From Hyphomicrobiaceae bacterium (lineage in GTDB: Bacteria; Pseudomonadota; Alphaproteobacteria; Rhizobiales; Hyphomicrobiaceae), in NCBI GenBank assembly GCA_022844275.1, contig JALHMB010000001.1, positions 310,001 through 374,000 of the forward strand: 64,000 nucleotides of DNA, written 5' to 3'. How positions within the stretch are numbered: position 1 is the stretch's first letter; the number at the start of each line of letters is the position of its first letter. Shown here piece after piece: positions 1-64,000 of the stretch. The position numbers were made by a program, and so were the translations under genes. The notes beneath the pieces are model-generated. The model was not told the DNA's origin. It did not search any database and saw nothing but the letters and a program-made list of their open reading frames with translations.

Positions 1-2628
1 GAGGGCTGCTCGCTCGATGGTCTTGCCGATCTCGTGCCCGATGACTTCTCGACGCACTGGCAGCAGACCATCGAATTCCTTCAGATCGTCACGCGCTTCT
101 GGCCTGCACACCTCGACGAGCGCGGCCTGCTTTCGGCAGCGGACAGACGCAACGGCCTGATCCACGCCGAAGCGGAGCGCCTGACGCGCAGCCCGCCATC
201 GGAGCCTTTCATCATTGCCGGCGTCACCGGCTCGGTGCCTGCGACGGTCGATCTTATCCGCGCGGTTTCCGACCTTCCCGCCGGTGCGATCGTCATTCCG
301 GGCCTCGATCGCACGCTCGACGATGCAAGCTGGGATCAACTGGCCGATCATCCCGAGCATCCCCAGCACGATCTGCATCACCTGCTCCATGCGCTCGGCG
401 TGCCACGCGCGTCCGTCCGCGAGGTTGCGGGTCGACCAGCGCCGCAGCACGCTGAGCGGCGCAGTGCTTTCCTGAGCGAGGTGATGCGCCCCGCGGGCGC
501 CACGGGACAATGGAAGGACTACATCGCTCGAGCGGATCGCGCGGCACTCGGCGCCGCCCTAGCCGGCATCAGCCGTATTGATGCGCCCAACTCCGCGGAC
601 GAAGCGGAAGTCATCGCGCTCATGATGCGCGAGGCACTCGAGACGCCGGGCCGCACGGCCGCGCTGGTCTCGCCCGACCGGCTGCTCGCGCGCCGGGTCG
701 CGATCCGCCTTCAGAGCTGGGGCATCACGGTCGACGACTCAGCGGGCCGCCCCCTAGCGAAGACGCCGCACGGCGCCTTTCTCGATCTGATCGCACAGAC
801 CATTGCCACGCGCTTTGCGCCGGCGACCGTGATGGCTCTTCTCAAGCATCCGCTGACGCGGCTTGGTCTGCCGGTGCGCGATATCCGCCGCGCCGCGCGC
901 TTCCTCGAGCTGGCGGCACTGCGCACGATCTACTTCGGCGAGGGGCTCGATGGCATCGAGGCGAGCCTCGCGCGCGCCAAGCGCGATACACTCGACGGAT
1001 CGCGGCGCGATCGTGCTGTGCGCCGTCTGTGGGATCCCGACTGGGATGCCGCGCAGCATCTGATCATGCGCCTGCGCGATGCCACGGCACCGCTGACGTC
1101 TCTTGCCGGCGACAACGGACCGCAAGAGTTGCACGTACTCACGCGCGCGCACCGTGTCGCGGCCGACGCTCTCGCAGCTCCCGGCGACGACACATCGCCG
1201 TCGCGCCTCTGGCAGGACGAGGATGGCGAGGAAGCGGACCGCCTGCTCGCCGCACTCGACGACGAGAGCCTGACAGCGCCGCCAATTCCACTTGCCGACT
1301 ATGCCGAATTCTACCGCGCGCTCGCTGGCAATGTGACCGTGCGCCCGCGCGTCGCCGTGCACCCGCGCCTTTCCATATGGGGACCCTACGAAGCGCGCCT
1401 CCAGCAGCCCGATCTCGTGATCCTCGGTGCGCTCAACGAAGGGACATGGCCGAAGGCTGCCGACCCTGGCGCCTGGCTCAATCGGCCCATGCGGGCGAAG
1501 CTCGGTCTGCCCTCGCCGGAAGTGGCCATCGGACGCGCGGCGCTCGATGTTTCGGGACTTCTCGGCGCAGGCGAGGTTGTACTGTCGCGCGCGAGCCGCG
1601 TGGATGGCGCGCCGACCGTTCCCTCGCGCTGGCTCATGCGCATCGACGCGCTGCTCGGCGGCATGGGTCTCGCAGATGTCCTGCGGCCGACGAAGCCTTG
1701 GCTCGGCTGGGCAAGGGCGCGCGATGCCCGCATAAGCGCGGCTGAGCCCATTCGCGCACCCGAGCCGCGCCCGGCACTCGCTCTACGCCCGCGCAAGCTC
1801 AGTGCTTCGGACATCGAGCGCTGGATCCGTAATCCCTATAGCCTCTATGCGCACCGCATACTCTCGCTGGAAGTCTTGAGCCCGCTCGGTGCCGCACCAG
1901 GGCCGCGTGAGAAAGGCACGATCATTCACGAGGCGCTCTCGCGCTTCACGCGACGATTTTCCACAACACTGCCGCCTGACATCGCGCGCGAGCTCATGCG
2001 CGACGCCGAAGCCGTGCTGAAGGACTACGCGGCGCACCCGCGCGTTGCCGCCTTCTGGCTGCCGCGTATCGCACGCTTTGCCGATTGGTTCGCGGCGAGC
2101 GAACCGGAGCGGCGCGGCGGCATCTCGCGCATTGCCACCGAGGTTACGGGTATGCGCGTCCTCGCAGCGCCGGGTGGTCCCTTCACGCTCACGGCCCGCG
2201 CCGACCGGATCGATCTCTCGCCGTCTGGGCTCATCATCACGGACTACAAGACGGGAACGCCGCCTGACAACAAAGAGGTCACGACCGGCACGGCGCCGCA
2301 GCTTCCGCTCGAAGCTGCCATTGCGCGCGAAGCGGGCTTTGAAGGCATCGACACAAAAACGATTGTTGCGCTCCGCTACATTAGCGCCCGGGGTGGAACG
2401 CCAGCGGGGGAGGAGAAGATCGTCAAGGCTGACGACGTGCACGCGCTAGCAGATGCCTGCATCGCGAGCCTTGGTAAACTCGTCGCCGACTTCGACAACG
2501 AAGCGCATCCTTACCGCGCCGTGCGCCGCGCACGCTTCGACTACCGCTACGACGACTTCGCCCATCTCGCGCGCGTCGCGGAATGGAGTGGCAGCAACGG
2601 GAGCGACGACGAGGAGGCAGCCGAATGA
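1..2628 (+). CDS. addB: Double-strand break repair protein AddB (5' partial)
   Basis: Subunit of the AddAB helicase-nuclease that processes double-strand DNA ends for RecA-dependent recombination in the cytoplasm. The reading frame is open from base 1, so the track's GTG at 34 is probably internal; 875 codons are visible, and alphaproteobacterial AddB proteins are usually about 1000 residues or more, so the N-terminal part lies outside the window. Near the C-terminus there is a RecB-like nuclease core: KGTIIHEAL followed by IITDYKTGTPP at about residue 731 of the track ORF, where D and K match the PD-(D/E)XK metal site. Almost no cysteines are visible, so the Fe-S cluster of the Bacillus protein appears absent. 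The stop codon overlaps the addA start (ATGA), indicating translational coupling. Confidence 0.93.
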   Translation, partial: EGCSLDGLADLVPDDFSTHWQQTIEFLQIVTRFWPAHLDERGLLSAADRRNGLIHAEAERLTRSPPSEPFIIAGVTGSVPATVDLIRAVSDLPAGAIVIPGLDRTLDDASWDQLADHPEHPQHDLHHLLHALGVPRASVREVAGRPAPQHAERRSAFLSEVMRPAGATGQWKDYIARADRAALGAALAGISRIDAPNSADEAEVIALMMREALETPGRTAALVSPDRLLARRVAIRLQSWGITVDDSAGRPLAKTPHGAFLDLIAQTIATRFAPATVMALLKHPLTRLGLPVRDIRRAARFLELAALRTIYFGEGLDGIEASLARAKRDTLDGSRRDRAVRRLWDPDWDAAQHLIMRLRDATAPLTSLAGDNGPQELHVLTRAHRVAADALAAPGDDTSPSRLWQDEDGEEADRLLAALDDESLTAPPIPLADYAEFYRALAGNVTVRPRVAVHPRLSIWGPYEARLQQPDLVILGALNEGTWPKAADPGAWLNRPMRAKLGLPSPEVAIGRAALDVSGLLGAGEVVLSRASRVDGAPTVPSRWLMRIDALLGGMGLADVLRPTKPWLGWARARDARISAAEPIRAPEPRPALALRPRKLSASDIERWIRNPYSLYAHRILSLEVLSPLGAAPGPREKGTIIHEALSRFTRRFSTTLPPDIARELMRDAEAVLKDYAAHPRVAAFWLPRIARFADWFAASEPERRGGISRIATEVTGMRVLAAPGGPFTLTARADRIDLSPSGLIITDYKTGTPPDNKEVTTGTAPQLPLEAAIAREAGFEGIDTKTIVALRYISARGGTPAGEEKIVKADDVHALADACIASLGKLVADFDNEAHPYRAVRRARFDYRYDDFAHLARVAEWSGSNGSDDEEAAE

Positions 2629-5600
2629 GTGGCGCGCTCCTGGAGAAACTGCTGCGAGAGACCACGGCCGCGCAGAACAGCGCCGCCGATCCGACCGCAT
2701 CGGCCTGGGTGAGCGCCAATGCCGGTACGGGCAAGACGCACGTGCTCACCTCGCGTGTGCTCCGTCTCCTGCTTGCCGGCATGAAGCCCGAGCGGATTCT
2801 CTGTCTCACCTTCACCAAGGCTGCGGCGACGGAAATGTCGACGCGCGTATTCAAACGCCTCGCGGAATGGGCGAGCGCGGGCGACGAAGCGCTGCACAAG
2901 GCCCTGCGGGAGCTGCTCGGCGCCTCGCCGCATGAAGAGGAGCTGGCACGCGCGCGACAACTTTTCGCGCTCGCCATCGAGACACCCGGTGGCCTCAAAG
3001 TGCAGACCATTCATGCCTTCTGCGAGCGCCTGCTGCAGCGCTTTCCGTTGGAAGCCGACGTGCCGCCGGGCTTCACGGTGCTCGACGAGTCACACGCACA
3101 GAGCCTCATGCGCGAGGCCATAGATGCCACGCTTAGTGCGGCCGCCGGCGCGCGCGGCTCGCCATTGCACGCAGCACTCGAAACCGTCGTCGTGTACGCC
3201 GCCGATGAGCGCTTCGACCAGCTCCTTGGCGCCATGATTGCCAAGCGCGACTGGCTCGATATGGCACGCCCTGACGTGGTCGGCAGCGCCCTCTCGTTCG
3301 ATGAGGTCGAGACGCGCTATCGCAAAGCGCTCGGCATTCGCAAGAGCATCTCGCTCGCCGCAGTGCTGGGCGAGATCGCCGGCGTGTTTTCGCCCGACAT
3401 GCTCCGGCGCGCAATCACGGCTCTGAGTGGCGGATCCAAGAATGATCGCGATGCCGCGGATCGCCTTCGCGCGGTTGTCTCGGCGGCAGATGCCAGCGCA
3501 GCAGCAGACGCGTTGTGCGCGTTCTTTCTCACGGACAAAGGTGAGTGCCGGAAGAACCTCGTCACCCAGCCGACGGCGACAGCGAACCCGGGCCTCAAAG
3601 AGCAGCTCGATGCTGCGCAGAGCACGTTCGTTATGCTCGACGGCGAGCGCCGCGCACTCGAAACGCTCGACGCCTCGCTCGCGCTCCTTCACCTCGCCCA
3701 TGATGTGCGCGGCACATACGCCGCTCTCAAGGCACGCCGCGCCGCGCTCGACTATGACGATCTCATTATGAAGGCTGCCATCCTTCTGACGGGTAATGTG
3801 AGTGGCTTGCCGCAGTGGGTGCACTACAAGCTCGATGGAGGTCTGAGCCACATTCTCGTCGATGAAGCGCAGGACACGAGCCCCCTGCAATGGCGCGTCG
3901 TTGCCGGTCTTGCCGAGGAGTTCTTCGGCGACAGCGCCGGCCATGGTGATGGCCCGCGCACGGTTTTCGCAGTCGGCGACGAGAAGCAGTCCATCTACGG
4001 CTTCCAGGGCGCAGCTCCCCATAAGCTCGCGGAGGTCGGCAGCGATTTCGCCGTGCGCGCCGACGCGGTCGAGCATCCCTGGCACGCCGTCCCTCTCACG
4101 CTCTCCTTCCGATCGGCGCCGCCCGTGCTGGCGGCCGTCGATGCCGTCTTCACCGATCCCCAGCGCACGCCCGGCGTGACGTTCGGCGATGGCGTGATCC
4201 GCCATCAGCCGCATCGTCAGGGACATGCGGGCATCGTCGAGATCTGGGAGCCCGAAGCACCATCAGACACGGAAGATACCGATGCCTTCACGCCGCTCGA
4301 CGAGCGCACGTCGGCATCACCTGCCACGCGGCTTGCGGCGCGCATATCCGATCAGATCAGCCGATGGCTTAACTCGGGCGAGCGCCTCGAAAGCCAGGAT
4401 CGGCCGATCGAAGCCGGCGACATTCTCATTCTCGTGCGTCGCCGCGGCCTGCTCGCGCCGGCCTTGATCGCCGCATTGAAGCAGCGCGGCATCCAGGTTG
4501 CCGGTGCCGATCGCATGGCGCTCGAACAGCAGATCGCCATCCAGGATCTCATGGCCGTCGGCGAAGTCGTGTTGCTGCCCGAGGACGATCTGGCTCTCGC
4601 TTCCGTGCTGAAGAGTCCCCTCATCGGCCTCGACGACGACGACCTCCTGCGCTTTGCGCCGGGGCGCAGAGGCTCGCTCTGGAGTGCGCTGCTGGAGAGA
4701 GCGAAATCCGGTGACGCCCGCATCGCGGCGGCGGCGGAGATCGTCAAGCAGTGGCGGCGCAGCGCCGACTTCCGCCCACCCTTCGAGTTCTACGCCGAGT
4801 TGTTGGATGGCGAAGGCGGCCGCGCCAAGCTCATCGCGCGGCTCGGGCCCGAGGCGGCTGATGCGATCGACGAGTTCATGAATCTCGCACTCCGCTATGA
4901 CGAGGCAGAGCCGCCGTCGCTGCAGGGCTTTCTCGACCTGCTCAGGCAAAGCCGGCGCGAGATCAAGCGCGATCTCGAGCACGGCGGTAACCAGGTGCGC
5001 GTCATGACCGTGCATGGCGCCAAAGGTCTCGAAGCGCCGATCGTCTTCCTGCCGGATACGTGCAGCACGCGATCCGGCGGTCCCAATGGTGGCCTCATCG
5101 AGATCGATGACGAGATCAGCGTCGCGAGCGGCGTAAAGCCCGTGGTTTGGGCGCCGTCGAAAGGAACGAAGCGTGTGGCGGCAATCGCCAACGCCCGAAG
5201 CCGCGTCTCGAACGAGGAAACCGAGGAGCGCAACCGCCTACTCTATGTGGCGCTGACCCGAGCGCGCGACCGCCTCTATGTCTGCGGCTACGATGGCAAG
5301 AACAATCGGCCTGCGAACTGCTGGTACGAGCTCGTCAGAACCGGCCTCGCGGATCACCTCGTCGAGGCGCGCGACCCCGAGGGGCGCCCAGTCTTCCGCC
5401 TTGCCGAGCCGCAACGCGTGCCGCCGACAGCGCGCAAAAGCGATCCCGGCCTCGATGCCACCCCTGTCAGGCTGCCCGCATGGGCAGAGCGCCGGGCACC
5501 GCGCGAGCCGGCACTTGCCGTTCCGATCGCCCCCTCACGCCTCGCCCCGCTCGACATCGACGCGGAGGGCGAACCGCTCGAACCTGTCGGCGCGCCCTCC

Positions 5601-6182
5601 GACCGGCCGACACGCAGATCCGCGCCCGGATCATCGCTCGGCGGCGAAAACCGCTTTCTGCGCGGCACGCTCACACACGCCCTTCTGCAATATCTGCCGA
5701 CCTGCCCGCAGGAAGGCTGGCAGCGCGCCGCCAGCACCTTCTTGGAGGCTCGTGGCAGTGTCCTGCCGGCGCGGATGCATGAGAGCATTGTCCGCGAGAC
5801 GCTCGCCATACTGACTGATCCAGCCCTTGGCCCCGTCTTCGGACCACACTCGCGCGCCGAGGTTGCGATCGTCGCCGAGATCGCGTCGCCCAGCGGCACA
5901 GGTCCGCCGCTGCGCATCGCCGGCCAGATCGACCGGCTTGTCGAGCTCGCAGGCGACATCCTGATTGTGGACTACAAGACCAACCGCCCGCCTCCGCGCG
6001 ATCTCGACGAGGTGCCGCGCGCCTATGTTCATCAGCTCGCGGCTTATTGCCTAGCGGTGGAGCGTGCATTCGGAGCCAGGCGCGTGCGGGCGGCTTTGCT
6101 CTGGACGGAGGGACCGAGACTCATGGAGCTTCCAGCAAAGATTCTGGAGCAGGCAAAAATTGAACTGTTCACGCCCATTTGA
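2625..6182 (+). CDS. addA: Double-strand break repair helicase-nuclease AddA
   Basis: UvrD/Rep-type helicase with a C-terminal nuclease, partner of AddB. The start is placed at the ATG overlapping the addB stop, preceded by GAGGAG, rather than at the upstream ORF start, giving 1185 aa. Visible motifs: Walker A ANAGTGKTH at about residue 30, VDEAQDTSP at about 410, GDEKQSIYGFQGA, LTLSFRSAP, TVHGAKGLEAPIVFLPD, LLYVALTRARDRL, and the nuclease motif ILIVDYKTNRPPP at about 1115. All expected superfamily 1 motifs and the nuclease core are intact. It lies in an operon with addB and is followed by trxA about 110 bases on, an order common in Hyphomicrobiales. Confidence 0.96.
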   Translation: MSGALLEKLLRETTAAQNSAADPTASAWVSANAGTGKTHVLTSRVLRLLLAGMKPERILCLTFTKAAATEMSTRVFKRLAEWASAGDEALHKALRELLGASPHEEELARARQLFALAIETPGGLKVQTIHAFCERLLQRFPLEADVPPGFTVLDESHAQSLMREAIDATLSAAAGARGSPLHAALETVVVYAADERFDQLLGAMIAKRDWLDMARPDVVGSALSFDEVETRYRKALGIRKSISLAAVLGEIAGVFSPDMLRRAITALSGGSKNDRDAADRLRAVVSAADASAAADALCAFFLTDKGECRKNLVTQPTATANPGLKEQLDAAQSTFVMLDGERRALETLDASLALLHLAHDVRGTYAALKARRAALDYDDLIMKAAILLTGNVSGLPQWVHYKLDGGLSHILVDEAQDTSPLQWRVVAGLAEEFFGDSAGHGDGPRTVFAVGDEKQSIYGFQGAAPHKLAEVGSDFAVRADAVEHPWHAVPLTLSFRSAPPVLAAVDAVFTDPQRTPGVTFGDGVIRHQPHRQGHAGIVEIWEPEAPSDTEDTDAFTPLDERTSASPATRLAARISDQISRWLNSGERLESQDRPIEAGDILILVRRRGLLAPALIAALKQRGIQVAGADRMALEQQIAIQDLMAVGEVVLLPEDDLALASVLKSPLIGLDDDDLLRFAPGRRGSLWSALLERAKSGDARIAAAAEIVKQWRRSADFRPPFEFYAELLDGEGGRAKLIARLGPEAADAIDEFMNLALRYDEAEPPSLQGFLDLLRQSRREIKRDLEHGGNQVRVMTVHGAKGLEAPIVFLPDTCSTRSGGPNGGLIEIDDEISVASGVKPVVWAPSKGTKRVAAIANARSRVSNEETEERNRLLYVALTRARDRLYVCGYDGKNNRPANCWYELVRTGLADHLVEARDPEGRPVFRLAEPQRVPPTARKSDPGLDATPVRLPAWAERRAPREPALAVPIAPSRLAPLDIDAEGEPLEPVGAPSDRPTRRSAPGSSLGGENRFLRGTLTHALLQYLPTCPQEGWQRAASTFLEARGSVLPARMHESIVRETLAILTDPALGPVFGPHSRAEVAIVAEIASPSGTGPPLRIAGQIDRLVELAGDILIVDYKTNRPPPRDLDEVPRAYVHQLAAYCLAVERAFGARRVRAALLWTEGPRLMELPAKILEQAKIELFTPI

Positions 6183-6189
6183 GGCCAAC

Positions 6190-6218
6190 TTGACGCAAGA
6201 TAGTGCGATGCCTACTTA
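6190..6218 (+). promoter_or_regulatory. Candidate sigma-70 promoter for trxA
   Basis: TTGACG (6190-6195), a 17-base spacer, then TACTTA (6213-6218), just after the addA stop and about 75 bases before trxA. The -35 box is good and the -10 box is weak. It would allow trxA to be transcribed independently of addAB. Confidence 0.4.
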
Positions 6219-6293
6219 ACAGCCAACGCGGCGATTCCGCCGCATCCCCTCCCGTGCAGGCCTGCACGCGGCTTATTCCGAGGAGATCCCGAA

Positions 6294-6614
6294 ATGACTG
6301 CGTTCGTTACCGACGCAAACTTCGAAGACGAGGTCATCAAATCGTCCGAGCCGGTCGTCGTGGACTTTTTCGCGGAGTGGTGCGGACCGTGCAAGGCCAT
6401 GGCGCCGGCGCTTGATCAGGTCGCGCAGGAAATGGCTGGTAAGGTCAAGGTCGTGAAAGTTGACGTCGACCAGAATCCGGCAATCACGCAGCGCTTCCGC
6501 ATTCAGGCCATGCCGACGCTCCTCGTGTTCAAGGACGGCAAGGTTGCCGCCCAGCAGGTCGGTGCTCTCGTCCAGAAGCGCAAGCTCGAGGATTGGATCA
6601 ATTCTGCAATCTGA
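6294..6614 (+). CDS. trxA: Thioredoxin
   Basis: Small cytoplasmic disulfide reductant of 106 aa, normal for TrxA. The active site WCGPCK lies at residues 29-34, followed by the conserved cis-proline region AMPTLLVFKDGK. An AGGAG sequence stands upstream of the ATG. It follows addA on the same strand and is closed by a strong palindromic terminator. Thioredoxin 1 is reduced by thioredoxin reductase and supplies ribonucleotide reductase and other enzymes; none of these partners is in the window. Confidence 0.96.
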   Translation: MTAFVTDANFEDEVIKSSEPVVVDFFAEWCGPCKAMAPALDQVAQEMAGKVKVVKVDVDQNPAITQRFRIQAMPTLLVFKDGKVAAQQVGALVQKRKLEDWINSAI

Positions 6615-6639
6615 TCCGCAGCACCACTCTCGGAAATGA

Positions 6640-6674
6640 CAAGAGCCCCGCGCAGGTCCTGCGCGGGGCTCTTG
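6640..6674. terminator. Bidirectional terminator between trxA and the DUF1194 gene
   Basis: A 17-base perfect inverted repeat, CAAGAGCCCCGCGCAGG and its complement around a single central T. It can form a GC-rich hairpin between two convergent genes. The flanking A/T content is modest, so termination strength in each direction is inferred. Confidence 0.8.
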
Positions 6675-6711
6675 TGTCATCGGCCAGCCAGCGGCACTTG
6701 CTCACTGTCGC

Positions 6712-7551
6712 CTACTCGCGGAAACGGCCGTCGATATACATGCGCCAGAGCCTCTCACCGATCATGCAGTCGCTGCGCTCCTCGGGCACGGACATTTGTG
6801 TCCGGATGAAGCGGGGCTCACCCTCTTCAGGCATGGGCGAAAGGTTGGCGATCTCCAGAATGAGTTTGCGTCGGATCGCCGGCCCGAACTCCGATTTTGC
6901 CCGCACGGGGATAACGAAGCTCCCGAACCCGCCGATCACGCAATCGGTGTAGTACTTGTCGAGGTTATTGATATCGAAGAAGCCCGAGCGCTGGTTCGGC
7001 TTCAAGATGATCGGCAACCCATTGATGACGATACCTTCGGCGACCGCGCGATCACGGGATACCTCAGCCGGACCGCCCGAGTTGTTGGGACCGTCGCCGG
7101 AGACATCGATGACCCGGCGCTTGCCCTTGAAACCTTGCGTCCCGAACTGGCGCGCCGCGAAATCGATGGCACCCGAGAGCGACGTCATACGCTCGCGCGA
7201 GATCGGCATCCTCTCGAGCCGCGCGGCGAATGCTTCGAGCGCGTCCGGACTGTCGATCAGCGTCCAAGGCATGACGATCTGCTGAATGAGCTGGCCTGCC
7301 CATTCCACATACATGAGGGAGATTCGGCCCATGCCGCCGCTGCTGATGGCCTTCCAGACCTCGGGGTCACGGAGGGCGCTGACATAGCCCTCGCGCTGGA
7401 GCTGCTGCTCGTCGAGGTCCATCGACCAGGAAACATCGACCGCGAGAACGAGTTCGAGGTCTACGGCCTCATCGGCGCGCGATGATGGAGCCACGCCGAT
7501 GGCCATCACCGCTGCGAGCAAGGCCACCATACATGTCCGAAATGCCCACAT
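6712..7551 (-). CDS. Secreted DUF1194 (von Willebrand A-like) protein
   Basis: A 279-aa protein with a clear signal peptide (MWAFRTCMVALLAAVMAIG, cleavage probably after SSRA). The mature part begins with LELVLAVDVSWSMD, a DxSxS metal-ion-dependent adhesion site like those of von Willebrand A domains, and later has VIDVSGDGPNNSGG. This pattern matches the DUF1194 family of alphaproteobacteria, whose biochemical role is not established. Probably periplasmic. It converges on trxA and the next minus-strand gene upstream is about 100 bases away, so it may be a single-gene unit. Confidence 0.85.
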   Translation of the reverse strand: MWAFRTCMVALLAAVMAIGVAPSSRADEAVDLELVLAVDVSWSMDLDEQQLQREGYVSALRDPEVWKAISSGGMGRISLMYVEWAGQLIQQIVMPWTLIDSPDALEAFAARLERMPISRERMTSLSGAIDFAARQFGTQGFKGKRRVIDVSGDGPNNSGGPAEVSRDRAVAEGIVINGLPIILKPNQRSGFFDINNLDKYYTDCVIGGFGSFVIPVRAKSEFGPAIRRKLILEIANLSPMPEEGEPRFIRTQMSVPEERSDCMIGERLWRMYIDGRFRE

Positions 7552-7651
7552 GCTTCTATCGATGCATGGGGCCTATTTGCTGGCAAATCACGATTCGTTT
7601 TACGCACACGCGAGGTGATCACGGGGCGCCATCGGCTGCGCCGTCATGGCC

Positions 7652-8185
7652 TCATGCTTCGAGCTCGAGCTCGTCGTCGCGGATGTGGAGAAGCTTGCGG
7701 GGATCGGGCTCGGTACGGATCGGGACGCAGAGCTGCGTCAGCCATTCCTCCTTAGGCGTCCGGGCCGGGTCGTTGAGATACATCTCCATCAGCGGGCGCG
7801 TGCTGTCGACCCGCAGCTTCTCCGCTTCGGCCCACTGCGAGCTCATATAGCGGAAGGCCGCGCCGATCTGACTGTGGCAGCCCCTGATCTGGCCGAGCGC
7901 ATAGGCCCCACCCGGGGTCATCTTGCGGGTAATGCCGAACTCTGGGTCTGGGCTGAGGCCGGGGACGAGTTCGACACAGGCGTCGTAGCGAAGAGCCTCG
8001 GCATCGGTCATTCGCGAGCAGTCGTGAATGATGCCAAAGGCGCGCGCGTTGTACTTCCGGAGATCGCGCATATCAAGCCAGCCGAGCAAGGTTTCCCATG
8101 CCTCCTTCACCGACCGGTCGTAAGGGCCAATAGCCCGGTACTGCAGCACCGCACAGGGCCGCAGGTACGCAAATCTGATATGCAC
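7652..8185 (-). CDS. GyrI-like / AraC effector-binding domain protein
   Basis: A 177-aa protein resembling stand-alone GyrI-like small-molecule-binding domains. It shows VLQYRAIGPYDRSVKEAWETL near the start, RYDACVEL in the middle and RPLMEMYLNDP near the end, matching the duplicated beta-alpha-beta architecture of the family. The track ORF begins at a TTG, but a GTG at 8185 is preceded by GGAGGGG at good spacing and starts just at the conserved domain, so that start is preferred. There is no DNA-binding domain, so it is not a complete AraC/MerR regulator; it may bind or hydrolyse a small molecule. The ligand cannot be predicted. Confidence 0.72.
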   Translation of the reverse strand: MHIRFAYLRPCAVLQYRAIGPYDRSVKEAWETLLGWLDMRDLRKYNARAFGIIHDCSRMTDAEALRYDACVELVPGLSPDPEFGITRKMTPGGAYALGQIRGCHSQIGAAFRYMSSQWAEAEKLRVDSTRPLMEMYLNDPARTPKEEWLTQLCVPIRTEPDPRKLLHIRDDELELEA

Positions 8186-8289
8186 AATCCCCTCCACGAA
8201 TGCCCAGGTGGCGCCGACCCCGACAGCACCCGTGCACGAATATGAGTAGTACAAATTGATTTAACGGGGCTTAAATCGGTCGACGAACT

Positions 8290-9117
8290 TCAAGTTAACT
8301 TGAAGCCGCGCGCATTAACGAAGCGGCCGAAGTCGGCACGCTCAGGCTCGCCGTACTGGCGCGCCTTGTCCTCTGACCAACCATAGGAATCGCTCGTCCC
8401 GAAACGGGCGACATTGCGCTGAGTACGGTAAGGAAACACGCCGTTGCGCCTGCGATCATAGGCGGAAACGATCTCTTTGTTGCAATCACCATATCGGTCG
8501 CGATGCACCGTCGCTGCGAGTGGGAGGCGCAGACTGATGTAGGACGGGCCCTGCGGCCAGCCGAATCCGAGACCCGCGACCGGAAACACGTGGGCGGGCA
8601 GGCCGAGCATCTCGCTTACCTCCTGGGCGTGGTTGCGGATCACGCTCACCGGGCAGCAACCGAGCCCCGCAGCCTCGGCCGCGAGGACGAATGCCGAGAG
8701 TAGGATCCCTGCATCCACCGAGGCATTGAAGAAGGCATCGAGGTGGTCGTTGGCGAACGGGATGCCCGTCCAGTCATGGACCTGGCGCTGGCGCCGGTTG
8801 TTGCCGAGGAAGACGAGGAAATGCGGGGCCTTGGGAATCCAGTCCTGATCCGCGAGCAAAGCGTTGATGCGGTCCCGGATGGCCTTGTCTTCGATCACCA
8901 GGATGTCGCGCTGCTGGAGATCGCTCTTCGACGGCGACGAGAGGGCAAGCGCAGCAAGCGTGTCGATGAGAGACGCCGGTACCGGCTCGTCGCGAAAGCG
9001 ACGGCAGACGCCGCGCGAAGCGAGCCCCCGCAGGAATTCCGAGGCTTCCAGCTTCGGATCAACCGCATGGGCGAAATCGCCGAAGCGGTGATCGAGCGCG
9101 TCCTTGATGCTTTTCAT
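8290..9117 (-). CDS. Nitroreductase-family NAD(P)H oxidoreductase
   Basis: FMN-dependent nitroreductase fold, 275 aa. Visible features: RGVCRRFRDEPVP (FMN phosphate-binding arginines), ALSSPSKSDLQQ, FNASVDAGILLSAFVLAAEAAGLG, GCCPVSVIRNH and VAGLGFGWP, closest in pattern to the NfsA/Frp branch. The ATG at 9117 is chosen because the track's upstream extension is low-complexity read-through over the uracil-DNA glycosylase gene. The start lies 4 bases after that gene's stop, with GAGGG upstream, so the two are likely one operon. Substrate unknown; quinone, flavin or nitroaromatic reduction are possibilities. Confidence 0.82.
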   Translation of the reverse strand: MKSIKDALDHRFGDFAHAVDPKLEASEFLRGLASRGVCRRFRDEPVPASLIDTLAALALSSPSKSDLQQRDILVIEDKAIRDRINALLADQDWIPKAPHFLVFLGNNRRQRQVHDWTGIPFANDHLDAFFNASVDAGILLSAFVLAAEAAGLGCCPVSVIRNHAQEVSEMLGLPAHVFPVAGLGFGWPQGPSYISLRLPLAATVHRDRYGDCNKEIVSAYDRRRNGVFPYRTQRNVARFGTSDSYGWSEDKARQYGEPERADFGRFVNARGFKLT

Positions 9118-9121
9118 GGTG

Positions 9122-10027
9122 TCATTTCCCTCGGGCGGCGAGCAAGCGGTCCTGGATAGCGAGCAGATCGCGCCAGGCGAGCCGCTTGCCGATAGGCGTT
9201 CGCAAGAGGTAGGCCGGATGCAGCGTCGGCATGGCCGGCACTTTGCGGCCGGCGACCTCGATCTCCCGCCAGCGCCCCCGTGCGCGCATGATACCACCCT
9301 CGATGCCGAGGAGCGCGGTCGCGGCGGGCCCGCCAAGCGTCATGAGCACATCGGGGCCGACAAGCTCGATCTGGCGCTCCAGGAAGGGCCGACAGACCTG
9401 CACTTCCTGCGGCGTCGGCGTGCGGTTCCCCGGCGGACGCCAGTACACGACATTGGTGATGTGTACGTTGTCCTCGCTGAGGCCGATCGCGGCGAGCATC
9501 TTATCGAGAAGCAGGCCGGCGCGACCAACGAACGGCTTTCCCGCGAGGTCTTCCTCGCGCCCCGGCGCTTCGCCGACAATCATCAGCCGCGCATCGGGGC
9601 GCCCGCGGAAGAAGCAAAGTGACTTCGCCGTGGCTTTGAGCGCGCAGCCGTCGAATGCTTCGAGCACTGTGCGCAACTCGTCGAGCGTCTTGGCCTGACG
9701 CGCCGCCTGGCGAGCGCTGAGCGCTGCGGCATCCGGTGGCGCGGTCGGAAAGCGGCGCGGTGCGTCAGTGGTAACGGCAGGACGCGGGCTCGTCACAGTG
9801 GCGATGGGCCTATCAGCGGCGGTCCGCGCCGGCCCCGACGCTGCAGGCGCCGCACGCGGTGTCTCAGGCGCAGTCTCGGATTTCTGCAACGAGAACGCCT
9901 GCCCTGGCACGGCATCGGCGCGCGCAAGCCAGTCGTTCCCTGCATCGTCGAGTACGCCGTCGACCCCCATCTCGCGCCACCACGCGAGCAGGGTCGCCAT
10001 ACCGGCCCGATCTTCCTCATCGATCAT
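9122..10027 (-). CDS. Family-4-like uracil-DNA glycosylase lacking canonical Fe-S cysteines
   Basis: A UDG-superfamily protein of 301 aa. After an Ala/Pro-rich N-terminal linker come motif A GEAPGREED at about residue 150, VGRAGLLLDKML, RPPGNRTPTPQEV, VCRPFLE and motif B LHPAYLLR. These are family 4 signatures, which excise uracil from DNA in base-excision repair. Canonical family 4 enzymes hold a [4Fe-4S] cluster with CxxC near the N-terminus, a cysteine just before RPPGNR and one in the CRPxLE motif. Here CxxC is CALK, and the position before RPPGNR is Trp (VYWRPPG); only the last cysteine remains. It heads a two-gene unit with the nitroreductase. The start at 10027 is uncertain. Confidence 0.82.
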   Translation of the reverse strand: MIDEEDRAGMATLLAWWREMGVDGVLDDAGNDWLARADAVPGQAFSLQKSETAPETPRAAPAASGPARTAADRPIATVTSPRPAVTTDAPRRFPTAPPDAAALSARQAARQAKTLDELRTVLEAFDGCALKATAKSLCFFRGRPDARLMIVGEAPGREEDLAGKPFVGRAGLLLDKMLAAIGLSEDNVHITNVVYWRPPGNRTPTPQEVQVCRPFLERQIELVGPDVLMTLGGPAATALLGIEGGIMRARGRWREIEVAGRKVPAMPTLHPAYLLRTPIGKRLAWRDLLAIQDRLLAARGK

Positions 10028-10175
10028 GGGCGGCACCATAGCGCCTGACGCCCACCTTGGCATCCCGCCCCGTGCACAGGGCCTTGCAGCATGAGCTTGG
10101 TGCTTGACCGTACTTGCGCCCCCGACCTATCGAACAGCATAACGGATATTGGAATGGATCGAAGGACAGCGCACG

Positions 10176-11855
10176 ATGACGGACGAGCAGAGCGAGCTGC
10201 CACCGCGTGAAGGCATGGAGTTCGACGTGGTGGTGGTGGGCGCCGGCCCGGCCGGTCTCGCAACGGCCATCCGCTTGCGCCAGCTCGCCGCCGAGCACGG
10301 GCAGGAAGTCTCCGTCGTCGTGCTCGAAAAGGGCTCGGAGGTTGGCGCACACATTCTGTCCGGTGCCGTCATCGATCCCATCGGCCTCAGCACCCTGATC
10401 CCCGACTGGAAGGAGAAGGGTGCGCCACTCGAGACGCAAGTCACGGAAGACCGCTTCTATTATCTGGGGCCTGCCGGCGAGCTGCGGCTGCCGAACATGG
10501 GCATGCCGCCGCTGATGAACAACCACGGCAACTACATCGGCAGCCTTGGCAATCTCTGCCGCTGGCTCGGCGAGCAGGCAGCCGAACTCGGCGTCGAGGT
10601 CTATCCGGGCTTTGCCGCCTCCGAAGTGCTCTATGACGAGGAGAACCGCGTCGTTGGTGTAGCGACGGGTGACATGGGCGTCGGCCGCGATGGCGAGCCC
10701 AAGGACAGCTTTACCCGCGGAATGGAACTACGCGGCAAGTACACGGTCATTGCCGAAGGCGCGCGCGGCTCGCTCGCAAAGCAGCTCATCACGCGCTTCG
10801 CTCTCGACGGCGACAGCGATCCGCAGAAGTACGGCATCGGCCTGAAGGAGCTGTGGGAGGTCGCGCCCGAGAAACACAAGCCAGGCCTCGTCCAGCACAC
10901 GCTCGGCTGGCCGCTGGACGATGCCACCGGCGGCGGCTCGTTCCTCTATCACTACGGCGAAAACCTCGTCGCCGTCGGGTTCGTCGTCCACCTCAACTAC
11001 CAGAACCCCTACCTGGCACCCTTCGAGGAATTCCAACGCTTCAAGACGCACCCTGCCATCCGCGATGTCTTCGCCGGCGGCAAGCGCATTGCGTACGGCG
11101 CGCGCGCGATCACCGAGGGTGGATGGCAGTCCATCCCGAAACTGACATTTCCTGGTGGCGTGCTTGTCGGCTGCTCGGCCGGCTTCGTGAACGTGCCGCG
11201 CATCAAGGGCTCGCACAATGCGATCCTCTCCGGCATTCATGCGGCCGAAGCTGCCTTCGAGGCGATCGTCGCCGGGCGCCAGCACGACAAGCTCGACGCC
11301 TACGAAATGGCGGTGCGCTCCGGCCCCATAGCCAGGGATCTCAAACCCGTCCGCAATGCGAAGCCGCTGCTCTCCCGCTTCGGCACGCGCATCGGCACAT
11401 TCCTTTCCGGCGCCGACATGTGGCTCAACACGATCATTCCCGGTATGGGCCTCGGCTATACACTGCGGCACGGCAAGGCGGACTACGCGACGCTCAAGCG
11501 CGCCTCGCAGGCGAAGAAGATCGAGTATCCGCGCCCGGACGGCGTGCTGACTTTCGATCGTCTGACAAGCGTTTCATTCTCGGCAACCAATCATGAGGAA
11601 GACCAGCCGGTTCATTTGACGCTCAAGGACCCGACGATCCCGATCGTGTACAATCTGCCCGAGTACGCCGAGCCCGCGCAGCGCTATTGTCCTGCCGGCG
11701 TCTATGAAGTGGTCGATGATGGCGGCAAGCCGCGCTTCCAGATCAACGCGCAGAATTGCGTCCACTGCAAAACATGCGACATCAAGGATCCCGCCCAGAA
11801 CATCAACTGGGTCGTGCCCGAAGGCGGTGGCGGTCCGAACTATCCGGGAATGTGA
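10176..11855 (+). CDS. Electron transfer flavoprotein-ubiquinone oxidoreductase
   Basis: Inner-membrane-associated FAD/[4Fe-4S] enzyme that passes electrons from ETF (fatty acid and amino acid dehydrogenation) to ubiquinone. At 559 aa it is of normal length. The dinucleotide-binding motif VVVGAGPAGLAT is at about residues 18-30; the C-terminus carries YCPAGVYEV (about 505) and NCVHCKTCDIKDP (about 527-540), the four cluster cysteines. The ORF track begins at a TTG; the ATG at 10176, preceded by AAGGA, is preferred. No etfA/etfB are visible nearby. The stop is followed at once by a dispersed hairpin repeat that probably ends the transcript. Confidence 0.94.
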   Translation: MTDEQSELPPREGMEFDVVVVGAGPAGLATAIRLRQLAAEHGQEVSVVVLEKGSEVGAHILSGAVIDPIGLSTLIPDWKEKGAPLETQVTEDRFYYLGPAGELRLPNMGMPPLMNNHGNYIGSLGNLCRWLGEQAAELGVEVYPGFAASEVLYDEENRVVGVATGDMGVGRDGEPKDSFTRGMELRGKYTVIAEGARGSLAKQLITRFALDGDSDPQKYGIGLKELWEVAPEKHKPGLVQHTLGWPLDDATGGGSFLYHYGENLVAVGFVVHLNYQNPYLAPFEEFQRFKTHPAIRDVFAGGKRIAYGARAITEGGWQSIPKLTFPGGVLVGCSAGFVNVPRIKGSHNAILSGIHAAEAAFEAIVAGRQHDKLDAYEMAVRSGPIARDLKPVRNAKPLLSRFGTRIGTFLSGADMWLNTIIPGMGLGYTLRHGKADYATLKRASQAKKIEYPRPDGVLTFDRLTSVSFSATNHEEDQPVHLTLKDPTIPIVYNLPEYAEPAQRYCPAGVYEVVDDGGKPRFQINAQNCVHCKTCDIKDPAQNINWVVPEGGGGPNYPGM

Positions 11856-11865
11856 GGCGCATTCA

Positions 11866-11940
11866 CGCCTTCGGCGCGAGCGAGGCTAGCCTCGTGCTCC
11901 ATCGGGAGGGACACCCTCCCGAACCCACCCGCCTTTTGAA
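11866..11940 (+). repeat. Dispersed hairpin element, copy A
   Basis: Begins ten bases after the ETF-QO stop. Hairpins in order: CGCC-TTCG-GGCG type, CGAGGCTAGCCTCG, and CGGGAGGG-ACA-CCCTCCCG, then CCACCCGCCTTTT. It is the same module order as copies B, C and D. Its orientation makes the T-run the transcript end of the upstream gene. Confidence 0.8.
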
Positions 11941-11981
11941 CTGACTATGCTGCCAGGTTCGCAGCAAAGCTGCGACCTGCT

Positions 11982-13259
11982 TCACCCGCTAGCCGATCCG
12001 AGGCAGGCCTTCGGGCAGCGTGGTGCGCGGCCGAGCAAATGGCCGAGCGCGCGACCGTTAGCCGGCGCGCAGATGTGACGCAGGAAGACCTGATCGTCGA
12101 CTGCGTAGCGCGGCACCTTGCAGGACTTTTCGATCGTGCGCTCGGCATCCGACCAGAGCGTCGAGACGAGATGCTTCACGTCGGGGCGATGCAGACCGGC
12201 CCAGGTGCGCGCATCCTCTTTCTCAGCGAGCGCGACATACGCCATCAGGAAGCTCATCATCGCCGACATACCATCGCGATGACCGAGATAGCTGTCGCGT
12301 GGCGCCATGGTCTGGGTCTGGATGGCCGTGTTGAGGTCGTGGATGTACGAGTTGAACTCGTCGATCAGATACGTGAAGTCATCGGCGGATGATGCGCCGC
12401 CCGGCAGCAGATAGGTCCGCACGAAGTCGTCGGATTGCTTGAACTGCGCCGAGATACGGCCGGGCTTCATGAACTTCTCGGTGATCGCGATGCGCGCGAT
12501 CTGGCCGCCATCGACCAGCGGAAAGGCATCGAGCTGCTCGGTCAGCATGTGCACGGCCTCGTGCACGGCGGTCGTGAGACCACGCTGGCGCTCGTCGCAG
12601 AGAATCCAGGTCGTAAACATTCGCTTGTCGTCGAGGCGCTCGTAAATGCGATAGCCGGACTCCGAGTATCGCTTGAGCTGCTCGAGCGCCTCGTCACGGC
12701 AATGGGCGTTGCGCGGCTGGCTCTTGCCTTCGCCACCCTCGGCGCGCCAGCTCGTGCCATCGGCACTGGAAACGACCATCGGAATCACGACATTGCGGGG
12801 CGTGCTGCGTGCCGGCGCCTGATCGGCCGGCGCGGTAGAACGCGCGGGGATCAGGCTCGCGCTGCCGGGAGCCGCTGCAGCCGGCGCATTCTGCTGCAGA
12901 TCGACCGAGGCCACCTGCTGGCGTGACTCAGTCTCAAAGGCATGAGGCGGGGTAACTGCGAGAATGGAGGCGGGCGGCGTCGCGAGACGCGGTGGCTCGA
13001 CGAGTTGGGCGACGCGACGCTTGATCTCGGCAGGGGAATGCGGCCCGAGCGCCGGATGAGCGCGAATGGATCGAGCGGATGCTGCAAAATGCTCGGTGCG
13101 CGTTGGCGCCGCCGCGGCTGCCTCGGTGGCTTCGGTGCCTCCGAGCTTCGACGGGCGATCCTGAATTTCCCCGAACACCGTTTCCTTGCAGCCGGCGGCG
13201 AGCACTGCTGTAAGCAGCACAGCGCACGCCGACACCGGCATGATCATACGCCTAAACAT
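11982..13259 (-). CDS. Putative HExxH zinc-peptidase-like lipoprotein
   Basis: I do not recognise a named family. The 425-aa product begins with a lipoprotein signal (hydrophobic stretch ending LAAGC), so it is probably membrane-anchored in the envelope. Residues about 30-160 are Ala/Pro-rich and likely disordered. The C-terminal half is compact, with TTAVHEAVHMLTEQLD at residues 229-244; HEAVH at 233-237 fits the HExxH zinc-binding and catalytic motif, and DEFNSYIHDL at about 300 may give a third Glu ligand. A GGGGGA Shine-Dalgarno precedes the ATG. It lies downstream of the ftsB-like gene on the same strand. Peptidase activity is inferred only from the motif. Confidence 0.6.
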   Translation of the reverse strand: MFRRMIMPVSACAVLLTAVLAAGCKETVFGEIQDRPSKLGGTEATEAAAAAPTRTEHFAASARSIRAHPALGPHSPAEIKRRVAQLVEPPRLATPPASILAVTPPHAFETESRQQVASVDLQQNAPAAAAPGSASLIPARSTAPADQAPARSTPRNVVIPMVVSSADGTSWRAEGGEGKSQPRNAHCRDEALEQLKRYSESGYRIYERLDDKRMFTTWILCDERQRGLTTAVHEAVHMLTEQLDAFPLVDGGQIARIAITEKFMKPGRISAQFKQSDDFVRTYLLPGGASSADDFTYLIDEFNSYIHDLNTAIQTQTMAPRDSYLGHRDGMSAMMSFLMAYVALAEKEDARTWAGLHRPDVKHLVSTLWSDAERTIEKSCKVPRYAVDDQVFLRHICAPANGRALGHLLGRAPRCPKACLGSASG

Positions 13260-13393
13260 GAATGATCCCCCGTGTGCGATAGGGAATTGTTGTATGTCCG
13301 TTGGTCACGGGCATGGCCGAAAGACGGCGATCCGGCGGCAAATGGTCGGTCGTGAGCCGGCCGCGAGCGGCCGGCGGTATTGGCGAAGCGGCC

Positions 13394-13699
13394 TCATCGG
13401 CTGCTGCTGGATCGATCGATCAAGATACGATCCGCGCGCACGGCGAAACCGAGATGGCGGCGCGCCAGCTCCTCGACGTAGTCGAGGTCTAGCGACGGTC
13501 CATCGAGGAGTGCGATTTCGTGCTCGAGGTTGGCGCGCACGGTCTCGAGTGCCTTGATCTCCCGCTCCTGAATCGTGGAGCGCTCGATCAGTCGCGATCT
13601 AGTCTCGAGACCGTGCCTGCCTTTGAACGTGTGATAGCCGAAGTAGACCGACAGCCCACCGCAGAGAAGCAACACCGACACCTGCCGCTTGCTGACCAT
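13394..13699 (-). CDS. FtsB/DivIC-family septum formation initiator
   Basis: Small bitopic division protein of 101 aa from the chosen start. It has a single membrane segment near the N-terminus (VSVLLLCGGLSVYFGYHTF), then a predicted coiled coil (LIERSTIQEREIKALETVRANLEHEIALL), then a C-terminal region YVEELARRHLGF typical of DivIC/FtsB proteins. In this family the periplasmic coiled coil pairs with FtsL in the divisome. The track ORF adds 27 Arg-rich residues; the ATG just before the membrane segment is preferred. It is not next to eno/pdhA, the usual alphaproteobacterial setting. Confidence 0.75.
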   Translation of the reverse strand: MVSKRQVSVLLLCGGLSVYFGYHTFKGRHGLETRSRLIERSTIQEREIKALETVRANLEHEIALLDGPSLDLDYVEELARRHLGFAVRADRILIDRSSSSR

Positions 13700-13893
13700 C
13701 AGGCCATCATACCCTTTGTACGAGCGTGGCCCGGATCGACGCAAAACCGGATCGCGGCCACGAAGAGCTACTGTAGGCAAGCAGCGTTAAGTGAGGGTAA
13801 AGCGCTGGCTCATGTTGCGGCATAAGTTGCGCGATTTTGGTATGAGGCGAGCATTAGATGCGCCCAAGTGCTCAAAGCTGGGCGCGAAGCGCC

Positions 13894-14700
13894 TCAAAAG
13901 CGAAGGAGCGCGTTGAGCGTCGCATAGAGCTCGCTGCCCTCGGCGCCGTCCGTCATGCCGGCGGAGATCGAGACTTCGCCGGCGGTCCATTCGTAGCGGA
14001 CAAAGCCGCCATAGCGGATGAGATCATCGCGGCCTGATCCCCATTCGCGTGCCGCCGACCAGTAGCCGATCTCCGGCCCTAGAGAGATCTCAGGCGTGAT
14101 GCGATATCCGAGCCGCCCCCTTGCTGTGATCTCGTCGAGGCGGCTCATCCATCCGGCATCGAGCTGGGCGAAAGAATTGGGCGTGAGGTTGTACCAGCTT
14201 TCGACCAGAACGCGGGCAGCCGTGTACGGCCCGATAGAGCCTTCGTCCTCACCATCGATCAGGCGTCGCTCGTTCGCATAAACCGCGCCTGCAAAGACCT
14301 TCAGCGTCAGCGGGCCGAGGCCAGCCTGATAGCCGAGCAGTGCATCGGCAAACGAGCCCGTTCGACGACGGCGGACGCTCTGCTCGCCAACGCCGGAGAT
14401 CCAGATCGTCTGGCGGCGCGCGTATTCCCAATACCCAGCCCCTGCGCGCAGGCGCCAGCCATCCTCGCGGATGCTTTTCGGGACGCTCGCGATCAGGCCC
14501 GAGAGGGCCACGGTCGTATTCGTGTAGGCCGACCAGAGATGGTAGCCGATCTCCCCGCCACCCGAGACCTCGACCGTGGGTGGCTCGTCGGCGCGAACGG
14601 GAACGATCATGAATGCCGTGGCTGCCAAGCAACCGCCAGCACACAACAAGGCACGCGGCACCCACGCTGCCACACGTTTTCGGAGCCCACGCAGCACCAC
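13894..14700 (-). CDS. BcsS-like cellulose biosynthesis outer-membrane protein
   Basis: Predicted beta-barrel protein with an N-terminal signal (basic start, then ALLCAGGCLAATAFMIVPVRA). The mature part has regular alternating strands rich in Gly and aromatic residues (GGGEIGYHLWSAYTN, GYRITPEISLGPEIGYWS, YGGFVRYEWTAGEVSISAG) and ends in Phe, as outer-membrane barrels do. The pattern matches BcsS proteins associated with cellulose production in Hyphomicrobiales. No bcsA/B/C genes are in the window, so the link to cellulose is by family only. The start is uncertain: the track uses a TTG at 14739; the GTG at 14700 gives a more normal signal peptide. Confidence 0.65.
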   Translation of the reverse strand: MVLRGLRKRVAAWVPRALLCAGGCLAATAFMIVPVRADEPPTVEVSGGGEIGYHLWSAYTNTTVALSGLIASVPKSIREDGWRLRAGAGYWEYARRQTIWISGVGEQSVRRRRTGSFADALLGYQAGLGPLTLKVFAGAVYANERRLIDGEDEGSIGPYTAARVLVESWYNLTPNSFAQLDAGWMSRLDEITARGRLGYRITPEISLGPEIGYWSAAREWGSGRDDLIRYGGFVRYEWTAGEVSISAGMTDGAEGSELYATLNALLRF

Positions 14701-14937
14701 ACACGCCCCCGCCGCGACTGCGGCACGCGTCCTGAGCAACTACGCCACATCAGTTTTGCAGAACGCCGTTTACCAAACTGAAATAGAAATGCGGTCCGCG
14801 TCAATCGGAAACTGAACAGGGTACGATTTCTTAGGCTGCGGTTTCAGCTGGATATAAGCCTTTAGAGGTACTCCTACTACCTCGCGCGCTGACAGGTGCG
14901 CACTCCGAAATCCGGGCATTTGTGCTATGGCGCGCCG

Positions 14938-15654
14938 ATGATCGACGACGAAATCGCATCTCATGAACTGGAGCTCCGCTCGTTCGGGCGCCGACGCGGG
15001 CGCAAGCTGAGCGGTCGGCAGGAGCGCCTGCTCGCCGATACGCTCCCACGCGTTCGGCCCGACCTCTCGCGGCCGCCGCCCGCAGATGCGCGAGGCTTGT
15101 TCGGCGTACCGGTCACGCAGGTCTGGCTGGAGATCGGCTTCGGCGGCGCCGAGCATCTCGTCTGGCAAGCACGTCATCACCCGCACGTGGGGCTGATCGG
15201 CTGCGAGCCCTTCGAGGAAGGCGTCGTCAAGGCGCTTACGCACATCGAGGACGATCACCTCGGCAATATCCGCGTGCATCCCGACGACGTGCGCCCTCTG
15301 CTGCGCTGGCTGCCGGCTTCGTCCCTCGACCGCGCCTTCGTGCTGTTCCCAGATCCCTGGCCGAAAGCGCGGCACCGCAAACGCCGCCTCGTCGGCACGC
15401 CACTGCTCGATCAGCTGGCACGCGCCATGAAGCTCGGCGCCGAGCTGCGCCTTGCAACGGACATTGGCGACTATGCGCGCACGATGCTCGCAGCCCTCAT
15501 GCGACATCCGGCATTCCGGTGGACAGCCACGCGCGCCGTCGACTGGCGACATCGCCCCGAGGACTGGCCCGGGACACGCTATGAAGCCAAGGCGCTGCGC
15601 GAAGGCCGGCGCTGTGCGTATCTGCGCTTCGTGCGCGTGTGCGCTCCCACATGA
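14938..15654 (+). CDS. trmB: tRNA (guanine-N7)-methyltransferase
   Basis: SAM-dependent enzyme that forms m7G46 in the tRNA variable loop. At 238 aa it is normal for TrmB. Visible motifs: RSFGRRRGRKLSGRQ near the N-terminus, the SAM-binding WLEIGFGGAEHL, LIGCEPFEEGV, and the catalytic/tRNA-binding FPDPWPKARHRKRR. The ATG at 14938 is chosen over the GTG used in the track because conserved similarity begins at MIDDEIASHEL. Its 3' end overlaps the 3' end of the convergent TetR gene by 76 bases. Confidence 0.93.
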   Translation: MIDDEIASHELELRSFGRRRGRKLSGRQERLLADTLPRVRPDLSRPPPADARGLFGVPVTQVWLEIGFGGAEHLVWQARHHPHVGLIGCEPFEEGVVKALTHIEDDHLGNIRVHPDDVRPLLRWLPASSLDRAFVLFPDPWPKARHRKRRLVGTPLLDQLARAMKLGAELRLATDIGDYARTMLAALMRHPAFRWTATRAVDWRHRPEDWPGTRYEAKALREGRRCAYLRFVRVCAPT

Positions 15655-16217
15655 TGGCGCACCAGCGTCCTCGCGGCCCGCATGGCGGCTGCCGAATATC
15701 CACGATCGCCATGCACGAGAATGAGCGAGATCGCGCCCTCCGATAGGAGCCACACCTCGCGCGCCAACTCTTCGGGCTGCGCGACACCGGCGCGTGCGAG
15801 CAGCTCTGCAAGACAGCGCTCCATTTGCGCCTTGTGTCGACGAGCAATGGTGCGCGCCGGATGGCCGGGAAGATCGGCCAGCTCGATGACAAGGCGCGTA
15901 AAGCCGGAGCCGGCCCAGCGCGGCTTGTCCACCCAGACCGCGAGTTCTTGAAACATGGCGTCGACGATCGTCTCCGCGGAACCCGTCAGCTTATCGGCGA
16001 ATGTCCAGAATGCCTGAAGGGCGAGCTCATGCTGCGCTTCGAGCACGCGAGCGAGCAGATCGTCCTTGCTTCTGAAATGATGATAGAGCGTGCGCTTCGT
16101 CAGCCGAGCATCGGCCGCGATCTCGCCCATGCTGACGCGGCTGAAGCCCTGTCTCCGGAAGAGGCGATAAGCAGCTTCGAGAATGCGCTTGCGTGTCTGT
16201 TCGGCTGATCGCGGCAT
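15579..16217 (-). CDS. TetR/AcrR-family transcriptional regulator
   Basis: A 212-aa regulator with a typical N-terminal TetR helix-turn-helix: RILEAAYRLFRRQGFSRVSMGEIAADARLTKRTLYHHF. The C-terminal half is a variable ligand-binding domain. It is transcribed away from the enolase-superfamily enzyme, whose start lies about 100 bases off, so it may repress that gene and itself. Its last 25 codons, including an Arg-rich tail (TRTKRRYAQRR), are antisense to the end of trmB, so this tail may be poorly constrained. Ligand unknown. Confidence 0.88.
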   Translation of the reverse strand: MPRSAEQTRKRILEAAYRLFRRQGFSRVSMGEIAADARLTKRTLYHHFRSKDDLLARVLEAQHELALQAFWTFADKLTGSAETIVDAMFQELAVWVDKPRWAGSGFTRLVIELADLPGHPARTIARRHKAQMERCLAELLARAGVAQPEELAREVWLLSEGAISLILVHGDRGYSAAAMRAARTLVRHHVGAHTRTKRRYAQRRPSRSALAS

Positions 16218-16231
16218 CCAGAACGCTCCCT

Positions 16232-16261
16232 GAAAGTATACTGCATAGTGAATTTACTTCC
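16232..16261. promoter_or_regulatory. Possible TetR operator in the divergent region
   Basis: Imperfect inverted repeat GAAAGTA ... TACTTCC (6 of 7 bases pair, 16-base spacer) with an internal AGTATACT palindrome, in AT-rich DNA just upstream of the TetR start and before the divergent enzyme gene. TetR proteins often bind such dyads. This is a candidate only. Confidence 0.3.
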
Positions 16262-16315
16262 GTGCGTCGCGGAATGAAATGGCGTGCGGGAATGCCTAGC
16301 TGCGGAGACATTGTC

Positions 16316-17413
16316 ATGCGGAAGCCTCCCCTCACGGTCAGAAGCCTCAGGGCGCGACCGGTGGTCTTGAAGCTCAAGCGCCCGGTCGTGGCGCGCATTG
16401 CCACCATCACCGACTGGCCCATCATTCTCATCGATCTGCTGACCGAAGAGGGCATCGTCGGGCGCAGTTATCTCGAGCCGTATATCGTGAAGTCCATGCG
16501 CTATCTCGTGCCGGCGCTCCACGATCTCGGCGACATGCTGAAAGGACGCCAGCTATCGCCGATCGAGATCTTCGACGCGGCGCGCAAGTCGCTGCGTTTC
16601 GTCGGCTACGAGGGCCTCTCGATGATTGCGGCATCCGGTCTCGACATGGCCGCCTGGGATGCGCACGCGAAGGCAGCTGGCGTACCGCTCTGCGTCCTGC
16701 TCGGCGGATCGGTCGGACCTGTGCGGGCCTACAACAGCAACGGCCTCTGGCTCAAAGCTCCTGAGGCGGTCGCCGAAGAAGCCATCGTGCTCAGGGATGA
16801 AGGCGGTTTCGATGGCCTCAAGCTGAGGCTCGGCCGCACGCGCATCTCCGAGGATCTCGCGACACTCGAAGCGGTGCGCCGCACGGTCGGCGAGGACATG
16901 CACCTGATGATCGATTTCAATCAGGGCCTCAATCTCGCCGAAGCCCTCGAGCGCTGCCATAGGATCGACGATCACGGCCTCGACTGGATCGAGGAGCCGA
17001 TCGTCTATGACGATCTCGACGGCTATGCGCAGCTCGCATCAGAGCTGAAGACGCCGCTCCAGATCGGCGAGAACTTCTATGGTCCGCGCCAGATGCACGT
17101 CGCCTTGCAGAAGAAAGCCTGCGATCTCGTCATGCCGGACTTCATGCGTATCGGCGGCGTGACCGGCTGGATGCGGGCGGCGGCACTCGCCGGTGTGCAT
17201 GGCGTGCCCATGTCGACGCATCTCTATCCGGAAGTCGGCGCGCACGTCATGCGCGTCACCGAAACCGCGCACTGGCTCGAATGGCAGGACTGGACGAACC
17301 CGGTCCTTCAGCGACCCTATCGCATCGAGAACGGCCAACTGCACATTCCGGATGTGCCCGGCGTCGGCCTCGATTGGAACGAGGACGCGGTTGAAGCGCA
17401 TCTCGTCAGCTAG
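16316..17413 (+). CDS. Mandelate racemase/muconate lactonizing enzyme-family protein
   Basis: Enolase-superfamily enzyme of 365 aa. A capping domain (about residues 1-130) precedes a barrel with metal ligands in MIDFNQ (about 198), WIEEP (about 225) and IGENF (about 250). MSTHLYPE (about 301) carries the mandelate-racemase-type His, paired with Asp in MPDFMRIGGVTG; GLKLRLG (about 167) gives the Lys of the KxK motif, here K-L-R. This predicts proton abstraction next to a carboxylate, as in an acid-sugar dehydratase or racemase; the substrate cannot be read from sequence. Start chosen at the ATG preceded by GGAGACA. It is divergent from a TetR gene that may control it. Confidence 0.82.
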   Translation: MRKPPLTVRSLRARPVVLKLKRPVVARIATITDWPIILIDLLTEEGIVGRSYLEPYIVKSMRYLVPALHDLGDMLKGRQLSPIEIFDAARKSLRFVGYEGLSMIAASGLDMAAWDAHAKAAGVPLCVLLGGSVGPVRAYNSNGLWLKAPEAVAEEAIVLRDEGGFDGLKLRLGRTRISEDLATLEAVRRTVGEDMHLMIDFNQGLNLAEALERCHRIDDHGLDWIEEPIVYDDLDGYAQLASELKTPLQIGENFYGPRQMHVALQKKACDLVMPDFMRIGGVTGWMRAAALAGVHGVPMSTHLYPEVGAHVMRVTETAHWLEWQDWTNPVLQRPYRIENGQLHIPDVPGVGLDWNEDAVEAHLVS

Positions 17414-17439
17414 CGCGGCGCTGTGCATCCAGAAATGAA

Positions 17440-17470
17440 GAAGCGGCAGCGTCGAGGCCACTGCCGCTTC
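17440..17470. terminator. Bidirectional terminator
   Basis: Inverted repeat GAAGCGGCAG - 11 bases - CTGCCGCTTC between the convergent enolase-family gene and the TonB-dependent receptor gene. The 10-base-pair stem has A/T-bearing ends but no long T-run. Confidence 0.65.
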
Positions 17471-17503
17471 ACGATGGAGCGCAGATACTCGGAGATTGGC
17501 GCG

Positions 17504-19741
17504 CTAGAATTGGATCCGCGTGTTCAGCAGGAAGGTGCGCCCGCGCCCGATCTCGCCCGAAAACGGGTTGAACGGATTGGACGACGACGGCGCAGTGCCG
17601 AGAACGGGCGTGTAGGCCTCGTCGAGTACGTTGGTCACGGTTGCACCGATGTCGAAACCCTCGCGGATCTTGTAGCTGGCGAAGAGATCGAGCAGCTCGT
17701 AGCCCTCGCGGCGGCCGCCGGTTGCCGTTGCGGATGGATCGTCGGCATCCGAGACGAAATAGGCGCGCGCACCGAGAGTCAGGCTCTGATCGAAGAGGCG
17801 AATGCCGGACGTGAGCACGAGATTGTGGTCCGGCATGTACTGGCTCGCGCCATTGCCTGGCGTCTGCGGCGGCAGATCGCTGTTCGTGTACGTGTAGGCG
17901 AGGCCTGCAAAGAAATTGCCCGCGTCATAGTCGGCCTGCACCTCGACGCCCTGGACTGGCGTCGTACCATCAACGTTGCAAAACCAGTTGACGTAGGCCG
18001 AGCTGGTTGGAGAGGCGCCGTTGGTGCACGTGACGATGTAGTCCTCCACGTTCATGCGGAAGTAGGCGACCTTCATGGCGAAGGCGTCTCCGCTCGTGAG
18101 GACGTTGCGGCCGGTGAAGTTGGTCCCGATCTCGAAGCCGCGCTGGATTTCCGCCCTCAGGAAGGGGTTTGCGACGTAACTTGCTGAAGTGCTGCCGGGA
18201 TGCTCGCCGCCGGCCAACATTTCATTCGTCGACGGCGCCCGCATGGACTCCGAGTAGGTGGCATAGACCTTCATCCAATCCGTCAGCCGCGCAGCGAGCG
18301 TGAGCTTGGGATTGACCCGACCGTCCTCATCGTCGATCTGATAGGTGCCAATCGAAGGCAGAGGCGCCGACGGCGTTGCGCGGATAACGCTGACCGTGCC
18401 GTCTATCTTATAGGTGTCGTACCTGAGACCGCCGATCAGATCGAACATGCCGTAGCGGAACGTCGTCTCGGAGAAGACGCCGCCGGTCGACAGCTCCCCA
18501 TTTGGATTGACACCGCCGTTACTCATCTTGAAGTCGTCATGCTGATATTCAACGCCGTAAGTCGATTGCACCGCCACGGCACCAAGCCAGAAGCGCGAAG
18601 TATTCGACACGTCGAAGCCGACGCCCTGATCCTCCATTGTCCGCCCGACCGACGTCGCAAAGCTGTTCAGTCCGCGCAGATACTCCGACTTGACGTCGCT
18701 GTAGTGGACATTGGCCCTGAGGTGGACCAGCGGATTATCTGACGGCGTATAGGCGAACTTGCCGGTGAACAGGTTGGACTTCAGAGTCTGCTCGTAGGAA
18801 TTCGCGGTGAACTCGTTGTCGTACAGCACGGCACCGAAATCGACGCGCACGCCTGGCGTCGGCTTGATGTAGATCTTGGCAAGGCCCGACAGCAGATCCT
18901 GGTCGCCGAATGGCACGGTCTGTCCGTCGCCGTTCTTGTAGCGGCTCTGATCGCGATGGCTGATGGCGGCGGCAACACCCGCAGTGTCGGTGCGCGCCGC
19001 AGCGGCGACCATCTCCTGCCAGCCGATGCCATTGCTGCCCCAGGTCACGCTGCTGAGAATGCCCGAATCCTTGCCCGGCAGGATGATGTCCTCGACGCCG
19101 ATCGTGCGGAAGTTTGCCGAGCCTGCGAGCGTACCGGAGCCACCGGCCGTGGAAATCGCGCCGCGTTGGATGTCGATCCCCGCGAGCAGCTGCGGATCGA
19201 CATAGAGGAAGCCGCTGGCCTCGTGACCGAGGAAGCGGAAATTCTGCCGCGCACCGTCGATCATCATGTTGACGCGGCCATTGCCCTCGAAGCCGCGGAT
19301 ATTCACGGAAATGCCGGGTTGGTTGACGCTCTCGCGCGAGAACGTACCGGCCTGGGCGCGCAGCACATTGTCGACACGCGTGCTGCCGAACGTATCGAGC
19401 TCGCCGCCGCCGACAACACTGATGCCCGCTGGCGCATCATAGGCAGCGGCCTTCGCTGCGGCATCGCGCGCGGCCGCAGTTTCGGGAACTTCTTCGACAG
19501 GTGCTGCTTCGGGCGCAGGTGCGGCAGGCGCCTGCTTCGGCTGGGCGCGCTTTGTTTGCTTGGCGGGCGCGCGCTGCTTCCTCGTTTCGACGCTGAGGGG
19601 CGGCAGATTGGTCGACTGCGCGAGAGCTGGTGCCGTCGAAAGCAGGACGGTCGCCGCGGCGGTGCCCATCAGAATCGCGGTAGGTAATCGAACCGCGCAA
19701 AGACGTCTGGACGCGACAGATCGATCGTTCGAGAACGGCAT
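17504..19741 (-). CDS. TonB-dependent heme/hemoglobin-type outer-membrane receptor
   Basis: A 745-aa outer-membrane transporter. A signal peptide ends at APALAQ, followed by a TonB-box-like segment (LPPLSVETR) and an unusual Ala/Pro/Lys-rich linker. The plug starts around residue 100, with VNIRGFEGNGRVNMMIDGARQ; the barrel ends in ILNTRIQF with C-terminal Phe. Heme receptors carry FRAP and NPNL boxes with a His between them; here MRAPSTNEM, GGEHPGS and NPFLRAE fit that arrangement. Energy would come from TonB-ExbBD. No heme ABC transporter genes are adjacent. A dyad within the candidate promoter suggests repressor control. Confidence 0.82.
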   Translation of the reverse strand: MPFSNDRSVASRRLCAVRLPTAILMGTAAATVLLSTAPALAQSTNLPPLSVETRKQRAPAKQTKRAQPKQAPAAPAPEAAPVEEVPETAAARDAAAKAAAYDAPAGISVVGGGELDTFGSTRVDNVLRAQAGTFSRESVNQPGISVNIRGFEGNGRVNMMIDGARQNFRFLGHEASGFLYVDPQLLAGIDIQRGAISTAGGSGTLAGSANFRTIGVEDIILPGKDSGILSSVTWGSNGIGWQEMVAAAARTDTAGVAAAISHRDQSRYKNGDGQTVPFGDQDLLSGLAKIYIKPTPGVRVDFGAVLYDNEFTANSYEQTLKSNLFTGKFAYTPSDNPLVHLRANVHYSDVKSEYLRGLNSFATSVGRTMEDQGVGFDVSNTSRFWLGAVAVQSTYGVEYQHDDFKMSNGGVNPNGELSTGGVFSETTFRYGMFDLIGGLRYDTYKIDGTVSVIRATPSAPLPSIGTYQIDDEDGRVNPKLTLAARLTDWMKVYATYSESMRAPSTNEMLAGGEHPGSTSASYVANPFLRAEIQRGFEIGTNFTGRNVLTSGDAFAMKVAYFRMNVEDYIVTCTNGASPTSSAYVNWFCNVDGTTPVQGVEVQADYDAGNFFAGLAYTYTNSDLPPQTPGNGASQYMPDHNLVLTSGIRLFDQSLTLGARAYFVSDADDPSATATGGRREGYELLDLFASYKIREGFDIGATVTNVLDEAYTPVLGTAPSSSNPFNPFSGEIGRGRTFLLNTRIQF

Positions 19742-19874
19742 AGCAGCCCCCCAAGAGCCAATGCAGAGATGATGTGAATCGCTGGCGGGCTGGCGCGCGT
19801 GATGCGACTGGCGAGCTGGCTCGTGTCCGGCGGTGCGTCACGACTCGGCGCGACAAGCGACGAACACACAGCCC

Positions 19875-19903
19875 ATGTACGTAAATCGTACTTTTTTAGT
19901 CAA
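19875..19903 (-). promoter_or_regulatory. Candidate promoter and dyad for the TonB-dependent receptor
   Basis: On the minus strand, TTGACT (19903-19898), 17 bases, then GTACAT (19880-19875). The dyad GTACG-TAAAT-CGTAC (19877-19891) lies between and over these boxes in an AT-rich patch about 135 bases before the gene. This placement suits an iron- or heme-responsive repressor, but it does not match a consensus I can name. Confidence 0.35.
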
Positions 19904-20006
19904 CAATAAGACGGTGCGTATGTCTCACGTCGCCCCTGTTCGACCCGACACTGTGACAACGCCGCAACTCATTACTTCACTGGAATAAATCCAATGAAGG
20001 AGAGAA

Positions 20007-21542
20007 CTACTTCTCCGCCTTCTCGTGCTTGTCGGCGATCATGCGATCGAGAAGGCGAACGCCCCAGCCCGAAGACCAGCTCTGATTCAGCTCGTCCTTG
20101 GGCGAGTCGAGCGCCGTGCCGGCAATGTCGAGATGTGCCCAGGGCGTATCCTTGACGAAGCGCTGAATGAACTGCGCCGCCGTGATGGCGCCGCCGAAGC
20201 GCCCGCCTATGTTCTTCATATCGGCGTTCTTGCTGTCGATGAGCTTGTCGTAGGCCTTGCCGAGCGGCATCCGCCAGACCTTCTCGCCTGTGGCGATGCC
20301 GGCATCGGTGATATCGGCCGCGAGCTTGTCGTCATTGGAAAAGAGACCAGCGTGCTCCTTGCCGAGCGCGACCATGATGGCGCCCGTCAGCGTCGCGAGG
20401 TCGACCATGAGGCGCGGCTTGAAGCGCTCCTGTGCGTACCAGATGACGTCCGCCAGGACGAGCCGGCCTTCCGCGTCCGTATTGAGCACTTCGATGGTCT
20501 GGCCTGACATGGAGGTCACGATATCGCCGGGGCGCTGCGCCGCGCCGGACACCATGTTCTCGACGAGACCGATGATACCGACGACATTCGCCGCGGCCTT
20601 GCGCGCGGCGAGCGCCCGCATGAGCCCGACGACGCACGCCGCGCCGCCCATGTCACCCTTCATGTCTTCCATGCCGGCGGCCGGCTTCATGGAGAGGCCG
20701 CCGCTGTCGAAAACGACGCCCTTGCCGATGATGCAGACGGGCTTCGCACGCTTGGACTTGGTACCGTGCCACTGCATGACGACAACGCGCGCTGGCCGCG
20801 TGCTGCCTTGCGCGACGCCGAGCAGCGCACCCATGCCGAGTTTCTCGAGAGCTTCGGGCTCCAGAACTTCGACCTCGACGCCGAGTGAGGAGAGCTCCTC
20901 GGCGCGCGCCGCGAATTCGACGGGGCCGAGTGTATTGGCCGGCTCATTGATGAGATCACGTGCGGTGAACACGCCTTCGGCGACGGCAAGCTTGTCGGCG
21001 AAAGCCCTCTCGGCGTCGCGCGGGTTCTTGCAGTGGATATAGAGGATACTCGACTTTTCCTCGGGCTCCGCTTCACCGTTGTTGTTCTCGCGCGCCGGCC
21101 GCGTGCGGTATTTGCGAAAGTTGTAGCTCCTGAGTAGCGCACCATAGGCCAGCAGCGCGGCAAGCTCGTCCGCGGAGGGCGCGCCCTTGTCCGGCGCTTC
21201 GGCGAAGAGGCTCGCCGTCGGCGTCTTGCGCGCGTGGATGGCTGCGTAGGCGACGGAACCTGCCCGCATCCAGTCGAGCTCGCCGGCGGGTTCACTTTGC
21301 ACCGTGCCGATGAGATGGAGGCGGCTCGCTTCGAGCTTCTCGGGCGAGAGGATCTCGATACTGCTTTTCGCGCGGCCCTTGAAGTCGGCAGCCTTGGCGG
21401 CGCGCGTCAATGCCCCACCCGATTTTTGGTCCATGGCCTTCAACGCCGGCGGCATGTGCAGATCCTGCCCGACCAGCGCGGCGACGACGGGGCTCGCCGA
21501 CGCATCGAGGGCGACAAAGCGGATCTCGGGACGTTGGGACAT
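20007..21542 (-). CDS. pepA: Leucyl aminopeptidase (M17)
   Basis: Cytosolic metallo-aminopeptidase that removes N-terminal residues from peptides; some PepA proteins also bind DNA. At 511 aa it has the usual two-domain length. The catalytic domain contains [16 protein letters not shown] (metal-binding Lys and Asp), [11 protein letters not shown] and the M17 signature [12 protein letters not shown] at about residue 350. It is a single gene on the minus strand, and recQ starts divergently about 270 bases upstream. Confidence 0.95.
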
Positions 21543-21809
21543 CGGGGGACTACTCCTGGACGGGAAGACCTAGCCGGACGACTGCTATAGGGGGCGCCTG
21601 TGGGCTTTCGCAAGTTTTCCCCGCCCCGGACTGTCCGTGTCCGCATGGCTTGGCGGCTCGAGATGCATGGAAAGCCCGCCTGGGCCGCAATTCGGCAACC
21701 CTCGAGCGGCAATCCACGCCACTCCGGCCGGCCGGCGTTGGCAGGGGCCTAGAATCGCGCTCATGGTGGAATCAAGCAACGATTTTCCTCGCGCCGCCGG
21801 ACGCCACGC

Positions 21810-23690
21810 ATGTCTTTGTTCGCCCTTCAGATGCCGGCGGCACCCGCATGGGACGCCGGGGATGCCGGCGATGCCTTCGAGCGGGCGCAGGCCATTCTCG
21901 AGACGACCTTCGGCTACCGCAGCTTCCGCTCGCACCAGGAAAGCGCGATCCGTGCGCTGCTCGAAAACCGCGACGCCTTCGTGCTCATGCCGACGGGCGG
22001 CGGTAAATCGCTCTGCTACCAGATCCCCGCGCTCGTGCGTCCCGGCACCGCCGTCGTCGTCTCGCCGCTGATCGCGCTCATGCAGGATCAGGTCGACGCC
22101 TTGAAGTCGCTCGGCGTGAATGCGGCCTTCCTCAACTCTTCGCTCTCCTGGCCGGAGCAGATCGAGATCGAGAAATCTGTGCGCGCTGGCGCCCTCGATC
22201 TGCTCTACGTCGCGCCTGAACGCCTCGTGCAGCCGCGCCTGCTGGAGCTCCTTTCCTCGACGGACGTCGCTCTCTTCGCCATCGACGAGGCACACTGCGT
22301 TTCGCAATGGGGGCACGACTTCCGCCCCGAGTACCGCCAGCTCCGCATTCTGGCTGAGCGCTTTCCCGGCGTGCCGCGCATCGCGCTCACGGCGACGGCG
22401 GATGAGAAGACGCGCGCCGAGATCGTGCGCGAGCTGGCTCTCGAAAAGGCCGAGAAGCTCGTCGCGAGCTTCGACCGACCGAACATCCGCTACCGCATTG
22501 CCGAGACCGGTAGCATGGGCGCCCGCGAGCGTCTGTGGCGCTTCATCGCCGAGGAGCACGCCAGCGATGCCGGCATCGTCTACTGCCTGAGCCGCAAACA
22601 GGTCGAGGAAACCGCCGACTGGCTCACGTCCAAGGGGCGCGCGGCACTCGCCTATCATGCAGGCCTCGCGCCCGAAGTACGCCGCTCCGCGCAGCAGCGC
22701 TTTCTCGCCGAGGATGGCCTGATCGTCGTCGCGACCATCGCGTTCGGCATGGGGATCGACAAGCCGGACGTGCGCTTCGTCGCGCATCTGAGCCTGCCCA
22801 AATCAATCGAAGCCTATTACCAGGAGACGGGCCGCGCCGGACGTGACGGCGAGCCGGCCGATGCCTGGATGGCCTATGGTCTCGGCGATATCATCACGCA
22901 GCGCCAATGGATCGCGCAGTCGGAAGCGGGCGAGCAGCACAAGGCCGTGCAGCGCACGAAGCTCGACGCACTCATCGCACTCGCCGAGGCGGCAAGCTGT
23001 CGCCGTCAGCTGCTCCTTGCGTACTTCGGCGAGGAACGGCCAGAGCCCTGCGGCAACTGCGACAACTGCCTCGAGCCGCCGGACTGCATCGACGGGTCCG
23101 TGCTCGCGCAGAAGGCGCTCTCGGCCGTCTACCGGACGGATCAGCGCTTCGGCGTCGGCTATGTCGTCGATGTGCTCACCGGCAAGGTCGACGAGCGCAT
23201 CGTGCGCAATCACCACGACAAGCTCTCCGTCTTCGGCATCGGCCGCGACGTCGATGGCGCGCAATGGCGCAGTATCCTTCGCCAGCTCGTCGCTGCCGGC
23301 CACCTCGTCGCCGATGACGAAGGCCACGGCACGCTGGCCCTCGGCGAAAGCGCACGGACCGTACTCCGCGGCGAGGCACCCTTCATGGTGCGCAAGCAGT
23401 CCGCGAGCGCGCGTACGCGTGGCGAAGGGCGCAAGCGCACATCCCGGCGCAATGCCGTAGTGCCGGGTCTGCAGGAAAACGAGGTCGAGCTCTATCGTAC
23501 GCTACGTGAAGTGCGTGGCCAGCTCGCCCGTGAGGCGAACGTGCCGCCCTACATCGTCTGCCACGACCGCTCGCTGCTCGACATGGTGCGCCTCAAGCCC
23601 CGGACGCGGGACGAGCTCAAGCTCGTGCACGGCATGGGCGAGGCGCGCGTCACCCGCTACGGCGGGGCATTTCTGCAGGCGCTTAAATAG
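21810..23690 (+). CDS. recQ: ATP-dependent DNA helicase RecQ
   Basis: 3'-5' superfamily 2 helicase acting in recombination and stalled-fork repair. It has 626 aa. Helicase motifs: [13 protein letters not shown], Walker [13 protein letters not shown] (about residue 60), [18 protein letters not shown] (about 157), ALTATAD, and motif [12 protein letters not shown]. The zinc-binding part of the RQC domain is intact ([12 protein letters not shown]... CGNCDNC), and an HRDC domain ends the protein (about 550-626). The start is uncertain because no strong Shine-Dalgarno is visible; a second Met is at residue 7. Confidence 0.94.
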
Positions 23691-23771
23691 CAAACGCCGC
23701 ACTATATTCGAACGTGCGCTCGCCTCGCGCCTCTCCTATAAACCGCTGCCCACTCGTGCGTGAGGTGTCCA

Positions 23772-24248
23772 ATGTCCAAGCCGACCCTGCCAGCTTTCGA
23801 TCCATCCGACGTCGCAGAAACGAACTACACGAGCTATCCGGAAGAGCTCCGCAGCGTGAACCAGAACCGCTGGAACCGCCGGCTCGGGGATCATGCCGGC
23901 ATTCGCAACTACGGAGTCAATCTCACGCGCATCGTGCCGGGCGGCCAATCCTCGAGCCGGCACGCCCACTCGCACCAGGATGAGTTCATCTACATCCTGA
24001 AGGGCGAGGCTGTGCTCGAAACCAATGCCGGTCGTCAGGTGCTGAAGGCCGGCATGTGCGCGGGCTTTCCGGCCGGCACTGGCGACGCGCATCGCTTTGT
24101 CAATGAATCCTCAGAGGATGTGCTGCTGCTCGTCGTGGGCGACCGCACGGCAGGGGACGAGATCACCTATCCGACGCTCGACCTGCACGCGAAGCTCGGC
24201 TCCGACGGCAAGTACGTCTTCTCGCGAAAAGACGGCACCCCTTACTGA
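23772..24248 (+). CDS. Cupin-domain protein
   Basis: A 158-aa single-domain cupin. The first metal-binding motif appears as GGQSSSRHAHSHQDEFIYILKGEAVL and the second as FPAGTGDAHRFVNES, giving the expected His/His/Glu and His ligands. Members can be dioxygenases, isomerases or sugar-binding proteins; nothing here specifies the substrate. The ATG at 23772 has GAGG upstream and is preferred over the GTG in the track. It follows recQ by about 80 bases. Confidence 0.82.
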   Translation: MSKPTLPAFDPSDVAETNYTSYPEELRSVNQNRWNRRLGDHAGIRNYGVNLTRIVPGGQSSSRHAHSHQDEFIYILKGEAVLETNAGRQVLKAGMCAGFPAGTGDAHRFVNESSEDVLLLVVGDRTAGDEITYPTLDLHAKLGSDGKYVFSRKDGTPY

Positions 24249-24378
24249 ACGCGCCGTCCGAAGGCGCTGGAAGCCCCGCACACACATTATCCTATTGGCA
24301 TGGACACGCGCGGATGCTAGCGAGCAACGCATAGGTCGTCGCGCAATTCAGGAACGACCGTGATTCACAGGTGCCCGC

Positions 24379-24969
24379 GTGCTGTTTCCGACCGATCTTG
24401 CGTCCTTCTTAGAAATCATCCGCCAGAACCACGATGCGATCTACGGATTGATGTTCGCCTATGCGACCTCGCATAGCCTGCTGCTCGCTATGTTTGCCGG
24501 ATACGCTGCTCACTCTGGCGCGCTGAATTTCGGGACGTTGATCTTCGTCTGTTGGCTCGGCAGCTTCACCGGCGACGTCGTCCGCTTCTGGATTGGACGC
24601 CGTTTCGGGACGCAGTGGCTCGGATCGTTCCCGCGCCTGCAGCGCGCCATCCAGACGGCAGCTCTCTTGGCGGCTCGGCATCACTACTGGATGATCCTCA
24701 TTCACCGCTATCCCCATGGCATCCGCGGCGTCGCCGGCTTCGCTTACGGCGTATCATCACTTTCCTGGTCGAGCTTTCTTGCTCTGAACTTCGTTGCTGC
24801 CGGCATCTGGGCGGTCGCCGTCGTCTCGGCCGGCTACGCGTTCGGCGAGTTTTCTGAAAAGTTCATGAGTCAGGCCTCGTCGGGTCTCGGCGCGGTGATG
24901 CTCATCGCCTTCCTCGGACTTTCCTGGATTCTCAGCCGACGGCTCGAGCGTGCCATCGAACGGACCTGA
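24379..24969 (+). CDS. DedA-like (VTT domain) membrane protein
   Basis: Integral inner-membrane protein of 196 aa starting with GTG. It shows several hydrophobic segments and the DedA-type centre GSFTGDVVRFWIGRRFG followed by HRYPHGIRGVAGFAYG, which carries conserved charged and Pro/Gly residues of the SNARE-associated/VTT family. Family members include phospholipid scramblases and flippases such as those recycling undecaprenyl phosphate; the exact role here is unknown. A strong hairpin terminator follows. Confidence 0.75.
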   Translation: MLFPTDLASFLEIIRQNHDAIYGLMFAYATSHSLLLAMFAGYAAHSGALNFGTLIFVCWLGSFTGDVVRFWIGRRFGTQWLGSFPRLQRAIQTAALLAARHHYWMILIHRYPHGIRGVAGFAYGVSSLSWSSFLALNFVAAGIWAVAVVSAGYAFGEFSEKFMSQASSGLGAVMLIAFLGLSWILSRRLERAIERT

Positions 24970-25000
24970 ACCACTTTGCAGCAGCAGTACCTGAGAGCAT

Positions 25001-25026
25001 GAAAGCCGCCCCTTGAGGCGGCTTTC
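25001..25026. terminator. Terminator between the DedA-like gene and dctM
   Basis: Perfect inverted repeat GAAAGCCGCC-CCTTGA-GGCGGCTTTC in the convergent intergenic space. The 10-base-pair stem ends in A/T runs on both strands, so it can serve both genes. Confidence 0.82.
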
Positions 25027-25058
25027 TGTCATAAGCGTCGCGATGCGCTGTGTTGAGC

Positions 25059-26372
25059 CTACCGCAGCATTTTGTAGGGCAGCCACGTGATGAGCTCGGG
25101 GAAGATCATCATCAATGCCAGCGCGGTTGCCTGTAGCAGGATGAACGGTGTCACCGATTTGTAGATGTCGAGCATGGTAACGCCCTTCGGCGCCACGCTG
25201 CGGATGTAGAACAGGTTGAAGCCGAACGGCGGCGTCAGGAATGCCATCTCCATGTTCACGACGAACAGCACGGCAAACCACACCGGGTCGAATCCAAGCT
25301 GCACGATGATGGGGAAGAAGAGCGGCGCCGTCAGCAGCATGATGCCGATCGGATCGAGGAAGCATCCCATGACGATCCAGATCAACTGCATGCCGATAAT
25401 CGTTCCCCAGCGTCCGCCCGGGAGGTACGACAGCATATCCCTCACAAGCTGGTCGGCGCCCACCGCCGCATATAGCGACGTGAACATCGATGCCGCGAAC
25501 ACGATCCACAAGACCATGCAGCTCAGCCGCAAGGTTATGAGGCAGGACTCGCGCACGGCCGTCCACGTGAGCTTGCCATAGACGAGGGCGCAGAGGATCG
25601 AGCCGAGTGCTCCGATGCCGGCGGCCTCGCTCGGCGTCGCGACGCCGCCGACGATCGAGCCGAGCACCATGATCACGAGCGCTATCGGCAGGATCACCGA
25701 CTTGAGCGCCACGAGTTTCTCCGGCCATGTCGCGCGCTCCTCGATCGGCAACGCGGGTCCTATGCTCGGACGAATTGCGCATATGATCAGGATATAGGCG
25801 ATGAACAGCACGACGATCACGAGCCCGGCGGTGATGCCGCCGAGGAAGAGCATGCCGACCGACGTGTTGGTGTAGAGACCGAGCACGATCATCAGCACGC
25901 TCGGTGGGATGAGAACGCCCAGCGCACCGCCGCCGGCGACGCTACCGATACTGATGCCCTTGCTGTAGTTGGCGGCCAGCATCGATGGCAGCGCGACAAG
26001 GCCCATGGTCACGGTCGCAGCCCCGCTGACGCCGACGAGCGCCGCAAAGATCGTGCAGACGAGAATGGTGCCGACCGCTAGGCCGCCATTCACCCCGCCA
26101 AACCACTTCTTCATCATATCGTAGAGGTCGTTGGCGAGACCCGACCTCTCCAACATGCAGCCCATGAAGATGAACATCGGAATCGCTAACAGCACGAAGC
26201 TGGTGGCCGTGCTGAAGGTCTTGATGCCGAGCGCATAAAGGGCATCCGGCCCCCAGAGGAAGTACGTGCCGACGATCGCGGCGCTGCCGAGCGCGAAGAC
26301 GAGCGGCAGGCCGGCGGCCATGAGCAGGAGAAAGGATCCGAAAAGTAGGATCGTGACGACTTCTATGCTCAT
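25059..26372 (-). CDS. dctM: TRAP transporter large permease (DctM)
   Basis: Large membrane subunit of a tripartite ATP-independent periplasmic transporter, 437 aa with about 12 hydrophobic segments. Typical DctM stretches are AIPMFIFMGCMLERSG, GVSGAATVTMGLVALPSM, GVLIPPSVLMIVLG and TPPFGFNLFYIRSV. It imports organic acids using an ion gradient with the small permease and periplasmic binding protein encoded upstream. Its start overlaps the dctQ stop by four bases, so translation is coupled. Confidence 0.93.
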   Translation of the reverse strand: MSIEVVTILLFGSFLLLMAAGLPLVFALGSAAIVGTYFLWGPDALYALGIKTFSTATSFVLLAIPMFIFMGCMLERSGLANDLYDMMKKWFGGVNGGLAVGTILVCTIFAALVGVSGAATVTMGLVALPSMLAANYSKGISIGSVAGGGALGVLIPPSVLMIVLGLYTNTSVGMLFLGGITAGLVIVVLFIAYILIICAIRPSIGPALPIEERATWPEKLVALKSVILPIALVIMVLGSIVGGVATPSEAAGIGALGSILCALVYGKLTWTAVRESCLITLRLSCMVLWIVFAASMFTSLYAAVGADQLVRDMLSYLPGGRWGTIIGMQLIWIVMGCFLDPIGIMLLTAPLFFPIIVQLGFDPVWFAVLFVVNMEMAFLTPPFGFNLFYIRSVAPKGVTMLDIYKSVTPFILLQATALALMMIFPELITWLPYKMLR

Positions 26373-26920
26373 TGGCGGACCTCCGCCGCGTCGTGCGTCG
26401 CATCTTCAGGTATGAGCTCCGTGCCGGTGATGGCCATGTGCAGATCTCGCACGACACGTGCGATTGCCTGCAGCAGAAGCAACCCCGAGCCTATGGGCAA
26501 GGAAACCATGACCGGAAAGAGAGGTGGGCTCCAGTCGGAGGACGCGCGCTGGCCCGTCTCCAGGGCCTCCTTCGCCATGATGAACGTCTGATCGAACATC
26601 ACCCAGCAGAAGAGGAGCATGAAGCCGGCAGTCAGCACGTCGACGGTTGCCTGAGTGCGGCGGGACCATCGCGAGTACAGGATGTCCATGGAGACATGGT
26701 CGCGATTGAGCAGGGTGTAGCCTGCACCGAGCATGATGATGGCGGCAAAGATGAAGCTGATCATCTCGTTGCCCCACGTCGTGGGGGCCCTCATCACGTA
26801 CCGCAGGAAGACCTCGTAGCAGACGAGGGCGACAAGGCCGAGGATCGCGACCCCGGCGATATAGCCGACCACGCCGTTCAGCCGATCGACGAAGCGAACG
26901 GCGGCGCGCAGGAAGTTCAT
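26369..26920 (-). CDS. dctQ: TRAP transporter small permease (DctQ)
   Basis: A 183-aa protein with four predicted membrane spans, including VVGYIAGVAILGLVALVCYEVFLRYVMR and the conserved PTTWGNEMISFIFAAIIMLGAGYTL region of DctQ proteins. It forms the membrane complex with DctM. It lies between dctP (about 90 bases upstream) and dctM (4-base overlap), the standard order. Confidence 0.9.
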   Translation of the reverse strand: MNFLRAAVRFVDRLNGVVGYIAGVAILGLVALVCYEVFLRYVMRAPTTWGNEMISFIFAAIIMLGAGYTLLNRDHVSMDILYSRWSRRTQATVDVLTAGFMLLFCWVMFDQTFIMAKEALETGQRASSDWSPPLFPVMVSLPIGSGLLLLQAIARVVRDLHMAITGTELIPEDATHDAAEVRQ

Positions 26921-27012
26921 GAGAGCTTTTCTCCAGGCCCGGAGCGCAGGAACAGCGCCGGGGCGAGCCTTTGGGCGCGCTCCGGAACTGTTTTGCGTCT
27001 ATCTTCTGGTGA

Positions 27013-28116
27013 TCAGACGTTCGAGGGACGCCTGCGGAATAAGTCGCGCGTTTCGAAGATGATCTTGAGCACCTTCTGCGTCGGCTCGTCCTTCGACTGC
27101 AACTTTTCGAGCGCCTCGTTGGCCGTCTTCTCGTAGTACTCGACGTCGGCCGGCGGCAGCGAGTTGAACTTCACGCCGGCGTCCTTCATGAGCTGAACGG
27201 TCTTGGCGCTCTCGGCAGTCGAGGTCGTTGCGCGCTCGACCGCGTAGATGCGAGTGACGATATTCATGACCTCTTGCAAGTCTTTCGGCAGGCGGTTGTA
27301 CGCCCGCTGATTCATGAACATGTCTTCCATGTCGAACGCGATCGTCGACGGGCCGAGATAGAACTTCGCCGGCTCGTGGATCTTGTACTGATAGAAGCCT
27401 GCGGGTGAGCCCCAGTTGGAGGCATCGATGACGCCGGTCGAGAGCGCGGTGTATTGCTCCTCACCCGGGATCGTCACGATGCTCGCGCCCTTGGTCTTGA
27501 AGACCTCGGCGCCGAGACCGAAGCTGCGGATCTTGATGCCCTTGAAGTCATCGAGCGTCTTCAGCTCGGTTCGGGACATCGTGGCACCCCACTCGTCCGA
27601 GTAGACGGGACCGAGGAAGTGCGTGCCGTGCTTCGCGAAAGACTCGCGAACGATGTCCATCAGGCCCGTCTCGTTCCACAGATAATCGTAGTGGTCGAGC
27701 GTCTTGAAGGCGCCGGGAATGCCCCACGTCCAGAGCGTGAAGGGGATCTTGCCGCGCCAATAGGGCTGAGCGCCGTAGCCGATCTCGACGACGCCTTTGC
27801 CGACCGCATCGAGCATTTCGAAAGTCGGAACGAGCGCGCCGGGCGGGAACGCCTGGATCTGAATCCGGCCGTTCGACATCTCGCTCACGCGCTTGATGTA
27901 GCGCGGGATGAGCGTCTCCCACTCGACCGTGCCCGGGCCGAGAAAGGATTGCATGCGGAAGCGGAACTCGGCCTTCTGAGCGTGAGCCTTCGTCGGCAGG
28001 CTGGCTATTGCTGCCAGCGAGGCGCCTGTCAGCCCTGCCCTCACGACATCGCGGCGGCGAATTTTTGCTCCCCCGACACTCCCAACTACTCGATCGTCTT
28101 TATCCTTTTCGGCCAC
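27013..28116 (-). CDS. dctP: TRAP transporter substrate-binding protein (DctP), Tat signal
   Basis: Periplasmic solute-binding subunit, 367 aa from the chosen GTG. That start has a perfect AAGGAGG eight bases upstream; an ATG at 28176, with GGGAG before it, is an alternative in the same frame. The N-terminus has a twin-arginine signal (IRRRDVVRAGLTGASLAAIASLPTKAHA). The mature protein shows GALVPTFEMLDAVGKGVVEIGYG, LDDFKGIKIRSFGLGAEVF and STGVIDASNWGSPAGF, near the keto-acid/mannitol-type DctP branch. The ligand is probably an organic acid, but this is inferred. It is first in a dctPQM operon. Confidence 0.88.
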   Translation of the reverse strand: MAEKDKDDRVVGSVGGAKIRRRDVVRAGLTGASLAAIASLPTKAHAQKAEFRFRMQSFLGPGTVEWETLIPRYIKRVSEMSNGRIQIQAFPPGALVPTFEMLDAVGKGVVEIGYGAQPYWRGKIPFTLWTWGIPGAFKTLDHYDYLWNETGLMDIVRESFAKHGTHFLGPVYSDEWGATMSRTELKTLDDFKGIKIRSFGLGAEVFKTKGASIVTIPGEEQYTALSTGVIDASNWGSPAGFYQYKIHEPAKFYLGPSTIAFDMEDMFMNQRAYNRLPKDLQEVMNIVTRIYAVERATTSTAESAKTVQLMKDAGVKFNSLPPADVEYYEKTANEALEKLQSKDEPTQKVLKIIFETRDLFRRRPSNV

Positions 28117-28342
28117 GGGCCGTTCCTCCTTAGGGATTGTGTTGCGTGGCGCCGCAATGCGGCGTCGAAGCGTCATTGCGCTCCCGTTCCTCCCATTTGA
28201 TCTATGTCGTATATTTATTTTCTTGAGCGGAGCAACGCCCGGCGTCGCATTGCTGGGCGTCGGGTGCACGGCTCTAAATCACTCCGCAGCCCCTTGACCG
28301 CATTGACGGATTGGTACAGCCCGACTCTTGGCAGGCGACTTC

Positions 28343-29419
28343 TCACCGCCCCTTCCGCTTGCCCACGGCACGCGTCGAGAAGCGCGCGTTACCGAGGCCC
28401 GTGCCGATCGTGAGAATGCCCCAGTGCTTGCGCTTCTGAGCGCGCGGCAGATGGCTCAGACCCTGCACGACGGCGTCGTTGTGCATCACGATCATCGTCT
28501 CATGATCGCCGATGTTCGGAATGCTCTCCGTGACGGCAGCGGGAAAGTTGAACCGGCTGCTCTCCCAATTCCCGGGCAGATTTTGCGCGCCTCGCGCGAT
28601 GCTGCCGTCCGACTCGATGATGCCGGGGCATCCGATACCGACCACCGGCGCGAGCGAGAGCTTTTCCTTCTTTGCCGTCTTGATCAGTGACTGGAGCAGG
28701 TCCGCCAGGTGCTCGACGGTCTCGGTGCGCGAGACCTTCTCATCGGCATGACGCCACAGATGCGACTCGGCAATACGGGCCGACGAGAGATCCTTGGCCT
28801 TGCCGAGGCGCAGCTCGACAATGCCGGCACGGATGTTCGTTCCGCCGACGTCGACGGCCAGCATGGCGTTGTGTCCGTCGAGCATCCATGCCGGCAGCAG
28901 GTGCGCCGCGCCGATGAGACCGGCCTCGTCGGGATGGTGCTCGATCAGCTCGAGATCGACATCGATGCCATCGGAACTGAGGAGCGCGCCGGCGCGACCG
29001 ATCGCAAGCTCGCCGATGCGGCTCGCGCGAAAGCCGCCACCGAAGACGATGGCCTCGGTCTCTGCCCAGGCCTTGTTCTTGAGAAAACGGCGAAGCACCG
29101 TGAAGAGCGCCTGCGCGTAGTCCTCGATTGCACTGAGAATGATGCCGGCAGCCTCGACCGAGCCGCTGGCGAGCAGCTCGTCGAGCTGCTTCTTGCTGAG
29201 CTCGTCCGTCTTAGCGTCACCGAGCGGATCATCACCCGTTACTGCCTTGTGATGCTTGCGCCAGTCGTCGAGTGCCTCGACGAAAGCGGCCCGGCGGGCC
29301 TTGTCGCCGAGAAAGCCGTCGGAATCCTCAAGCTCCAGGTTGTAGTTGTCGACCGTGACGCTCGGGAGCGTCGCGGCGCCATGCGTCGGGAGCGTCGGGC
29401 GATCGGCTGTATCGGCCAT
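28343..29419 (-). CDS. ROK-family sugar-kinase-like protein with circularly permuted motif order
   Basis: ASKHA-fold protein of 358 aa from the chosen ATG. It contains all main ROK nucleotide-binding motifs, but in a rotated order. The adenosine motif IVFGGGF (about residue 123) and a C-terminal-type segment DEAGLIGAAHL come first. Then follow phosphate-1 AVDVGGTNIRAGIV (about 185), GIGCPGIIESDG, the catalytic-Asp region MHNDAVVQGL and phosphate-2 ILTIGTGLGNA (about 335), with the end some 20 residues later. Ordinary ROK kinases run phosphate-1, Asp, phosphate-2, zinc motif, adenosine motif. The zinc motif CxCGxxGC is absent. The start is uncertain (ATGs at 29515, 29428 and 29419). Divergent from trpS; substrate unknown. 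Confidence 0.75.
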   Translation of the reverse strand: MADTADRPTLPTHGAATLPSVTVDNYNLELEDSDGFLGDKARRAAFVEALDDWRKHHKAVTGDDPLGDAKTDELSKKQLDELLASGSVEAAGIILSAIEDYAQALFTVLRRFLKNKAWAETEAIVFGGGFRASRIGELAIGRAGALLSSDGIDVDLELIEHHPDEAGLIGAAHLLPAWMLDGHNAMLAVDVGGTNIRAGIVELRLGKAKDLSSARIAESHLWRHADEKVSRTETVEHLADLLQSLIKTAKKEKLSLAPVVGIGCPGIIESDGSIARGAQNLPGNWESSRFNFPAAVTESIPNIGDHETMIVMHNDAVVQGLSHLPRAQKRKHWGILTIGTGLGNARFSTRAVGKRKGR

Positions 29420-29647
29420 AGGGGGCATCTCGGTTTTCTGGGAGGGTCCTGGGGGCGCGGACGAAGTCTGCGCCTGTCCGAAGTGAACGGCCGAATGTGC
29501 CGGCCGGTTCCCCATTCGAGGCGCGAAACGCCGTCATCAACGGCGTTAGCCTCCATTGGAGGCCGCACGACCGCACCCCCTTGCCCCCCGCCCGCAGGCG
29601 CGCAATAACCGGCGCGGCCTGATGGGCCTTTTCGAGGACAATGGACG

Positions 29648-30691
29648 ATGATCGCACTCCGCCCCCGCGTTTTCTCCGGCATGCAGCCCACGGGCAGCCT
29701 GCACCTTGGCAACTATCTGGGCGCGCTGATCAACTGGGTGTCCATGCAGAACACGCACGAGTGCCTGTACTGCGTCGTCGACCTGCACGCGATCACGGCC
29801 GATTGGCTCGATCCGGAGGAGCTGCGCCAATCGATCCGGCGCGCGGCCGCGGCCTACATCGCGTCCGGCATCGACCCGAAGAAGAGCATCCTCTTCAATC
29901 AGAGCCAGGTGTCCGCGCATGCGGAGCTGGCGTGGGTTTTCAATTGCGTTGCGCGCCTCGGCTGGCTGAACCGCATGACGCAGTTCAAGGAGAAGGCCGG
30001 CAAGGATCGCGAGAACGCCTCGGTGGGCCTCTACGCCTATCCGAACCTGATGGCGGCTGACATTCTCGTCTACCGCGGCACGCACGTGCCGGTCGGCGAG
30101 GACCAGAAGCAGCATCTCGAACTCGCGCGCGACATCGCCCAGAAGTTCAACAACGACTGGAACCAGGCGATTGCAGCGAGGGGCTATGCCGACGGAATCT
30201 TCTTCCCGCAGCCCGAGCCGATCATTCTCGGTCCGGCAACGCGCGTCATGAGCCTGCGCGATGGCACCAAGAAGATGTCGAAGTCGGACCCGTCCGATCT
30301 TTCGCGCATCAACCTCACCGATGACGCGGAGACCATCGCGCGCAAGATCCAGCGGGCCAAGACCGACCCGGACGCGTTGCCCTCCGAGCTGAAGGGCCTC
30401 GAAGGACGGCCGGAAGCCGACAACTTGACCGGCATCTACGCCGCACTCGCAGGGACGACGCAGGCGGAGACGCTGCGGCAGTTCGGCGGTGGGCAATTCT
30501 CGACTTTCAAGAAGGCCCTTTCCGAAGTCGCCGTCGCCAAACTTGCGCCGATCACGAGCGAGATGAGCCGCCTTTCCGCAGATCCGGCCGAAATCGACCG
30601 GATTCTGGCAGATGGGGCCAGTCGCGCGCGGGAGCTGGCCCAACCGATCCTGAACGAGGTGAAGGACATCGTCGGCTTCGTCCGTTCGTGA
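29648..30691 (+). CDS. trpS: Tryptophanyl-tRNA synthetase
   Basis: Class I aminoacyl-tRNA synthetase that charges tRNA-Trp. It has 347 aa, normal for bacterial Trp[20 protein letters not shown] (residues 9-26) holds the HIGH-type motif, and [10 protein letters not shown] (about 207) is the KMSKS loop; [13 protein letters not shown] and [16 protein letters not shown] are family hallmarks. A GAGGA sequence precedes the ATG. It is followed by a universal stress protein gene on the same strand, about 70 bases on. Confidence 0.96.
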
Positions 30692-30761
30692 TAGGATCAC
30701 GCGAGGCAAGCTGAGATCGGGCGCGCCAATCCTGGCGCCCGCAGCAACAGCAGGTCACATC

Positions 30762-31265
30762 ATGGCCAAGCAGAGACGTGTCTTCGAGCAGGGACACCAG
30801 CGGAAATTCCTGGTGGTGGTCGACGAGTCGGCCGAGGTCGAGTCGGCGCTCTTCTATGCAGCGCTGCGCATCTCGCACACCAGCGGTCGCCTGCTCTTGC
30901 TGTATGTCATCGAGCCGCAGGAATACCAGCATTGGGCAGGCATCCGGCAGGTGCAGCTCGAGGAGGAAACCAACAAGGCCAAGGCCCTCTTCCGCCTCAT
31001 GCGGCGCAAGCTGAACAATGCGGGTTTCGAGGCTCTCGAGCACGAGGAAGTTATCCTCGAAGGCAACAAGGCGGAGCAAATCGTCAAGGCCATCGAGGAT
31101 GATGAGGACGTTGCCATCCTCGTCCTCGGCGCCTCGACCGATCCCAAGGGGCCAGGGCCTCTCGTCTCGGCGATCGGCTCGGGGCCTATGGCGGGTAACT
31201 TCCACGTCCCGATCACAGTCGTGCCCGGCAATTTGTCGCTCGAGGACCTCAAGGCCTTTGCCTGA
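30762..31265 (+). CDS. Universal stress protein (UspA family)
   Basis: Cytoplasmic nucleotide-binding-fold protein of 167 aa. It opens with a beta strand and Asp (RKFLVVVDESAEVESAL), has LLLLYVIEP, and ends with VAILVLGASTDPKG, SAIGSGPMAGNFHVPITVVPG. This approximates the ATP-binding G-2x-G-9x-G(S/T) pattern, so it may be of the ATP-binding type. Its role in stress survival is only known at family level. It is probably co-transcribed with trpS. Confidence 0.85.
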   Translation: MAKQRRVFEQGHQRKFLVVVDESAEVESALFYAALRISHTSGRLLLLYVIEPQEYQHWAGIRQVQLEEETNKAKALFRLMRRKLNNAGFEALEHEEVILEGNKAEQIVKAIEDDEDVAILVLGASTDPKGPGPLVSAIGSGPMAGNFHVPITVVPGNLSLEDLKAFA

Positions 31266-31377
31266 GCCGGAACCGGCGTCCCGCATAGCTGATAAGCGGC
31301 CCGAATCCGGCGTGAGGGGCATAGTGGCGTTGATCCACTGGCATTCCATACCCAAATGGATATCCAGAGAGTCGGGT

Positions 31378-31406
31378 TTGACGCGGCCCGCCAGCTAGAC
31401 TAGAAA
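31378..31406 (+). promoter_or_regulatory. Candidate promoter for the Nfu gene
   Basis: TTGACG (31378-31383), 17 bases, TAGAAA (31401-31406), about 80 bases before the start codon. Good -35 box and spacing, moderate -10 box. Confidence 0.4.
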
Positions 31407-31484
31407 GATTCCAAAATCCTGGCCTATTGCCGGCCCCGCCGCGACCCGATCCGATCGGGCTCGCGAACTACCAAGAGGACAGTC

Positions 31485-32042
31485 ATGTTCATCCAGACAG
31501 AGCCGACCCCCAATCCGGCCACGCTCAAGTTCATCCCCGGCAAGTCGGTTCTCACCGACGGCACGGCCGACTATCGCGACATGGACGAGGCCGGCGCCTC
31601 GCCGCTCGCCCAGCGCCTGTTCGCGATCGATGGCGTTCGCGGCGTGTTCCTTGGCTCGGACTTCATCTCCGTTACCAAGGGCGATGGCGAGTGGCAGCAT
31701 CTGAAGCCCGCGATCCTTGGCGCGATCATGGAGCACTACATGTCCGGCGCGCCGGTCATGGAGGGCGGCGAGGACGGCGAAGCGCTGCCCGGCGGCGACT
31801 ACGACGAGAAGGACGAGGAGACCGTCAAGGCCATCAAGGAGCTGCTCGACACGCGCGTGCGCCCGGCCGTTGCCAATGACGGTGGCGACATCGTGTTCCA
31901 CGGCTTCCGCGAGGGCATCGTCTATCTGCACATGCGTGGCGCCTGCGCCGGTTGCCCGAGTTCGACGGCGACACTGCGCGGTGGCATCGAGCGCCTGCTG
32001 CAGCACTTCCTGCCCGATGTGCAGGAAGTCCGCCCCGTCTGA
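31485..32042 (+). CDS. nfuA: Nfu/NifU-type iron-sulfur cluster carrier
   Basis: A 185-aa protein with two parts: an N-terminal Nfu domain beginning MFIQTEPTPNPATLKFIPG, and a C-terminal NifU-like domain (about residues 105-185) with RPAVANDGGDI and the cluster-binding CAGCPSS. The two cysteines can bridge a [4Fe-4S] cluster between protomers for delivery to client enzymes. GAGGACA stands before the ATG. Like erpA at 54 kb it belongs to the Fe-S carrier set, but no suf genes are here. The name nfuA is used loosely for this architecture. Confidence 0.9.
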   Translation: MFIQTEPTPNPATLKFIPGKSVLTDGTADYRDMDEAGASPLAQRLFAIDGVRGVFLGSDFISVTKGDGEWQHLKPAILGAIMEHYMSGAPVMEGGEDGEALPGGDYDEKDEETVKAIKELLDTRVRPAVANDGGDIVFHGFREGIVYLHMRGACAGCPSSTATLRGGIERLLQHFLPDVQEVRPV

Positions 32043-32063
32043 GCTTCGGCATATTCCGGAACA

Positions 32064-32090
32064 AAAAAGCCCCGCACCGCGGGGCTTTTT
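32064..32090 (+). terminator. Intrinsic terminator after the Nfu gene
   Basis: AAAAAGCCCCGC-ACC-GCGGGGCTTTTT, a perfect 12-base-pair stem with a three-base loop and T-run, about 20 bases after the stop codon. Textbook Rho-independent form. Confidence 0.92.
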
Positions 32091-32265
32091 CATTTGGGGA
32101 ACCGGCGTGTTTGCTGTCCGTTGCTCGATATTGGCAGAGCGCGTGATCCTGTTGCTCAGGTCGCTCCCTAAAATTTGCAGTGCACTTTTGGCGCCCCACA
32201 TCCCATGATGTACCCGACCGGCGCGTCGCCGCTCCAAATGACCCACAAGGCACAAGGATCCCCTC

Positions 32266-32859
32266 ATGGCTTCAACCATTGACGCCGCCGCGCTCGACCA
32301 GCTCTTCCGCACGGCCCGTACGCACAACAAGTTTCTCGACAAGGATGTGCCGGACAGCCTGCTCGAGCAGGTCGTGGAGCTCGCTCAGCTCGGCCCCACC
32401 AGTGCCAACTGCCAGCCAGCACGCATCTTGTTCGTGAAAACCCCCGAGGCCAAGGCGCGTCTGAAGCCATTCCTGTCGGAAGGCAACCGTGACAAGACCA
32501 TGTCGGCGCCGGTGTGCGCGATCTTCGCGCACGATCTCGAGTTCTACGAGAACCTGCCGCGCACTTTCCCGCACAATCAGGCGGCCAAGAGTTGGTTCAC
32601 GGGTAGCCCCGCCCACGCCGAGGTAACGGCATTCCGCAATGGCTCCCTGCAGGGCGCGTATTTCATTCTCGCGGCGCGGGCGCTCGGTCTCGATACCGGT
32701 CCGATGTCCGGCTATGATCAGGCGGGCGTCGACAAAGAGTTTTTCCCGGACGGCAAGATCAAATCCAACTTCCTGATCAATCTCGGCTACGGTGATACGT
32801 CAGCTCTGATGGGTCGCCTCCCACGCCTGACGTTCGACGAGGTCGCCAAGATCATCTAA
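32266..32859 (+). CDS. rutE: RutE-like malonic semialdehyde reductase (nitroreductase family)
   Basis: FMN-dependent nitroreductase-fold protein of 197 aa. [54 protein letters not shown] and [12 protein letters not shown] match the RutE/HadB subgroup, which reduces malonic semialdehyde to 3-hydroxypropionate in pyrimidine catabolism in E. coli. No other rut genes are adjacent, so a role in general aldehyde or enone detoxification is equally possible. It lies ten bases upstream of tsaB, probably in one transcript. Confidence 0.82.
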
Positions 32860-32868
32860 GTTGGCCAC

Positions 32869-33561
32869 ATGGCCATTCTCGCGTTCGACACCTGTCTCGG
32901 GGCCGTCTCCGTTGCGCTGCGCTATGCTGCGGCGAACGGCGACTTGCTCATCCGCGAGGCCTACGAGCCGCGCCAGACAGGTCATGCCGAACGCCTCATG
33001 CCCATGATCGCCGAGGTCATGGCCACGGCAGGGCGCACGTTCGCCGATATCGAGCGCTTTGCCGTGACCATCGGTCCCGGCACCTTCACGGGCGTACGCG
33101 TCGGCGTGGCGGCAGCACGCGCCTTCGCGCTTTCGGCGGGGCGTCCCGTGGTCGGGATCAGCAGCCTCGAAGTGATCGCCGCACGGGGCCGGACTCTGAT
33201 CGGGCCTTCGGCGGCATCGCGCCCCCTGCTGGTTGCCGTCGATGCACGTCGGGGCGCGCTCTACTGTGCGCTTCATGGCGTCTCCGATGAGGCTGGCGAC
33301 GGCGCGCCCGCCCTGCTCACGGCAGAAGCAGCAGCCGCACTTGCACGGGAACACGATGCGCTCGTGATCGCCTCCGGTGCGCCGCTCGTCGCGGAAGCCG
33401 CCGGGCCCGCCATCGAGACGGCGCTCGCTACCATCGAGCCGCACGCGCGCTTCCTGGCTCAGCTCGCTGCCGACCGGGCACCTTCCGGAACCATCAGCCC
33501 ACTCTACCTGCGCGCGCCCGATGTGAAACCGCAGCCGCAACCGATCGCGAGGCGCCCATGA
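32869..33561 (+). CDS. tsaB: tRNA threonylcarbamoyladenosine biosynthesis protein TsaB
   Basis: Partner of TsaD in forming t6A37 of ANN-decoding tRNAs. The 230-aa protein opens with MAILAFDTCLGAVSVAL and contains LMPMIAEVMATAGRTFADIE and the hallmark TIGPGTFTGVRVGVAAARAFAL (about residue 67-88). ASKHA fold, non-catalytic in this family. Its stop overlaps the rimI start by four bases; tsaB-rimI is a common bacterial pair. Confidence 0.95.
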   Translation: MAILAFDTCLGAVSVALRYAAANGDLLIREAYEPRQTGHAERLMPMIAEVMATAGRTFADIERFAVTIGPGTFTGVRVGVAAARAFALSAGRPVVGISSLEVIAARGRTLIGPSAASRPLLVAVDARRGALYCALHGVSDEAGDGAPALLTAEAAAALAREHDALVIASGAPLVAEAAGPAIETALATIEPHARFLAQLAADRAPSGTISPLYLRAPDVKPQPQPIARRP

Positions 33562-34040
33562 GCAAGAGCCCGGCGACCGGCCCCATCAGCCTGCTCTGGG
33601 CCCAGCCCGACGATGCCACCGGCATCGCAGCCATTCATGCCGAGCTCTTCCCAACCGCATGGGACAGAGATGCCATCCAGGCCCTCATCGAGCACCCGGC
33701 ATCGCTGTCGCTCGTCGCCGTGCGGCCGGGCCGGCAGGTCGTCGGCTTTATCATTGCCCAGATCGCAGCCGACGAGGCGGAGATCCTGACCATCGGCGTT
33801 GCCTCAGACGGTCAGCGGCGGGGTATCGGCCGCCAGCTCGTCGAGGGTGCTGCGCGCGCTGCAGCACGCTCGGATGCCAAGCGGCTCTTTCTCGATGTGG
33901 CAGCCGGCAACAACGCGGCCCGCGCGCTCTACGCATCCTGCGGCTTTGCCGAGATCGGCCTTCGCAAGTCCTACTACACACTTCCCGGCGGCGCCCGCGA
34001 CGACGCCCTCCAGCTCGCCCGCGATCTCGCGTCGGCATGA
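33558..34040 (+). CDS. rimI: Ribosomal protein S18-alanine N-acetyltransferase
   Basis: GNAT acetyltransferase of 160 aa. The acetyl-CoA-binding motif appears as ILTIGVASDGQRRGIGRQLVEGA (Q/RxxGxG/A), followed by LFLDVAAGNNAARALYASCGFAEIGLRKSYY, typical of RimI, with the catalytic Tyr region near the end. In E. coli RimI acetylates the N-terminal Ala of S18. It is translationally coupled to tsaB through ATGA. Confidence 0.92.
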   Translation: MSKSPATGPISLLWAQPDDATGIAAIHAELFPTAWDRDAIQALIEHPASLSLVAVRPGRQVVGFIIAQIAADEAEILTIGVASDGQRRGIGRQLVEGAARAAARSDAKRLFLDVAAGNNAARALYASCGFAEIGLRKSYYTLPGGARDDALQLARDLASA

Positions 34041-34145
34041 CGATTGCGCTCGATTGAGCTGCACGCCGATCGGGTGACAATGCCGAGCCGGCAGCCTATC
34101 GTGCATTCATTCCCAACTTAGAGACGACACCCAGGAGGAGAGCCC

Positions 34146-34781
34146 ATGATCAATGAGCTGCGCATCTACACGCTCAAGGCCGGCATGGGGGCCGAGGCCG
34201 CGAAAAACTCAGGCACCGTCGGTCGCGACATCCGCGGCGACAATTATGGCAAGCTTGAAGGCTACTGGATCACCGAGATCGGCTCGCTCAACCAGGTCGT
34301 GCACCTCTGGAGCTACGAGAGCCTAAACGATCGCGCGCGACTCCGCGCCGAGCTGCAGAAGAACAAGCGCTGGACGGAAGAATACATTCCGCTGATCCGT
34401 CCCTATCTGCTGCGCCAGGACATTCGTCTCCTCAATCCGATCATCGCACCAACCAAGCCGGCGACCACGGGCAATGTCTATGAGCTGCGCTACTACCGCT
34501 GCCGGCCGGGCGGCGCCAAGCCGTGGCTCGATGCGTTCACCGGAGCACTCCCGGTGCGTGAGAAGTATTCGAAGATCTCCGGCCTCTGGACAACTGAGGC
34601 TGGCCAGCCCAACGAGGTCATGCATCTCTGGGCCTATCCCGACCTCAACGCGCGCGCGAAGGTACGCGGCGATGCGGTCAAGGACCCCGGCTGGCAGGCG
34701 TTCCTCAAGGTCGGCGGCCCGCTGCTCGACGAGATGAACAACCTCATCATGCTGCCGAGCGCGCATTCGCCGATGCAGTAA
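34146..34781 (+). CDS. NIPSNAP-family protein (two repeats)
   Basis: A 211-aa protein of two ferredoxin-like NIPSNAP repeats. The first begins INELRIYTLKAGMG and has QVVHLWSYESLNDRARLRAEL; the second begins VYELRYYRCRPGGAKPWL and has EVMHLWAYPDLNARAKVRGD. The parallel HLW-Y-LN-RA pattern shows the internal duplication directly. Bacterial function is not established. A strong AGGAGGAG stands before the ATG, so expression may be high. It is followed by a hairpin repeat. Confidence 0.85.
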   Translation: MINELRIYTLKAGMGAEAAKNSGTVGRDIRGDNYGKLEGYWITEIGSLNQVVHLWSYESLNDRARLRAELQKNKRWTEEYIPLIRPYLLRQDIRLLNPIIAPTKPATTGNVYELRYYRCRPGGAKPWLDAFTGALPVREKYSKISGLWTTEAGQPNEVMHLWAYPDLNARAKVRGDAVKDPGWQAFLKVGGPLLDEMNNLIMLPSAHSPMQ

Positions 34782-34788
34782 GAAGTCT

Positions 34789-34822
34789 CCCCTCTCCCCA
34801 TTGAAGGCAATGGGGAGAGGGG
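34789..34822. terminator. REP-like hairpin between the NIPSNAP and acyl-CoA synthetase genes
   Basis: Perfect 15-base-pair stem CCCCTCTCCCCATTG / CAATGGGGAGAGGGG with the loop AAGG, between convergent genes. Its CTCTCCCC core is shared with the REP doublet at 61.7 kb, so it may be a single REP unit acting as a terminator. Confidence 0.75.
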
Positions 34823-34828
34823 AAAGAT

Positions 34829-36382
34829 TTACTCGACCAACCGCGCGCGCAATATGCGATGGAGGATCTTGCCGGTCGCCGTGCGCGGCATGTCCTCCTC
34901 ACGAATGAAACTCATCGAGCGCGGGCGCTTGTAAGGGGCAATGCGATCGCGGCACCACGCGATCAGTTCCTCGGAAGTTGCCGTTGCCTCATCGTGCAGA
35001 ATGACGAACGCGTGCACGCGCTCGCCCCATTTCTCGTCAGGCGCGCCGACGATGGCCACATCCTTGATCATCGGGTGCGCCCCGAGCGCGGCTTCGACCT
35101 CCGACGGATAGATGTTCTCGCCGCCCGAGATGATCATATTGCTCTTGCGGTCGACGAGATGGATGAAGCCATCCTCATCGCGCCGCGCGAGATCGCCGAC
35201 TGAGCAATATTCACCGCGGAAGGCCTCCGCCGTTTTGTCGGGAAGCTGCCAATAGCCGTCGAAGCACCAGGGCGTGCGCGAATAGAGCTCACCCGCTTCA
35301 CCGTCAGCAACTTCGCTGCCGTCCGGCGTCAGCAGGCGCACGCGCCCCGACCCGCCGATCTCGCGGCCGACTGAGCCGAGCTTGCTCAACTGCTCATCGG
35401 GGCGCAGGATCGTCACCCATCCCGCTTCCGTCGAGCCATACATCTCGTAGAGCCCGGAATTCGCGAACAGCTCCATGATCCCGAGCTTCGTGTCGTGCCG
35501 CGCCGGTGCCGACGAGATGAGAAGCCGCTCTGCACGCCGGACATCGTAGCGGGCGCGCACGGCCTCGGAGAGTGCCAGCATCATGATGTAGTGCGTCGGC
35601 ACCAGCGATGTGAAGCTCGCCCCAGTCTCCGCGAGCGACGCCAAAAGATGCTCGGGATCGACGCTCTTTCTGTTGTAGATCGCGGTCGTCGCGCCGCAGT
35701 AGGCGAAGGCGCCGTAGAAGAAGACCGAGTTGGCGTGGCACATGGGCATGACGAGCAGCGCGGTGTCGCGCGCGGAAATCCTGAACTCGACCTCGGTGAT
35801 GAGGGAATGGAGCGCGCTCGCACCATGAGAGCGGATCGCGCCCTTCGGCCGGCCCGTCGTGCCGGACGTGTACATGAGCGTCCAGGAATCGCCGAGATCG
35901 ACCGCGATGTCCGGCTCGCGATCGAGCGCCGACGAGAGAAAACCCTCGTAGGCGCGAAAGCCTGCCGGTATCTTGCCAAGGCCGAACATGATGCAGCGAT
36001 CCGGCCCGATTGGCAGATCAGCCAGGCTCTCCTCGATCACGCCGACGAGTTGATCCTCGACGATCAGAGCGGCGGCGCCACTGTTCTCGATGATGAAACG
36101 GATTTCCGGGCCGGCGAGGCGGAAGTTGATCGGAACAGCTACGAGGCCGGCCTTCGCGCACGCCGCATAGATCTCCGCCCATTCGAGCGTGTTGTAGGCG
36201 AGCACTGCCACGCGGTCGCCCTTCGCAAGGCCGAGACCAAGAAGCGCGTTGGCGAGCCGGCAGGCGCGCGCGTTCCACTGACGAAACGTGATCTGGCGTT
36301 CAAGATCGCGTGCCCCGATGCGATCGGGAGAAAGCCGCGCCTGCGTCGCGAGCATCTCGCCGAGATTGAGCAGGCGCGTCAT
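34829..36382 (-). CDS. Acyl-CoA synthetase (AMP-dependent)
   Basis: ANL-superfamily enzyme of 517 aa that activates a carboxylic acid to acyl-AMP and then acyl-CoA. Motifs: LMYTSGTTGRPKGAIRSH (AMP-binding P-loop), YEMYGSTEAGWVT, GDLARRDEDGFIHLVDRKSNMIISGGENIYPSEVE, and the catalytic Lys in PRTATGKILHRIL near the C-terminus. All are intact. The acid substrate is unknown. The ATG at 36382 lies four bases after the MFS stop, so the two form an operon; the carrier may move the same substrate or product. Confidence 0.9.
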   Translation of the reverse strand: MTRLLNLGEMLATQARLSPDRIGARDLERQITFRQWNARACRLANALLGLGLAKGDRVAVLAYNTLEWAEIYAACAKAGLVAVPINFRLAGPEIRFIIENSGAAALIVEDQLVGVIEESLADLPIGPDRCIMFGLGKIPAGFRAYEGFLSSALDREPDIAVDLGDSWTLMYTSGTTGRPKGAIRSHGASALHSLITEVEFRISARDTALLVMPMCHANSVFFYGAFAYCGATTAIYNRKSVDPEHLLASLAETGASFTSLVPTHYIMMLALSEAVRARYDVRRAERLLISSAPARHDTKLGIMELFANSGLYEMYGSTEAGWVTILRPDEQLSKLGSVGREIGGSGRVRLLTPDGSEVADGEAGELYSRTPWCFDGYWQLPDKTAEAFRGEYCSVGDLARRDEDGFIHLVDRKSNMIISGGENIYPSEVEAALGAHPMIKDVAIVGAPDEKWGERVHAFVILHDEATATSEELIAWCRDRIAPYKRPRSMSFIREEDMPRTATGKILHRILRARLVE

Positions 36383-36386
36383 TCGC

Positions 36387-37646
36387 TCATCCGCTGTTGG
36401 CCTGCGCCTCGACACGCCAGAGATCGGCGTGAAAGCGCAGCGTCAGGACCAGCACCATTGCGAGCCCGAACAGCGCATAGCCGGACACGGTGCTCGCAAA
36501 TCCTATGCGCTCGATGAGCCATCCCGCAGTCAGAAGCCCAAGCGGCAGGCTGTAGATCGCAAGAATACGCACACCCATGACACGCCCCGAGACCTCTGGC
36601 GTCACCGCCCGCAGGATCAGCACGACCATGGCGATCATGCAAAGGCTCTGCGCGAACCCACCTAGAAAAAGGAACGTCACGCCAAGGTGCAGGTGGCTCA
36701 TCTGCCCGAAGATGACGAGCATGGCGTACCAGACGACGGCTGAGCCGAGCATCAGGCGCGCGAGCGGAACTCTGCGCCCGACGACCGAGAAGCCGAACGA
36801 ACCGACGAGCGCGCCGCCGGCAAAGCTCGCGACGAGCAGCGCCAGGCCGCGCTCGTCGACGAAATAAACCTCGCGCGCTGCGTAAGGCAGCAGGCCATTC
36901 GAGAGAGGATAGGCCGTCAGATTGACGAGGACGGCGAGCCAGATCGCAGCCCGCAGTACCGGCCGGGACCATACGTACGCCACGCCTTCGCGGAGCTCGT
37001 GCCAGAAGGAGGCCCGCACGGGCAGCGCGACGTCCAATGCATCTGTCGGCGGTCCCAGTGGACGCGCGGCGCGAGCAGCAGCGATCGTCAGGAAGACGCC
37101 GATCACATAGAAGCTCACGACGACGATGTAGGTCGACGCGATACCGAGCAGCGCAAAGAGAGTGGCGCCCACAAGCGCACCGGCGACACGCGCCGAATCG
37201 ATCGTCGTGCGCTCGAGCGCCATGGCACCCGTGAGCAGCTCGCGCGGCAGTGCACCCGCCATGAAGGCGCTGCGGATGGCGAGATCGGACGGCCTGATCA
37301 GACCGTTCAGGAGCGCGACGACGAGGACGATCCCGGGCGCCAGCGCTCCGGCTTGGGCTAATCCGAGAAGCACGCCCGCCAGAACCGTGTACCAGATCCG
37401 CATGAGCACGAGCGTATTGCGGTGACCGATGCGATCGGCGACGACGCCGAGCAACGGCGCGACGAGCGTGCCGAGATACAGCGAGGCGCCGAACAGCGTC
37501 AGCAGCACGACGGAACCCGTCTCGACCAGCACGTACCAGCCGAGGATCAGCGTCTCCATTTCGAGCGCCCAGACGGTGACCAGCGCCGCCGGCCATTGCA
37601 GGCGGAAGGCTTTCACACTGAAGGGGGCCAACCAGGAGGGATGCAT
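36387..37646 (-). CDS. MFS transporter (MFS_3/EntS-like type)
   Basis: Membrane carrier of 419 aa with about 12 hydrophobic segments. The MFS loop motif appears as GVVADRIGHRNTLVLMRIW between segments 2 and 3, with RPSDLAIRSAFMAGALPRELLTGAMALERTTIDSARVAGALVGA following, as in EntS-like exporters. The track start is further upstream; the ATG at 37646 (MHPSWLAPFSVKAF) is where the conserved pattern begins. It precedes the acyl-CoA synthetase in one operon. The direction of transport is not evident. Confidence 0.83.
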   Translation of the reverse strand: MHPSWLAPFSVKAFRLQWPAALVTVWALEMETLILGWYVLVETGSVVLLTLFGASLYLGTLVAPLLGVVADRIGHRNTLVLMRIWYTVLAGVLLGLAQAGALAPGIVLVVALLNGLIRPSDLAIRSAFMAGALPRELLTGAMALERTTIDSARVAGALVGATLFALLGIASTYIVVVSFYVIGVFLTIAAARAARPLGPPTDALDVALPVRASFWHELREGVAYVWSRPVLRAAIWLAVLVNLTAYPLSNGLLPYAAREVYFVDERGLALLVASFAGGALVGSFGFSVVGRRVPLARLMLGSAVVWYAMLVIFGQMSHLHLGVTFLFLGGFAQSLCMIAMVVLILRAVTPEVSGRVMGVRILAIYSLPLGLLTAGWLIERIGFASTVSGYALFGLAMVLVLTLRFHADLWRVEAQANSG

Positions 37647-37937
37647 TCCAAATGCCCGATCTCGTAGCGTCGCTGTGCAGCATGAGCTGGGAGACCGGCA
37701 GGCCAATACCCAGGCCGAGGAATCAGGGCTCACAATATGTCAGGCTATCAGCGGCGGGAGGCCATCAAAACCCGGTCGTCGTGCAGTGCGGGATGGTCCG
37801 CGCCGCGCTCCCTGCTGCCGAGTTGACAATGACGGGCCAATATCCGAAAAAACCAAACATGGGGTTCTCCGCGACGACCTCGTGAGGCGCAAGCCCAATG
37901 TTCGCGTCCCAACGCCTCATTCGAGGAAGGACGCGCC

Positions 37938-38756
37938 ATGCCATCTCCAACCGAAATTTCTGCTGCCCAACTCGCTCGCCTCGTCGGCCTGCCGACCGCG
38001 CCTGCGATCATCGACGTCCGCACCGACGAGGACTTCGCGGCGGCGCCGCGGCTGATCCCCGGCTCCGTGCGCCGAGACCCGTTCCATGCGGCCGCGTGGT
38101 CTAAAAGCCTCGCCGACCGAAATGCCGTCGTCGTATGCCAGAAGGGCCTGAAGCTCAGTCAGGGTGCTGCGGCCTTGCTGCGCCACGAAGGTGTGCAGGC
38201 GGAGACGCTCGAGGGCGGGTTCGTCGGCTGGCACGAGGCGGGGCTGCCTACGGTCAATGCTGCCAAGCTGCCGCCACGCGATGCCCAGGGACGGACGGTG
38301 TGGGTCACGCGCGGACGGCCGAAGATCGATCGCATTGCCTGTCCCTGGCTGGTCCGCCGCTTTGTCGACCCGGATGCGGTCTTCCTCTTCGTGTCGCCAT
38401 CGGAAGTGAACGCCGTGGCCGAGCGCTTTGCCGCTACGCCCTTCGATATCGAGGGCGTCTTCTGGAGCCATCGCGGCGATCGCTGTACGTTCGACACCAT
38501 GCTCAGCGAACTCGGCCTCGCCGACACGGCCCTCAAACAACTGGCGACGATCGTGCGTGGCGCGGACACGGCGCGCATGGACCTCGCGCCGGAAGCCGCC
38601 GGACTGCTGGCCGTATCGCTCGGCTTCTCGCGCATGTACCGTGATGATCTCGCTCAGCTCGAGGCTGCGATGGTGATATACGACGGCTTCTATCGCTGGT
38701 GCCGTGACGCCAGCGATGAGACGCACAACTGGCCCTCTCCAAAGGTCAAGGCATAG
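37938..38756 (+). CDS. chrB: Rhodanese - ChrB-domain fusion (chromate resistance)
   Basis: Two-domain protein of 272 aa. Residues 1 to about 105 form a rhodanese domain: PAIIDVRTDEDFAAAPRLIPGSVRRDP and the active-site loop VVVCQKGLKLSQG with the Cys. Residues about 110-272 match the ChrB C-terminal domain: VTRGRPKIDRIACPWLVRRFVDP, FDIEGVFWSHRGDRCTFD. It lies 11 bases upstream of chrA. The classical ChrB N-terminal region is replaced by the rhodanese. A function in chromate reduction or sensing is inferred from family and neighbour; chrB is used in the broad sense. Confidence 0.85.
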   Translation: MPSPTEISAAQLARLVGLPTAPAIIDVRTDEDFAAAPRLIPGSVRRDPFHAAAWSKSLADRNAVVVCQKGLKLSQGAAALLRHEGVQAETLEGGFVGWHEAGLPTVNAAKLPPRDAQGRTVWVTRGRPKIDRIACPWLVRRFVDPDAVFLFVSPSEVNAVAERFAATPFDIEGVFWSHRGDRCTFDTMLSELGLADTALKQLATIVRGADTARMDLAPEAAGLLAVSLGFSRMYRDDLAQLEAAMVIYDGFYRWCRDASDETHNWPSPKVKA

Positions 38757-38767
38757 AGGGCCGCACG

Positions 38768-40090
38768 ATGACATCACAAACCTCGACCGCGCCCCGCGAG
38801 GGCGCGGCAACTCCAGCGCCGACCTTTGCCGAAGCGCTCAGCGTCTGGGCACGGATCGGCCTGATCTCGTTCGGCGGTCCGGCCGGGCAGATTGCGCTGA
38901 TGCATCGAATGCTAGTCGACGAGAAAAGGTGGATCGACGAGCGCTCGTATCTGCAGGCACTGAATTTCTGCATGCTTCTTCCTGGTCCGGAAGCCATGCA
39001 ACTCGCGACGTACGTCGGATGGCGGCTGCACGGGACGATTGGCGGTCTGGCCGCAGGCCTGCTGTTCGTTCTGCCGGGTGCGCTCGTCATCCTGTCGCTC
39101 GCCGCGCTCTACGCGATGTTCGGCACGCTGCCGCTCGCTACGGCACTTCTGACCGGCATCAAGGCTGCCGTGCTCGCGATCGTCGTCGAGGCGCTCGTCC
39201 GGATTGCGAAGCGCGGGTTGACGGCGACCGACCACCGCTGGCTCGCGGCACTGGCCTTCGTCGCGATCTTTTTCTTCGGCGTGCCCTTTCCGCTGATTGT
39301 TCTTGCCGCCGCGCTCTACGGCTTCGCGACCGGTACTGGTGTTGCCGATCAGACCGCTCGCGCAGCGCCAGCGGTCAGCCTCACAGTAACAGTACGGACG
39401 GCCGCCATCTGGCTTGCTATCTGGATCGCGCCTCTCGCCATCCTGGCGATGATCCTCGGCAGCTCCCACGTCACGACGCAGCTCAGCCTGCTCTTCTCGA
39501 AGCTTGCGGTCGTGACCTTCGGCGGCGCCTATGCCGTACTTGCCTATCTCGCGCAGGACATGGTCCAGCACTTCGGCTGGATGACCGCTGGCGAGATGGT
39601 CGATGCACTCGGCTTTGCTGAAACGACCCCCGGGCCCCTCATCCTCGTCACCGAGTTCGTAGGTTTTCTGACCGCCTACCGGCACGGCGGAGGCCCGCCG
39701 CTGCTCATGGGCACGCTCGGTGCATTCGTGGCGCTGTGGGCAACGTTCGCGCCGTGCTTTCTATGGATCTTCGTCGGCGCGCCTTACATCGAGCGCATCA
39801 ACGCCGAACCACGGTTCAGAGCGGCGCTCGCTGCAGTGACCGCGGCCGTGGTCGGCGTGATCCTCAATCTGACGGTCTGGTTCGCGCTCAACGTACTCTT
39901 CCGCGAGAGCACGACGACGTGGCTCGGCCCCTTGCGGCTCTATCTGCCGCAACCTGCGAGCCTCGACTGGCTCGCCTTGAGCCTGACTGGCGTCGCCTTC
40001 ATGCTGCTCTTCTGGCTCCATCGCGGCATCATGACAACGCTCGCGATATGCGGCGCGCTCGGCGTCGGCTGGCACCTTCTCACGAGCTGA
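38768..40090 (+). CDS. chrA: Chromate transporter ChrA
   Basis: CHR-family membrane transporter of 440 aa, long-chain (bidomain) type. The first repeat contains RIGLISFGGPAGQIALMHR and NFCMLLPGPEAMQLATYVGWRLHG; the second has KLAVVTFGGAYAVLAYLAQDMVQHFGW and GFAETTPGPLILVTEFVGFL. Both FGGP/FGG and PGP motifs are conserved. ChrA exports chromate; some relatives move other anions. It forms an operon with the upstream rhodanese-ChrB gene. Confidence 0.92.
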   Translation: MTSQTSTAPREGAATPAPTFAEALSVWARIGLISFGGPAGQIALMHRMLVDEKRWIDERSYLQALNFCMLLPGPEAMQLATYVGWRLHGTIGGLAAGLLFVLPGALVILSLAALYAMFGTLPLATALLTGIKAAVLAIVVEALVRIAKRGLTATDHRWLAALAFVAIFFFGVPFPLIVLAAALYGFATGTGVADQTARAAPAVSLTVTVRTAAIWLAIWIAPLAILAMILGSSHVTTQLSLLFSKLAVVTFGGAYAVLAYLAQDMVQHFGWMTAGEMVDALGFAETTPGPLILVTEFVGFLTAYRHGGGPPLLMGTLGAFVALWATFAPCFLWIFVGAPYIERINAEPRFRAALAAVTAAVVGVILNLTVWFALNVLFRESTTTWLGPLRLYLPQPASLDWLALSLTGVAFMLLFWLHRGIMTTLAICGALGVGWHLLTS

Positions 40091-40096
40091 GCTGCT

Positions 40097-40483
40097 TCAA
40101 GTACCGGCGTCGGGCTGGCAGGCTTCGCGACTCGGTATCCAGGACGTGTTGTTCTCGAAGATGTCGCAACGCGTGAGGACGGTGCCGACGTGCGTCCTCA
40201 TGCACACGATCTCGCCGAGCTGGTAGGCTTTGCCATTGAAGCGGCAGCGGCAGGGAATGACCCTGCCCCAACCGTCGATTACACCGCGGTGCGGCGAGGA
40301 GGTATAATTGGCCGGCGGCAGCCCCTGCGGCTCCGCCGCCGTGCCTGCGCTCGGCGCTCCCTGCTGCGCTGCGGCCACCGCCGACAGAGATATGGCAGCC
40401 AGAAGCGCTACACCGGACACAGCGTGAAGCCGAAACGGGCCTCGACGCGACAAACATTTCGTGCCGTTCATAACCGTACGCAT
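40097..40483 (-). CDS. Small secreted cysteine-containing protein of unknown function
   Basis: I do not recognise a named family. From the ATG at 40483 the product is 128 aa with a signal peptide (GVALLAAISLSAVAAA). The mature part is short, with cysteines in PCRCRFNGKAYQLGEIVCMRT, TRCDIF and REACQ, suggesting two or more periplasmic disulfides. Such compact Cys-rich exported proteins recur in Hyphomicrobiales. It converges on chrA, with the stops only six bases apart, and is divergent from the malic enzyme gene. The overlapping frame at 40080-40547 is a shadow. Confidence 0.6.
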   Translation of the reverse strand: MRTVMNGTKCLSRRGPFRLHAVSGVALLAAISLSAVAAAQQGAPSAGTAAEPQGLPPANYTSSPHRGVIDGWGRVIPCRCRFNGKAYQLGEIVCMRTHVGTVLTRCDIFENNTSWIPSREACQPDAGT

Positions 40484-40553
40484 GGCATTGGCACTCCGCC
40501 ATGGTTCTGTGCCAAAGATGCAGACTGCCGGAATGCAATGAGGACAACGGCGA

Positions 40554-42845
40554 ATGGCCGACAACAATCTGCGACGTAACGCACTAGATTACCACGAGGC
40601 GGACCCACCCGGAAAGATCGCTATTCACGCGACCAAGCCGGTCGCCAACCAGAACGACCTCGGCCTCGCCTACTCGCCGGGCGTCGCTTTCGCCTGCCAG
40701 GCCATTGCCGAGGATCCTTCGGCCGTCTCCCGCTATACGGCGCGCGGCAATCTCGTCGGCGTGATCACGAACGGCACAGCCGTCCTCGGGCTCGGCAATA
40801 TCGGGCCGCTCGCCTCGAAGCCGGTCATGGAGGGCAAGGCCGTCCTCTTCAAGAAATTCGCCGGCATCGACGTCTACGACATCGAGGTCGCCGAGACCGA
40901 GGTCTCGCCCTTCGTCGAGGCCGTGGCGCGGCTCGAACCGACTTTCGGCGGCATCAATCTCGAGGACATCAAGGCGCCGGAGTGCTTCGAGATCGAGCGC
41001 CAGCTCCAGGCACGCATGAAGATACCCGTCTTCCACGACGACCAGCACGGCACCGCCATCGTCGTTGCGGCAGGCATCCTCAATGGCTTGAAGCTGGTCG
41101 GCAAGCCAATCGACAAAGTGAAGATCGTCTGCTCGGGCGCGGGTGCAGCCGCTCTCGCGTGCCTCGGGCTTCTTTGCGTGCTCGGGGCAAAGCGCCAGAA
41201 CATCTGGGTCGCGGACATCGAAGGCGTGGTCTACGCGGGCCGCCAGACGCTGATGGACCCGTATAAGTCCGTTTATGCTCAAGCAACGGATAAGCGGAAA
41301 CTGGCCGAGATCATAGCCGGCGCCGATGTCTTCCTCGGGCTCTCGGCGGCCGGCATCGTGAACCGCGAGATGGTTGCCTCTATGGCCGCGAAGCCGCTCG
41401 TCTTCGCGCTTGCCAATCCCAATCCGGAGATCATGCCGGAAGACGTGAAGGCCGTGCGCGATGACGCCATCATCGCATCGGGCCGCACGGACTACCCGAA
41501 CCAGATCAACAACGTGCTCTGCTTCCCGTTCGTATTTCGCGGGGCCCTCGACGTCGGCGCGACGACGATCAACGCGGAGATGAAAGCTGCCGCGGTAGCG
41601 GCGCTCGCGCGTCTCGCCGAGAGCGAAGCGTCCGACGTCGTGCTTGCAGCTTACGGCGCCGAAACCTTCGTTTTCGGGCCGGAGTACATCCTGCCAAAGC
41701 CGTTCGATCCGCGTCTCATCATCGAGATCGCACCGGCCGTCGCCAAAGCGGCGATGGAGTCGGGCGTCGCAACACGGCCCATTGCCGACTTCGATGCCTA
41801 TCGCGACAAACTCAGCGGATTTGTCTTCCGCTCGGGCTTCGTGATGAAGCCGATCATGGATGCCGCCAAGGCCGCATCGCAGGAGACGCGCAAGCGCCTC
41901 GCCTTCGCGGAAGGCGATCACCCCTATGTGCTGCAAGCCGCGCAACAGCTCGTCGCAGAGGGCATTGCACATCCGATTCTGATCGGCCGGCGCGACGATA
42001 TCCGCCGCACGATGACCCACCTCGGCCTGCGGCTCCGCGTGGGCGAGGACGTGGACATCGTCGATCCGGCCACGGACCCGCGCATGCCAGCGCTGACGGA
42101 CGAGTATCACCGCCTCGTAGAGCGGCGGGGCGTCTCGCCCTCGCACGCTCAACGCGTGGTGCGTAATGGCTCGACAGTACTCGCGGGACTTCTACTCCGG
42201 CGCGGCGATGCCGATGCCATGATCTGCGGCGCGGTTGGCCGCTATCTCACGCAGCTCCGCCACGTTTCCGAAGTCGTGGGCATGAGGCCGGGTGCCCGAG
42301 GCTTTGCAACCCTCTCGGCCATGATCCTGCCCTCAGGCCCCCTGTTCATGGCCGACACATATGTGACCTACGATCCCTCGCCCGAGCAGCTCGCCGAGAT
42401 CACGCGTCTCGCCGCCGCGGAGGTGCGTCGGTTCGGCATCGAGCCCAAGGTGGCGCTGATCTCGCACTCGAACTTCGGCACCGAGCATACGGCATCGGCG
42501 CGCAAGATGCGCGAGGTCCTCAGCCTCGTACGCGAATGGGAGCCGGACCTCCAGGTCGAGGGCGAGATGCAGGCCGACGCGGCGCTCTCAGCCTTCATTC
42601 GCGACGAGGTTTTTCCGAACTCGGCGCTCAAGGGCGCGGCGAACCTGCTCATCATGCCGAGCCTCGACGCGGCCAACATCGCCTTCAACCTGCTCAAGGT
42701 GGTCTCGGGCAGCGTCGCCGTCGGCCCGATCCTGCTCGGCGCGGCGCGTTCTGCTCATATCGTCACGCCGTCGATCACCGTCAGGGGTCTGCTCAATATG
42801 TCGGCCATTGCCGTCGTCGATGCGGTACGACACGCGACGGTCTGA
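40554..42845 (+). CDS. maeB: NADP-dependent malic enzyme with phosphotransacetylase-like domain
   Basis: Oxidative decarboxylation of malate to pyruvate, giving NADPH. The 763-aa protein has the long MaeB form: a malic enzyme part (about residues 1-430; [56 protein letters not shown]) and a C-terminal phosphate acetyltransferase-like part (about 430-763; [36 protein letters not shown]). The second part is regulatory or structural in studied homologues. The ATG at 40554 has GAGGACA upstream. A single gene followed by an SDR gene 25 bases on. Confidence 0.94.
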
Positions 42846-42870
42846 ATCTCGAAAGAGAGAAGGAAGAACA

Positions 42871-43665
42871 ATGCTGCTCAAGGACAAAATCGCGATCGTC
42901 ACAGGTGCCGGGCAGGGCATCGGCCAAGCCTGTGCGCTGAGGCTCGCGCGTGAAGGCGCCAAGATCGTCATCGCGGACGTCAATGACGAGGCGGGCAAGG
43001 CTGTCGCGGAGAGCATCCGCAAAAACGGCGGCGGTGCCGATTTCGTCGACTGCGACGTGTCGGAAAAGCTCGACGTGCACAATATGATCGCCAAGGCACT
43101 CGAGGCGCACGGCCGCATCGACGTGCTCGTGAACAATGCCGGCATCGTCGACGATGCACCGTTTCTCGATTTGCCCTCCGAGGAGTTCGACCGCATTCTG
43201 AGCGTGAACCTCAAGGGCGCGTTCCTTGCGGGGCAGGCGGCGGCGCGACAGATGGTCAAACAGGGGCCGCGCAAGGACGGCGGCTCGCCTGGCGCGATCG
43301 TCAACATGAGCTCGGTGAATTCGGTGTTCGCGCTCCCTGATCACGTCGCGTACTCGGTGTCGAAGGGTGGACTTTCACAACTTACGAAGGCCATGGCGAT
43401 CGCGCTTGCACCGCACGGCATCCGCGTGAATGCGGTCGGCCCCGGCACGATCGAGACGCCGCTGCTCGCTGGCGTCGTGAAGGACGAGGCTTTCCGCAAG
43501 AAGGTGCTCTCGCGCACGCCGCTCGGCCGCGTCGGGCAGCCGGAGGAGATCGCGGCGATCGTCGCGTGGCTCGCGAGCGACGAGGCGAGCTACGTCACGG
43601 GCACCACGGTCTTCGCCGATGGTGGGCGCCTACCGCTCAACTACGTGATGCCCGAAAAGTCTTAA
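42871..43665 (+). CDS. SDR-family oxidoreductase
   Basis: Classical short-chain dehydrogenase/reductase of 264 aa. Motifs: cofactor-binding VTGAGQGIGQACAL, NNAGIVDDAPF, the catalytic Ser region NMSSVNSVF and YSVSKGGLSQLTKAMA (YxxxK). ADVNDE at the end of the second strand carries an acidic residue, favouring NAD over NADP. The ATG follows AGGAAG; the longer track start runs into maeB. Substrate unknown. The stop merges with the T-run of dispersed repeat D. Confidence 0.9.
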   Translation: MLLKDKIAIVTGAGQGIGQACALRLAREGAKIVIADVNDEAGKAVAESIRKNGGGADFVDCDVSEKLDVHNMIAKALEAHGRIDVLVNNAGIVDDAPFLDLPSEEFDRILSVNLKGAFLAGQAAARQMVKQGPRKDGGSPGAIVNMSSVNSVFALPDHVAYSVSKGGLSQLTKAMAIALAPHGIRVNAVGPGTIETPLLAGVVKDEAFRKKVLSRTPLGRVGQPEEIAAIVAWLASDEASYVTGTTVFADGGRLPLNYVMPEKS

Positions 43666-43738
43666 AAAGCGGGGGCTCCGGGGGTGTCCTCCGGCTGGGT
43701 GCGCGAGGGCTGGCCCTCGCTCGCGCTGAAAGCGCGAT
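43664..43738 (-). repeat. Dispersed hairpin element, copy D
   Basis: Minus-strand orientation: directly after the MFS stop comes CGCGCTTTCAGCGCG, then GCGAGGGCCAGCCCTCGC, then CCGGAGG-ACA-CCCCCGG, then CCCCCGCTTTTT. The T-run overlaps the stop codon of the convergent SDR gene, so it fills the whole intergenic space. Confidence 0.8.
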
Positions 43739-44953
43739 CTACACGCGTTGCATTCTGCGGTGCAGCAGCAAAAGGCCGAGAAGCGCGCAAAACGCGAAGA
43801 TCGAGATGACCATGGCGAGCCACAGCGCGGCGTGAGGACCGGCTGACGTGAGGATGGCTGTGAAGACCGGTGGGGCGGCGGCGAAGGCGAGGTTGAGGGG
43901 CACGGCGAGTTGCGACGATGCGCGAGCATAAGCGCCGGCGGGGAAAATCTGCAGCGGCAACGTGGCGCGGGCGACGGTGGTGACGCCGCTGGCAACGCCG
44001 TAGAGCGTCGCGAAAAGCATGGCACCGGCGAAGTTGCTGGTCAGCAGAAGCACGATGAAGCTCAGCGGGAACAGGGCAGAGGCGGCAAGGCCCGTGACGA
44101 AGCTTGACCAGCGCCGGCCGCCGAGGAAATCGACCATGCGCCCCGCCCATTGAGCCACGCCGATGAATGCCGCGGCCGCCAGCGCACTGGCGCGATCGAG
44201 GCCCGCAGCCTCGAACAGGATGATGATGGTAAGAGCAAAGCCCCAGGTGACGAAACCATTCGCGGCAAAGCTCAGGGCGAGCAGGGCGAAGCGTGGCCGG
44301 TCAATGGGAGCGGGCTCGGCCGTCATCGTCTCGGCGGACTTTTCCCTGGGCCGGCGGGCAAGCGTGGCCCAATGCAGCGGCGTACAGACAAGCAGCATGA
44401 GCGCGGCATAGAGCAGCGTCGTCGTGCGCCAGCCCCATTGAGCCTGCAGAAGCCCTGTCAGCGGCCACATGATGGTTGATGTCAGCCCACCGGCCAGGAT
44501 CAGCACGCCGAGCGCCTGTCGCGCCTTCTCGCCGGCGATCTCGGTCACCGCGATCTGCGCTGGTGTCGTCAGCATGCTGGCGCCGGCGAGGCCGAGAATG
44601 ATCCACGACAGGACGTAGGCCTCGGGACCATTGGCCAGGCCCATGACCAGCAGGCCGGCGGCGCCCAAGGGCGATCCCAAAACCATGATCGGTCGCGCGC
44701 CATGACGCTCGAAGATGCCGCTCAGCGGCCAGGACACCATGGCCATAACGACAAGCATGACTGTCGGTCCTGCCATGACCATGGGCAGGGCCAGCCCCAA
44801 GTCGCTGGCCATGGCTGGCCCTGTGACCGCGGGCAGCCAGAACGTGGCGCCCCAGCCAATGAGCTGGGTCAGCGACAGGGCGGCGACAGCATGGACTGTG
44901 GGCGAGCGAAAAGGCATCGGGGACACGGCGGTGGAAGGGGTGACCCTCGGCAT
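43739..44953 (-). CDS. MFS transporter
   Basis: Membrane carrier of 404 aa with about 12 hydrophobic segments. It begins VAALSLTQLIGWGATFWLPAVTGPAM; the loop between segments 2 and 3 reads GIFERHGARPIMVLG, and later come GWRTTTLLYAALML and GVASGVTTVARATLPLQIFPAG. Overall similar to the CynX/NreB-like MFS proteins of alphaproteobacteria. It starts 15 bases after the ABC ATPase stop, so the two are likely co-transcribed. Substrate unknown; the start codon has no clear Shine-Dalgarno. Confidence 0.82.
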   Translation of the reverse strand: MPRVTPSTAVSPMPFRSPTVHAVAALSLTQLIGWGATFWLPAVTGPAMASDLGLALPMVMAGPTVMLVVMAMVSWPLSGIFERHGARPIMVLGSPLGAAGLLVMGLANGPEAYVLSWIILGLAGASMLTTPAQIAVTEIAGEKARQALGVLILAGGLTSTIMWPLTGLLQAQWGWRTTTLLYAALMLLVCTPLHWATLARRPREKSAETMTAEPAPIDRPRFALLALSFAANGFVTWGFALTIIILFEAAGLDRASALAAAAFIGVAQWAGRMVDFLGGRRWSSFVTGLAASALFPLSFIVLLLTSNFAGAMLFATLYGVASGVTTVARATLPLQIFPAGAYARASSQLAVPLNLAFAAAPPVFTAILTSAGPHAALWLAMVISIFAFCALLGLLLLHRRMQRV

Positions 44954-44968
44954 GAATGGTTGAAAGGT

Positions 44969-46117
44969 CTACGTCTCCGCAGCGAAGACGAGCACGCGTT
45001 GCGGATCGATCTCCATGCCGATATCGCGACCGCGCGCGGGCACCTCGCTCTCGTGCACGAGCGCCTTGATTGGTGTGTCGAAACCCTGCACGGCCATCTC
45101 GACGAGCGCGGCATCACCGAGAAAGCGCACGTGGCGTGCGCGTGCGGGATGTCCCTGTCCCTCGGGTAGCAGCTTGATCGCGCGCTGGCGAATACAGAGC
45201 ACGGCCTTGGCGCCATCGGAAATGGCGGGCGCGGGAAACGTGCCGAGCGGTGTGGTGAGCACGCCCGATGCCACGGGCCATGGGATCTCGTTAATCTCGG
45301 AGAAGAGACGGGCGACGAAAAGGTCGACTGGCTGACGGTAGAGATCCTCGGCCCCGCCAATCTGAATGATGCGGCCCGCCCGCATGACGGCAATGCGATC
45401 GCCGAGCCGCATGGCCTCCTCGGGATGATGCGTCACGATCATGCTCGTCGCGCGCGTCTCCCGCAGAAGCTCGAGCGTGCCTTCCTGCAGGCGTTCACGG
45501 AGCTGGATGTCGAGGCCGGAGAAGGGCTCGTCCATAAGCATAACGGCAGGACGCGGGACGAGTGCGCGAGCCAGCGCCACGCGCTGCTGCTCGCCGCCGG
45601 AAAGAATGTGCGGATGCTGGCCGGCGTAGTGCTCGAGACCGACGCGTGCGAGCAGCGCCAGTGCCTCTCGCCGTGCCTCGGCAGCGGGTAGCTGCTTCAA
45701 GCCGAATGCGACGTTCTCCAGGATCGTCAGGTGCGGGAAGAGCGCGAAGTCCTGGAACATGAGCCCGACATTGCGCTCCTCCGGTGGCACGAAGCGCTGT
45801 GGTCCCGCTACTTCCTGATCGTTGATGAGCACACGCCCACCCGTCGGACGCTCGATACCAGCGGCAATGCGGAGCAGCGTCGTCTTCCCACAGCCCGAGG
45901 GACCGAGCAGGCACACGACCTCGCCGGGCGCTATGTCGAGACTGACGCCGGCCAAGGCAACGGTGTCATCGAAAGTGCGCTCGATGCCCTCGAAGGTCAG
46001 CCGCGCCGCGAACGTCGTCGCCGCGCGCACGGAAGCGTGCCCGGCGCCAGAGTCTGCTGCTTTGCCGCCGACCTGCGCACGCGGCCCGCGTCGTCCGAGC
46101 AATGTCTTGAAGACCAA
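44969..46117 (-). CDS. ABC transporter ATP-binding protein (FbpC/PotA-like), orphan
   Basis: ATPase of 382 aa with Walker A GPSGCGKTTLLR, LMFQDFALFPHLTILENV (Q-loop), signature LSGGEQQRVALARAL, Walker B VMLMDEPFSGLD and switch His VTHHPEEAM. A C-terminal TOBE-type region (about residues 275-382) is typical of iron(III), spermidine or sulfate importers of the CUT1/FbpC type. No permease or binding protein is nearby, so its partners must be elsewhere. It appears to start at a TTG with GAGG six bases before. It sits between scpB and an MFS gene. Confidence 0.85.
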   Translation of the reverse strand: MVFKTLLGRRGPRAQVGGKAADSGAGHASVRAATTFAARLTFEGIERTFDDTVALAGVSLDIAPGEVVCLLGPSGCGKTTLLRIAAGIERPTGGRVLINDQEVAGPQRFVPPEERNVGLMFQDFALFPHLTILENVAFGLKQLPAAEARREALALLARVGLEHYAGQHPHILSGGEQQRVALARALVPRPAVMLMDEPFSGLDIQLRERLQEGTLELLRETRATSMIVTHHPEEAMRLGDRIAVMRAGRIIQIGGAEDLYRQPVDLFVARLFSEINEIPWPVASGVLTTPLGTFPAPAISDGAKAVLCIRQRAIKLLPEGQGHPARARHVRFLGDAALVEMAVQGFDTPIKALVHESEVPARGRDIGMEIDPQRVLVFAAET

Positions 46118-46165
46118 CCGTCACCTCGATTGGCCGCACTCTGGAAAACTTCTAAGGGAGCGTCT

Positions 46166-47008
46166 TCAGGTGCGGTCCGTCTCGCCCATATCGCCTTCCT
46201 CATCTTCGGGCAAGTCGAGGTCCAACTCTTCCTGCGCCGCATCGGTGTCGTCCTCGAGCGGCAATTCGTCCGGCATGAGGGCAGCGACGTCGGTCGGCTC
46301 CGGCACTTTGAAGTCTGGCGGAAGGTTCGAATCCAAGAGCCCAGCGCCCTTCAATTCCTGCAGACCCGGAAGATCTTTGACCGTGTCGAGATTGAAGTGG
46401 CTGAGGAACGTCTCGGTCGTGCCGTAGGTGATTGGCTTGCCGGGTGCGCGGCGGCGGCCGCGAGGGCGTATCCAGCCCGTCTCCAGCAGCACGTCGAGTG
46501 TGCCCTTGGAGGTCTGCACGCCGCGGATCTCCTCGATCTCGGCACGCGTCACCGGCTGGTGATAGGCGATGATGGCGAGAGTCTCGAGTGCCGCCTTGGA
46601 GAGCTTGCGCTCCTCTTTCGCATGCCTCTCCAGCAGGAAGGAGAGATCGTCGGCGGTTCGGAAGGCCCACTTACCAGCCACACGCACTAGATTGATGCCA
46701 CGCGAGGCATAGAAGCCCTGCAGCTCGGTGAGGAGCGCGTTGACGTCATCGCCTTCAGCGAGGTGGCTCGCGAGATGCTGCTCATCGAGCGGCTCGGAAG
46801 CTGCAAACAGCAGGGCTTCCAGCACGCGCAGTTTCTCGCGTCGGTCGGCCGAGGGCAGAGCCGCGATGTTCGCGGGGAGCGGACGCAAGGGCGGCCCCGT
46901 GCGCTCCGATGCGGGCGCGCGCACCTCGGAGGCATCAGGACCCGGCTCTCTTTTCTCGTTACTCGTCATCTCACTGTCCGGTGCGATACTCAGTTTGGGT
47001 GGAACCAT
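46166..47008 (-). CDS. scpB: Segregation and condensation protein B
   Basis: Winged-helix subunit of the SMC-ScpAB condensin that organises the chromosome. It has 280 aa; the core (about residues 50-215) shows VLEALLFAASEPLDEQHLASHL, LVRVAGKWAFRTADDL, LSKAALETLAIIAYHQPVTRAEIEEIRGV and GRRRAPGKPITYGTT. The tail is strongly acidic (EDDTDAAQEELDLDLPEDEEGD) and probably disordered. It lies about 45 bases downstream of scpA. A second possible start is Met14. Confidence 0.93.
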   Translation of the reverse strand: MVPPKLSIAPDSEMTSNEKREPGPDASEVRAPASERTGPPLRPLPANIAALPSADRREKLRVLEALLFAASEPLDEQHLASHLAEGDDVNALLTELQGFYASRGINLVRVAGKWAFRTADDLSFLLERHAKEERKLSKAALETLAIIAYHQPVTRAEIEEIRGVQTSKGTLDVLLETGWIRPRGRRRAPGKPITYGTTETFLSHFNLDTVKDLPGLQELKGAGLLDSNLPPDFKVPEPTDVAALMPDELPLEDDTDAAQEELDLDLPEDEEGDMGETDRT

Positions 47009-47051
47009 GTCTCGCCCCCGTTGTTCCTCGCCGGTCTGTTCCGCGGCGCAC

Positions 47052-47918
47052 TCAGTTCACGCCTTGCGCGCCTCCGACGTCCAACCGCTCCCACTCGGCA
47101 TCAGCGCCCTTGCGCCTCAGGTAGATCGGCGCAAATGGCCCGGCTTGCCGGATCTCGATCTTCCCTTCGCGCGCCATTTCGAGCGTCGCACCGAAGGAGC
47201 TGGCAAGCGCCGTGCGGCCAAGCTCCGACGACGGCAGGAACTGCCCGAGGAAAAAATCGAGCTGTACCCACGAGCCGGAGGATCGCCCGACCAAAGTCTC
47301 CAGGCGCTGGCGTGCATCCTTGATGGACCACACGGTCCGCCGCTTGACGACGTGCGCGCGCCTGACGGTCGTGCGCTGGCGCTGCTCGGCATAGGCCTTG
47401 AGCAGGTCGTAGATCTCGGCCGAATGCTCGCGCGTGCGGATGGTCTTCACACCTTCGGGCATTCCGCGCGGGAAGATGTCGCGATCGAGACGCTTGCGCG
47501 TCAGGAGCTGCGCTGCCGCATTGCGCATGGCCTCGAGCCGCATGAGGCGAAAGGCGAGGCGCGCCGCCAGCTCTTCGCCGGAGGGGCCATCGTCGGCCGT
47601 GTCATCGCGCGGGATCAGCAGGCGGGACTTCAGGAAGGCGAGCCACGCCGCCATGACCAGATAGTCCGCTGCGAGTTCGAGGCGGAGCATCTGCGCCTCG
47701 CGGATATAAGAGAGGTACTGGCTGACCAACGTATTGATCGAGATGCGGGCGAGATCGACCTTCTGTGTCCGCGCAAGCGCCAGCAGCAGATCGAGTGGCC
47801 CCTCGAAGCCTTCGAGATCGACGACAAAGGCCTCGCCGGGCGCGGGCACGTCCCCGCGTTCCGGATCGCCCCATTTTTCGGGGCTTGCACTCGCTTCGCC
47901 CGTGCCGCCGTCCATCAT
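47052..47918 (-). CDS. scpA: Segregation and condensation protein A
   Basis: Kleisin subunit that bridges the SMC heads. It has 288 aa and contains FEGPLDLLLALARTQKVDLARISI, the ScpA hallmark, followed by LAADYLVMAAWLAFLKSRLLIP. The C-terminal winged helix includes ELGRTALASSFGATLEMAREGKIEIRQ. It precedes scpB and follows nagZ in the Hyphomicrobiales arrangement. Confidence 0.94.
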   Translation of the reverse strand: MMDGGTGEASASPEKWGDPERGDVPAPGEAFVVDLEGFEGPLDLLLALARTQKVDLARISINTLVSQYLSYIREAQMLRLELAADYLVMAAWLAFLKSRLLIPRDDTADDGPSGEELAARLAFRLMRLEAMRNAAAQLLTRKRLDRDIFPRGMPEGVKTIRTREHSAEIYDLLKAYAEQRQRTTVRRAHVVKRRTVWSIKDARQRLETLVGRSSGSWVQLDFFLGQFLPSSELGRTALASSFGATLEMAREGKIEIRQAGPFAPIYLRRKGADAEWERLDVGGAQGVN

Positions 47919-47988
47919 GGCCGTCGTTTGACACCCTTGCGGGCGAGCTGGATTATCCAGCCCTTATCCACAGGGACGTTTAACTGAT

Positions 47989-49002
47989 TCATGCGGTCAC
48001 GGACAGCGCACGAGAAAGGGCTGCTTCCGCGAGCTGTGGCTCGAAGGGCTCATGCTGCTGCAACACTGCCAGGGCTGCATCCAGGCGCTTTTCACAACAT
48101 CCTGATATGGCGGGACATTCCGCTGCAACGGCTTCCATCTCAGCCATGTCGCCGTTGCAGTGGAGCACCACGTCCGAACCCGCCGCGAGCACCGCTCGGG
48201 CGCGCTCGCCGAGTGGGCCGCCGAGCGCTCTCATGCTCACATCGTCGCTCATCAGCAGGCCGTCGAAGCCGATCGTCCCGCGGATGATGTCATGCGTCAC
48301 GATTGGTGAGGTGCTGGCCGGATAGTCACGATCGATGTCGGTGAAGAGTACGTGCGCCGTCATGGCTGCCGGCAAATGGGCGAGTTCCCGGAACGGCGCG
48401 AAGTCCGTCGTTTCGAGCGTCGCGCGCGGCGTGTCCACGACCGGCAGGTCATGGTGGCTGTCGGCGCCGGCGCGTCCATGTCCGGGAATGTGCTTCATGA
48501 CAGGCAGCACACCGCCTGCCATAAGCCCTGCCGCGACCTCGGCACCAAGCGCCGCTACCTGGGCTGGCGTCGCGCCATAGGCGCGGTTGCCGATAACGTC
48601 GTGCGCACCGGGCACCGGCACGTCCAGAACCGGCGCACAGTTCGTATTGATGCCCAGCGCGCGCAGGTCTTCCGCATTCTGCCGGCTCACCAGAAAGGCG
48701 AGGCGACCGGCTTCGGAGGGATCACGCGCATAGAGCGTCCCGAACGCAGCAGCCGCCGGCAGCGCCCGCCCGAGTGGCGGCCTCAAGCGCTGCACGCGCC
48801 CACCCTCCTGATCGATCAGAACGAGCGTATCGGCGCTTCCGATGGCATCCAGACTGTCGCTGACGAGGCGGCGGATCTGATCGTGCGACACGCAATTGCG
48901 CGCGAAGAGGATGATGCCCGCCGGCCGCGTTGACCCGAGGAAAGATCGCTCAGCATCGAGCAAAGTCGCGCCCGCAAGGCCGGTGATGAAAGCACTTCGC
49001 AT
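47989..49002 (-). CDS. nagZ: Beta-N-acetylhexosaminidase NagZ (GH3)
   Basis: Cytoplasmic glycosidase that removes N-acetylglucosamine from anhydro-muropeptides during peptidoglycan recycling. At 337 aa from the ATG at 49002 (GGGAG upstream) it is normal for NagZ. It shows LVLIDQEGGRVQRLRPP, NTNCAPVLDVP and the family signature VMKHIPGHGRAGADSHHDLP with the catalytic Asp-His pair; LLMSDDVSMRAL holds the nucleophile Asp. It lies between the SPOR-protein gene and scpA on the minus strand. Confidence 0.94.
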   Translation of the reverse strand: MRSAFITGLAGATLLDAERSFLGSTRPAGIILFARNCVSHDQIRRLVSDSLDAIGSADTLVLIDQEGGRVQRLRPPLGRALPAAAAFGTLYARDPSEAGRLAFLVSRQNAEDLRALGINTNCAPVLDVPVPGAHDVIGNRAYGATPAQVAALGAEVAAGLMAGGVLPVMKHIPGHGRAGADSHHDLPVVDTPRATLETTDFAPFRELAHLPAAMTAHVLFTDIDRDYPASTSPIVTHDIIRGTIGFDGLLMSDDVSMRALGGPLGERARAVLAAGSDVVLHCNGDMAEMEAVAAECPAISGCCEKRLDAALAVLQQHEPFEPQLAEAALSRALSVTA

Positions 49003-49021
49003 GAGAACTCCCGGGTTCATG

Positions 49022-49145
49022 TTCGCGCTTTCAGCGCGAGAGGGGCCGCTTGTCTCTTGCGCGCCTCTGGCGCGACCCCTTCAACCCCGCATCGTGCCGG
49101 AGGCGCGTCTTCGACGCGACGGACACCCTGCACCCCCGTCTTTTA
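49022..49145 (+). repeat. Dispersed hairpin element, divergent copy E
   Basis: Starts with TCGCGCTTTCAGCGCGAG, identical over 18 bases to copy D, continues with further GCGC-loop-GCGC hairpins (GCGCGCCTCTGGCGCG, GGCGCGTCTTCGACGCG), and ends GGACACCCTGCACCCCCGTCTTTT. It is longer than the others and, unlike them, does not follow a same-strand stop codon. It lies between nagZ and the SPOR gene. Confidence 0.55.
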
Positions 49146-49272
49146 TGACTTGTAGAGACGCACGGGAAGCGTCGCAGCAGGCTCGCCCCGCGGCCATAGC
49201 GCCACGCTTGGAGGCGATAGCACTTTCCCCGGCAGGCCGCGGCACTCAAGCCAACAAACCCGCGGCACTTGA

Positions 49273-50847
49273 TCAATAAGGCGAGACCCAGCACCCGACG
49301 TAGCCGAGCTTCTTGTACTCGCCACAGACAGAGCTCGCTGTCTCCTGCGAGCCCGGGGGACCGACGACGACGCGGTACCAGACGCCTTTATCGCCGAGGT
49401 TTGCTTCGCGAACATCAGCGGCGCGGCCCTGAAGAATGCCCGGATGCTTCTGCTGGATATCGGCCAGCGCCTTCAGCGCATCCATGTGAGATTGGCGCGA
49501 CGAGACAACCGCGACGTAGCCCAGCGAAGGTGCCCCGGGGGCGCGCGCTGCAGGAGGTGCGGGCGCGGCTGCCGGAGGTGGCGTGACAGCCGCCTGGCGC
49601 GTGGGCACCGGGCGCCTGGGCTCAGGCGGCGCAACGGCGACAGGCGGCGGCTCGATGGCTGCTGTCGGAGGCGCGGACGCCACACGGCGCGGCGGAGGCG
49701 GCGGCGCGACCGGCTCAACGGTCAGGGCACGCGCCTCCGGTTGTGGCTGCGCGGGGGGAGGTGGCGGTGCTGCGGCCTCACGCTGCGGCGGCGCAGGGGC
49801 GCGGGCGCCCCCAAAGCCTTCGAGCACCAGACCGGGTACGCCGCTCGCAGGTGGCGGCGCCGATGGCGAGCTCGTACCGCTCGACGTAATCGTTCCGTCG
49901 CGATTGACGACCATCGTCGGCACTCGGCGTGGACCTTCGCCCGTCTCGCGCTCCGGCGTCGCCGGTAGGATGGAAACCGGCACCGGACGTGCAGGTCCAC
50001 CATTCTCGGCCAGTCGATTCAGGATTTTCTTGTCCGTGTGGGCCACCTGTTTGCCGCCGGGATCAGTCGGCTGGGCCTTGGCCGGCGCCGTGTCGGCGCG
50101 CAGTACGGGAAGCTTGCCGCCGTCGCGGCCGCCACCGGTCATGGCCTTGTAGCCGTAGGCCAAGCCACCGCCGAGCACGATCGCTCCGATCAGTGCGCCA
50201 ACGACCACGATTGCGCGCGGGCCGCGCCGCGTCTTGATTTCGGGTTCGTCGATGAAGTCGTCTTCGTAGTAACCGCCGTCGGCGCCTGCTCCACCGTGCT
50301 GCGCTCCGCCATAGGGGTCGGCTGCATTCGGGCGATAGGGATCGTCGTAGGCATAGGCCTCTTCGTGGCCGTACTGGCCCTGCGGCGCGTAGCCGTGCTG
50401 GGGCTGCTGGCCGTAGTGCTGGGGCTGCTGGCCGAAATACTGCTGGTCTGGCTCCGCCCCGGCGCCATAGCCACCCGGCAGCGGCCGGCCATAGGGATCG
50501 TGGGTCTGCTGGCTGCCATAAGCGGGCGCAGCATAGGGCTGGCCTTCAGGCTCGCCGAATTGTGGCTGGTGGCGGCCATAGTGGCTTTGGGTCTGGGGCC
50601 GGCCGGCGGCAGCAGCAGCAGGCGGCGCAAACGGCTCGAAGCGCGAAGCGAGGCTCGGCGACTCGGGCCGGAGCGCGCTGAAGATGTCGCGTTGCGCACT
50701 GCCGGACTGGTCAGCGTTCTCAGGCGCGTCGTACTGGTTCGGATAGGCGCTGCCGTAGCCCTGTGCGGGCGCTGACGGATCATGCGCGGCGTGCGGCGTC
50801 CGTAGGTGCGGACCCGCACCCTTGGGAATATTGTTCTGCCGTGCCAT
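49273..50847 (-). CDS. SPOR-domain cell-envelope protein
   Basis: Bitopic membrane protein of 524 aa. The N-terminal cytoplasmic part (about 1-205) is low-complexity, rich in Gln, Tyr, Gly and Pro (for example QQPQHYGQQPQHGYAPQ). One membrane segment, AIVVVGALIGAIVLGGGLAYGY, is at about 213-234. A Pro/Ala-rich periplasmic linker leads to a C-terminal SPOR domain (about 445-524; YVAVVSSRQSHMDALKALADIQ, VVVGPPGSQETASSVCGEYKKLGY). SPOR domains bind denuded septal peptidoglycan, so a role at the division site is likely. It lies between argS and nagZ. Confidence 0.88.
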   Translation of the reverse strand: MARQNNIPKGAGPHLRTPHAAHDPSAPAQGYGSAYPNQYDAPENADQSGSAQRDIFSALRPESPSLASRFEPFAPPAAAAAGRPQTQSHYGRHQPQFGEPEGQPYAAPAYGSQQTHDPYGRPLPGGYGAGAEPDQQYFGQQPQHYGQQPQHGYAPQGQYGHEEAYAYDDPYRPNAADPYGGAQHGGAGADGGYYEDDFIDEPEIKTRRGPRAIVVVGALIGAIVLGGGLAYGYKAMTGGGRDGGKLPVLRADTAPAKAQPTDPGGKQVAHTDKKILNRLAENGGPARPVPVSILPATPERETGEGPRRVPTMVVNRDGTITSSGTSSPSAPPPASGVPGLVLEGFGGARAPAPPQREAAAPPPPPAQPQPEARALTVEPVAPPPPPRRVASAPPTAAIEPPPVAVAPPEPRRPVPTRQAAVTPPPAAAPAPPAARAPGAPSLGYVAVVSSRQSHMDALKALADIQQKHPGILQGRAADVREANLGDKGVWYRVVVGPPGSQETASSVCGEYKKLGYVGCWVSPY

Positions 50848-50953
50848 CGAGATACCCCCTTCAGGTTTCCCGCTGTGCCGGAACTGCCCGCGCGTCCATC
50901 AACCCGCTCAATCTGTGCCGCGTATGCCGCGTTTCATCACGTCGAATCACAGG

Positions 50954-52720
50954 CTAGCGCATTTCGGTCGGAGCGTGCACCCCGAGGATCGCCAACCCCG
51001 TCGCGATTACTTGTGCACAAGCCCCCACAAGAGCGAGGCGCGCACCGGTAAGCTTCCGGTCGTTAGCCTGGATAAATCGCAAATGTGGCGAATCATTGCC
51101 TCGCGTCCACTGCGCGTGAAATGCCGACGCCAAATCAGAGAGATAGAATGCCACACGGTGCGGCTCGTGAGCCCGCGCGGCGCCTTCTGCCGTACGCGGA
51201 AATAAGGCCAGCCAACGAAGCAGGTCGAGCTCGCCCTCATCGGTCAGCAACGACGTCTCCGCTCCTGTCACGTCGCTGTCATTAGGACCGAGACCCGGCA
51301 ATGCCTCCGCGGCATTGCGGAAGATCGAATAGGCCCGCGCGTGCGCGTACTGGACATAGAATACCGGGTTGTCCTTCGACTTCTCGACTACCTTGGCGAG
51401 ATCGAAATCGAGGGCGGCGTCGTTCTTGCGGTAGAGCATCATGAAGCGAATGGGATCGCTGCCAACCTCATCGACCACTTCCCGCAACGTGACGAAGGTG
51501 CCCGCGCGCTTCGACATCTTCACGGGCTCGCCACCGCGCAAGAGCCGCACGAGCTGGCACACCTTGATGTCGAGATCGGCCTTTCCGTCGGAAAGCGCCG
51601 CGACCGCCGCCTGCATGCGCTTGATGTAGCCCGTGTGATCGGCGCCGAACACGTTGATAAGATGCCGGTAGCCGCGCGCCAGCTTGTTGTGGTGATAGGC
51701 CATGTCGCCGGCGAAATAGGTGTAGCTGCCATCCGACTTCATGAGCGCGCGGTCGACGTCGTCGCCGAAGTCCGTCGACTTGAAAAGCGTCTGCTCGCGA
51801 TCCTCCCAGTCGTCGGCATCGTGCCCCTTGGGCCGCTCGAGCCGTCCCTCGAAGACCAGACCTTTTGCTCTCAGTTCCGCAATGGTCTCGGCGATCTCGT
51901 CCTTGCCCGCTTCGGTGAGTGAGCGCTCGGAGAAGAAAACCTCGTGCCGGATATCGAGCGCGGCGAGGTCCTCCTTGATCATGACGAGCATCATCTCGAT
52001 CGCCTTCGCGCGCACGATCGGAAGCCACGCACTCTCGTCGTTCGCCTTTTTGAGCAGCGCGTCGCCGTGCTCCTTCGCGAGCGCGGCGCCAACGGGCTTC
52101 AAATAGTCGCCTGGATAGAGCCCCGCGGGAATCTCGCCGATGTCCTGCCCGAGGGCCTCGCGATAGCGCAGGAAGGCCGAGCGTGCGAGCACGTCGACCT
52201 GAGCACCGGCATCATTCACATAGTACTCGCGCGTCACCGCGTAGCCGGCGAACGCGAGCAGGTTCGAGAGCGAATCTCCGAACACGGCACCGCGCCCATG
52301 GCCGACATGCATAGGCCCCGTCGGATTCGCCGAGACGTACTCGACGAGCAGGCGTTCGCCGTTGCCGAGTTTCGAGGCGCCGTAGCGCTCGCCGGCCTGG
52401 CGCACATCCGCGATCACCGACTGCCAGTGCGCGGGCAAGAGGCTCATATTGACGAAGCCAGGGCCGGCCACTTCGACCTTCACAAAACCAGGAAGAGCGG
52501 ACAGCTCCGCAGCGAGCGCATCGGCAATATCGCGCGGCTTCATGCGCGCGGGCTTTGCGAGCACCATGGCGGCATTCGTCGCGAGATCGCCGTGGCGCGG
52601 ATCCTTGGTCGGCTCCACCTCGACGGCGCCGAGCGCAAGCTCCGCCGGCAGGCGGCCCGCCTGCTGCAGCCTCTTCAATGCGTCGGCAATCTGCGCCTCG
52701 ACCTCGGCGAGCACGGTCAT
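50954..52720 (-). CDS. argS: Arginyl-tRNA synthetase
   Basis: Class I synthetase charging tRNA-Arg, 588 aa. The N-terminal additional domain is followed by [23 protein letters not shown], which includes the HIGH-type motif, and by [15 protein letters not shown]. The C-terminus holds the DALR anticodon-binding domain ([19 protein letters not shown]). [15 protein letters not shown] gives the KMSK loop. The ATG at 52720 has GAGGA upstream and is preferred to the longer track ORF. It follows dgt by about 70 bases. Confidence 0.95.
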
Positions 52721-52793
52721 GGTATTTCCTCGGATGGGACAACGCCCAGACTTCGGCAATTAGCCTTCTGCCAGCGTCATAGCATGGCGGCAG

Positions 52794-54134
52794 CTAATGC
52801 AAATCAATGGTGTCGTCAAACAGGCGCGCGTACTCCGCGAGGGCGAAACGATCGGTCATGCCGGCAATGAAATCGGCGACACGGCGCGCCCGCCCGGCCG
52901 GATCGAGGCCGAGAATGGCTTCCCCGCGCCCGCCTGGCAGGTCCGCGGGGCTCCTCATGTAGCGGTCGAAAAGGGCCGTGACCACCTGCTCGGCCTTGTG
53001 CATGACCTTCATGACGCGCGGCGCACGGTAAACACGCACGAACAGGAATTTCTTGAGGGCGTCGAGCTCGGCGCGTTGCTGCTCGGGGAAGGCGACAATG
53101 GGGACGCTGGCATTGCGGACATCGTCGGGACTTTTGATCCCGAGCGACGCAATGCGCGCGCGCGTCTCCTTGACCACATCATCGACCATGACAGTGATCA
53201 TGCGCCGGTTCACCTCGTAGAACAGGCGGCGATCGCGATCGACGTCGTCGCGGGCGGTCGCAGTGCCGTTGAGCACGGCGCGGGCCGCCGTGACGAACGG
53301 GCCGGCCATGGGCGCGCCTTCGAGATCGGCGAGGCTGATGAGACCCGCGCGGAGTGCATCGTCGATGTCGTGGTTCGTGTAGGCGATGTCGTCGGCAATG
53401 GCGGCGACCTGTGCCTCGGCAGGCGCGAAGAGTTCGAGATCGAGCGCCTGTGTCAGGCCCATTGAGGCGACGAGATCCAAAAGCTCGCGATGATGCTCGG
53501 CTGAATTCTCCGGCGCATGCGGTCCGATCAACGGGCCATTGTGCTTGGCGAGCCCTTCCAGTGTCTCAAAAGTCAGATTGAGCCCGTCGAAGTGGGCGTA
53601 GCGGCGCTCGAGGCTCGTCACCATACGCAGGCTATGGGCATTGTGATCGAACCCGCCCCAGTCGCGCATAGCCACGTCGAGCGCCCGCTCGCCAGCATGA
53701 CCAAAGGGCGGATGGCCGACGTCATGAGCCAGTGAGAGCGCCTCGGCCAGATCTTCGTCCAGCTCCAGCTGACGGGCCATGGAGCGTGCGATCTGGGCGA
53801 CCTCGAGCGAATGCGTGAGCCGCGTACGAAAATGATCGCCTTCGTGGTGGATGAAAACCTGCGTCTTGTATGTGAGACGCCGGAAGGCCGTGGCGTGGAC
53901 AATGCGGTCGCGGTCACGCTGGAAGGGCGTGCGGTAAGTGCAAGGCGGCTCCGATGTGGCGCGCCCACGGCTCAGAGCGGCGTCCAGCGCCCAGGCCGCA
54001 ACGTGCCGCGCCCCTGGCTGCCGCGGCGCGCCTGCCCCGCCCGATGTGCCCCGCCCGATGCCGTCCACCTTGGCCAACTGCCGCTCCCAAGCTGCCCGCC
54101 CGTCGGTCGGACGCATGGCTGCCCTTCGATTCAC
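52794..54134 (-). CDS. dgt: dGTP triphosphohydrolase-like protein (HD domain)
   Basis: HD-superfamily enzyme of 446 aa that hydrolyses dNTPs to nucleoside and triphosphate. Motifs: RTPFQRDRDRIVHATAFRRL, THSLEVAQIARSMARQL and LAHDVGHPPFGHAGERAL give the metal-binding H...HD...D set; an antiviral-type dGTPase C-terminus follows. The first 50 residues are Arg/Ala/Gly-rich and poorly conserved, so translation may start at Met7 or later. It heads the run dgt-argS-SPOR-nagZ-scpAB and is divergent from erpA, an arrangement I associate with Hyphomicrobiales. Confidence 0.92.
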   Translation of the reverse strand: MNRRAAMRPTDGRAAWERQLAKVDGIGRGTSGGAGAPRQPGARHVAAWALDAALSRGRATSEPPCTYRTPFQRDRDRIVHATAFRRLTYKTQVFIHHEGDHFRTRLTHSLEVAQIARSMARQLELDEDLAEALSLAHDVGHPPFGHAGERALDVAMRDWGGFDHNAHSLRMVTSLERRYAHFDGLNLTFETLEGLAKHNGPLIGPHAPENSAEHHRELLDLVASMGLTQALDLELFAPAEAQVAAIADDIAYTNHDIDDALRAGLISLADLEGAPMAGPFVTAARAVLNGTATARDDVDRDRRLFYEVNRRMITVMVDDVVKETRARIASLGIKSPDDVRNASVPIVAFPEQQRAELDALKKFLFVRVYRAPRVMKVMHKAEQVVTALFDRYMRSPADLPGGRGEAILGLDPAGRARRVADFIAGMTDRFALAEYARLFDDTIDLH

Positions 54135-54159
54135 CCTATGATAGTCCCAGCGCAGCCGT

Positions 54160-54187
54160 TTGACATCGGCGGTGGAAATCCTATCTA
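54160..54187 (+). promoter_or_regulatory. Candidate promoter for erpA
   Basis: TTGACA (54160-54165), 16 bases, TATCTA (54182-54187), about 80 bases before the erpA start, in the divergent dgt/erpA space. The -35 box is a perfect consensus. Confidence 0.45.
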
Positions 54188-54266
54188 TTTATCAAGTATC
54201 CGCGTCGAGTCTGCTTGGGCCTGGAGGCCCTGAAAGCAGGCGTAGACCGCGCGAGGAGCCCCGTTC

Positions 54267-54611
54267 ATGACCATGGTAGAGGATCGCCCGCGGGTTGCAT
54301 TGACCGAGCGGGCTGCTCAGCGGATCGCGGAGATCGTGGCCGGCGAGCCTGGCGCCGCGGCGCTTCGCGTGAGCGTCGAGGGTGGTGGCTGCTCCGGTTT
54401 CCAGTACAAGTTCGACCTCGTCTCCGGACGCGAGCCCGACGATCTCGTCATCGAGCGCGCCGGCGCGGTCGTGCTGATCGACGAGATGTCGGTTGGCTAC
54501 ATGGAAGGCTCGGAGATCGACTTTGTCGACGAGCTGATCGGGGCCTCGTTCAAGATCCAGAACCCGAATGCCACCGCAGCCTGCGGCTGCGGCACCAGCT
54601 TCTCGATCTGA
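54267..54611 (+). CDS. erpA: A-type iron-sulfur carrier ErpA/HesB family
   Basis: A 114-aa Fe-S insertion protein. The three cluster cysteines are present: GGGCSGFQYKFDL and the C-terminal ACGCGTSFSI (CGCG). It begins with VALTERAAQRIAEIVAGEPG, typical of the family. It passes Fe-S clusters to client apoproteins. The choice of erpA over iscA or sufA follows the isolated location next to dgt and is not certain. Confidence 0.9.
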   Translation: MTMVEDRPRVALTERAAQRIAEIVAGEPGAAALRVSVEGGGCSGFQYKFDLVSGREPDDLVIERAGAVVLIDEMSVGYMEGSEIDFVDELIGASFKIQNPNATAACGCGTSFSI

Positions 54612-54628
54612 GCGAGCGCAGTTCCTCT

Positions 54629-56524
54629 CTATTGGGTCGTTTCTAGACCCATGGCGCGTCGATAGACCGTCTGGTTGACGCTGTAGCCGAGCCGCGTCTG
54701 CAGCGCATTCACGTAAGCCGTGATGGCATCGCCCTGATACTGGCGTGAAAGCTCCTGGCGCAGCTTCGTCAATTGCTCGGGTGTCGCTGCCGGCGGATCG
54801 ACGATCGCACGCACGACAATGATCGTGCGTGACTTGCCATCCGCGCTCTCGACAGCCGCCGCAGCGCCCCGTGCCAGCGAGAATGCGCGTTGCACGGCTG
54901 CACGCGTCAGGCCATCCACCTGCTGGCTGCGCGTTACCGGTTGGGCGAGCTTGACCTCGATGCCAAGCTCCTTGGCGATGTCCTCGAGTGCCTCGCCCTT
55001 GTCGACACGCTCGACGATTTTCTGGCCGGCCGCATTCAGCGCCGTGCGACGCTCGCCCTCGATCCACGCCGTCTTGACCGCCTCCTGCACTTCCTCGAAG
55101 GGCTTCTGGCGCTCCGGCGTGACGCCGGCCACATCCACCCATGCATAGCCGCCGTCCGTGAGCTCGATGGCCTCACGATCGAGACCACTGCCGCCTTCGA
55201 AAGCGGAGGCGAGAATTCGCTGCGCATCTGGATTCTCGAGCGCCGGCTTGCCGTCGGGCGTCGTGCCCTGCTTGTCCGTCGCCTCGATCTCGATGAAAGG
55301 CACTTTGAGCTTTTCGGCAATCTCCTTGAGGCTGCCGCCACCGGCACGCGCATCGTCGACACGGTCATGCACATCCTGCATCTCGCGATTGACGCGCTCG
55401 CCGGCAATGCGATCGCGGATCTGCGCCTTGACCTCGTCGAACGTGCTTTGCTTGCCGGGTGTGATATCGGCAACGCGGACCAGAACTGTCGAGAACGTAC
55501 CCGTGACCGGCTCGGAGATCTGGCCCTTCTCGAGCTTGAAGGCAGCGGCGGCAATGGCGGGGTCGATCATCTCGGATTTGGCGAGATTGCCGAGATCGAG
55601 GTCGCTTTCCTTGAGCCCCAGCCCCTTGAGCCCCTCCTCGAAGGACGGCGCCGCCTTGAGCGCGGCGTGCGCCTTTTCGGCGGCAGCACGATCGGGGAAG
55701 GAAATCTGCTGGATGCGACGGCGCTCCGGCGTCGCGAAGGTGTCCTTCTCGCGCTCGTACATCGCCTTCATCTCTTCGTCGCTGACCGAGACCTGCTTGC
55801 GCATGTCGGCTTCAGTCAGGAGGATGAGCGGCACTTTTCGGAACTCGGGCGCAACGAAGCGCCGCTTGTTCTGCTCATAGTAAGCCTTGAGCTTGGCCTC
55901 ATCCGGCGCCTCGATCTTGGCGGAGGCTTCGGGATCGAGCGTCATGTGCGCGATCGTGCGCGTCTCGCCCTGGTAGCGGTGCAGGACCTGGAGCAGATAG
56001 TCCGGCGGTACGTTACCGGCGGCGAGCGTCTCGGTGAGCTGCTCGCGCACCTCATCGGCACGCCGCTCGGCGAAGTAGCGTTGCTCGCTGAGACCATTCT
56101 GGCGCAGAAGCTCAGTGAAGTAATTGCGGTCGAACTGCCCGCCGGCACCCTGGAAGGTCGGATCATTGCGGATCGCCTCCGCAATGCTGGCGTCCGAGAG
56201 ATAGAGGCCGAGCTCGCGCGCGTGCGTGTCGATCGCCGCTTTGCCGATGAGGGTAGAGATCACGCGCTGGTCGATGCCGAACTGACGCGCTTGCTCGACG
56301 GTGAGGCGCCGTCCGAACTGGCGCGAAAGCGCGCCGATCTCGAGCTGGAGCGCCTGCTGGAACTGATCCTGCGAGATCTCGGTGTTGCCGACCCGCGCGA
56401 GCGAGGTCTGGCCGCGGCCCGTGAAGACGTCGGCCACACCCCAGACGGCAAAGGCGATCACGAGAAGACCGATAAGCGCCTGGACGAAGATGCCTTTGAC
56501 GCCGCGTCTCAGTGCTTCCAGCAT
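54629..56524 (-). CDS. ppiD: PpiD-like periplasmic peptidyl-prolyl isomerase
   Basis: Membrane-anchored periplasmic foldase of 631 aa. The ATG at 56524 (AAGGA upstream) is chosen because the longer track ORF adds 85 unlikely residues. One membrane segment lies near the N-terminus (GIFVQALIGLLVIAFAVWGVADVF), then a SurA_N-like chaperone region (about residues 40-190; RVGNTEISQDQFQQAL) and a parvulin-type domain (about 240-370; TFATPERRRIQQISFPDRAAAEKAHAALK), with a second degenerate copy after it. It assists folding of exported proteins. Divergent from tpiA. Confidence 0.87.
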   Translation of the reverse strand: MLEALRRGVKGIFVQALIGLLVIAFAVWGVADVFTGRGQTSLARVGNTEISQDQFQQALQLEIGALSRQFGRRLTVEQARQFGIDQRVISTLIGKAAIDTHARELGLYLSDASIAEAIRNDPTFQGAGGQFDRNYFTELLRQNGLSEQRYFAERRADEVREQLTETLAAGNVPPDYLLQVLHRYQGETRTIAHMTLDPEASAKIEAPDEAKLKAYYEQNKRRFVAPEFRKVPLILLTEADMRKQVSVSDEEMKAMYEREKDTFATPERRRIQQISFPDRAAAEKAHAALKAAPSFEEGLKGLGLKESDLDLGNLAKSEMIDPAIAAAAFKLEKGQISEPVTGTFSTVLVRVADITPGKQSTFDEVKAQIRDRIAGERVNREMQDVHDRVDDARAGGGSLKEIAEKLKVPFIEIEATDKQGTTPDGKPALENPDAQRILASAFEGGSGLDREAIELTDGGYAWVDVAGVTPERQKPFEEVQEAVKTAWIEGERRTALNAAGQKIVERVDKGEALEDIAKELGIEVKLAQPVTRSQQVDGLTRAAVQRAFSLARGAAAAVESADGKSRTIIVVRAIVDPPAATPEQLTKLRQELSRQYQGDAITAYVNALQTRLGYSVNQTVYRRAMGLETTQ

Positions 56525-56754
56525 AGTCTCATCGATCCTTTTTGATGGGCGGCGCGGCTCAGCGCTCAGGCCGGATTGTTGTCCATATAGGCTGTGTGCG
56601 CGAAAGCGTCCACTTTCCGCGCCGGGCGGGGTGGATTTCGTTGCAGCGCAAGCGCTTGCCTGAAGTCTGGGCGCGGCCACATCGCCGGGGTTGAAACTGC
56701 CGAAGCCCCGCGATAGGCATGGCGGCAACCACGCGTGCGGGCAGCGAGGACAAC

Positions 56755-57507
56755 ATGACGGAAAGTGCGGTTCGGCCACTCGTGGCCGGCAACTGGAAAA
56801 TGAACGGCCTCACCGCCTCTCTTGCCGAAGCCGAGGCCATGGCCAAAGGGCTCGGCGCGGAAGCCGCGGATGTCCTGATCTGTCCGCCGGCGACATTGGT
56901 TGCAAAGCTCTCCGCGGCGCTCAATGGATCGCGCATTGCCGTCGGCGGCCAGGACTGCCACGCCAAGGCGAGCGGCGCCCACACGGGCGACATCTCGGCG
57001 GAAATGCTAAAGGACGCGGGCGCCTCCGCCGTGATCGTCGGTCACTCCGAGCGGCGCACCGATCATGGCGAGGGCGATGCCACGGTGCGAGCCAAGGCCG
57101 AGGCCGCCCATCGCGCCGGGCTCATCGCCATCGTCTGCGTCGGAGAAACGGCAGCCGAACGCCAGGCTGGCCAGACCCTCGCCGTCGTCACGCGCCAGCT
57201 CGCGGGATCGCTGCCCGAGGCCTGCCGCGCCACGGACACGATCGTCGCCTACGAGCCCGTGTGGGCCATCGGCACCGGCCTGACACCCACCGCGGCCGAC
57301 GTCGCAGAGGTGCATGGCGCCATCCGGACGGCTCTCGCGGCGCGCTTTCCGAGCGAAGGCAAGGCCATGCGGATCCTCTACGGCGGCTCGGTGAAGGCGT
57401 CGAATGCGAAGGAGCTGATGGCCGTCGCGAACGTGAACGGCGCCCTAGTCGGCGGCGCCAGCCTGAAGGCGGCGGACTTCCTCGGGATCATCGCCGCCTA
57501 CGCGTAG
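56755..57507 (+). CDS. tpiA: Triosephosphate isomerase
   Basis: Glycolytic/gluconeogenic enzyme interconverting dihydroxyacetone phosphate and glyceraldehyde 3-phosphate. It has 250 aa from the ATG preceded by GAGGA. Catalytic residues are visible: Lys in AGNWKMNG, His in VGHSERR, Glu in [11 protein letters not shown]; the phosphate-binding [12 protein letters not shown] is near the end. It starts the run tpiA - secreted protein - secG - pyrG. Confidence 0.96.
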
Positions 57508-57556
57508 AGACGCCCATGCCGACAAGTGCGCGGGCTAATGTGCGGGGTAAGTGCGA

Positions 57557-58249
57557 ATGAACGTGTTTCGATCGAGCTTCGGGGCGAAGCTCGCCCTGGT
57601 GCTCGCATTTCCATTGGGCGGCATTTCTCCCGCTGCCGCCGTGCCGCTCGACGCGCCGGCCTGCGAGCAGCTTCAGACACATCTCGACACGCTGCGCAAT
57701 GAAGGCGCCGCCGCCGACATGGCGCGCGGTCCGGAGTGGGCGCGCGCCAATCTGCCACTCGCACGTCTCCAGCGCATTGAAACACTGCTCGAGGTCGAGG
57801 AGCAGCTCAATTTCCGCTGCGGCCTCGCCAAGTCGCGGATAACGCTGCCGACAACGATCGAGGGCGGCGAGGAGGAAATTCCCGCCCCCGGAGAGGCGAC
57901 TGTCGAGGGGAATGCAGGCGGCGTGGCCCTACCCCAGCGGGCGCCGGCTGCCCAAAAGCGCCCAGCGGCGGCAGCAACCATAACGGTGCCGAAGACTCCG
58001 GCGCAGAACGCCCCTGCCGCAAAGGCTCCGGCCACAAGGCCCACGGCCCCAAAGGAGGCCGGGAAGAAGGCGGCCCCACCCCAGAAGGCGAGCGTGAAGG
58101 CCACAAAGCCGCCGGCGGAGGCGACCGAACCCAAGAAGGCACCGGCAAAGAAAAAGCAGTCACCAAAGACCGATGACGCCTATCGCCCGGCGCCGCGGCC
58201 GCCTCAGGCAACCGATAGCGGCGGGGCAGCCCTTGCTCCCCGGCAATAA
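57557..58249 (+). CDS. Secreted protein with Lys/Ala/Pro-rich tail, unknown function
   Basis: A 230-aa protein with a signal peptide (FGAKLALVLAFPLGGISPAAA). The first part of the mature chain (about residues 30-100) is compact and contains two cysteines (ACEQLQTHLDTLRNEG and LEVEEQLNFRCGLAKSR), which may pair. From about 105 on it is low-complexity and basic, with repeats of AAPKAP-, KKAAPPQK- and KKAPAKKK-like units, similar in composition to histone H1-like tails. Its place between tpiA and secG seems common in the order. Function unknown; the tail could bind peptidoglycan or other anions. The start could also be the GTG six bases earlier. Confidence 0.7.
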   Translation: MNVFRSSFGAKLALVLAFPLGGISPAAAVPLDAPACEQLQTHLDTLRNEGAAADMARGPEWARANLPLARLQRIETLLEVEEQLNFRCGLAKSRITLPTTIEGGEEEIPAPGEATVEGNAGGVALPQRAPAAQKRPAAAATITVPKTPAQNAPAAKAPATRPTAPKEAGKKAAPPQKASVKATKPPAEATEPKKAPAKKKQSPKTDDAYRPAPRPPQATDSGGAALAPRQ

Positions 58250-58404
58250 GCCCCAATCGGCCGCAGCAGAGGTGGTGGCAGTTCTCGTCGACATGGTGTA
58301 GACCACCCCCCGGAATTCGTCCCGGGGATTTGGCCCCCGACCCAACGACACCTATATCGGGCTTTGAGGCGGCCGGCGGCGCGGGCGCACGACAACGAGG
58401 CATT

Positions 58405-58488
58405 TAGTGTGATGATCGAGAAATTCGCCACATCTCGCGGCGCGGCGCCGAGCGAATTTCTCGATCTGAACCACACTAAGAGATTTGA
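58405..58488. repeat. Long inverted repeat 1 upstream of secG
   Basis: TAGTGTGATGATCGAGAAATTCG (58405-58427) pairs with CGAATTTCTCGAT...ACACTA (58453-58488): 13 perfect inner pairs (ATCGAGAAATTCG) and paired TAGTGTG/CACACTA ends, with a few unpaired bases between. It encloses a GC-rich centre. It has the same terminal hexamers as the next repeat. Confidence 0.75.
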
Positions 58489-58493
58489 GATCC

Positions 58494-58569
58494 TAGTGTC
58501 CCTATTGATTCCGAAGTTCGCTCGGGACACCAGCATCGATGTTAGGCGAACTTCGGAATCGGGACACTA
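58494..58569. repeat. Long inverted repeat 2 ending at the secG start codon
   Basis: TAGTGTCCC-TATT-GATTCCGAAGTTCGC on the left pairs with GCGAACTTCGGAATCGGGACACTA on the right; only the TATT insertion breaks the pairing. The right arm ends one base before the secG ATG, so the ribosome-binding region lies inside the arm. Either an RNA hairpin over the start or a small palindromic element. Confidence 0.8.
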
Positions 58570-58570
58570 G

Positions 58571-58975
58571 ATGGCAACGGTACTGCTGGTCATACACCTG
58601 ATGATCGCCGCGGCGCTCTGCGCGGTCGTCCTGCTGCAGCGCTCGGAAGGCGGCGCGCTCGGGATCGGCAGTAGCGGAGGCGCCGGCGGCTTCATGACCG
58701 GTCGTGGGACCGCCAACATGCTGACGCGGGTGACGGCGGGCCTCGCCGCAGCATTCTTCGTCACCTCGATCAGCCTTACGCTGATCGCCCAGCACAACCG
58801 GCGTGGCGCTTCGCCGCTCGACCGGCCGGCGGCAACGGCGCCCGCGGTTCCTGGCACGGGCGCTCCTGCAGCACCGGCAACGGGCGGATCGGCGCCGGCA
58901 ACGGGTGGCGGCGGACTGCTCGACAGCCTTCAGCAGGGACGCCAGCAGCTCCCGTCTGTGCCGTCGAACCGCTAG
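58571..58975 (+). CDS. secG: Preprotein translocase subunit SecG
   Basis: Small membrane subunit of the SecYEG channel, 134 aa. Two hydrophobic segments (TVLLVIHLMIAAALCAVVLL and LAAAFFVTSISLTLIA) flank the family motif LQRSEGGALGIGSSGGAGGFMTGRGTANMLTR. The C-terminal tail is Gly/Ala/Pro-rich, as in many alphaproteobacterial SecG proteins. It lies directly after a long palindrome that abuts its start codon and is followed by a terminator and pyrG. Confidence 0.92.
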   Translation: MATVLLVIHLMIAAALCAVVLLQRSEGGALGIGSSGGAGGFMTGRGTANMLTRVTAGLAAAFFVTSISLTLIAQHNRRGASPLDRPAATAPAVPGTGAPAAPATGGSAPATGGGGLLDSLQQGRQQLPSVPSNR

Positions 58976-58996
58976 TTGAGATCGAAGAACACTCCG

Positions 58997-59026
58997 CTGC
59001 GACCACCTAAGGTCGCAGACGTTTTT
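58997..59026 (+). terminator. Intrinsic terminator after secG
   Basis: CTGCGACC-ACCTAA-GGTCGCAG stem of 8 base pairs followed by ACGTTTTTA, about 20 bases after the secG stop. Confidence 0.75.
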
Positions 59027-59047
59027 AGTGTGAGCTGTGGATGGACA

Positions 59048-59072
59048 GGGCCGGTGTCATGAACGCCGGCCC
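59048..59072 (+). other. Stem-loop in the pyrG leader
   Basis: GGGCCGG and CCGGCCC flank TGTCATGAACG about 35 bases before pyrG. It has no T-run, so it may be a structured leader or a remnant; no known CTP-sensing element is recognised. Confidence 0.4.
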
Positions 59073-59099
59073 GAATCATGTGGAAAGCGAGTAAGGTAA

Positions 59100-60734
<1,635 letters not shown>

Positions 60735-60808
60735 TCTCTGCGAACGGAAGAGTTCGCCCTCACACGCGTTATTCTGATGCCCTCAAGCGCGCAGCGAGGC
60801 TGTAGACG

Positions 60809-61555
60809 ATGCTTGCCGACCTGACGCTGGCTGAACTTGCCGTCATCGCCGTGACAGCCTTCGGCGCGCAGATCATCGGCGGGCTCGCGGGCTATGGCAC
60901 GGGCCTACTCATGCCGTTGGTGCTCGTGCCCATGATCGGTGCACCGGCGGTCGTTCCCGTGATCGGCCTCAGCGCCATCATCACCAACCTCACGCGGGTC
61001 GCGGCTTTCCGCGAGGCCCTCGATACCCGCAAGACCATCGTCGTCACGCTCATCGCGTTCCCATTCGCGGCGCTCAGCGCATGGGGTTACACACGGCTCT
61101 CCGGCAAAGGCGCCGAGATCCTCATCGGCATCATGCTGATCGTGCTGGTCCCAGTGCGTCGGATCTTCGAGCACTTGAAGCTGAGGCTCAGCGAGCGCGG
61201 GCTCGCCTATGCCGCGGCACCCTACGGCCTCATCATGGGCGGAACATCCGGCGCGGGCGTCATGCTCCTCTCGATGCTCATGTCGACGGGCCTCGTCGGC
61301 ACGCAGGTCATCGCGACGGACGCGGCGATCTCATTCCTGCTCGGGTTCGTGAAGACCGGTGTGTTTGCCGGCTTCGGCGCGCTCAATCTCAAGCTCATCG
61401 TTGTCGCGCTCATCATCGGCGTCATGGCGACGCCGGGAACGCTGACGGCGAAGTGGATGATCCGGCGCTTCTCCGCGCAGTTCCACACGCTCATTCTCGA
61501 GATCGCGATCCTCCTCGGTGGCGCGCTGCTCGCCTGGCGGGCTTTCGCAAGCTGA
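60809..61555 (+). CDS. TSUP (TauE/SafE) family permease
   Basis: Membrane protein of 248 aa with about eight hydrophobic segments. It contains AFGAQIIGGLAGYGTGLLMPLVLVP in the first half and APYGLIMGGTSGAGVMLLSMLM with DAAISFLLGFVKTGVFAGFG in the second, the paired Gly-rich repeats of the TauE/SafE family. Family members export sulfite, sulfoacetate or related anions; the substrate here is unknown. The stop codon is followed by repeat copy B. Confidence 0.85.
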   Translation: MLADLTLAELAVIAVTAFGAQIIGGLAGYGTGLLMPLVLVPMIGAPAVVPVIGLSAIITNLTRVAAFREALDTRKTIVVTLIAFPFAALSAWGYTRLSGKGAEILIGIMLIVLVPVRRIFEHLKLRLSERGLAYAAAPYGLIMGGTSGAGVMLLSMLMSTGLVGTQVIATDAAISFLLGFVKTGVFAGFGALNLKLIVVALIIGVMATPGTLTAKWMIRRFSAQFHTLILEIAILLGGALLAWRAFAS

Positions 61556-61560
61556 GATGT

Positions 61561-61640
61561 GTCGCGCCTTCGGCGCGGGCGAGGGCTAGCACTCGCGCTC
61601 CCAACCGGGGGACACCCCCGGAGCCCCCGCCTTTTTGAAA
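61561..61640 (+). repeat. Dispersed hairpin element, copy B
   Basis: Six bases after the TSUP stop: CGCGCCTTCGGCGCG, GCGAGGGCTAGCACTCGC, CCGGGGG-ACA-CCCCCGG, CCCCCGCCTTTTTGAAA. The third stem keeps pairing although its bases differ from those of copies A and C. Confidence 0.8.
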
Positions 61641-61669
61641 TTTGGAGCGTGCCGCGAGCGCGACAGGTC

Positions 61670-61784
61670 CCTTCTCCCCGTTCTTACGGGGAGAAGGTTA
61701 GGATGAGGGGCGGGAACTTGCGCTGACGTTTGCGTATGCCGCCGCCCCTCACCCTCGCCCTCTCCCCGCACGCAGGGAGAGGGG
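61670..61784. repeat. REP-like doublet
   Basis: Two hairpins in opposite orientation: CCTTCTCCCCG/CGGGGAGAAGG (61670-61697) and CCCTCTCCC/GGGAGAGGG (61758-61783). They are joined by complementary GAGGGGCGG (61705-61713) and CCGCCCCTC (61742-61750). This is the layout of a REP pair (BIME-like) between convergent genes; the CTCTCCCC core recurs at 34.8 kb. Confidence 0.75.
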
Positions 61785-61818
61785 ATTCTGGTGCGCTCGC
61801 GACAAGCACTTCGATCAT

Positions 61819-61897
61819 AAAGGCGGGTGGGTTTCGGGAGGGTGTCCCTCCCGATTGGGGTCAGGGGCGAAAGCCCCGTCGCGCCGCGAGGCGCGAG
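61819..61897 (-). repeat. Dispersed hairpin element, copy C
   Basis: Minus-strand orientation, starting directly after the pntB stop: CGCGCCTCGCGGCGCG, then GGGGC-TTTC-GCCCC in place of the GAGGGC hairpin, then CGGGAGGG-ACA-CCCTCCCG, then CCACCCGCCTTT. With copy B and the REP doublet it fills the convergent 342-base space 61556-61897. Confidence 0.8.
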
Positions 61898-63310
61898 CTA
61901 GTTATGCATCGACTTGGCGATTTCTTCCGTCATCTTCTTCGCGTCGCCGAGCAGCATCATGGTGTTGTCGCGATAAAAAAGCGGATTGTCGATGCCGGCA
62001 TAGCCACTCGCGAGCGAGCGCTTGTTGAACATGACCGTGCCGGCCTTCCACACCTGCAGCACCGGCATGCCGTAGATCGGCGAGGACTTGTCCTCCTCGG
62101 CGGCCGGGTTGGTCACGTCGTTGGCGCCGATGACGTAGGCAATGTCCGCCTGCGCGAACTCGGAGTTGATGTCCTCGAGCTCGAAGACCTCGTCGTAGGG
62201 CACGTTGGCTTCCGCGAGCAGCACGTTCATGTGGCCGGGCATGCGGCCCGCGACGGGATGGATCGCGTACTTCACCTCGACACCGGCGGCCTTTAGCGTA
62301 TCCGCCATCTCGCGGAGCGCGTGCTGCGCTTGCGCGACGGCCATGCCGTAACCTGGCACGATGATCACCTTGCCGGCGTTCTTCATGAGGAAGGCCGCAT
62401 CCTCGGCCGAGCCGAGCTTAACCGGGCGCTGCTCGGTCTCGCCGCCTGCCGGGCCTGCAACCTCACCACCGAAGCCGCCCGCGATCACCGATAGGAACGC
62501 GCGATTCATGCCGCGGCACATGATGTAGGAGAGGATCGCGCCCGAGGAGCCGACGAGTGCACCGGTGATGATGAGTGCGACGTTGCCAACCGTGAAGCCG
62601 ATGCCGGCGGCCGCCCAGCCCGAATAGGAGTTCAGCATCGACACGACGACGGGCATGTCGGCGCCGCCGATCGGGATGATGAGCAGGATGCCGAAGGCGA
62701 GGGCGAGGATCGTGATCAGCCAGAAGAGCCACGCCGAGCCGCCGGACTGCGTGAACTGATAGACGAGGAAGAACAACACGAGGCCGAGCGCGCCATTGAT
62801 GACGTGGCGCATGGGCAGCAGAATGGGCTTCCCCGACATGCGGCCCGAGAGCTTGGCGAAGGCGATGACGGAGCCGGTGAACGTGACCGCGCCAATCGCG
62901 ACCCCGAGCGACATTTCGAGGAGGCTCGAGGGGAAGATGAAGCCCGTAGCATCCGAGATGCCGAAGGCCGTCGGCGCGTAGAGAGCGGCGGCCGCAACGA
63001 AGACGGCAGCGAGACCGACCAGCGAGTGGAACGCCGCGACCAGCTCCGGCATCATCGTCATGGGGATCGTGCGCGCCGTGTAGGCGCCGATCGCACCGCC
63101 GATGCCGATGCCGGCGATTATCAGGAACCAGGTGAAGAAGCTGTTGGAGGACTGGATGAGCGCGAGCGTCGTGACGATCGCGATGCCCATGCCGATCATG
63201 CCGAACATATTGCCGGAGCGTGACGTCTCCGGGCTCGAGAGGCCGCGCAGCGCGAGGATGAAGAGGACGCCCGAGACCAGGTAGAGCAGGGCGGCGGCGT
63301 TGGCACTCAT
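61898..63310 (-). CDS. pntB: NAD(P) transhydrogenase subunit beta
   Basis: Membrane plus NADP-binding subunit of the proton-translocating transhydrogenase, which uses the proton-motive force to reduce NADP with NADH. It has 470 aa. About nine membrane segments (residues 1-260) include FHSLVGLAAVFVA; the NADP-binding domain III (about 295-470) has VIIVPGYGMAVAQAQHAL, HPVAGRMPGHMNVLLAEA, VIGANDVTNPAA and GMPVLQVWKA. Its start overlaps the small upstream gene by four bases (ATGA). Confidence 0.95.
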   Translation of the reverse strand: MSANAAALLYLVSGVLFILALRGLSSPETSRSGNMFGMIGMGIAIVTTLALIQSSNSFFTWFLIIAGIGIGGAIGAYTARTIPMTMMPELVAAFHSLVGLAAVFVAAAALYAPTAFGISDATGFIFPSSLLEMSLGVAIGAVTFTGSVIAFAKLSGRMSGKPILLPMRHVINGALGLVLFFLVYQFTQSGGSAWLFWLITILALAFGILLIIPIGGADMPVVVSMLNSYSGWAAAGIGFTVGNVALIITGALVGSSGAILSYIMCRGMNRAFLSVIAGGFGGEVAGPAGGETEQRPVKLGSAEDAAFLMKNAGKVIIVPGYGMAVAQAQHALREMADTLKAAGVEVKYAIHPVAGRMPGHMNVLLAEANVPYDEVFELEDINSEFAQADIAYVIGANDVTNPAAEEDKSSPIYGMPVLQVWKAGTVMFNKRSLASGYAGIDNPLFYRDNTMMLLGDAKKMTEEIAKSMHN

Positions 63311-63612
63311 GGTTTCATCCTGCTGAGAAACGTCATCAAGCGGCTGGGAATTGGAAGCTCGGCAAGTGCCTTCTCTGCGGCTTGCCTGAGCTCGATCTCA
63401 TCGGCCTCGTAGGTGCTGTTGAGATCACGGAGCGCAGGATCGGGGCAGTAGGCCTCGACAACGAAGAACAGCGTTTCGATGGCCGGCGGGGCAGGCACAT
63501 GGTCGCGATCGGTCGCGTGCCAAAGCTCGAAGAATCGATCGTGGAACGCCGCTGCATCCATGCGGCCTCCCACGAAATCGCGAACGAGCATATGCCAGCG
63601 CCCATCTCTCAC
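63307..63612 (-). CDS. Colicin-immunity-like small protein inside the pnt operon
   Basis: A 101-aa acidic protein that starts at GTG overlapping the pntAb stop (GTGA), with GAAGG upstream, and ends overlapping the pntB start (ATGA). The sequence [39 protein letters not shown] and [16 protein letters not shown] resembles the colicin-D-immunity-like helical family (bacterial self-protective colicin-like immunity). No toxin gene is visible. Both overlaps argue that it is translated with the transhydrogenase; it may have been recruited as an assembly factor, or be a hitch-hiking immunity gene. The family call is from pattern memory. Confidence 0.65.
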
Positions 63613-64000
63613 TTCTTTTCCTTCTTCTTGTACATCGCGAGCATGCGCTGCGTGACAAGGAAGCCGCCGAAGATGTTGACCGAGGCCATCACCAGCGCGA
63701 GGAAGCCGAAGAATTTCGCCAGGATCGAACCCTCAGCTATGAAGCTCACGCCGACCGCAAGCAGCGCGCCGACGACGATCACCGAGGAGATGGCGTTGGT
63801 GACGCTCATGAGCGGCGTATGCAGAGCCGGCGTGACGCTCCAAACGACGAAGTAGCCAACGAAGATCGCGATCACAAAGACCATAAGCTGGTAGACGAAC
63901 GGGCTGACGTCACCGCCGCCGGCGGCGAGAGCTGGCGTAGCGGAAAGCGCAAGCATTGATGCGGCCGCAAACAAACCAATGCGCTTAATCCTCTCCCCCC
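63609..64000 (-). CDS. pntAb: NAD(P) transhydrogenase subunit alpha part 2 (PntAb), 5' end at window edge
   Basis: Small membrane subunit of the split transhydrogenase. Three hydrophobic segments follow a signal-like N-terminus ([14 protein letters not shown]): [47 protein letters not shown] matches the PntA C-terminal membrane domain. The track starts at a TTG (63974), but the frame is open to the window end, and residues such as [10 protein letters not shown] ahead of it look like the n-region of the signal, so the true start probably lies outside. pntAa should follow upstream. Confidence 0.88.

Follow-up and report, generated by a model that had tools for sequence, protein, structure and literature searches.

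A probable REP/BIME-like family of three-hairpin repeats with BoxC-like triplex potential at gene 3' junctions in a Hyphomicrobiaceae lineage

Four copies (A, D, B, and C) of a dispersed three-hairpin element lie in the window, the whole 64,000-nt stretch of DNA that was analyzed, beside the genes for ETF-QO, MFS, TauE/TSUP, and pntB, respectively. The copies exist as given in the preliminary description, their first hairpins begin within the 0–10 nt past a stop codon reported there, and the neighboring genes are, as it stated, unrelated to one another (Table 1). Its claim that each copy reads in the direction of its gene holds for copy D with respect to the MFS gene but fails with respect to the facing SDR gene, whose stop codon is overlapped in antisense by the tail of copy D. 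Each of the four copies has a more stable fold than all, or almost all, of its 200 dinucleotide-shuffled versions (z -3.1 to -5.4). Copies B and C together make up a single inverted unit that encloses a BoxC-like pair. A chrB-a RNA and a second dispersed repeat are also present in the window.

Table 1. Positions of the repeat copies, their parts, and other features in the window
Feature	Position	Strand	Description
Copy A, A-type arm	11863..11940	+	Three hairpins, C-rich tail, T4; 81.4 bits; hairpin 1 at 7 nt past ETF-QO stop
Copy A hairpin 1	11863..11879	+	TCACGCC-TTC-GGCGCGA
Copy A hairpin 2	11880..11895	+	GCGAGG-CTAG-CCTCGT
Copy A hairpin 3	11902..11922	+	TCGGGAGGG-ACA-CCCTCCCGA
Copy A tail	11924..11937	+	CCCACCCGCCTTTT; CCCACCC = GGGTGGG on the opposite strand
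chrB-a RNA (RF03078)	37856-37940		Above gathering score
Copy D, third hairpin B-type	43661..43737	-	74.1 bits; hairpin 1 at 1 nt past MFS stop
SDR stop TAA in copy D tail	43663-43665		Facing gene, overlapped in antisense
Degenerate fifth copy	49023..49148	+	B model, 35.7 bits, E 0.00028; not after any stop in its own direction
secG-type dispersed repeat	58405-58570		~166 bp; contains a pair of long imperfect palindromes; immediately upstream of secG
Copy B, B-type arm	61562..61638	+	75.6 bits; hairpin 1 at 6 nt past TSUP (TauE/TSUP gene) stop
BoxC-like (TM_ECO-like) motif 1	61670..61709	+	Second loop TTA; flanked by copies B and C; pattern from PMC4666352
BoxC-like motif 2	61746..61783	-	Inverted relative to motif 1; between copies B and C
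Copy C, A-type arm	61815..61896	-	Second hairpin GGGGC-TTTC-GCCCC; 89.6 bits; hairpin 1 at 1 nt past pntB stop

Each arm is built as hairpin 1, hairpin 2, hairpin 3, a C-rich tail, and a T-run. A-type arms end in CGGGAGGG-ACA-CCCTCCCG followed by CCCACCCGCCTTTTAT, and B-type arms, whose second hairpin is often ACAGGGC-TGCC-GCCCTGT, end in CCGGGGG-ACA-CCCCCGG followed by CCCCCGTCTTTTAT. The two types usually occur as inverted pairs, either tail-to-tail or head-to-head with a common hairpin 1; compact head-to-head units measure approximately 135–165 bp, and a BoxC-like pair sits in the middle of the unit in some pairs. An insertion of GCATGCCTCTGGCATGCC within hairpin 2 was seen in some arms (L013, L015, L016, and L031).

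A BLAST search of the whole genome matched copy A at 43 places, and two covariance models were built from aligned copies: R1 for A-type arms and R2 for B-type arms. With the R1 model, 150 candidates from the 6.08-Mb genome were scored, which gave a lower bound of 96 arms (E 0.01). At E 1e-6 in a search of 40 genomes, it found 76 arms in the own genome and similar numbers in the two congeners with good assemblies (G002, 89; G003, 76), while two other congeners had 7 and 15. In the same 40 genomes, eight other Hyphomicrobiaceae genera carried one to six arms each and other families carried none, and a broader sample of 199 genomes from the order, screened with stricter filters, gave a match in the own genome only. 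One exact pattern was found among named genomes in Hyphomicrobium and Hyphomicrobiaceae records and in MAGs labeled just Rhizobiales or Pseudomonadota; no match was obtained with copy A in phage records or with one exact pattern in viral contigs. For the B-C unit, the listed plasmid matches come from Sinorhizobium and Rhizobium and are confined to its BoxC-like middle. Rfam returned weak sub-threshold matches and nothing above a gathering score. Judged from these sequence matches, the repeat family is restricted to a lineage of Hyphomicrobium-like bacteria. No arms were found in contig C1 past ~495 kb, a half with lower GC, of which two 20-kb samples match G002/G003 partly or not at all; this suggests that the arm family resides in the shared part of the genome, and C1 495–1017 kb looks partly accessory. 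BoxC-like motifs are likewise absent from this ~520-kb part of C1.

The statistics, including those on placement, draw on contig C1, a 220-kb part of C2, and individual further pieces, with genes defined by our own codon-usage calls instead of a standard annotation. The examined arm loci all lie between called genes. On C1 and 220 kb of C2, convergent genes flank 13 of 18 clusters, or 14 of 20 loci once weaker arms are added, compared with a background of 77 among 569 intergenic regions longer than 80 bp; none of the 18 clusters lies between divergent genes. Of 30 own arms, 16 have a hairpin 1 that starts at most 20 nt past a same-direction stop, where random placement predicts 3.1% (p 6e-17); for G002 and G003 together, the count is 33 of 68 arms against a predicted 4.7% (p 9e-26). 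The convergent preference is also seen in unrelated BoxC-like repeats (7 of 12 loci), which argues for a general landing zone. The secG-type repeat has no such preference (2 of 13 loci). This repeat occurs at 13 loci in 1.24 Mb of the own genome, mostly between same-direction genes, and has dozens of matches in four congeners, mostly at 80–90% identity. A further repeat with GCGGGCTGCTGGGAAGAGG...CCCGCGGC arms occupies the same kind of intergenic region as the arms (L127, L129, L150, and own-genome C1 positions 405514 and 487358). Even in some same-direction intergenic regions the arms lie tightly behind the stop, which may hint at a role for them in the upstream mRNA. At two sites, the SDR junction of copy D and L149 near 3408, the A-rich tail of the element provides the adjoining gene with its stop codon, and relatives without the element end those genes by their own stop.

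Orthologous sites differ between species. The ETF-QO site is without an element in G001 and G004, where just 7 bp separate the convergent stops; G003 has a different inverted arm plus other repeats there, and in G002 the two genes are apart with an arm beside each. The arm at the SDR-MFS site, with the tail carrying the SDR stop codon, is common to the own genome and G002, and the SDR gene ends in its own TAG in G003 and G004. The TSUP-pntB site has decayed arms in G002 and G004 and is rearranged in G003. In selected pieces, 11 syntenic congener element sites were compared, of which 6 are filled in the own genome and 5 were scored empty, some of the latter carrying BoxC-like repeats instead. 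Since empty sites can have ~7 bp between convergent stops, the stop proximity of the arms largely follows from insertion into tiny gaps. Such presence/absence differences are consistent with mobility, and loss can explain some of them. A dispersed family with a conserved fold, strong enrichment at stop codons, and species differences in presence and absence is thus supported.

Of 20 element regions, 4 break synteny with G002 or G003; of the 299 other regions, 2 do so (p 1.6e-4), and when the comparison is limited to convergent regions, 1 of 43 (p 0.03). Three of the four element-region breaks fall at one locus near C1 405 kb, leaving few independent events, one non-element break has an arm on the own genome's side, and the enrichment weakened when an unselected 400-kb stretch was added. 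The association of arms with rearrangement breakpoints is suggestive only.

All three helices show strong covariation. In 69 own arms, 95.3% of the cells pair, double changes occur at 17 of 22 pairs, and 136 cells have a double change compared with 33 in shuffles; in 80 distinct congener arms, 98.3% pair and 174 cells have a double change compared with 42, all of these figures being biased upward by alignments fitted to the structure and by the relatedness of the copies. The third-stem difference between copies A and C and copy B had been described as a compensatory change; this contrast separates the two arm subfamilies, whereas genuine double changes are present in all three stems. The change had been taken to argue for selection on structure. 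Transcript selection would tolerate G-U over A-C, and one-sided departures comprise 26 G-U and 31 A-C cells (p 0.60). Selection at the RNA level is thus not demonstrated by the covariation, although this is a small test (57 cells) on related copies and is compatible with moderate RNA selection. DNA-level maintenance or a master-copy history fits the palindromes as well.

These counts bear on the alternative that the arms are a 3'-UTR element selected for its action on mRNA, in which the hairpins would block 3'-to-5' exonucleases or, at most 15 nt from the stop, slow ribosomes and tune expression, effects that have been reported for E. coli REPs. Agreeing with it, 15 of the 30 arms in the own genome and 32 of the 68 in congeners start at most 15 nt from a same-direction stop; the very stable predicted folds (median arm MFE ~-40 kcal/mol) and published work on REPs close to stop codons (PMC5082802, PMC12306157) also agree with it. 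However, G-U is not in excess over A-C, arms in head-to-head units are antisense to their neighbors, several orthologous sites are empty or hold decayed copies, and the neighbor genes in the window are unrelated. We therefore regard an mRNA element as possible but unlikely.

REPINs are tied to RAYT transposases. A non-autonomous transposon of the MITE or REPIN type, moved by a specific transposase with AAGTCATAAAAG...CTTTTATGACTT as terminal inverted repeats, would account for the compact inverted units with common ends and for the presence/absence between species; like REPINs, the arm units contain two inverted palindromes. However, no Y1_Tnp gene (PF01797; RAYT/IS200-type), the sole transposase family searched, was found in the own genome or four congeners, and an identity with RAYT/REPIN was rejected on this basis. 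Target-site duplications were also not consistent among 34 units: a direct repeat of at least 4 bp was present at the edges in 4 of 24 and 0 of 10 (1.6 and 0 with permuted flanks). This alternative, which overlaps the REP/BIME-like explanation and goes beyond it in specifying the type of enzyme, is doubtful.

The end of the arm was also compared with triplex-forming repeats. On the antisense strand, the tail and hairpin 3 read GGGTGGG-TTC-GGGAGGG-TGT-CCCTCCC, and in copy A the GGGTGGG of the tail would fit as a reverse-Hoogsteen third strand against GGGAGGG. Triads without mismatch were obtained in 85 of 105 arms compared with 1.1% of shuffled tails, a match that comes essentially from two subfamilies of non-independent copies. 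A reading of the tail as a second copy of a Watson-Crick arm from hairpin 3 was rejected, since the base at the center of the tail is mostly A and T would be needed; on the antisense strand, this base is T in 50, A in 4, C in 7, and G in 1. Hairpin 3 and the C-rich tail are thus compatible in sequence with an intrastrand-triplex architecture, which may form in the DNA. BoxC/TM_ECO repeats of E. coli are intergenic, G/C-rich, and triplex-capable, have type A inverted with type B, and are linked to rearranged loci (Holder et al. 2015, PMC4666352). The arms are like them in being intergenic, G/C-rich, and triplex-compatible, in having inverted A and B types, and in lying at some rearranged loci, and BoxC-like pairs are nested in some of the units. 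In contrast, the arms have another sequence and order, a class I layout on the antisense strand, 5–7 triads instead of 9, and a preference for 3' ends, whereas E. coli TM_ECO motifs are more often upstream of ORFs (PMC4666352). The strict BoxC/TM_ECO pattern (CCCTCNCCC N3-6 GGGNGAGGG N3 GGGNGAGGG), to which the arms do not conform, has 0 matches in 1.24 Mb; relaxing it to a longer first loop gave 19 BoxC-like motifs, including the two between copies B and C, and one BoxC-like stretch had no blastn match in E. coli genomes. It is rather improbable that the family is a RAYT-free REP-like element whose triplex-motif ends drive copying and rearrangement, with the palindromes kept perfect at the DNA level, e.g., in single-stranded or replication intermediates.

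A mobile terminator was one of the two roles first suggested for these elements. A mobile bidirectional intrinsic terminator for convergent genes is very improbable despite the convergent placement and T3–T5 within ~10 nt past a GC-rich hairpin, because the median distance from the last paired base to the T-run is 9 nt (pairing comes within 1 nt of the T-run in just 26 of 133 arms and, among the four window copies, the tail pairs right beside it in the copy B fold only), a terminator scan at the B-C unit found nothing, head-to-head units face their neighbors in the wrong orientation, and orthologous convergent pairs manage without the element; a canonical intrinsic terminator was rejected on the first two of these grounds. 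Earlier work, as cited in PMC4666352, describes PIT/BoxC elements as being without promoter or terminator activity.

REP/BIME repeats, including the CGTC and GTAG families, are multi-copy extragenic palindromes that form inverted dimers between convergent or same-direction genes; REPs often lie <20 bp from ORF 3' ends, and their termini sometimes provide the stop codon (Di Nocera et al. 2013, PMC3733652). The arms share with them the many extragenic palindromes, the inverted pairs, the convergent and 3' sites, and a tail that at times serves as a stop codon. They are unlike REP/BIME in having three hairpins and a C-rich tail per arm, unlike GTAG REPs in that their consensus lacks a GTAG tag and a RAYT gene was not found, and unlike CGTC REPs, compared by description, in having no A-T-led stem, the bases of hairpins 2 and 3 being mainly G-C and hairpin 1 having one U-A pair. 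Br-REP1 of Bradyrhizobium forms three stem-loops in the overlapping 3'-UTRs of convergent genes and varies in abundance by species (Hahn et al. 2016, PMC5082802). The arms resemble it in the three stem-loops, the convergent 3' ends, and the species-dependent abundance, but a search of the window for its consensus CCGGAATCTCGAGATTCCGG, allowing up to 3 mismatches, found nothing. As with Rfam, this agrees with the initial failure to match the elements to a named family.

In summary, the arms probably (at roughly 0.7) form a REP/BIME-like family of extragenic palindromic repeats that is specific to this lineage, has BoxC-like triplex potential, and is maintained mainly at gene 3' junctions. The family is apparently undescribed, being found neither in Rfam nor in the literature searched, within the already known REP/BIME kind. 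It would spread or be copied as DNA, and arms would survive mainly where they are least harmful, at 3' junctions and above all in very short convergent gaps, so that they start a few bases past stop codons; purifying selection may thus be the cause of their placement. Hairpin 3 and the tail are arranged on the antisense strand like a purine-motif intrastrand triplex, similar to BoxC/TM_ECO, and the arms may affect mRNA stability, translation, or rearrangement. The comparison of G-U with A-C counts is a simple way to separate RNA from DNA constraint on covarying repeat hairpins. As the genus has several sequenced species, filled and empty orthologous sites are directly comparable, and in the composite unit of this family, located at some rearrangement junctions, REP-like repeats are joined to BoxC-like triplex repeats.
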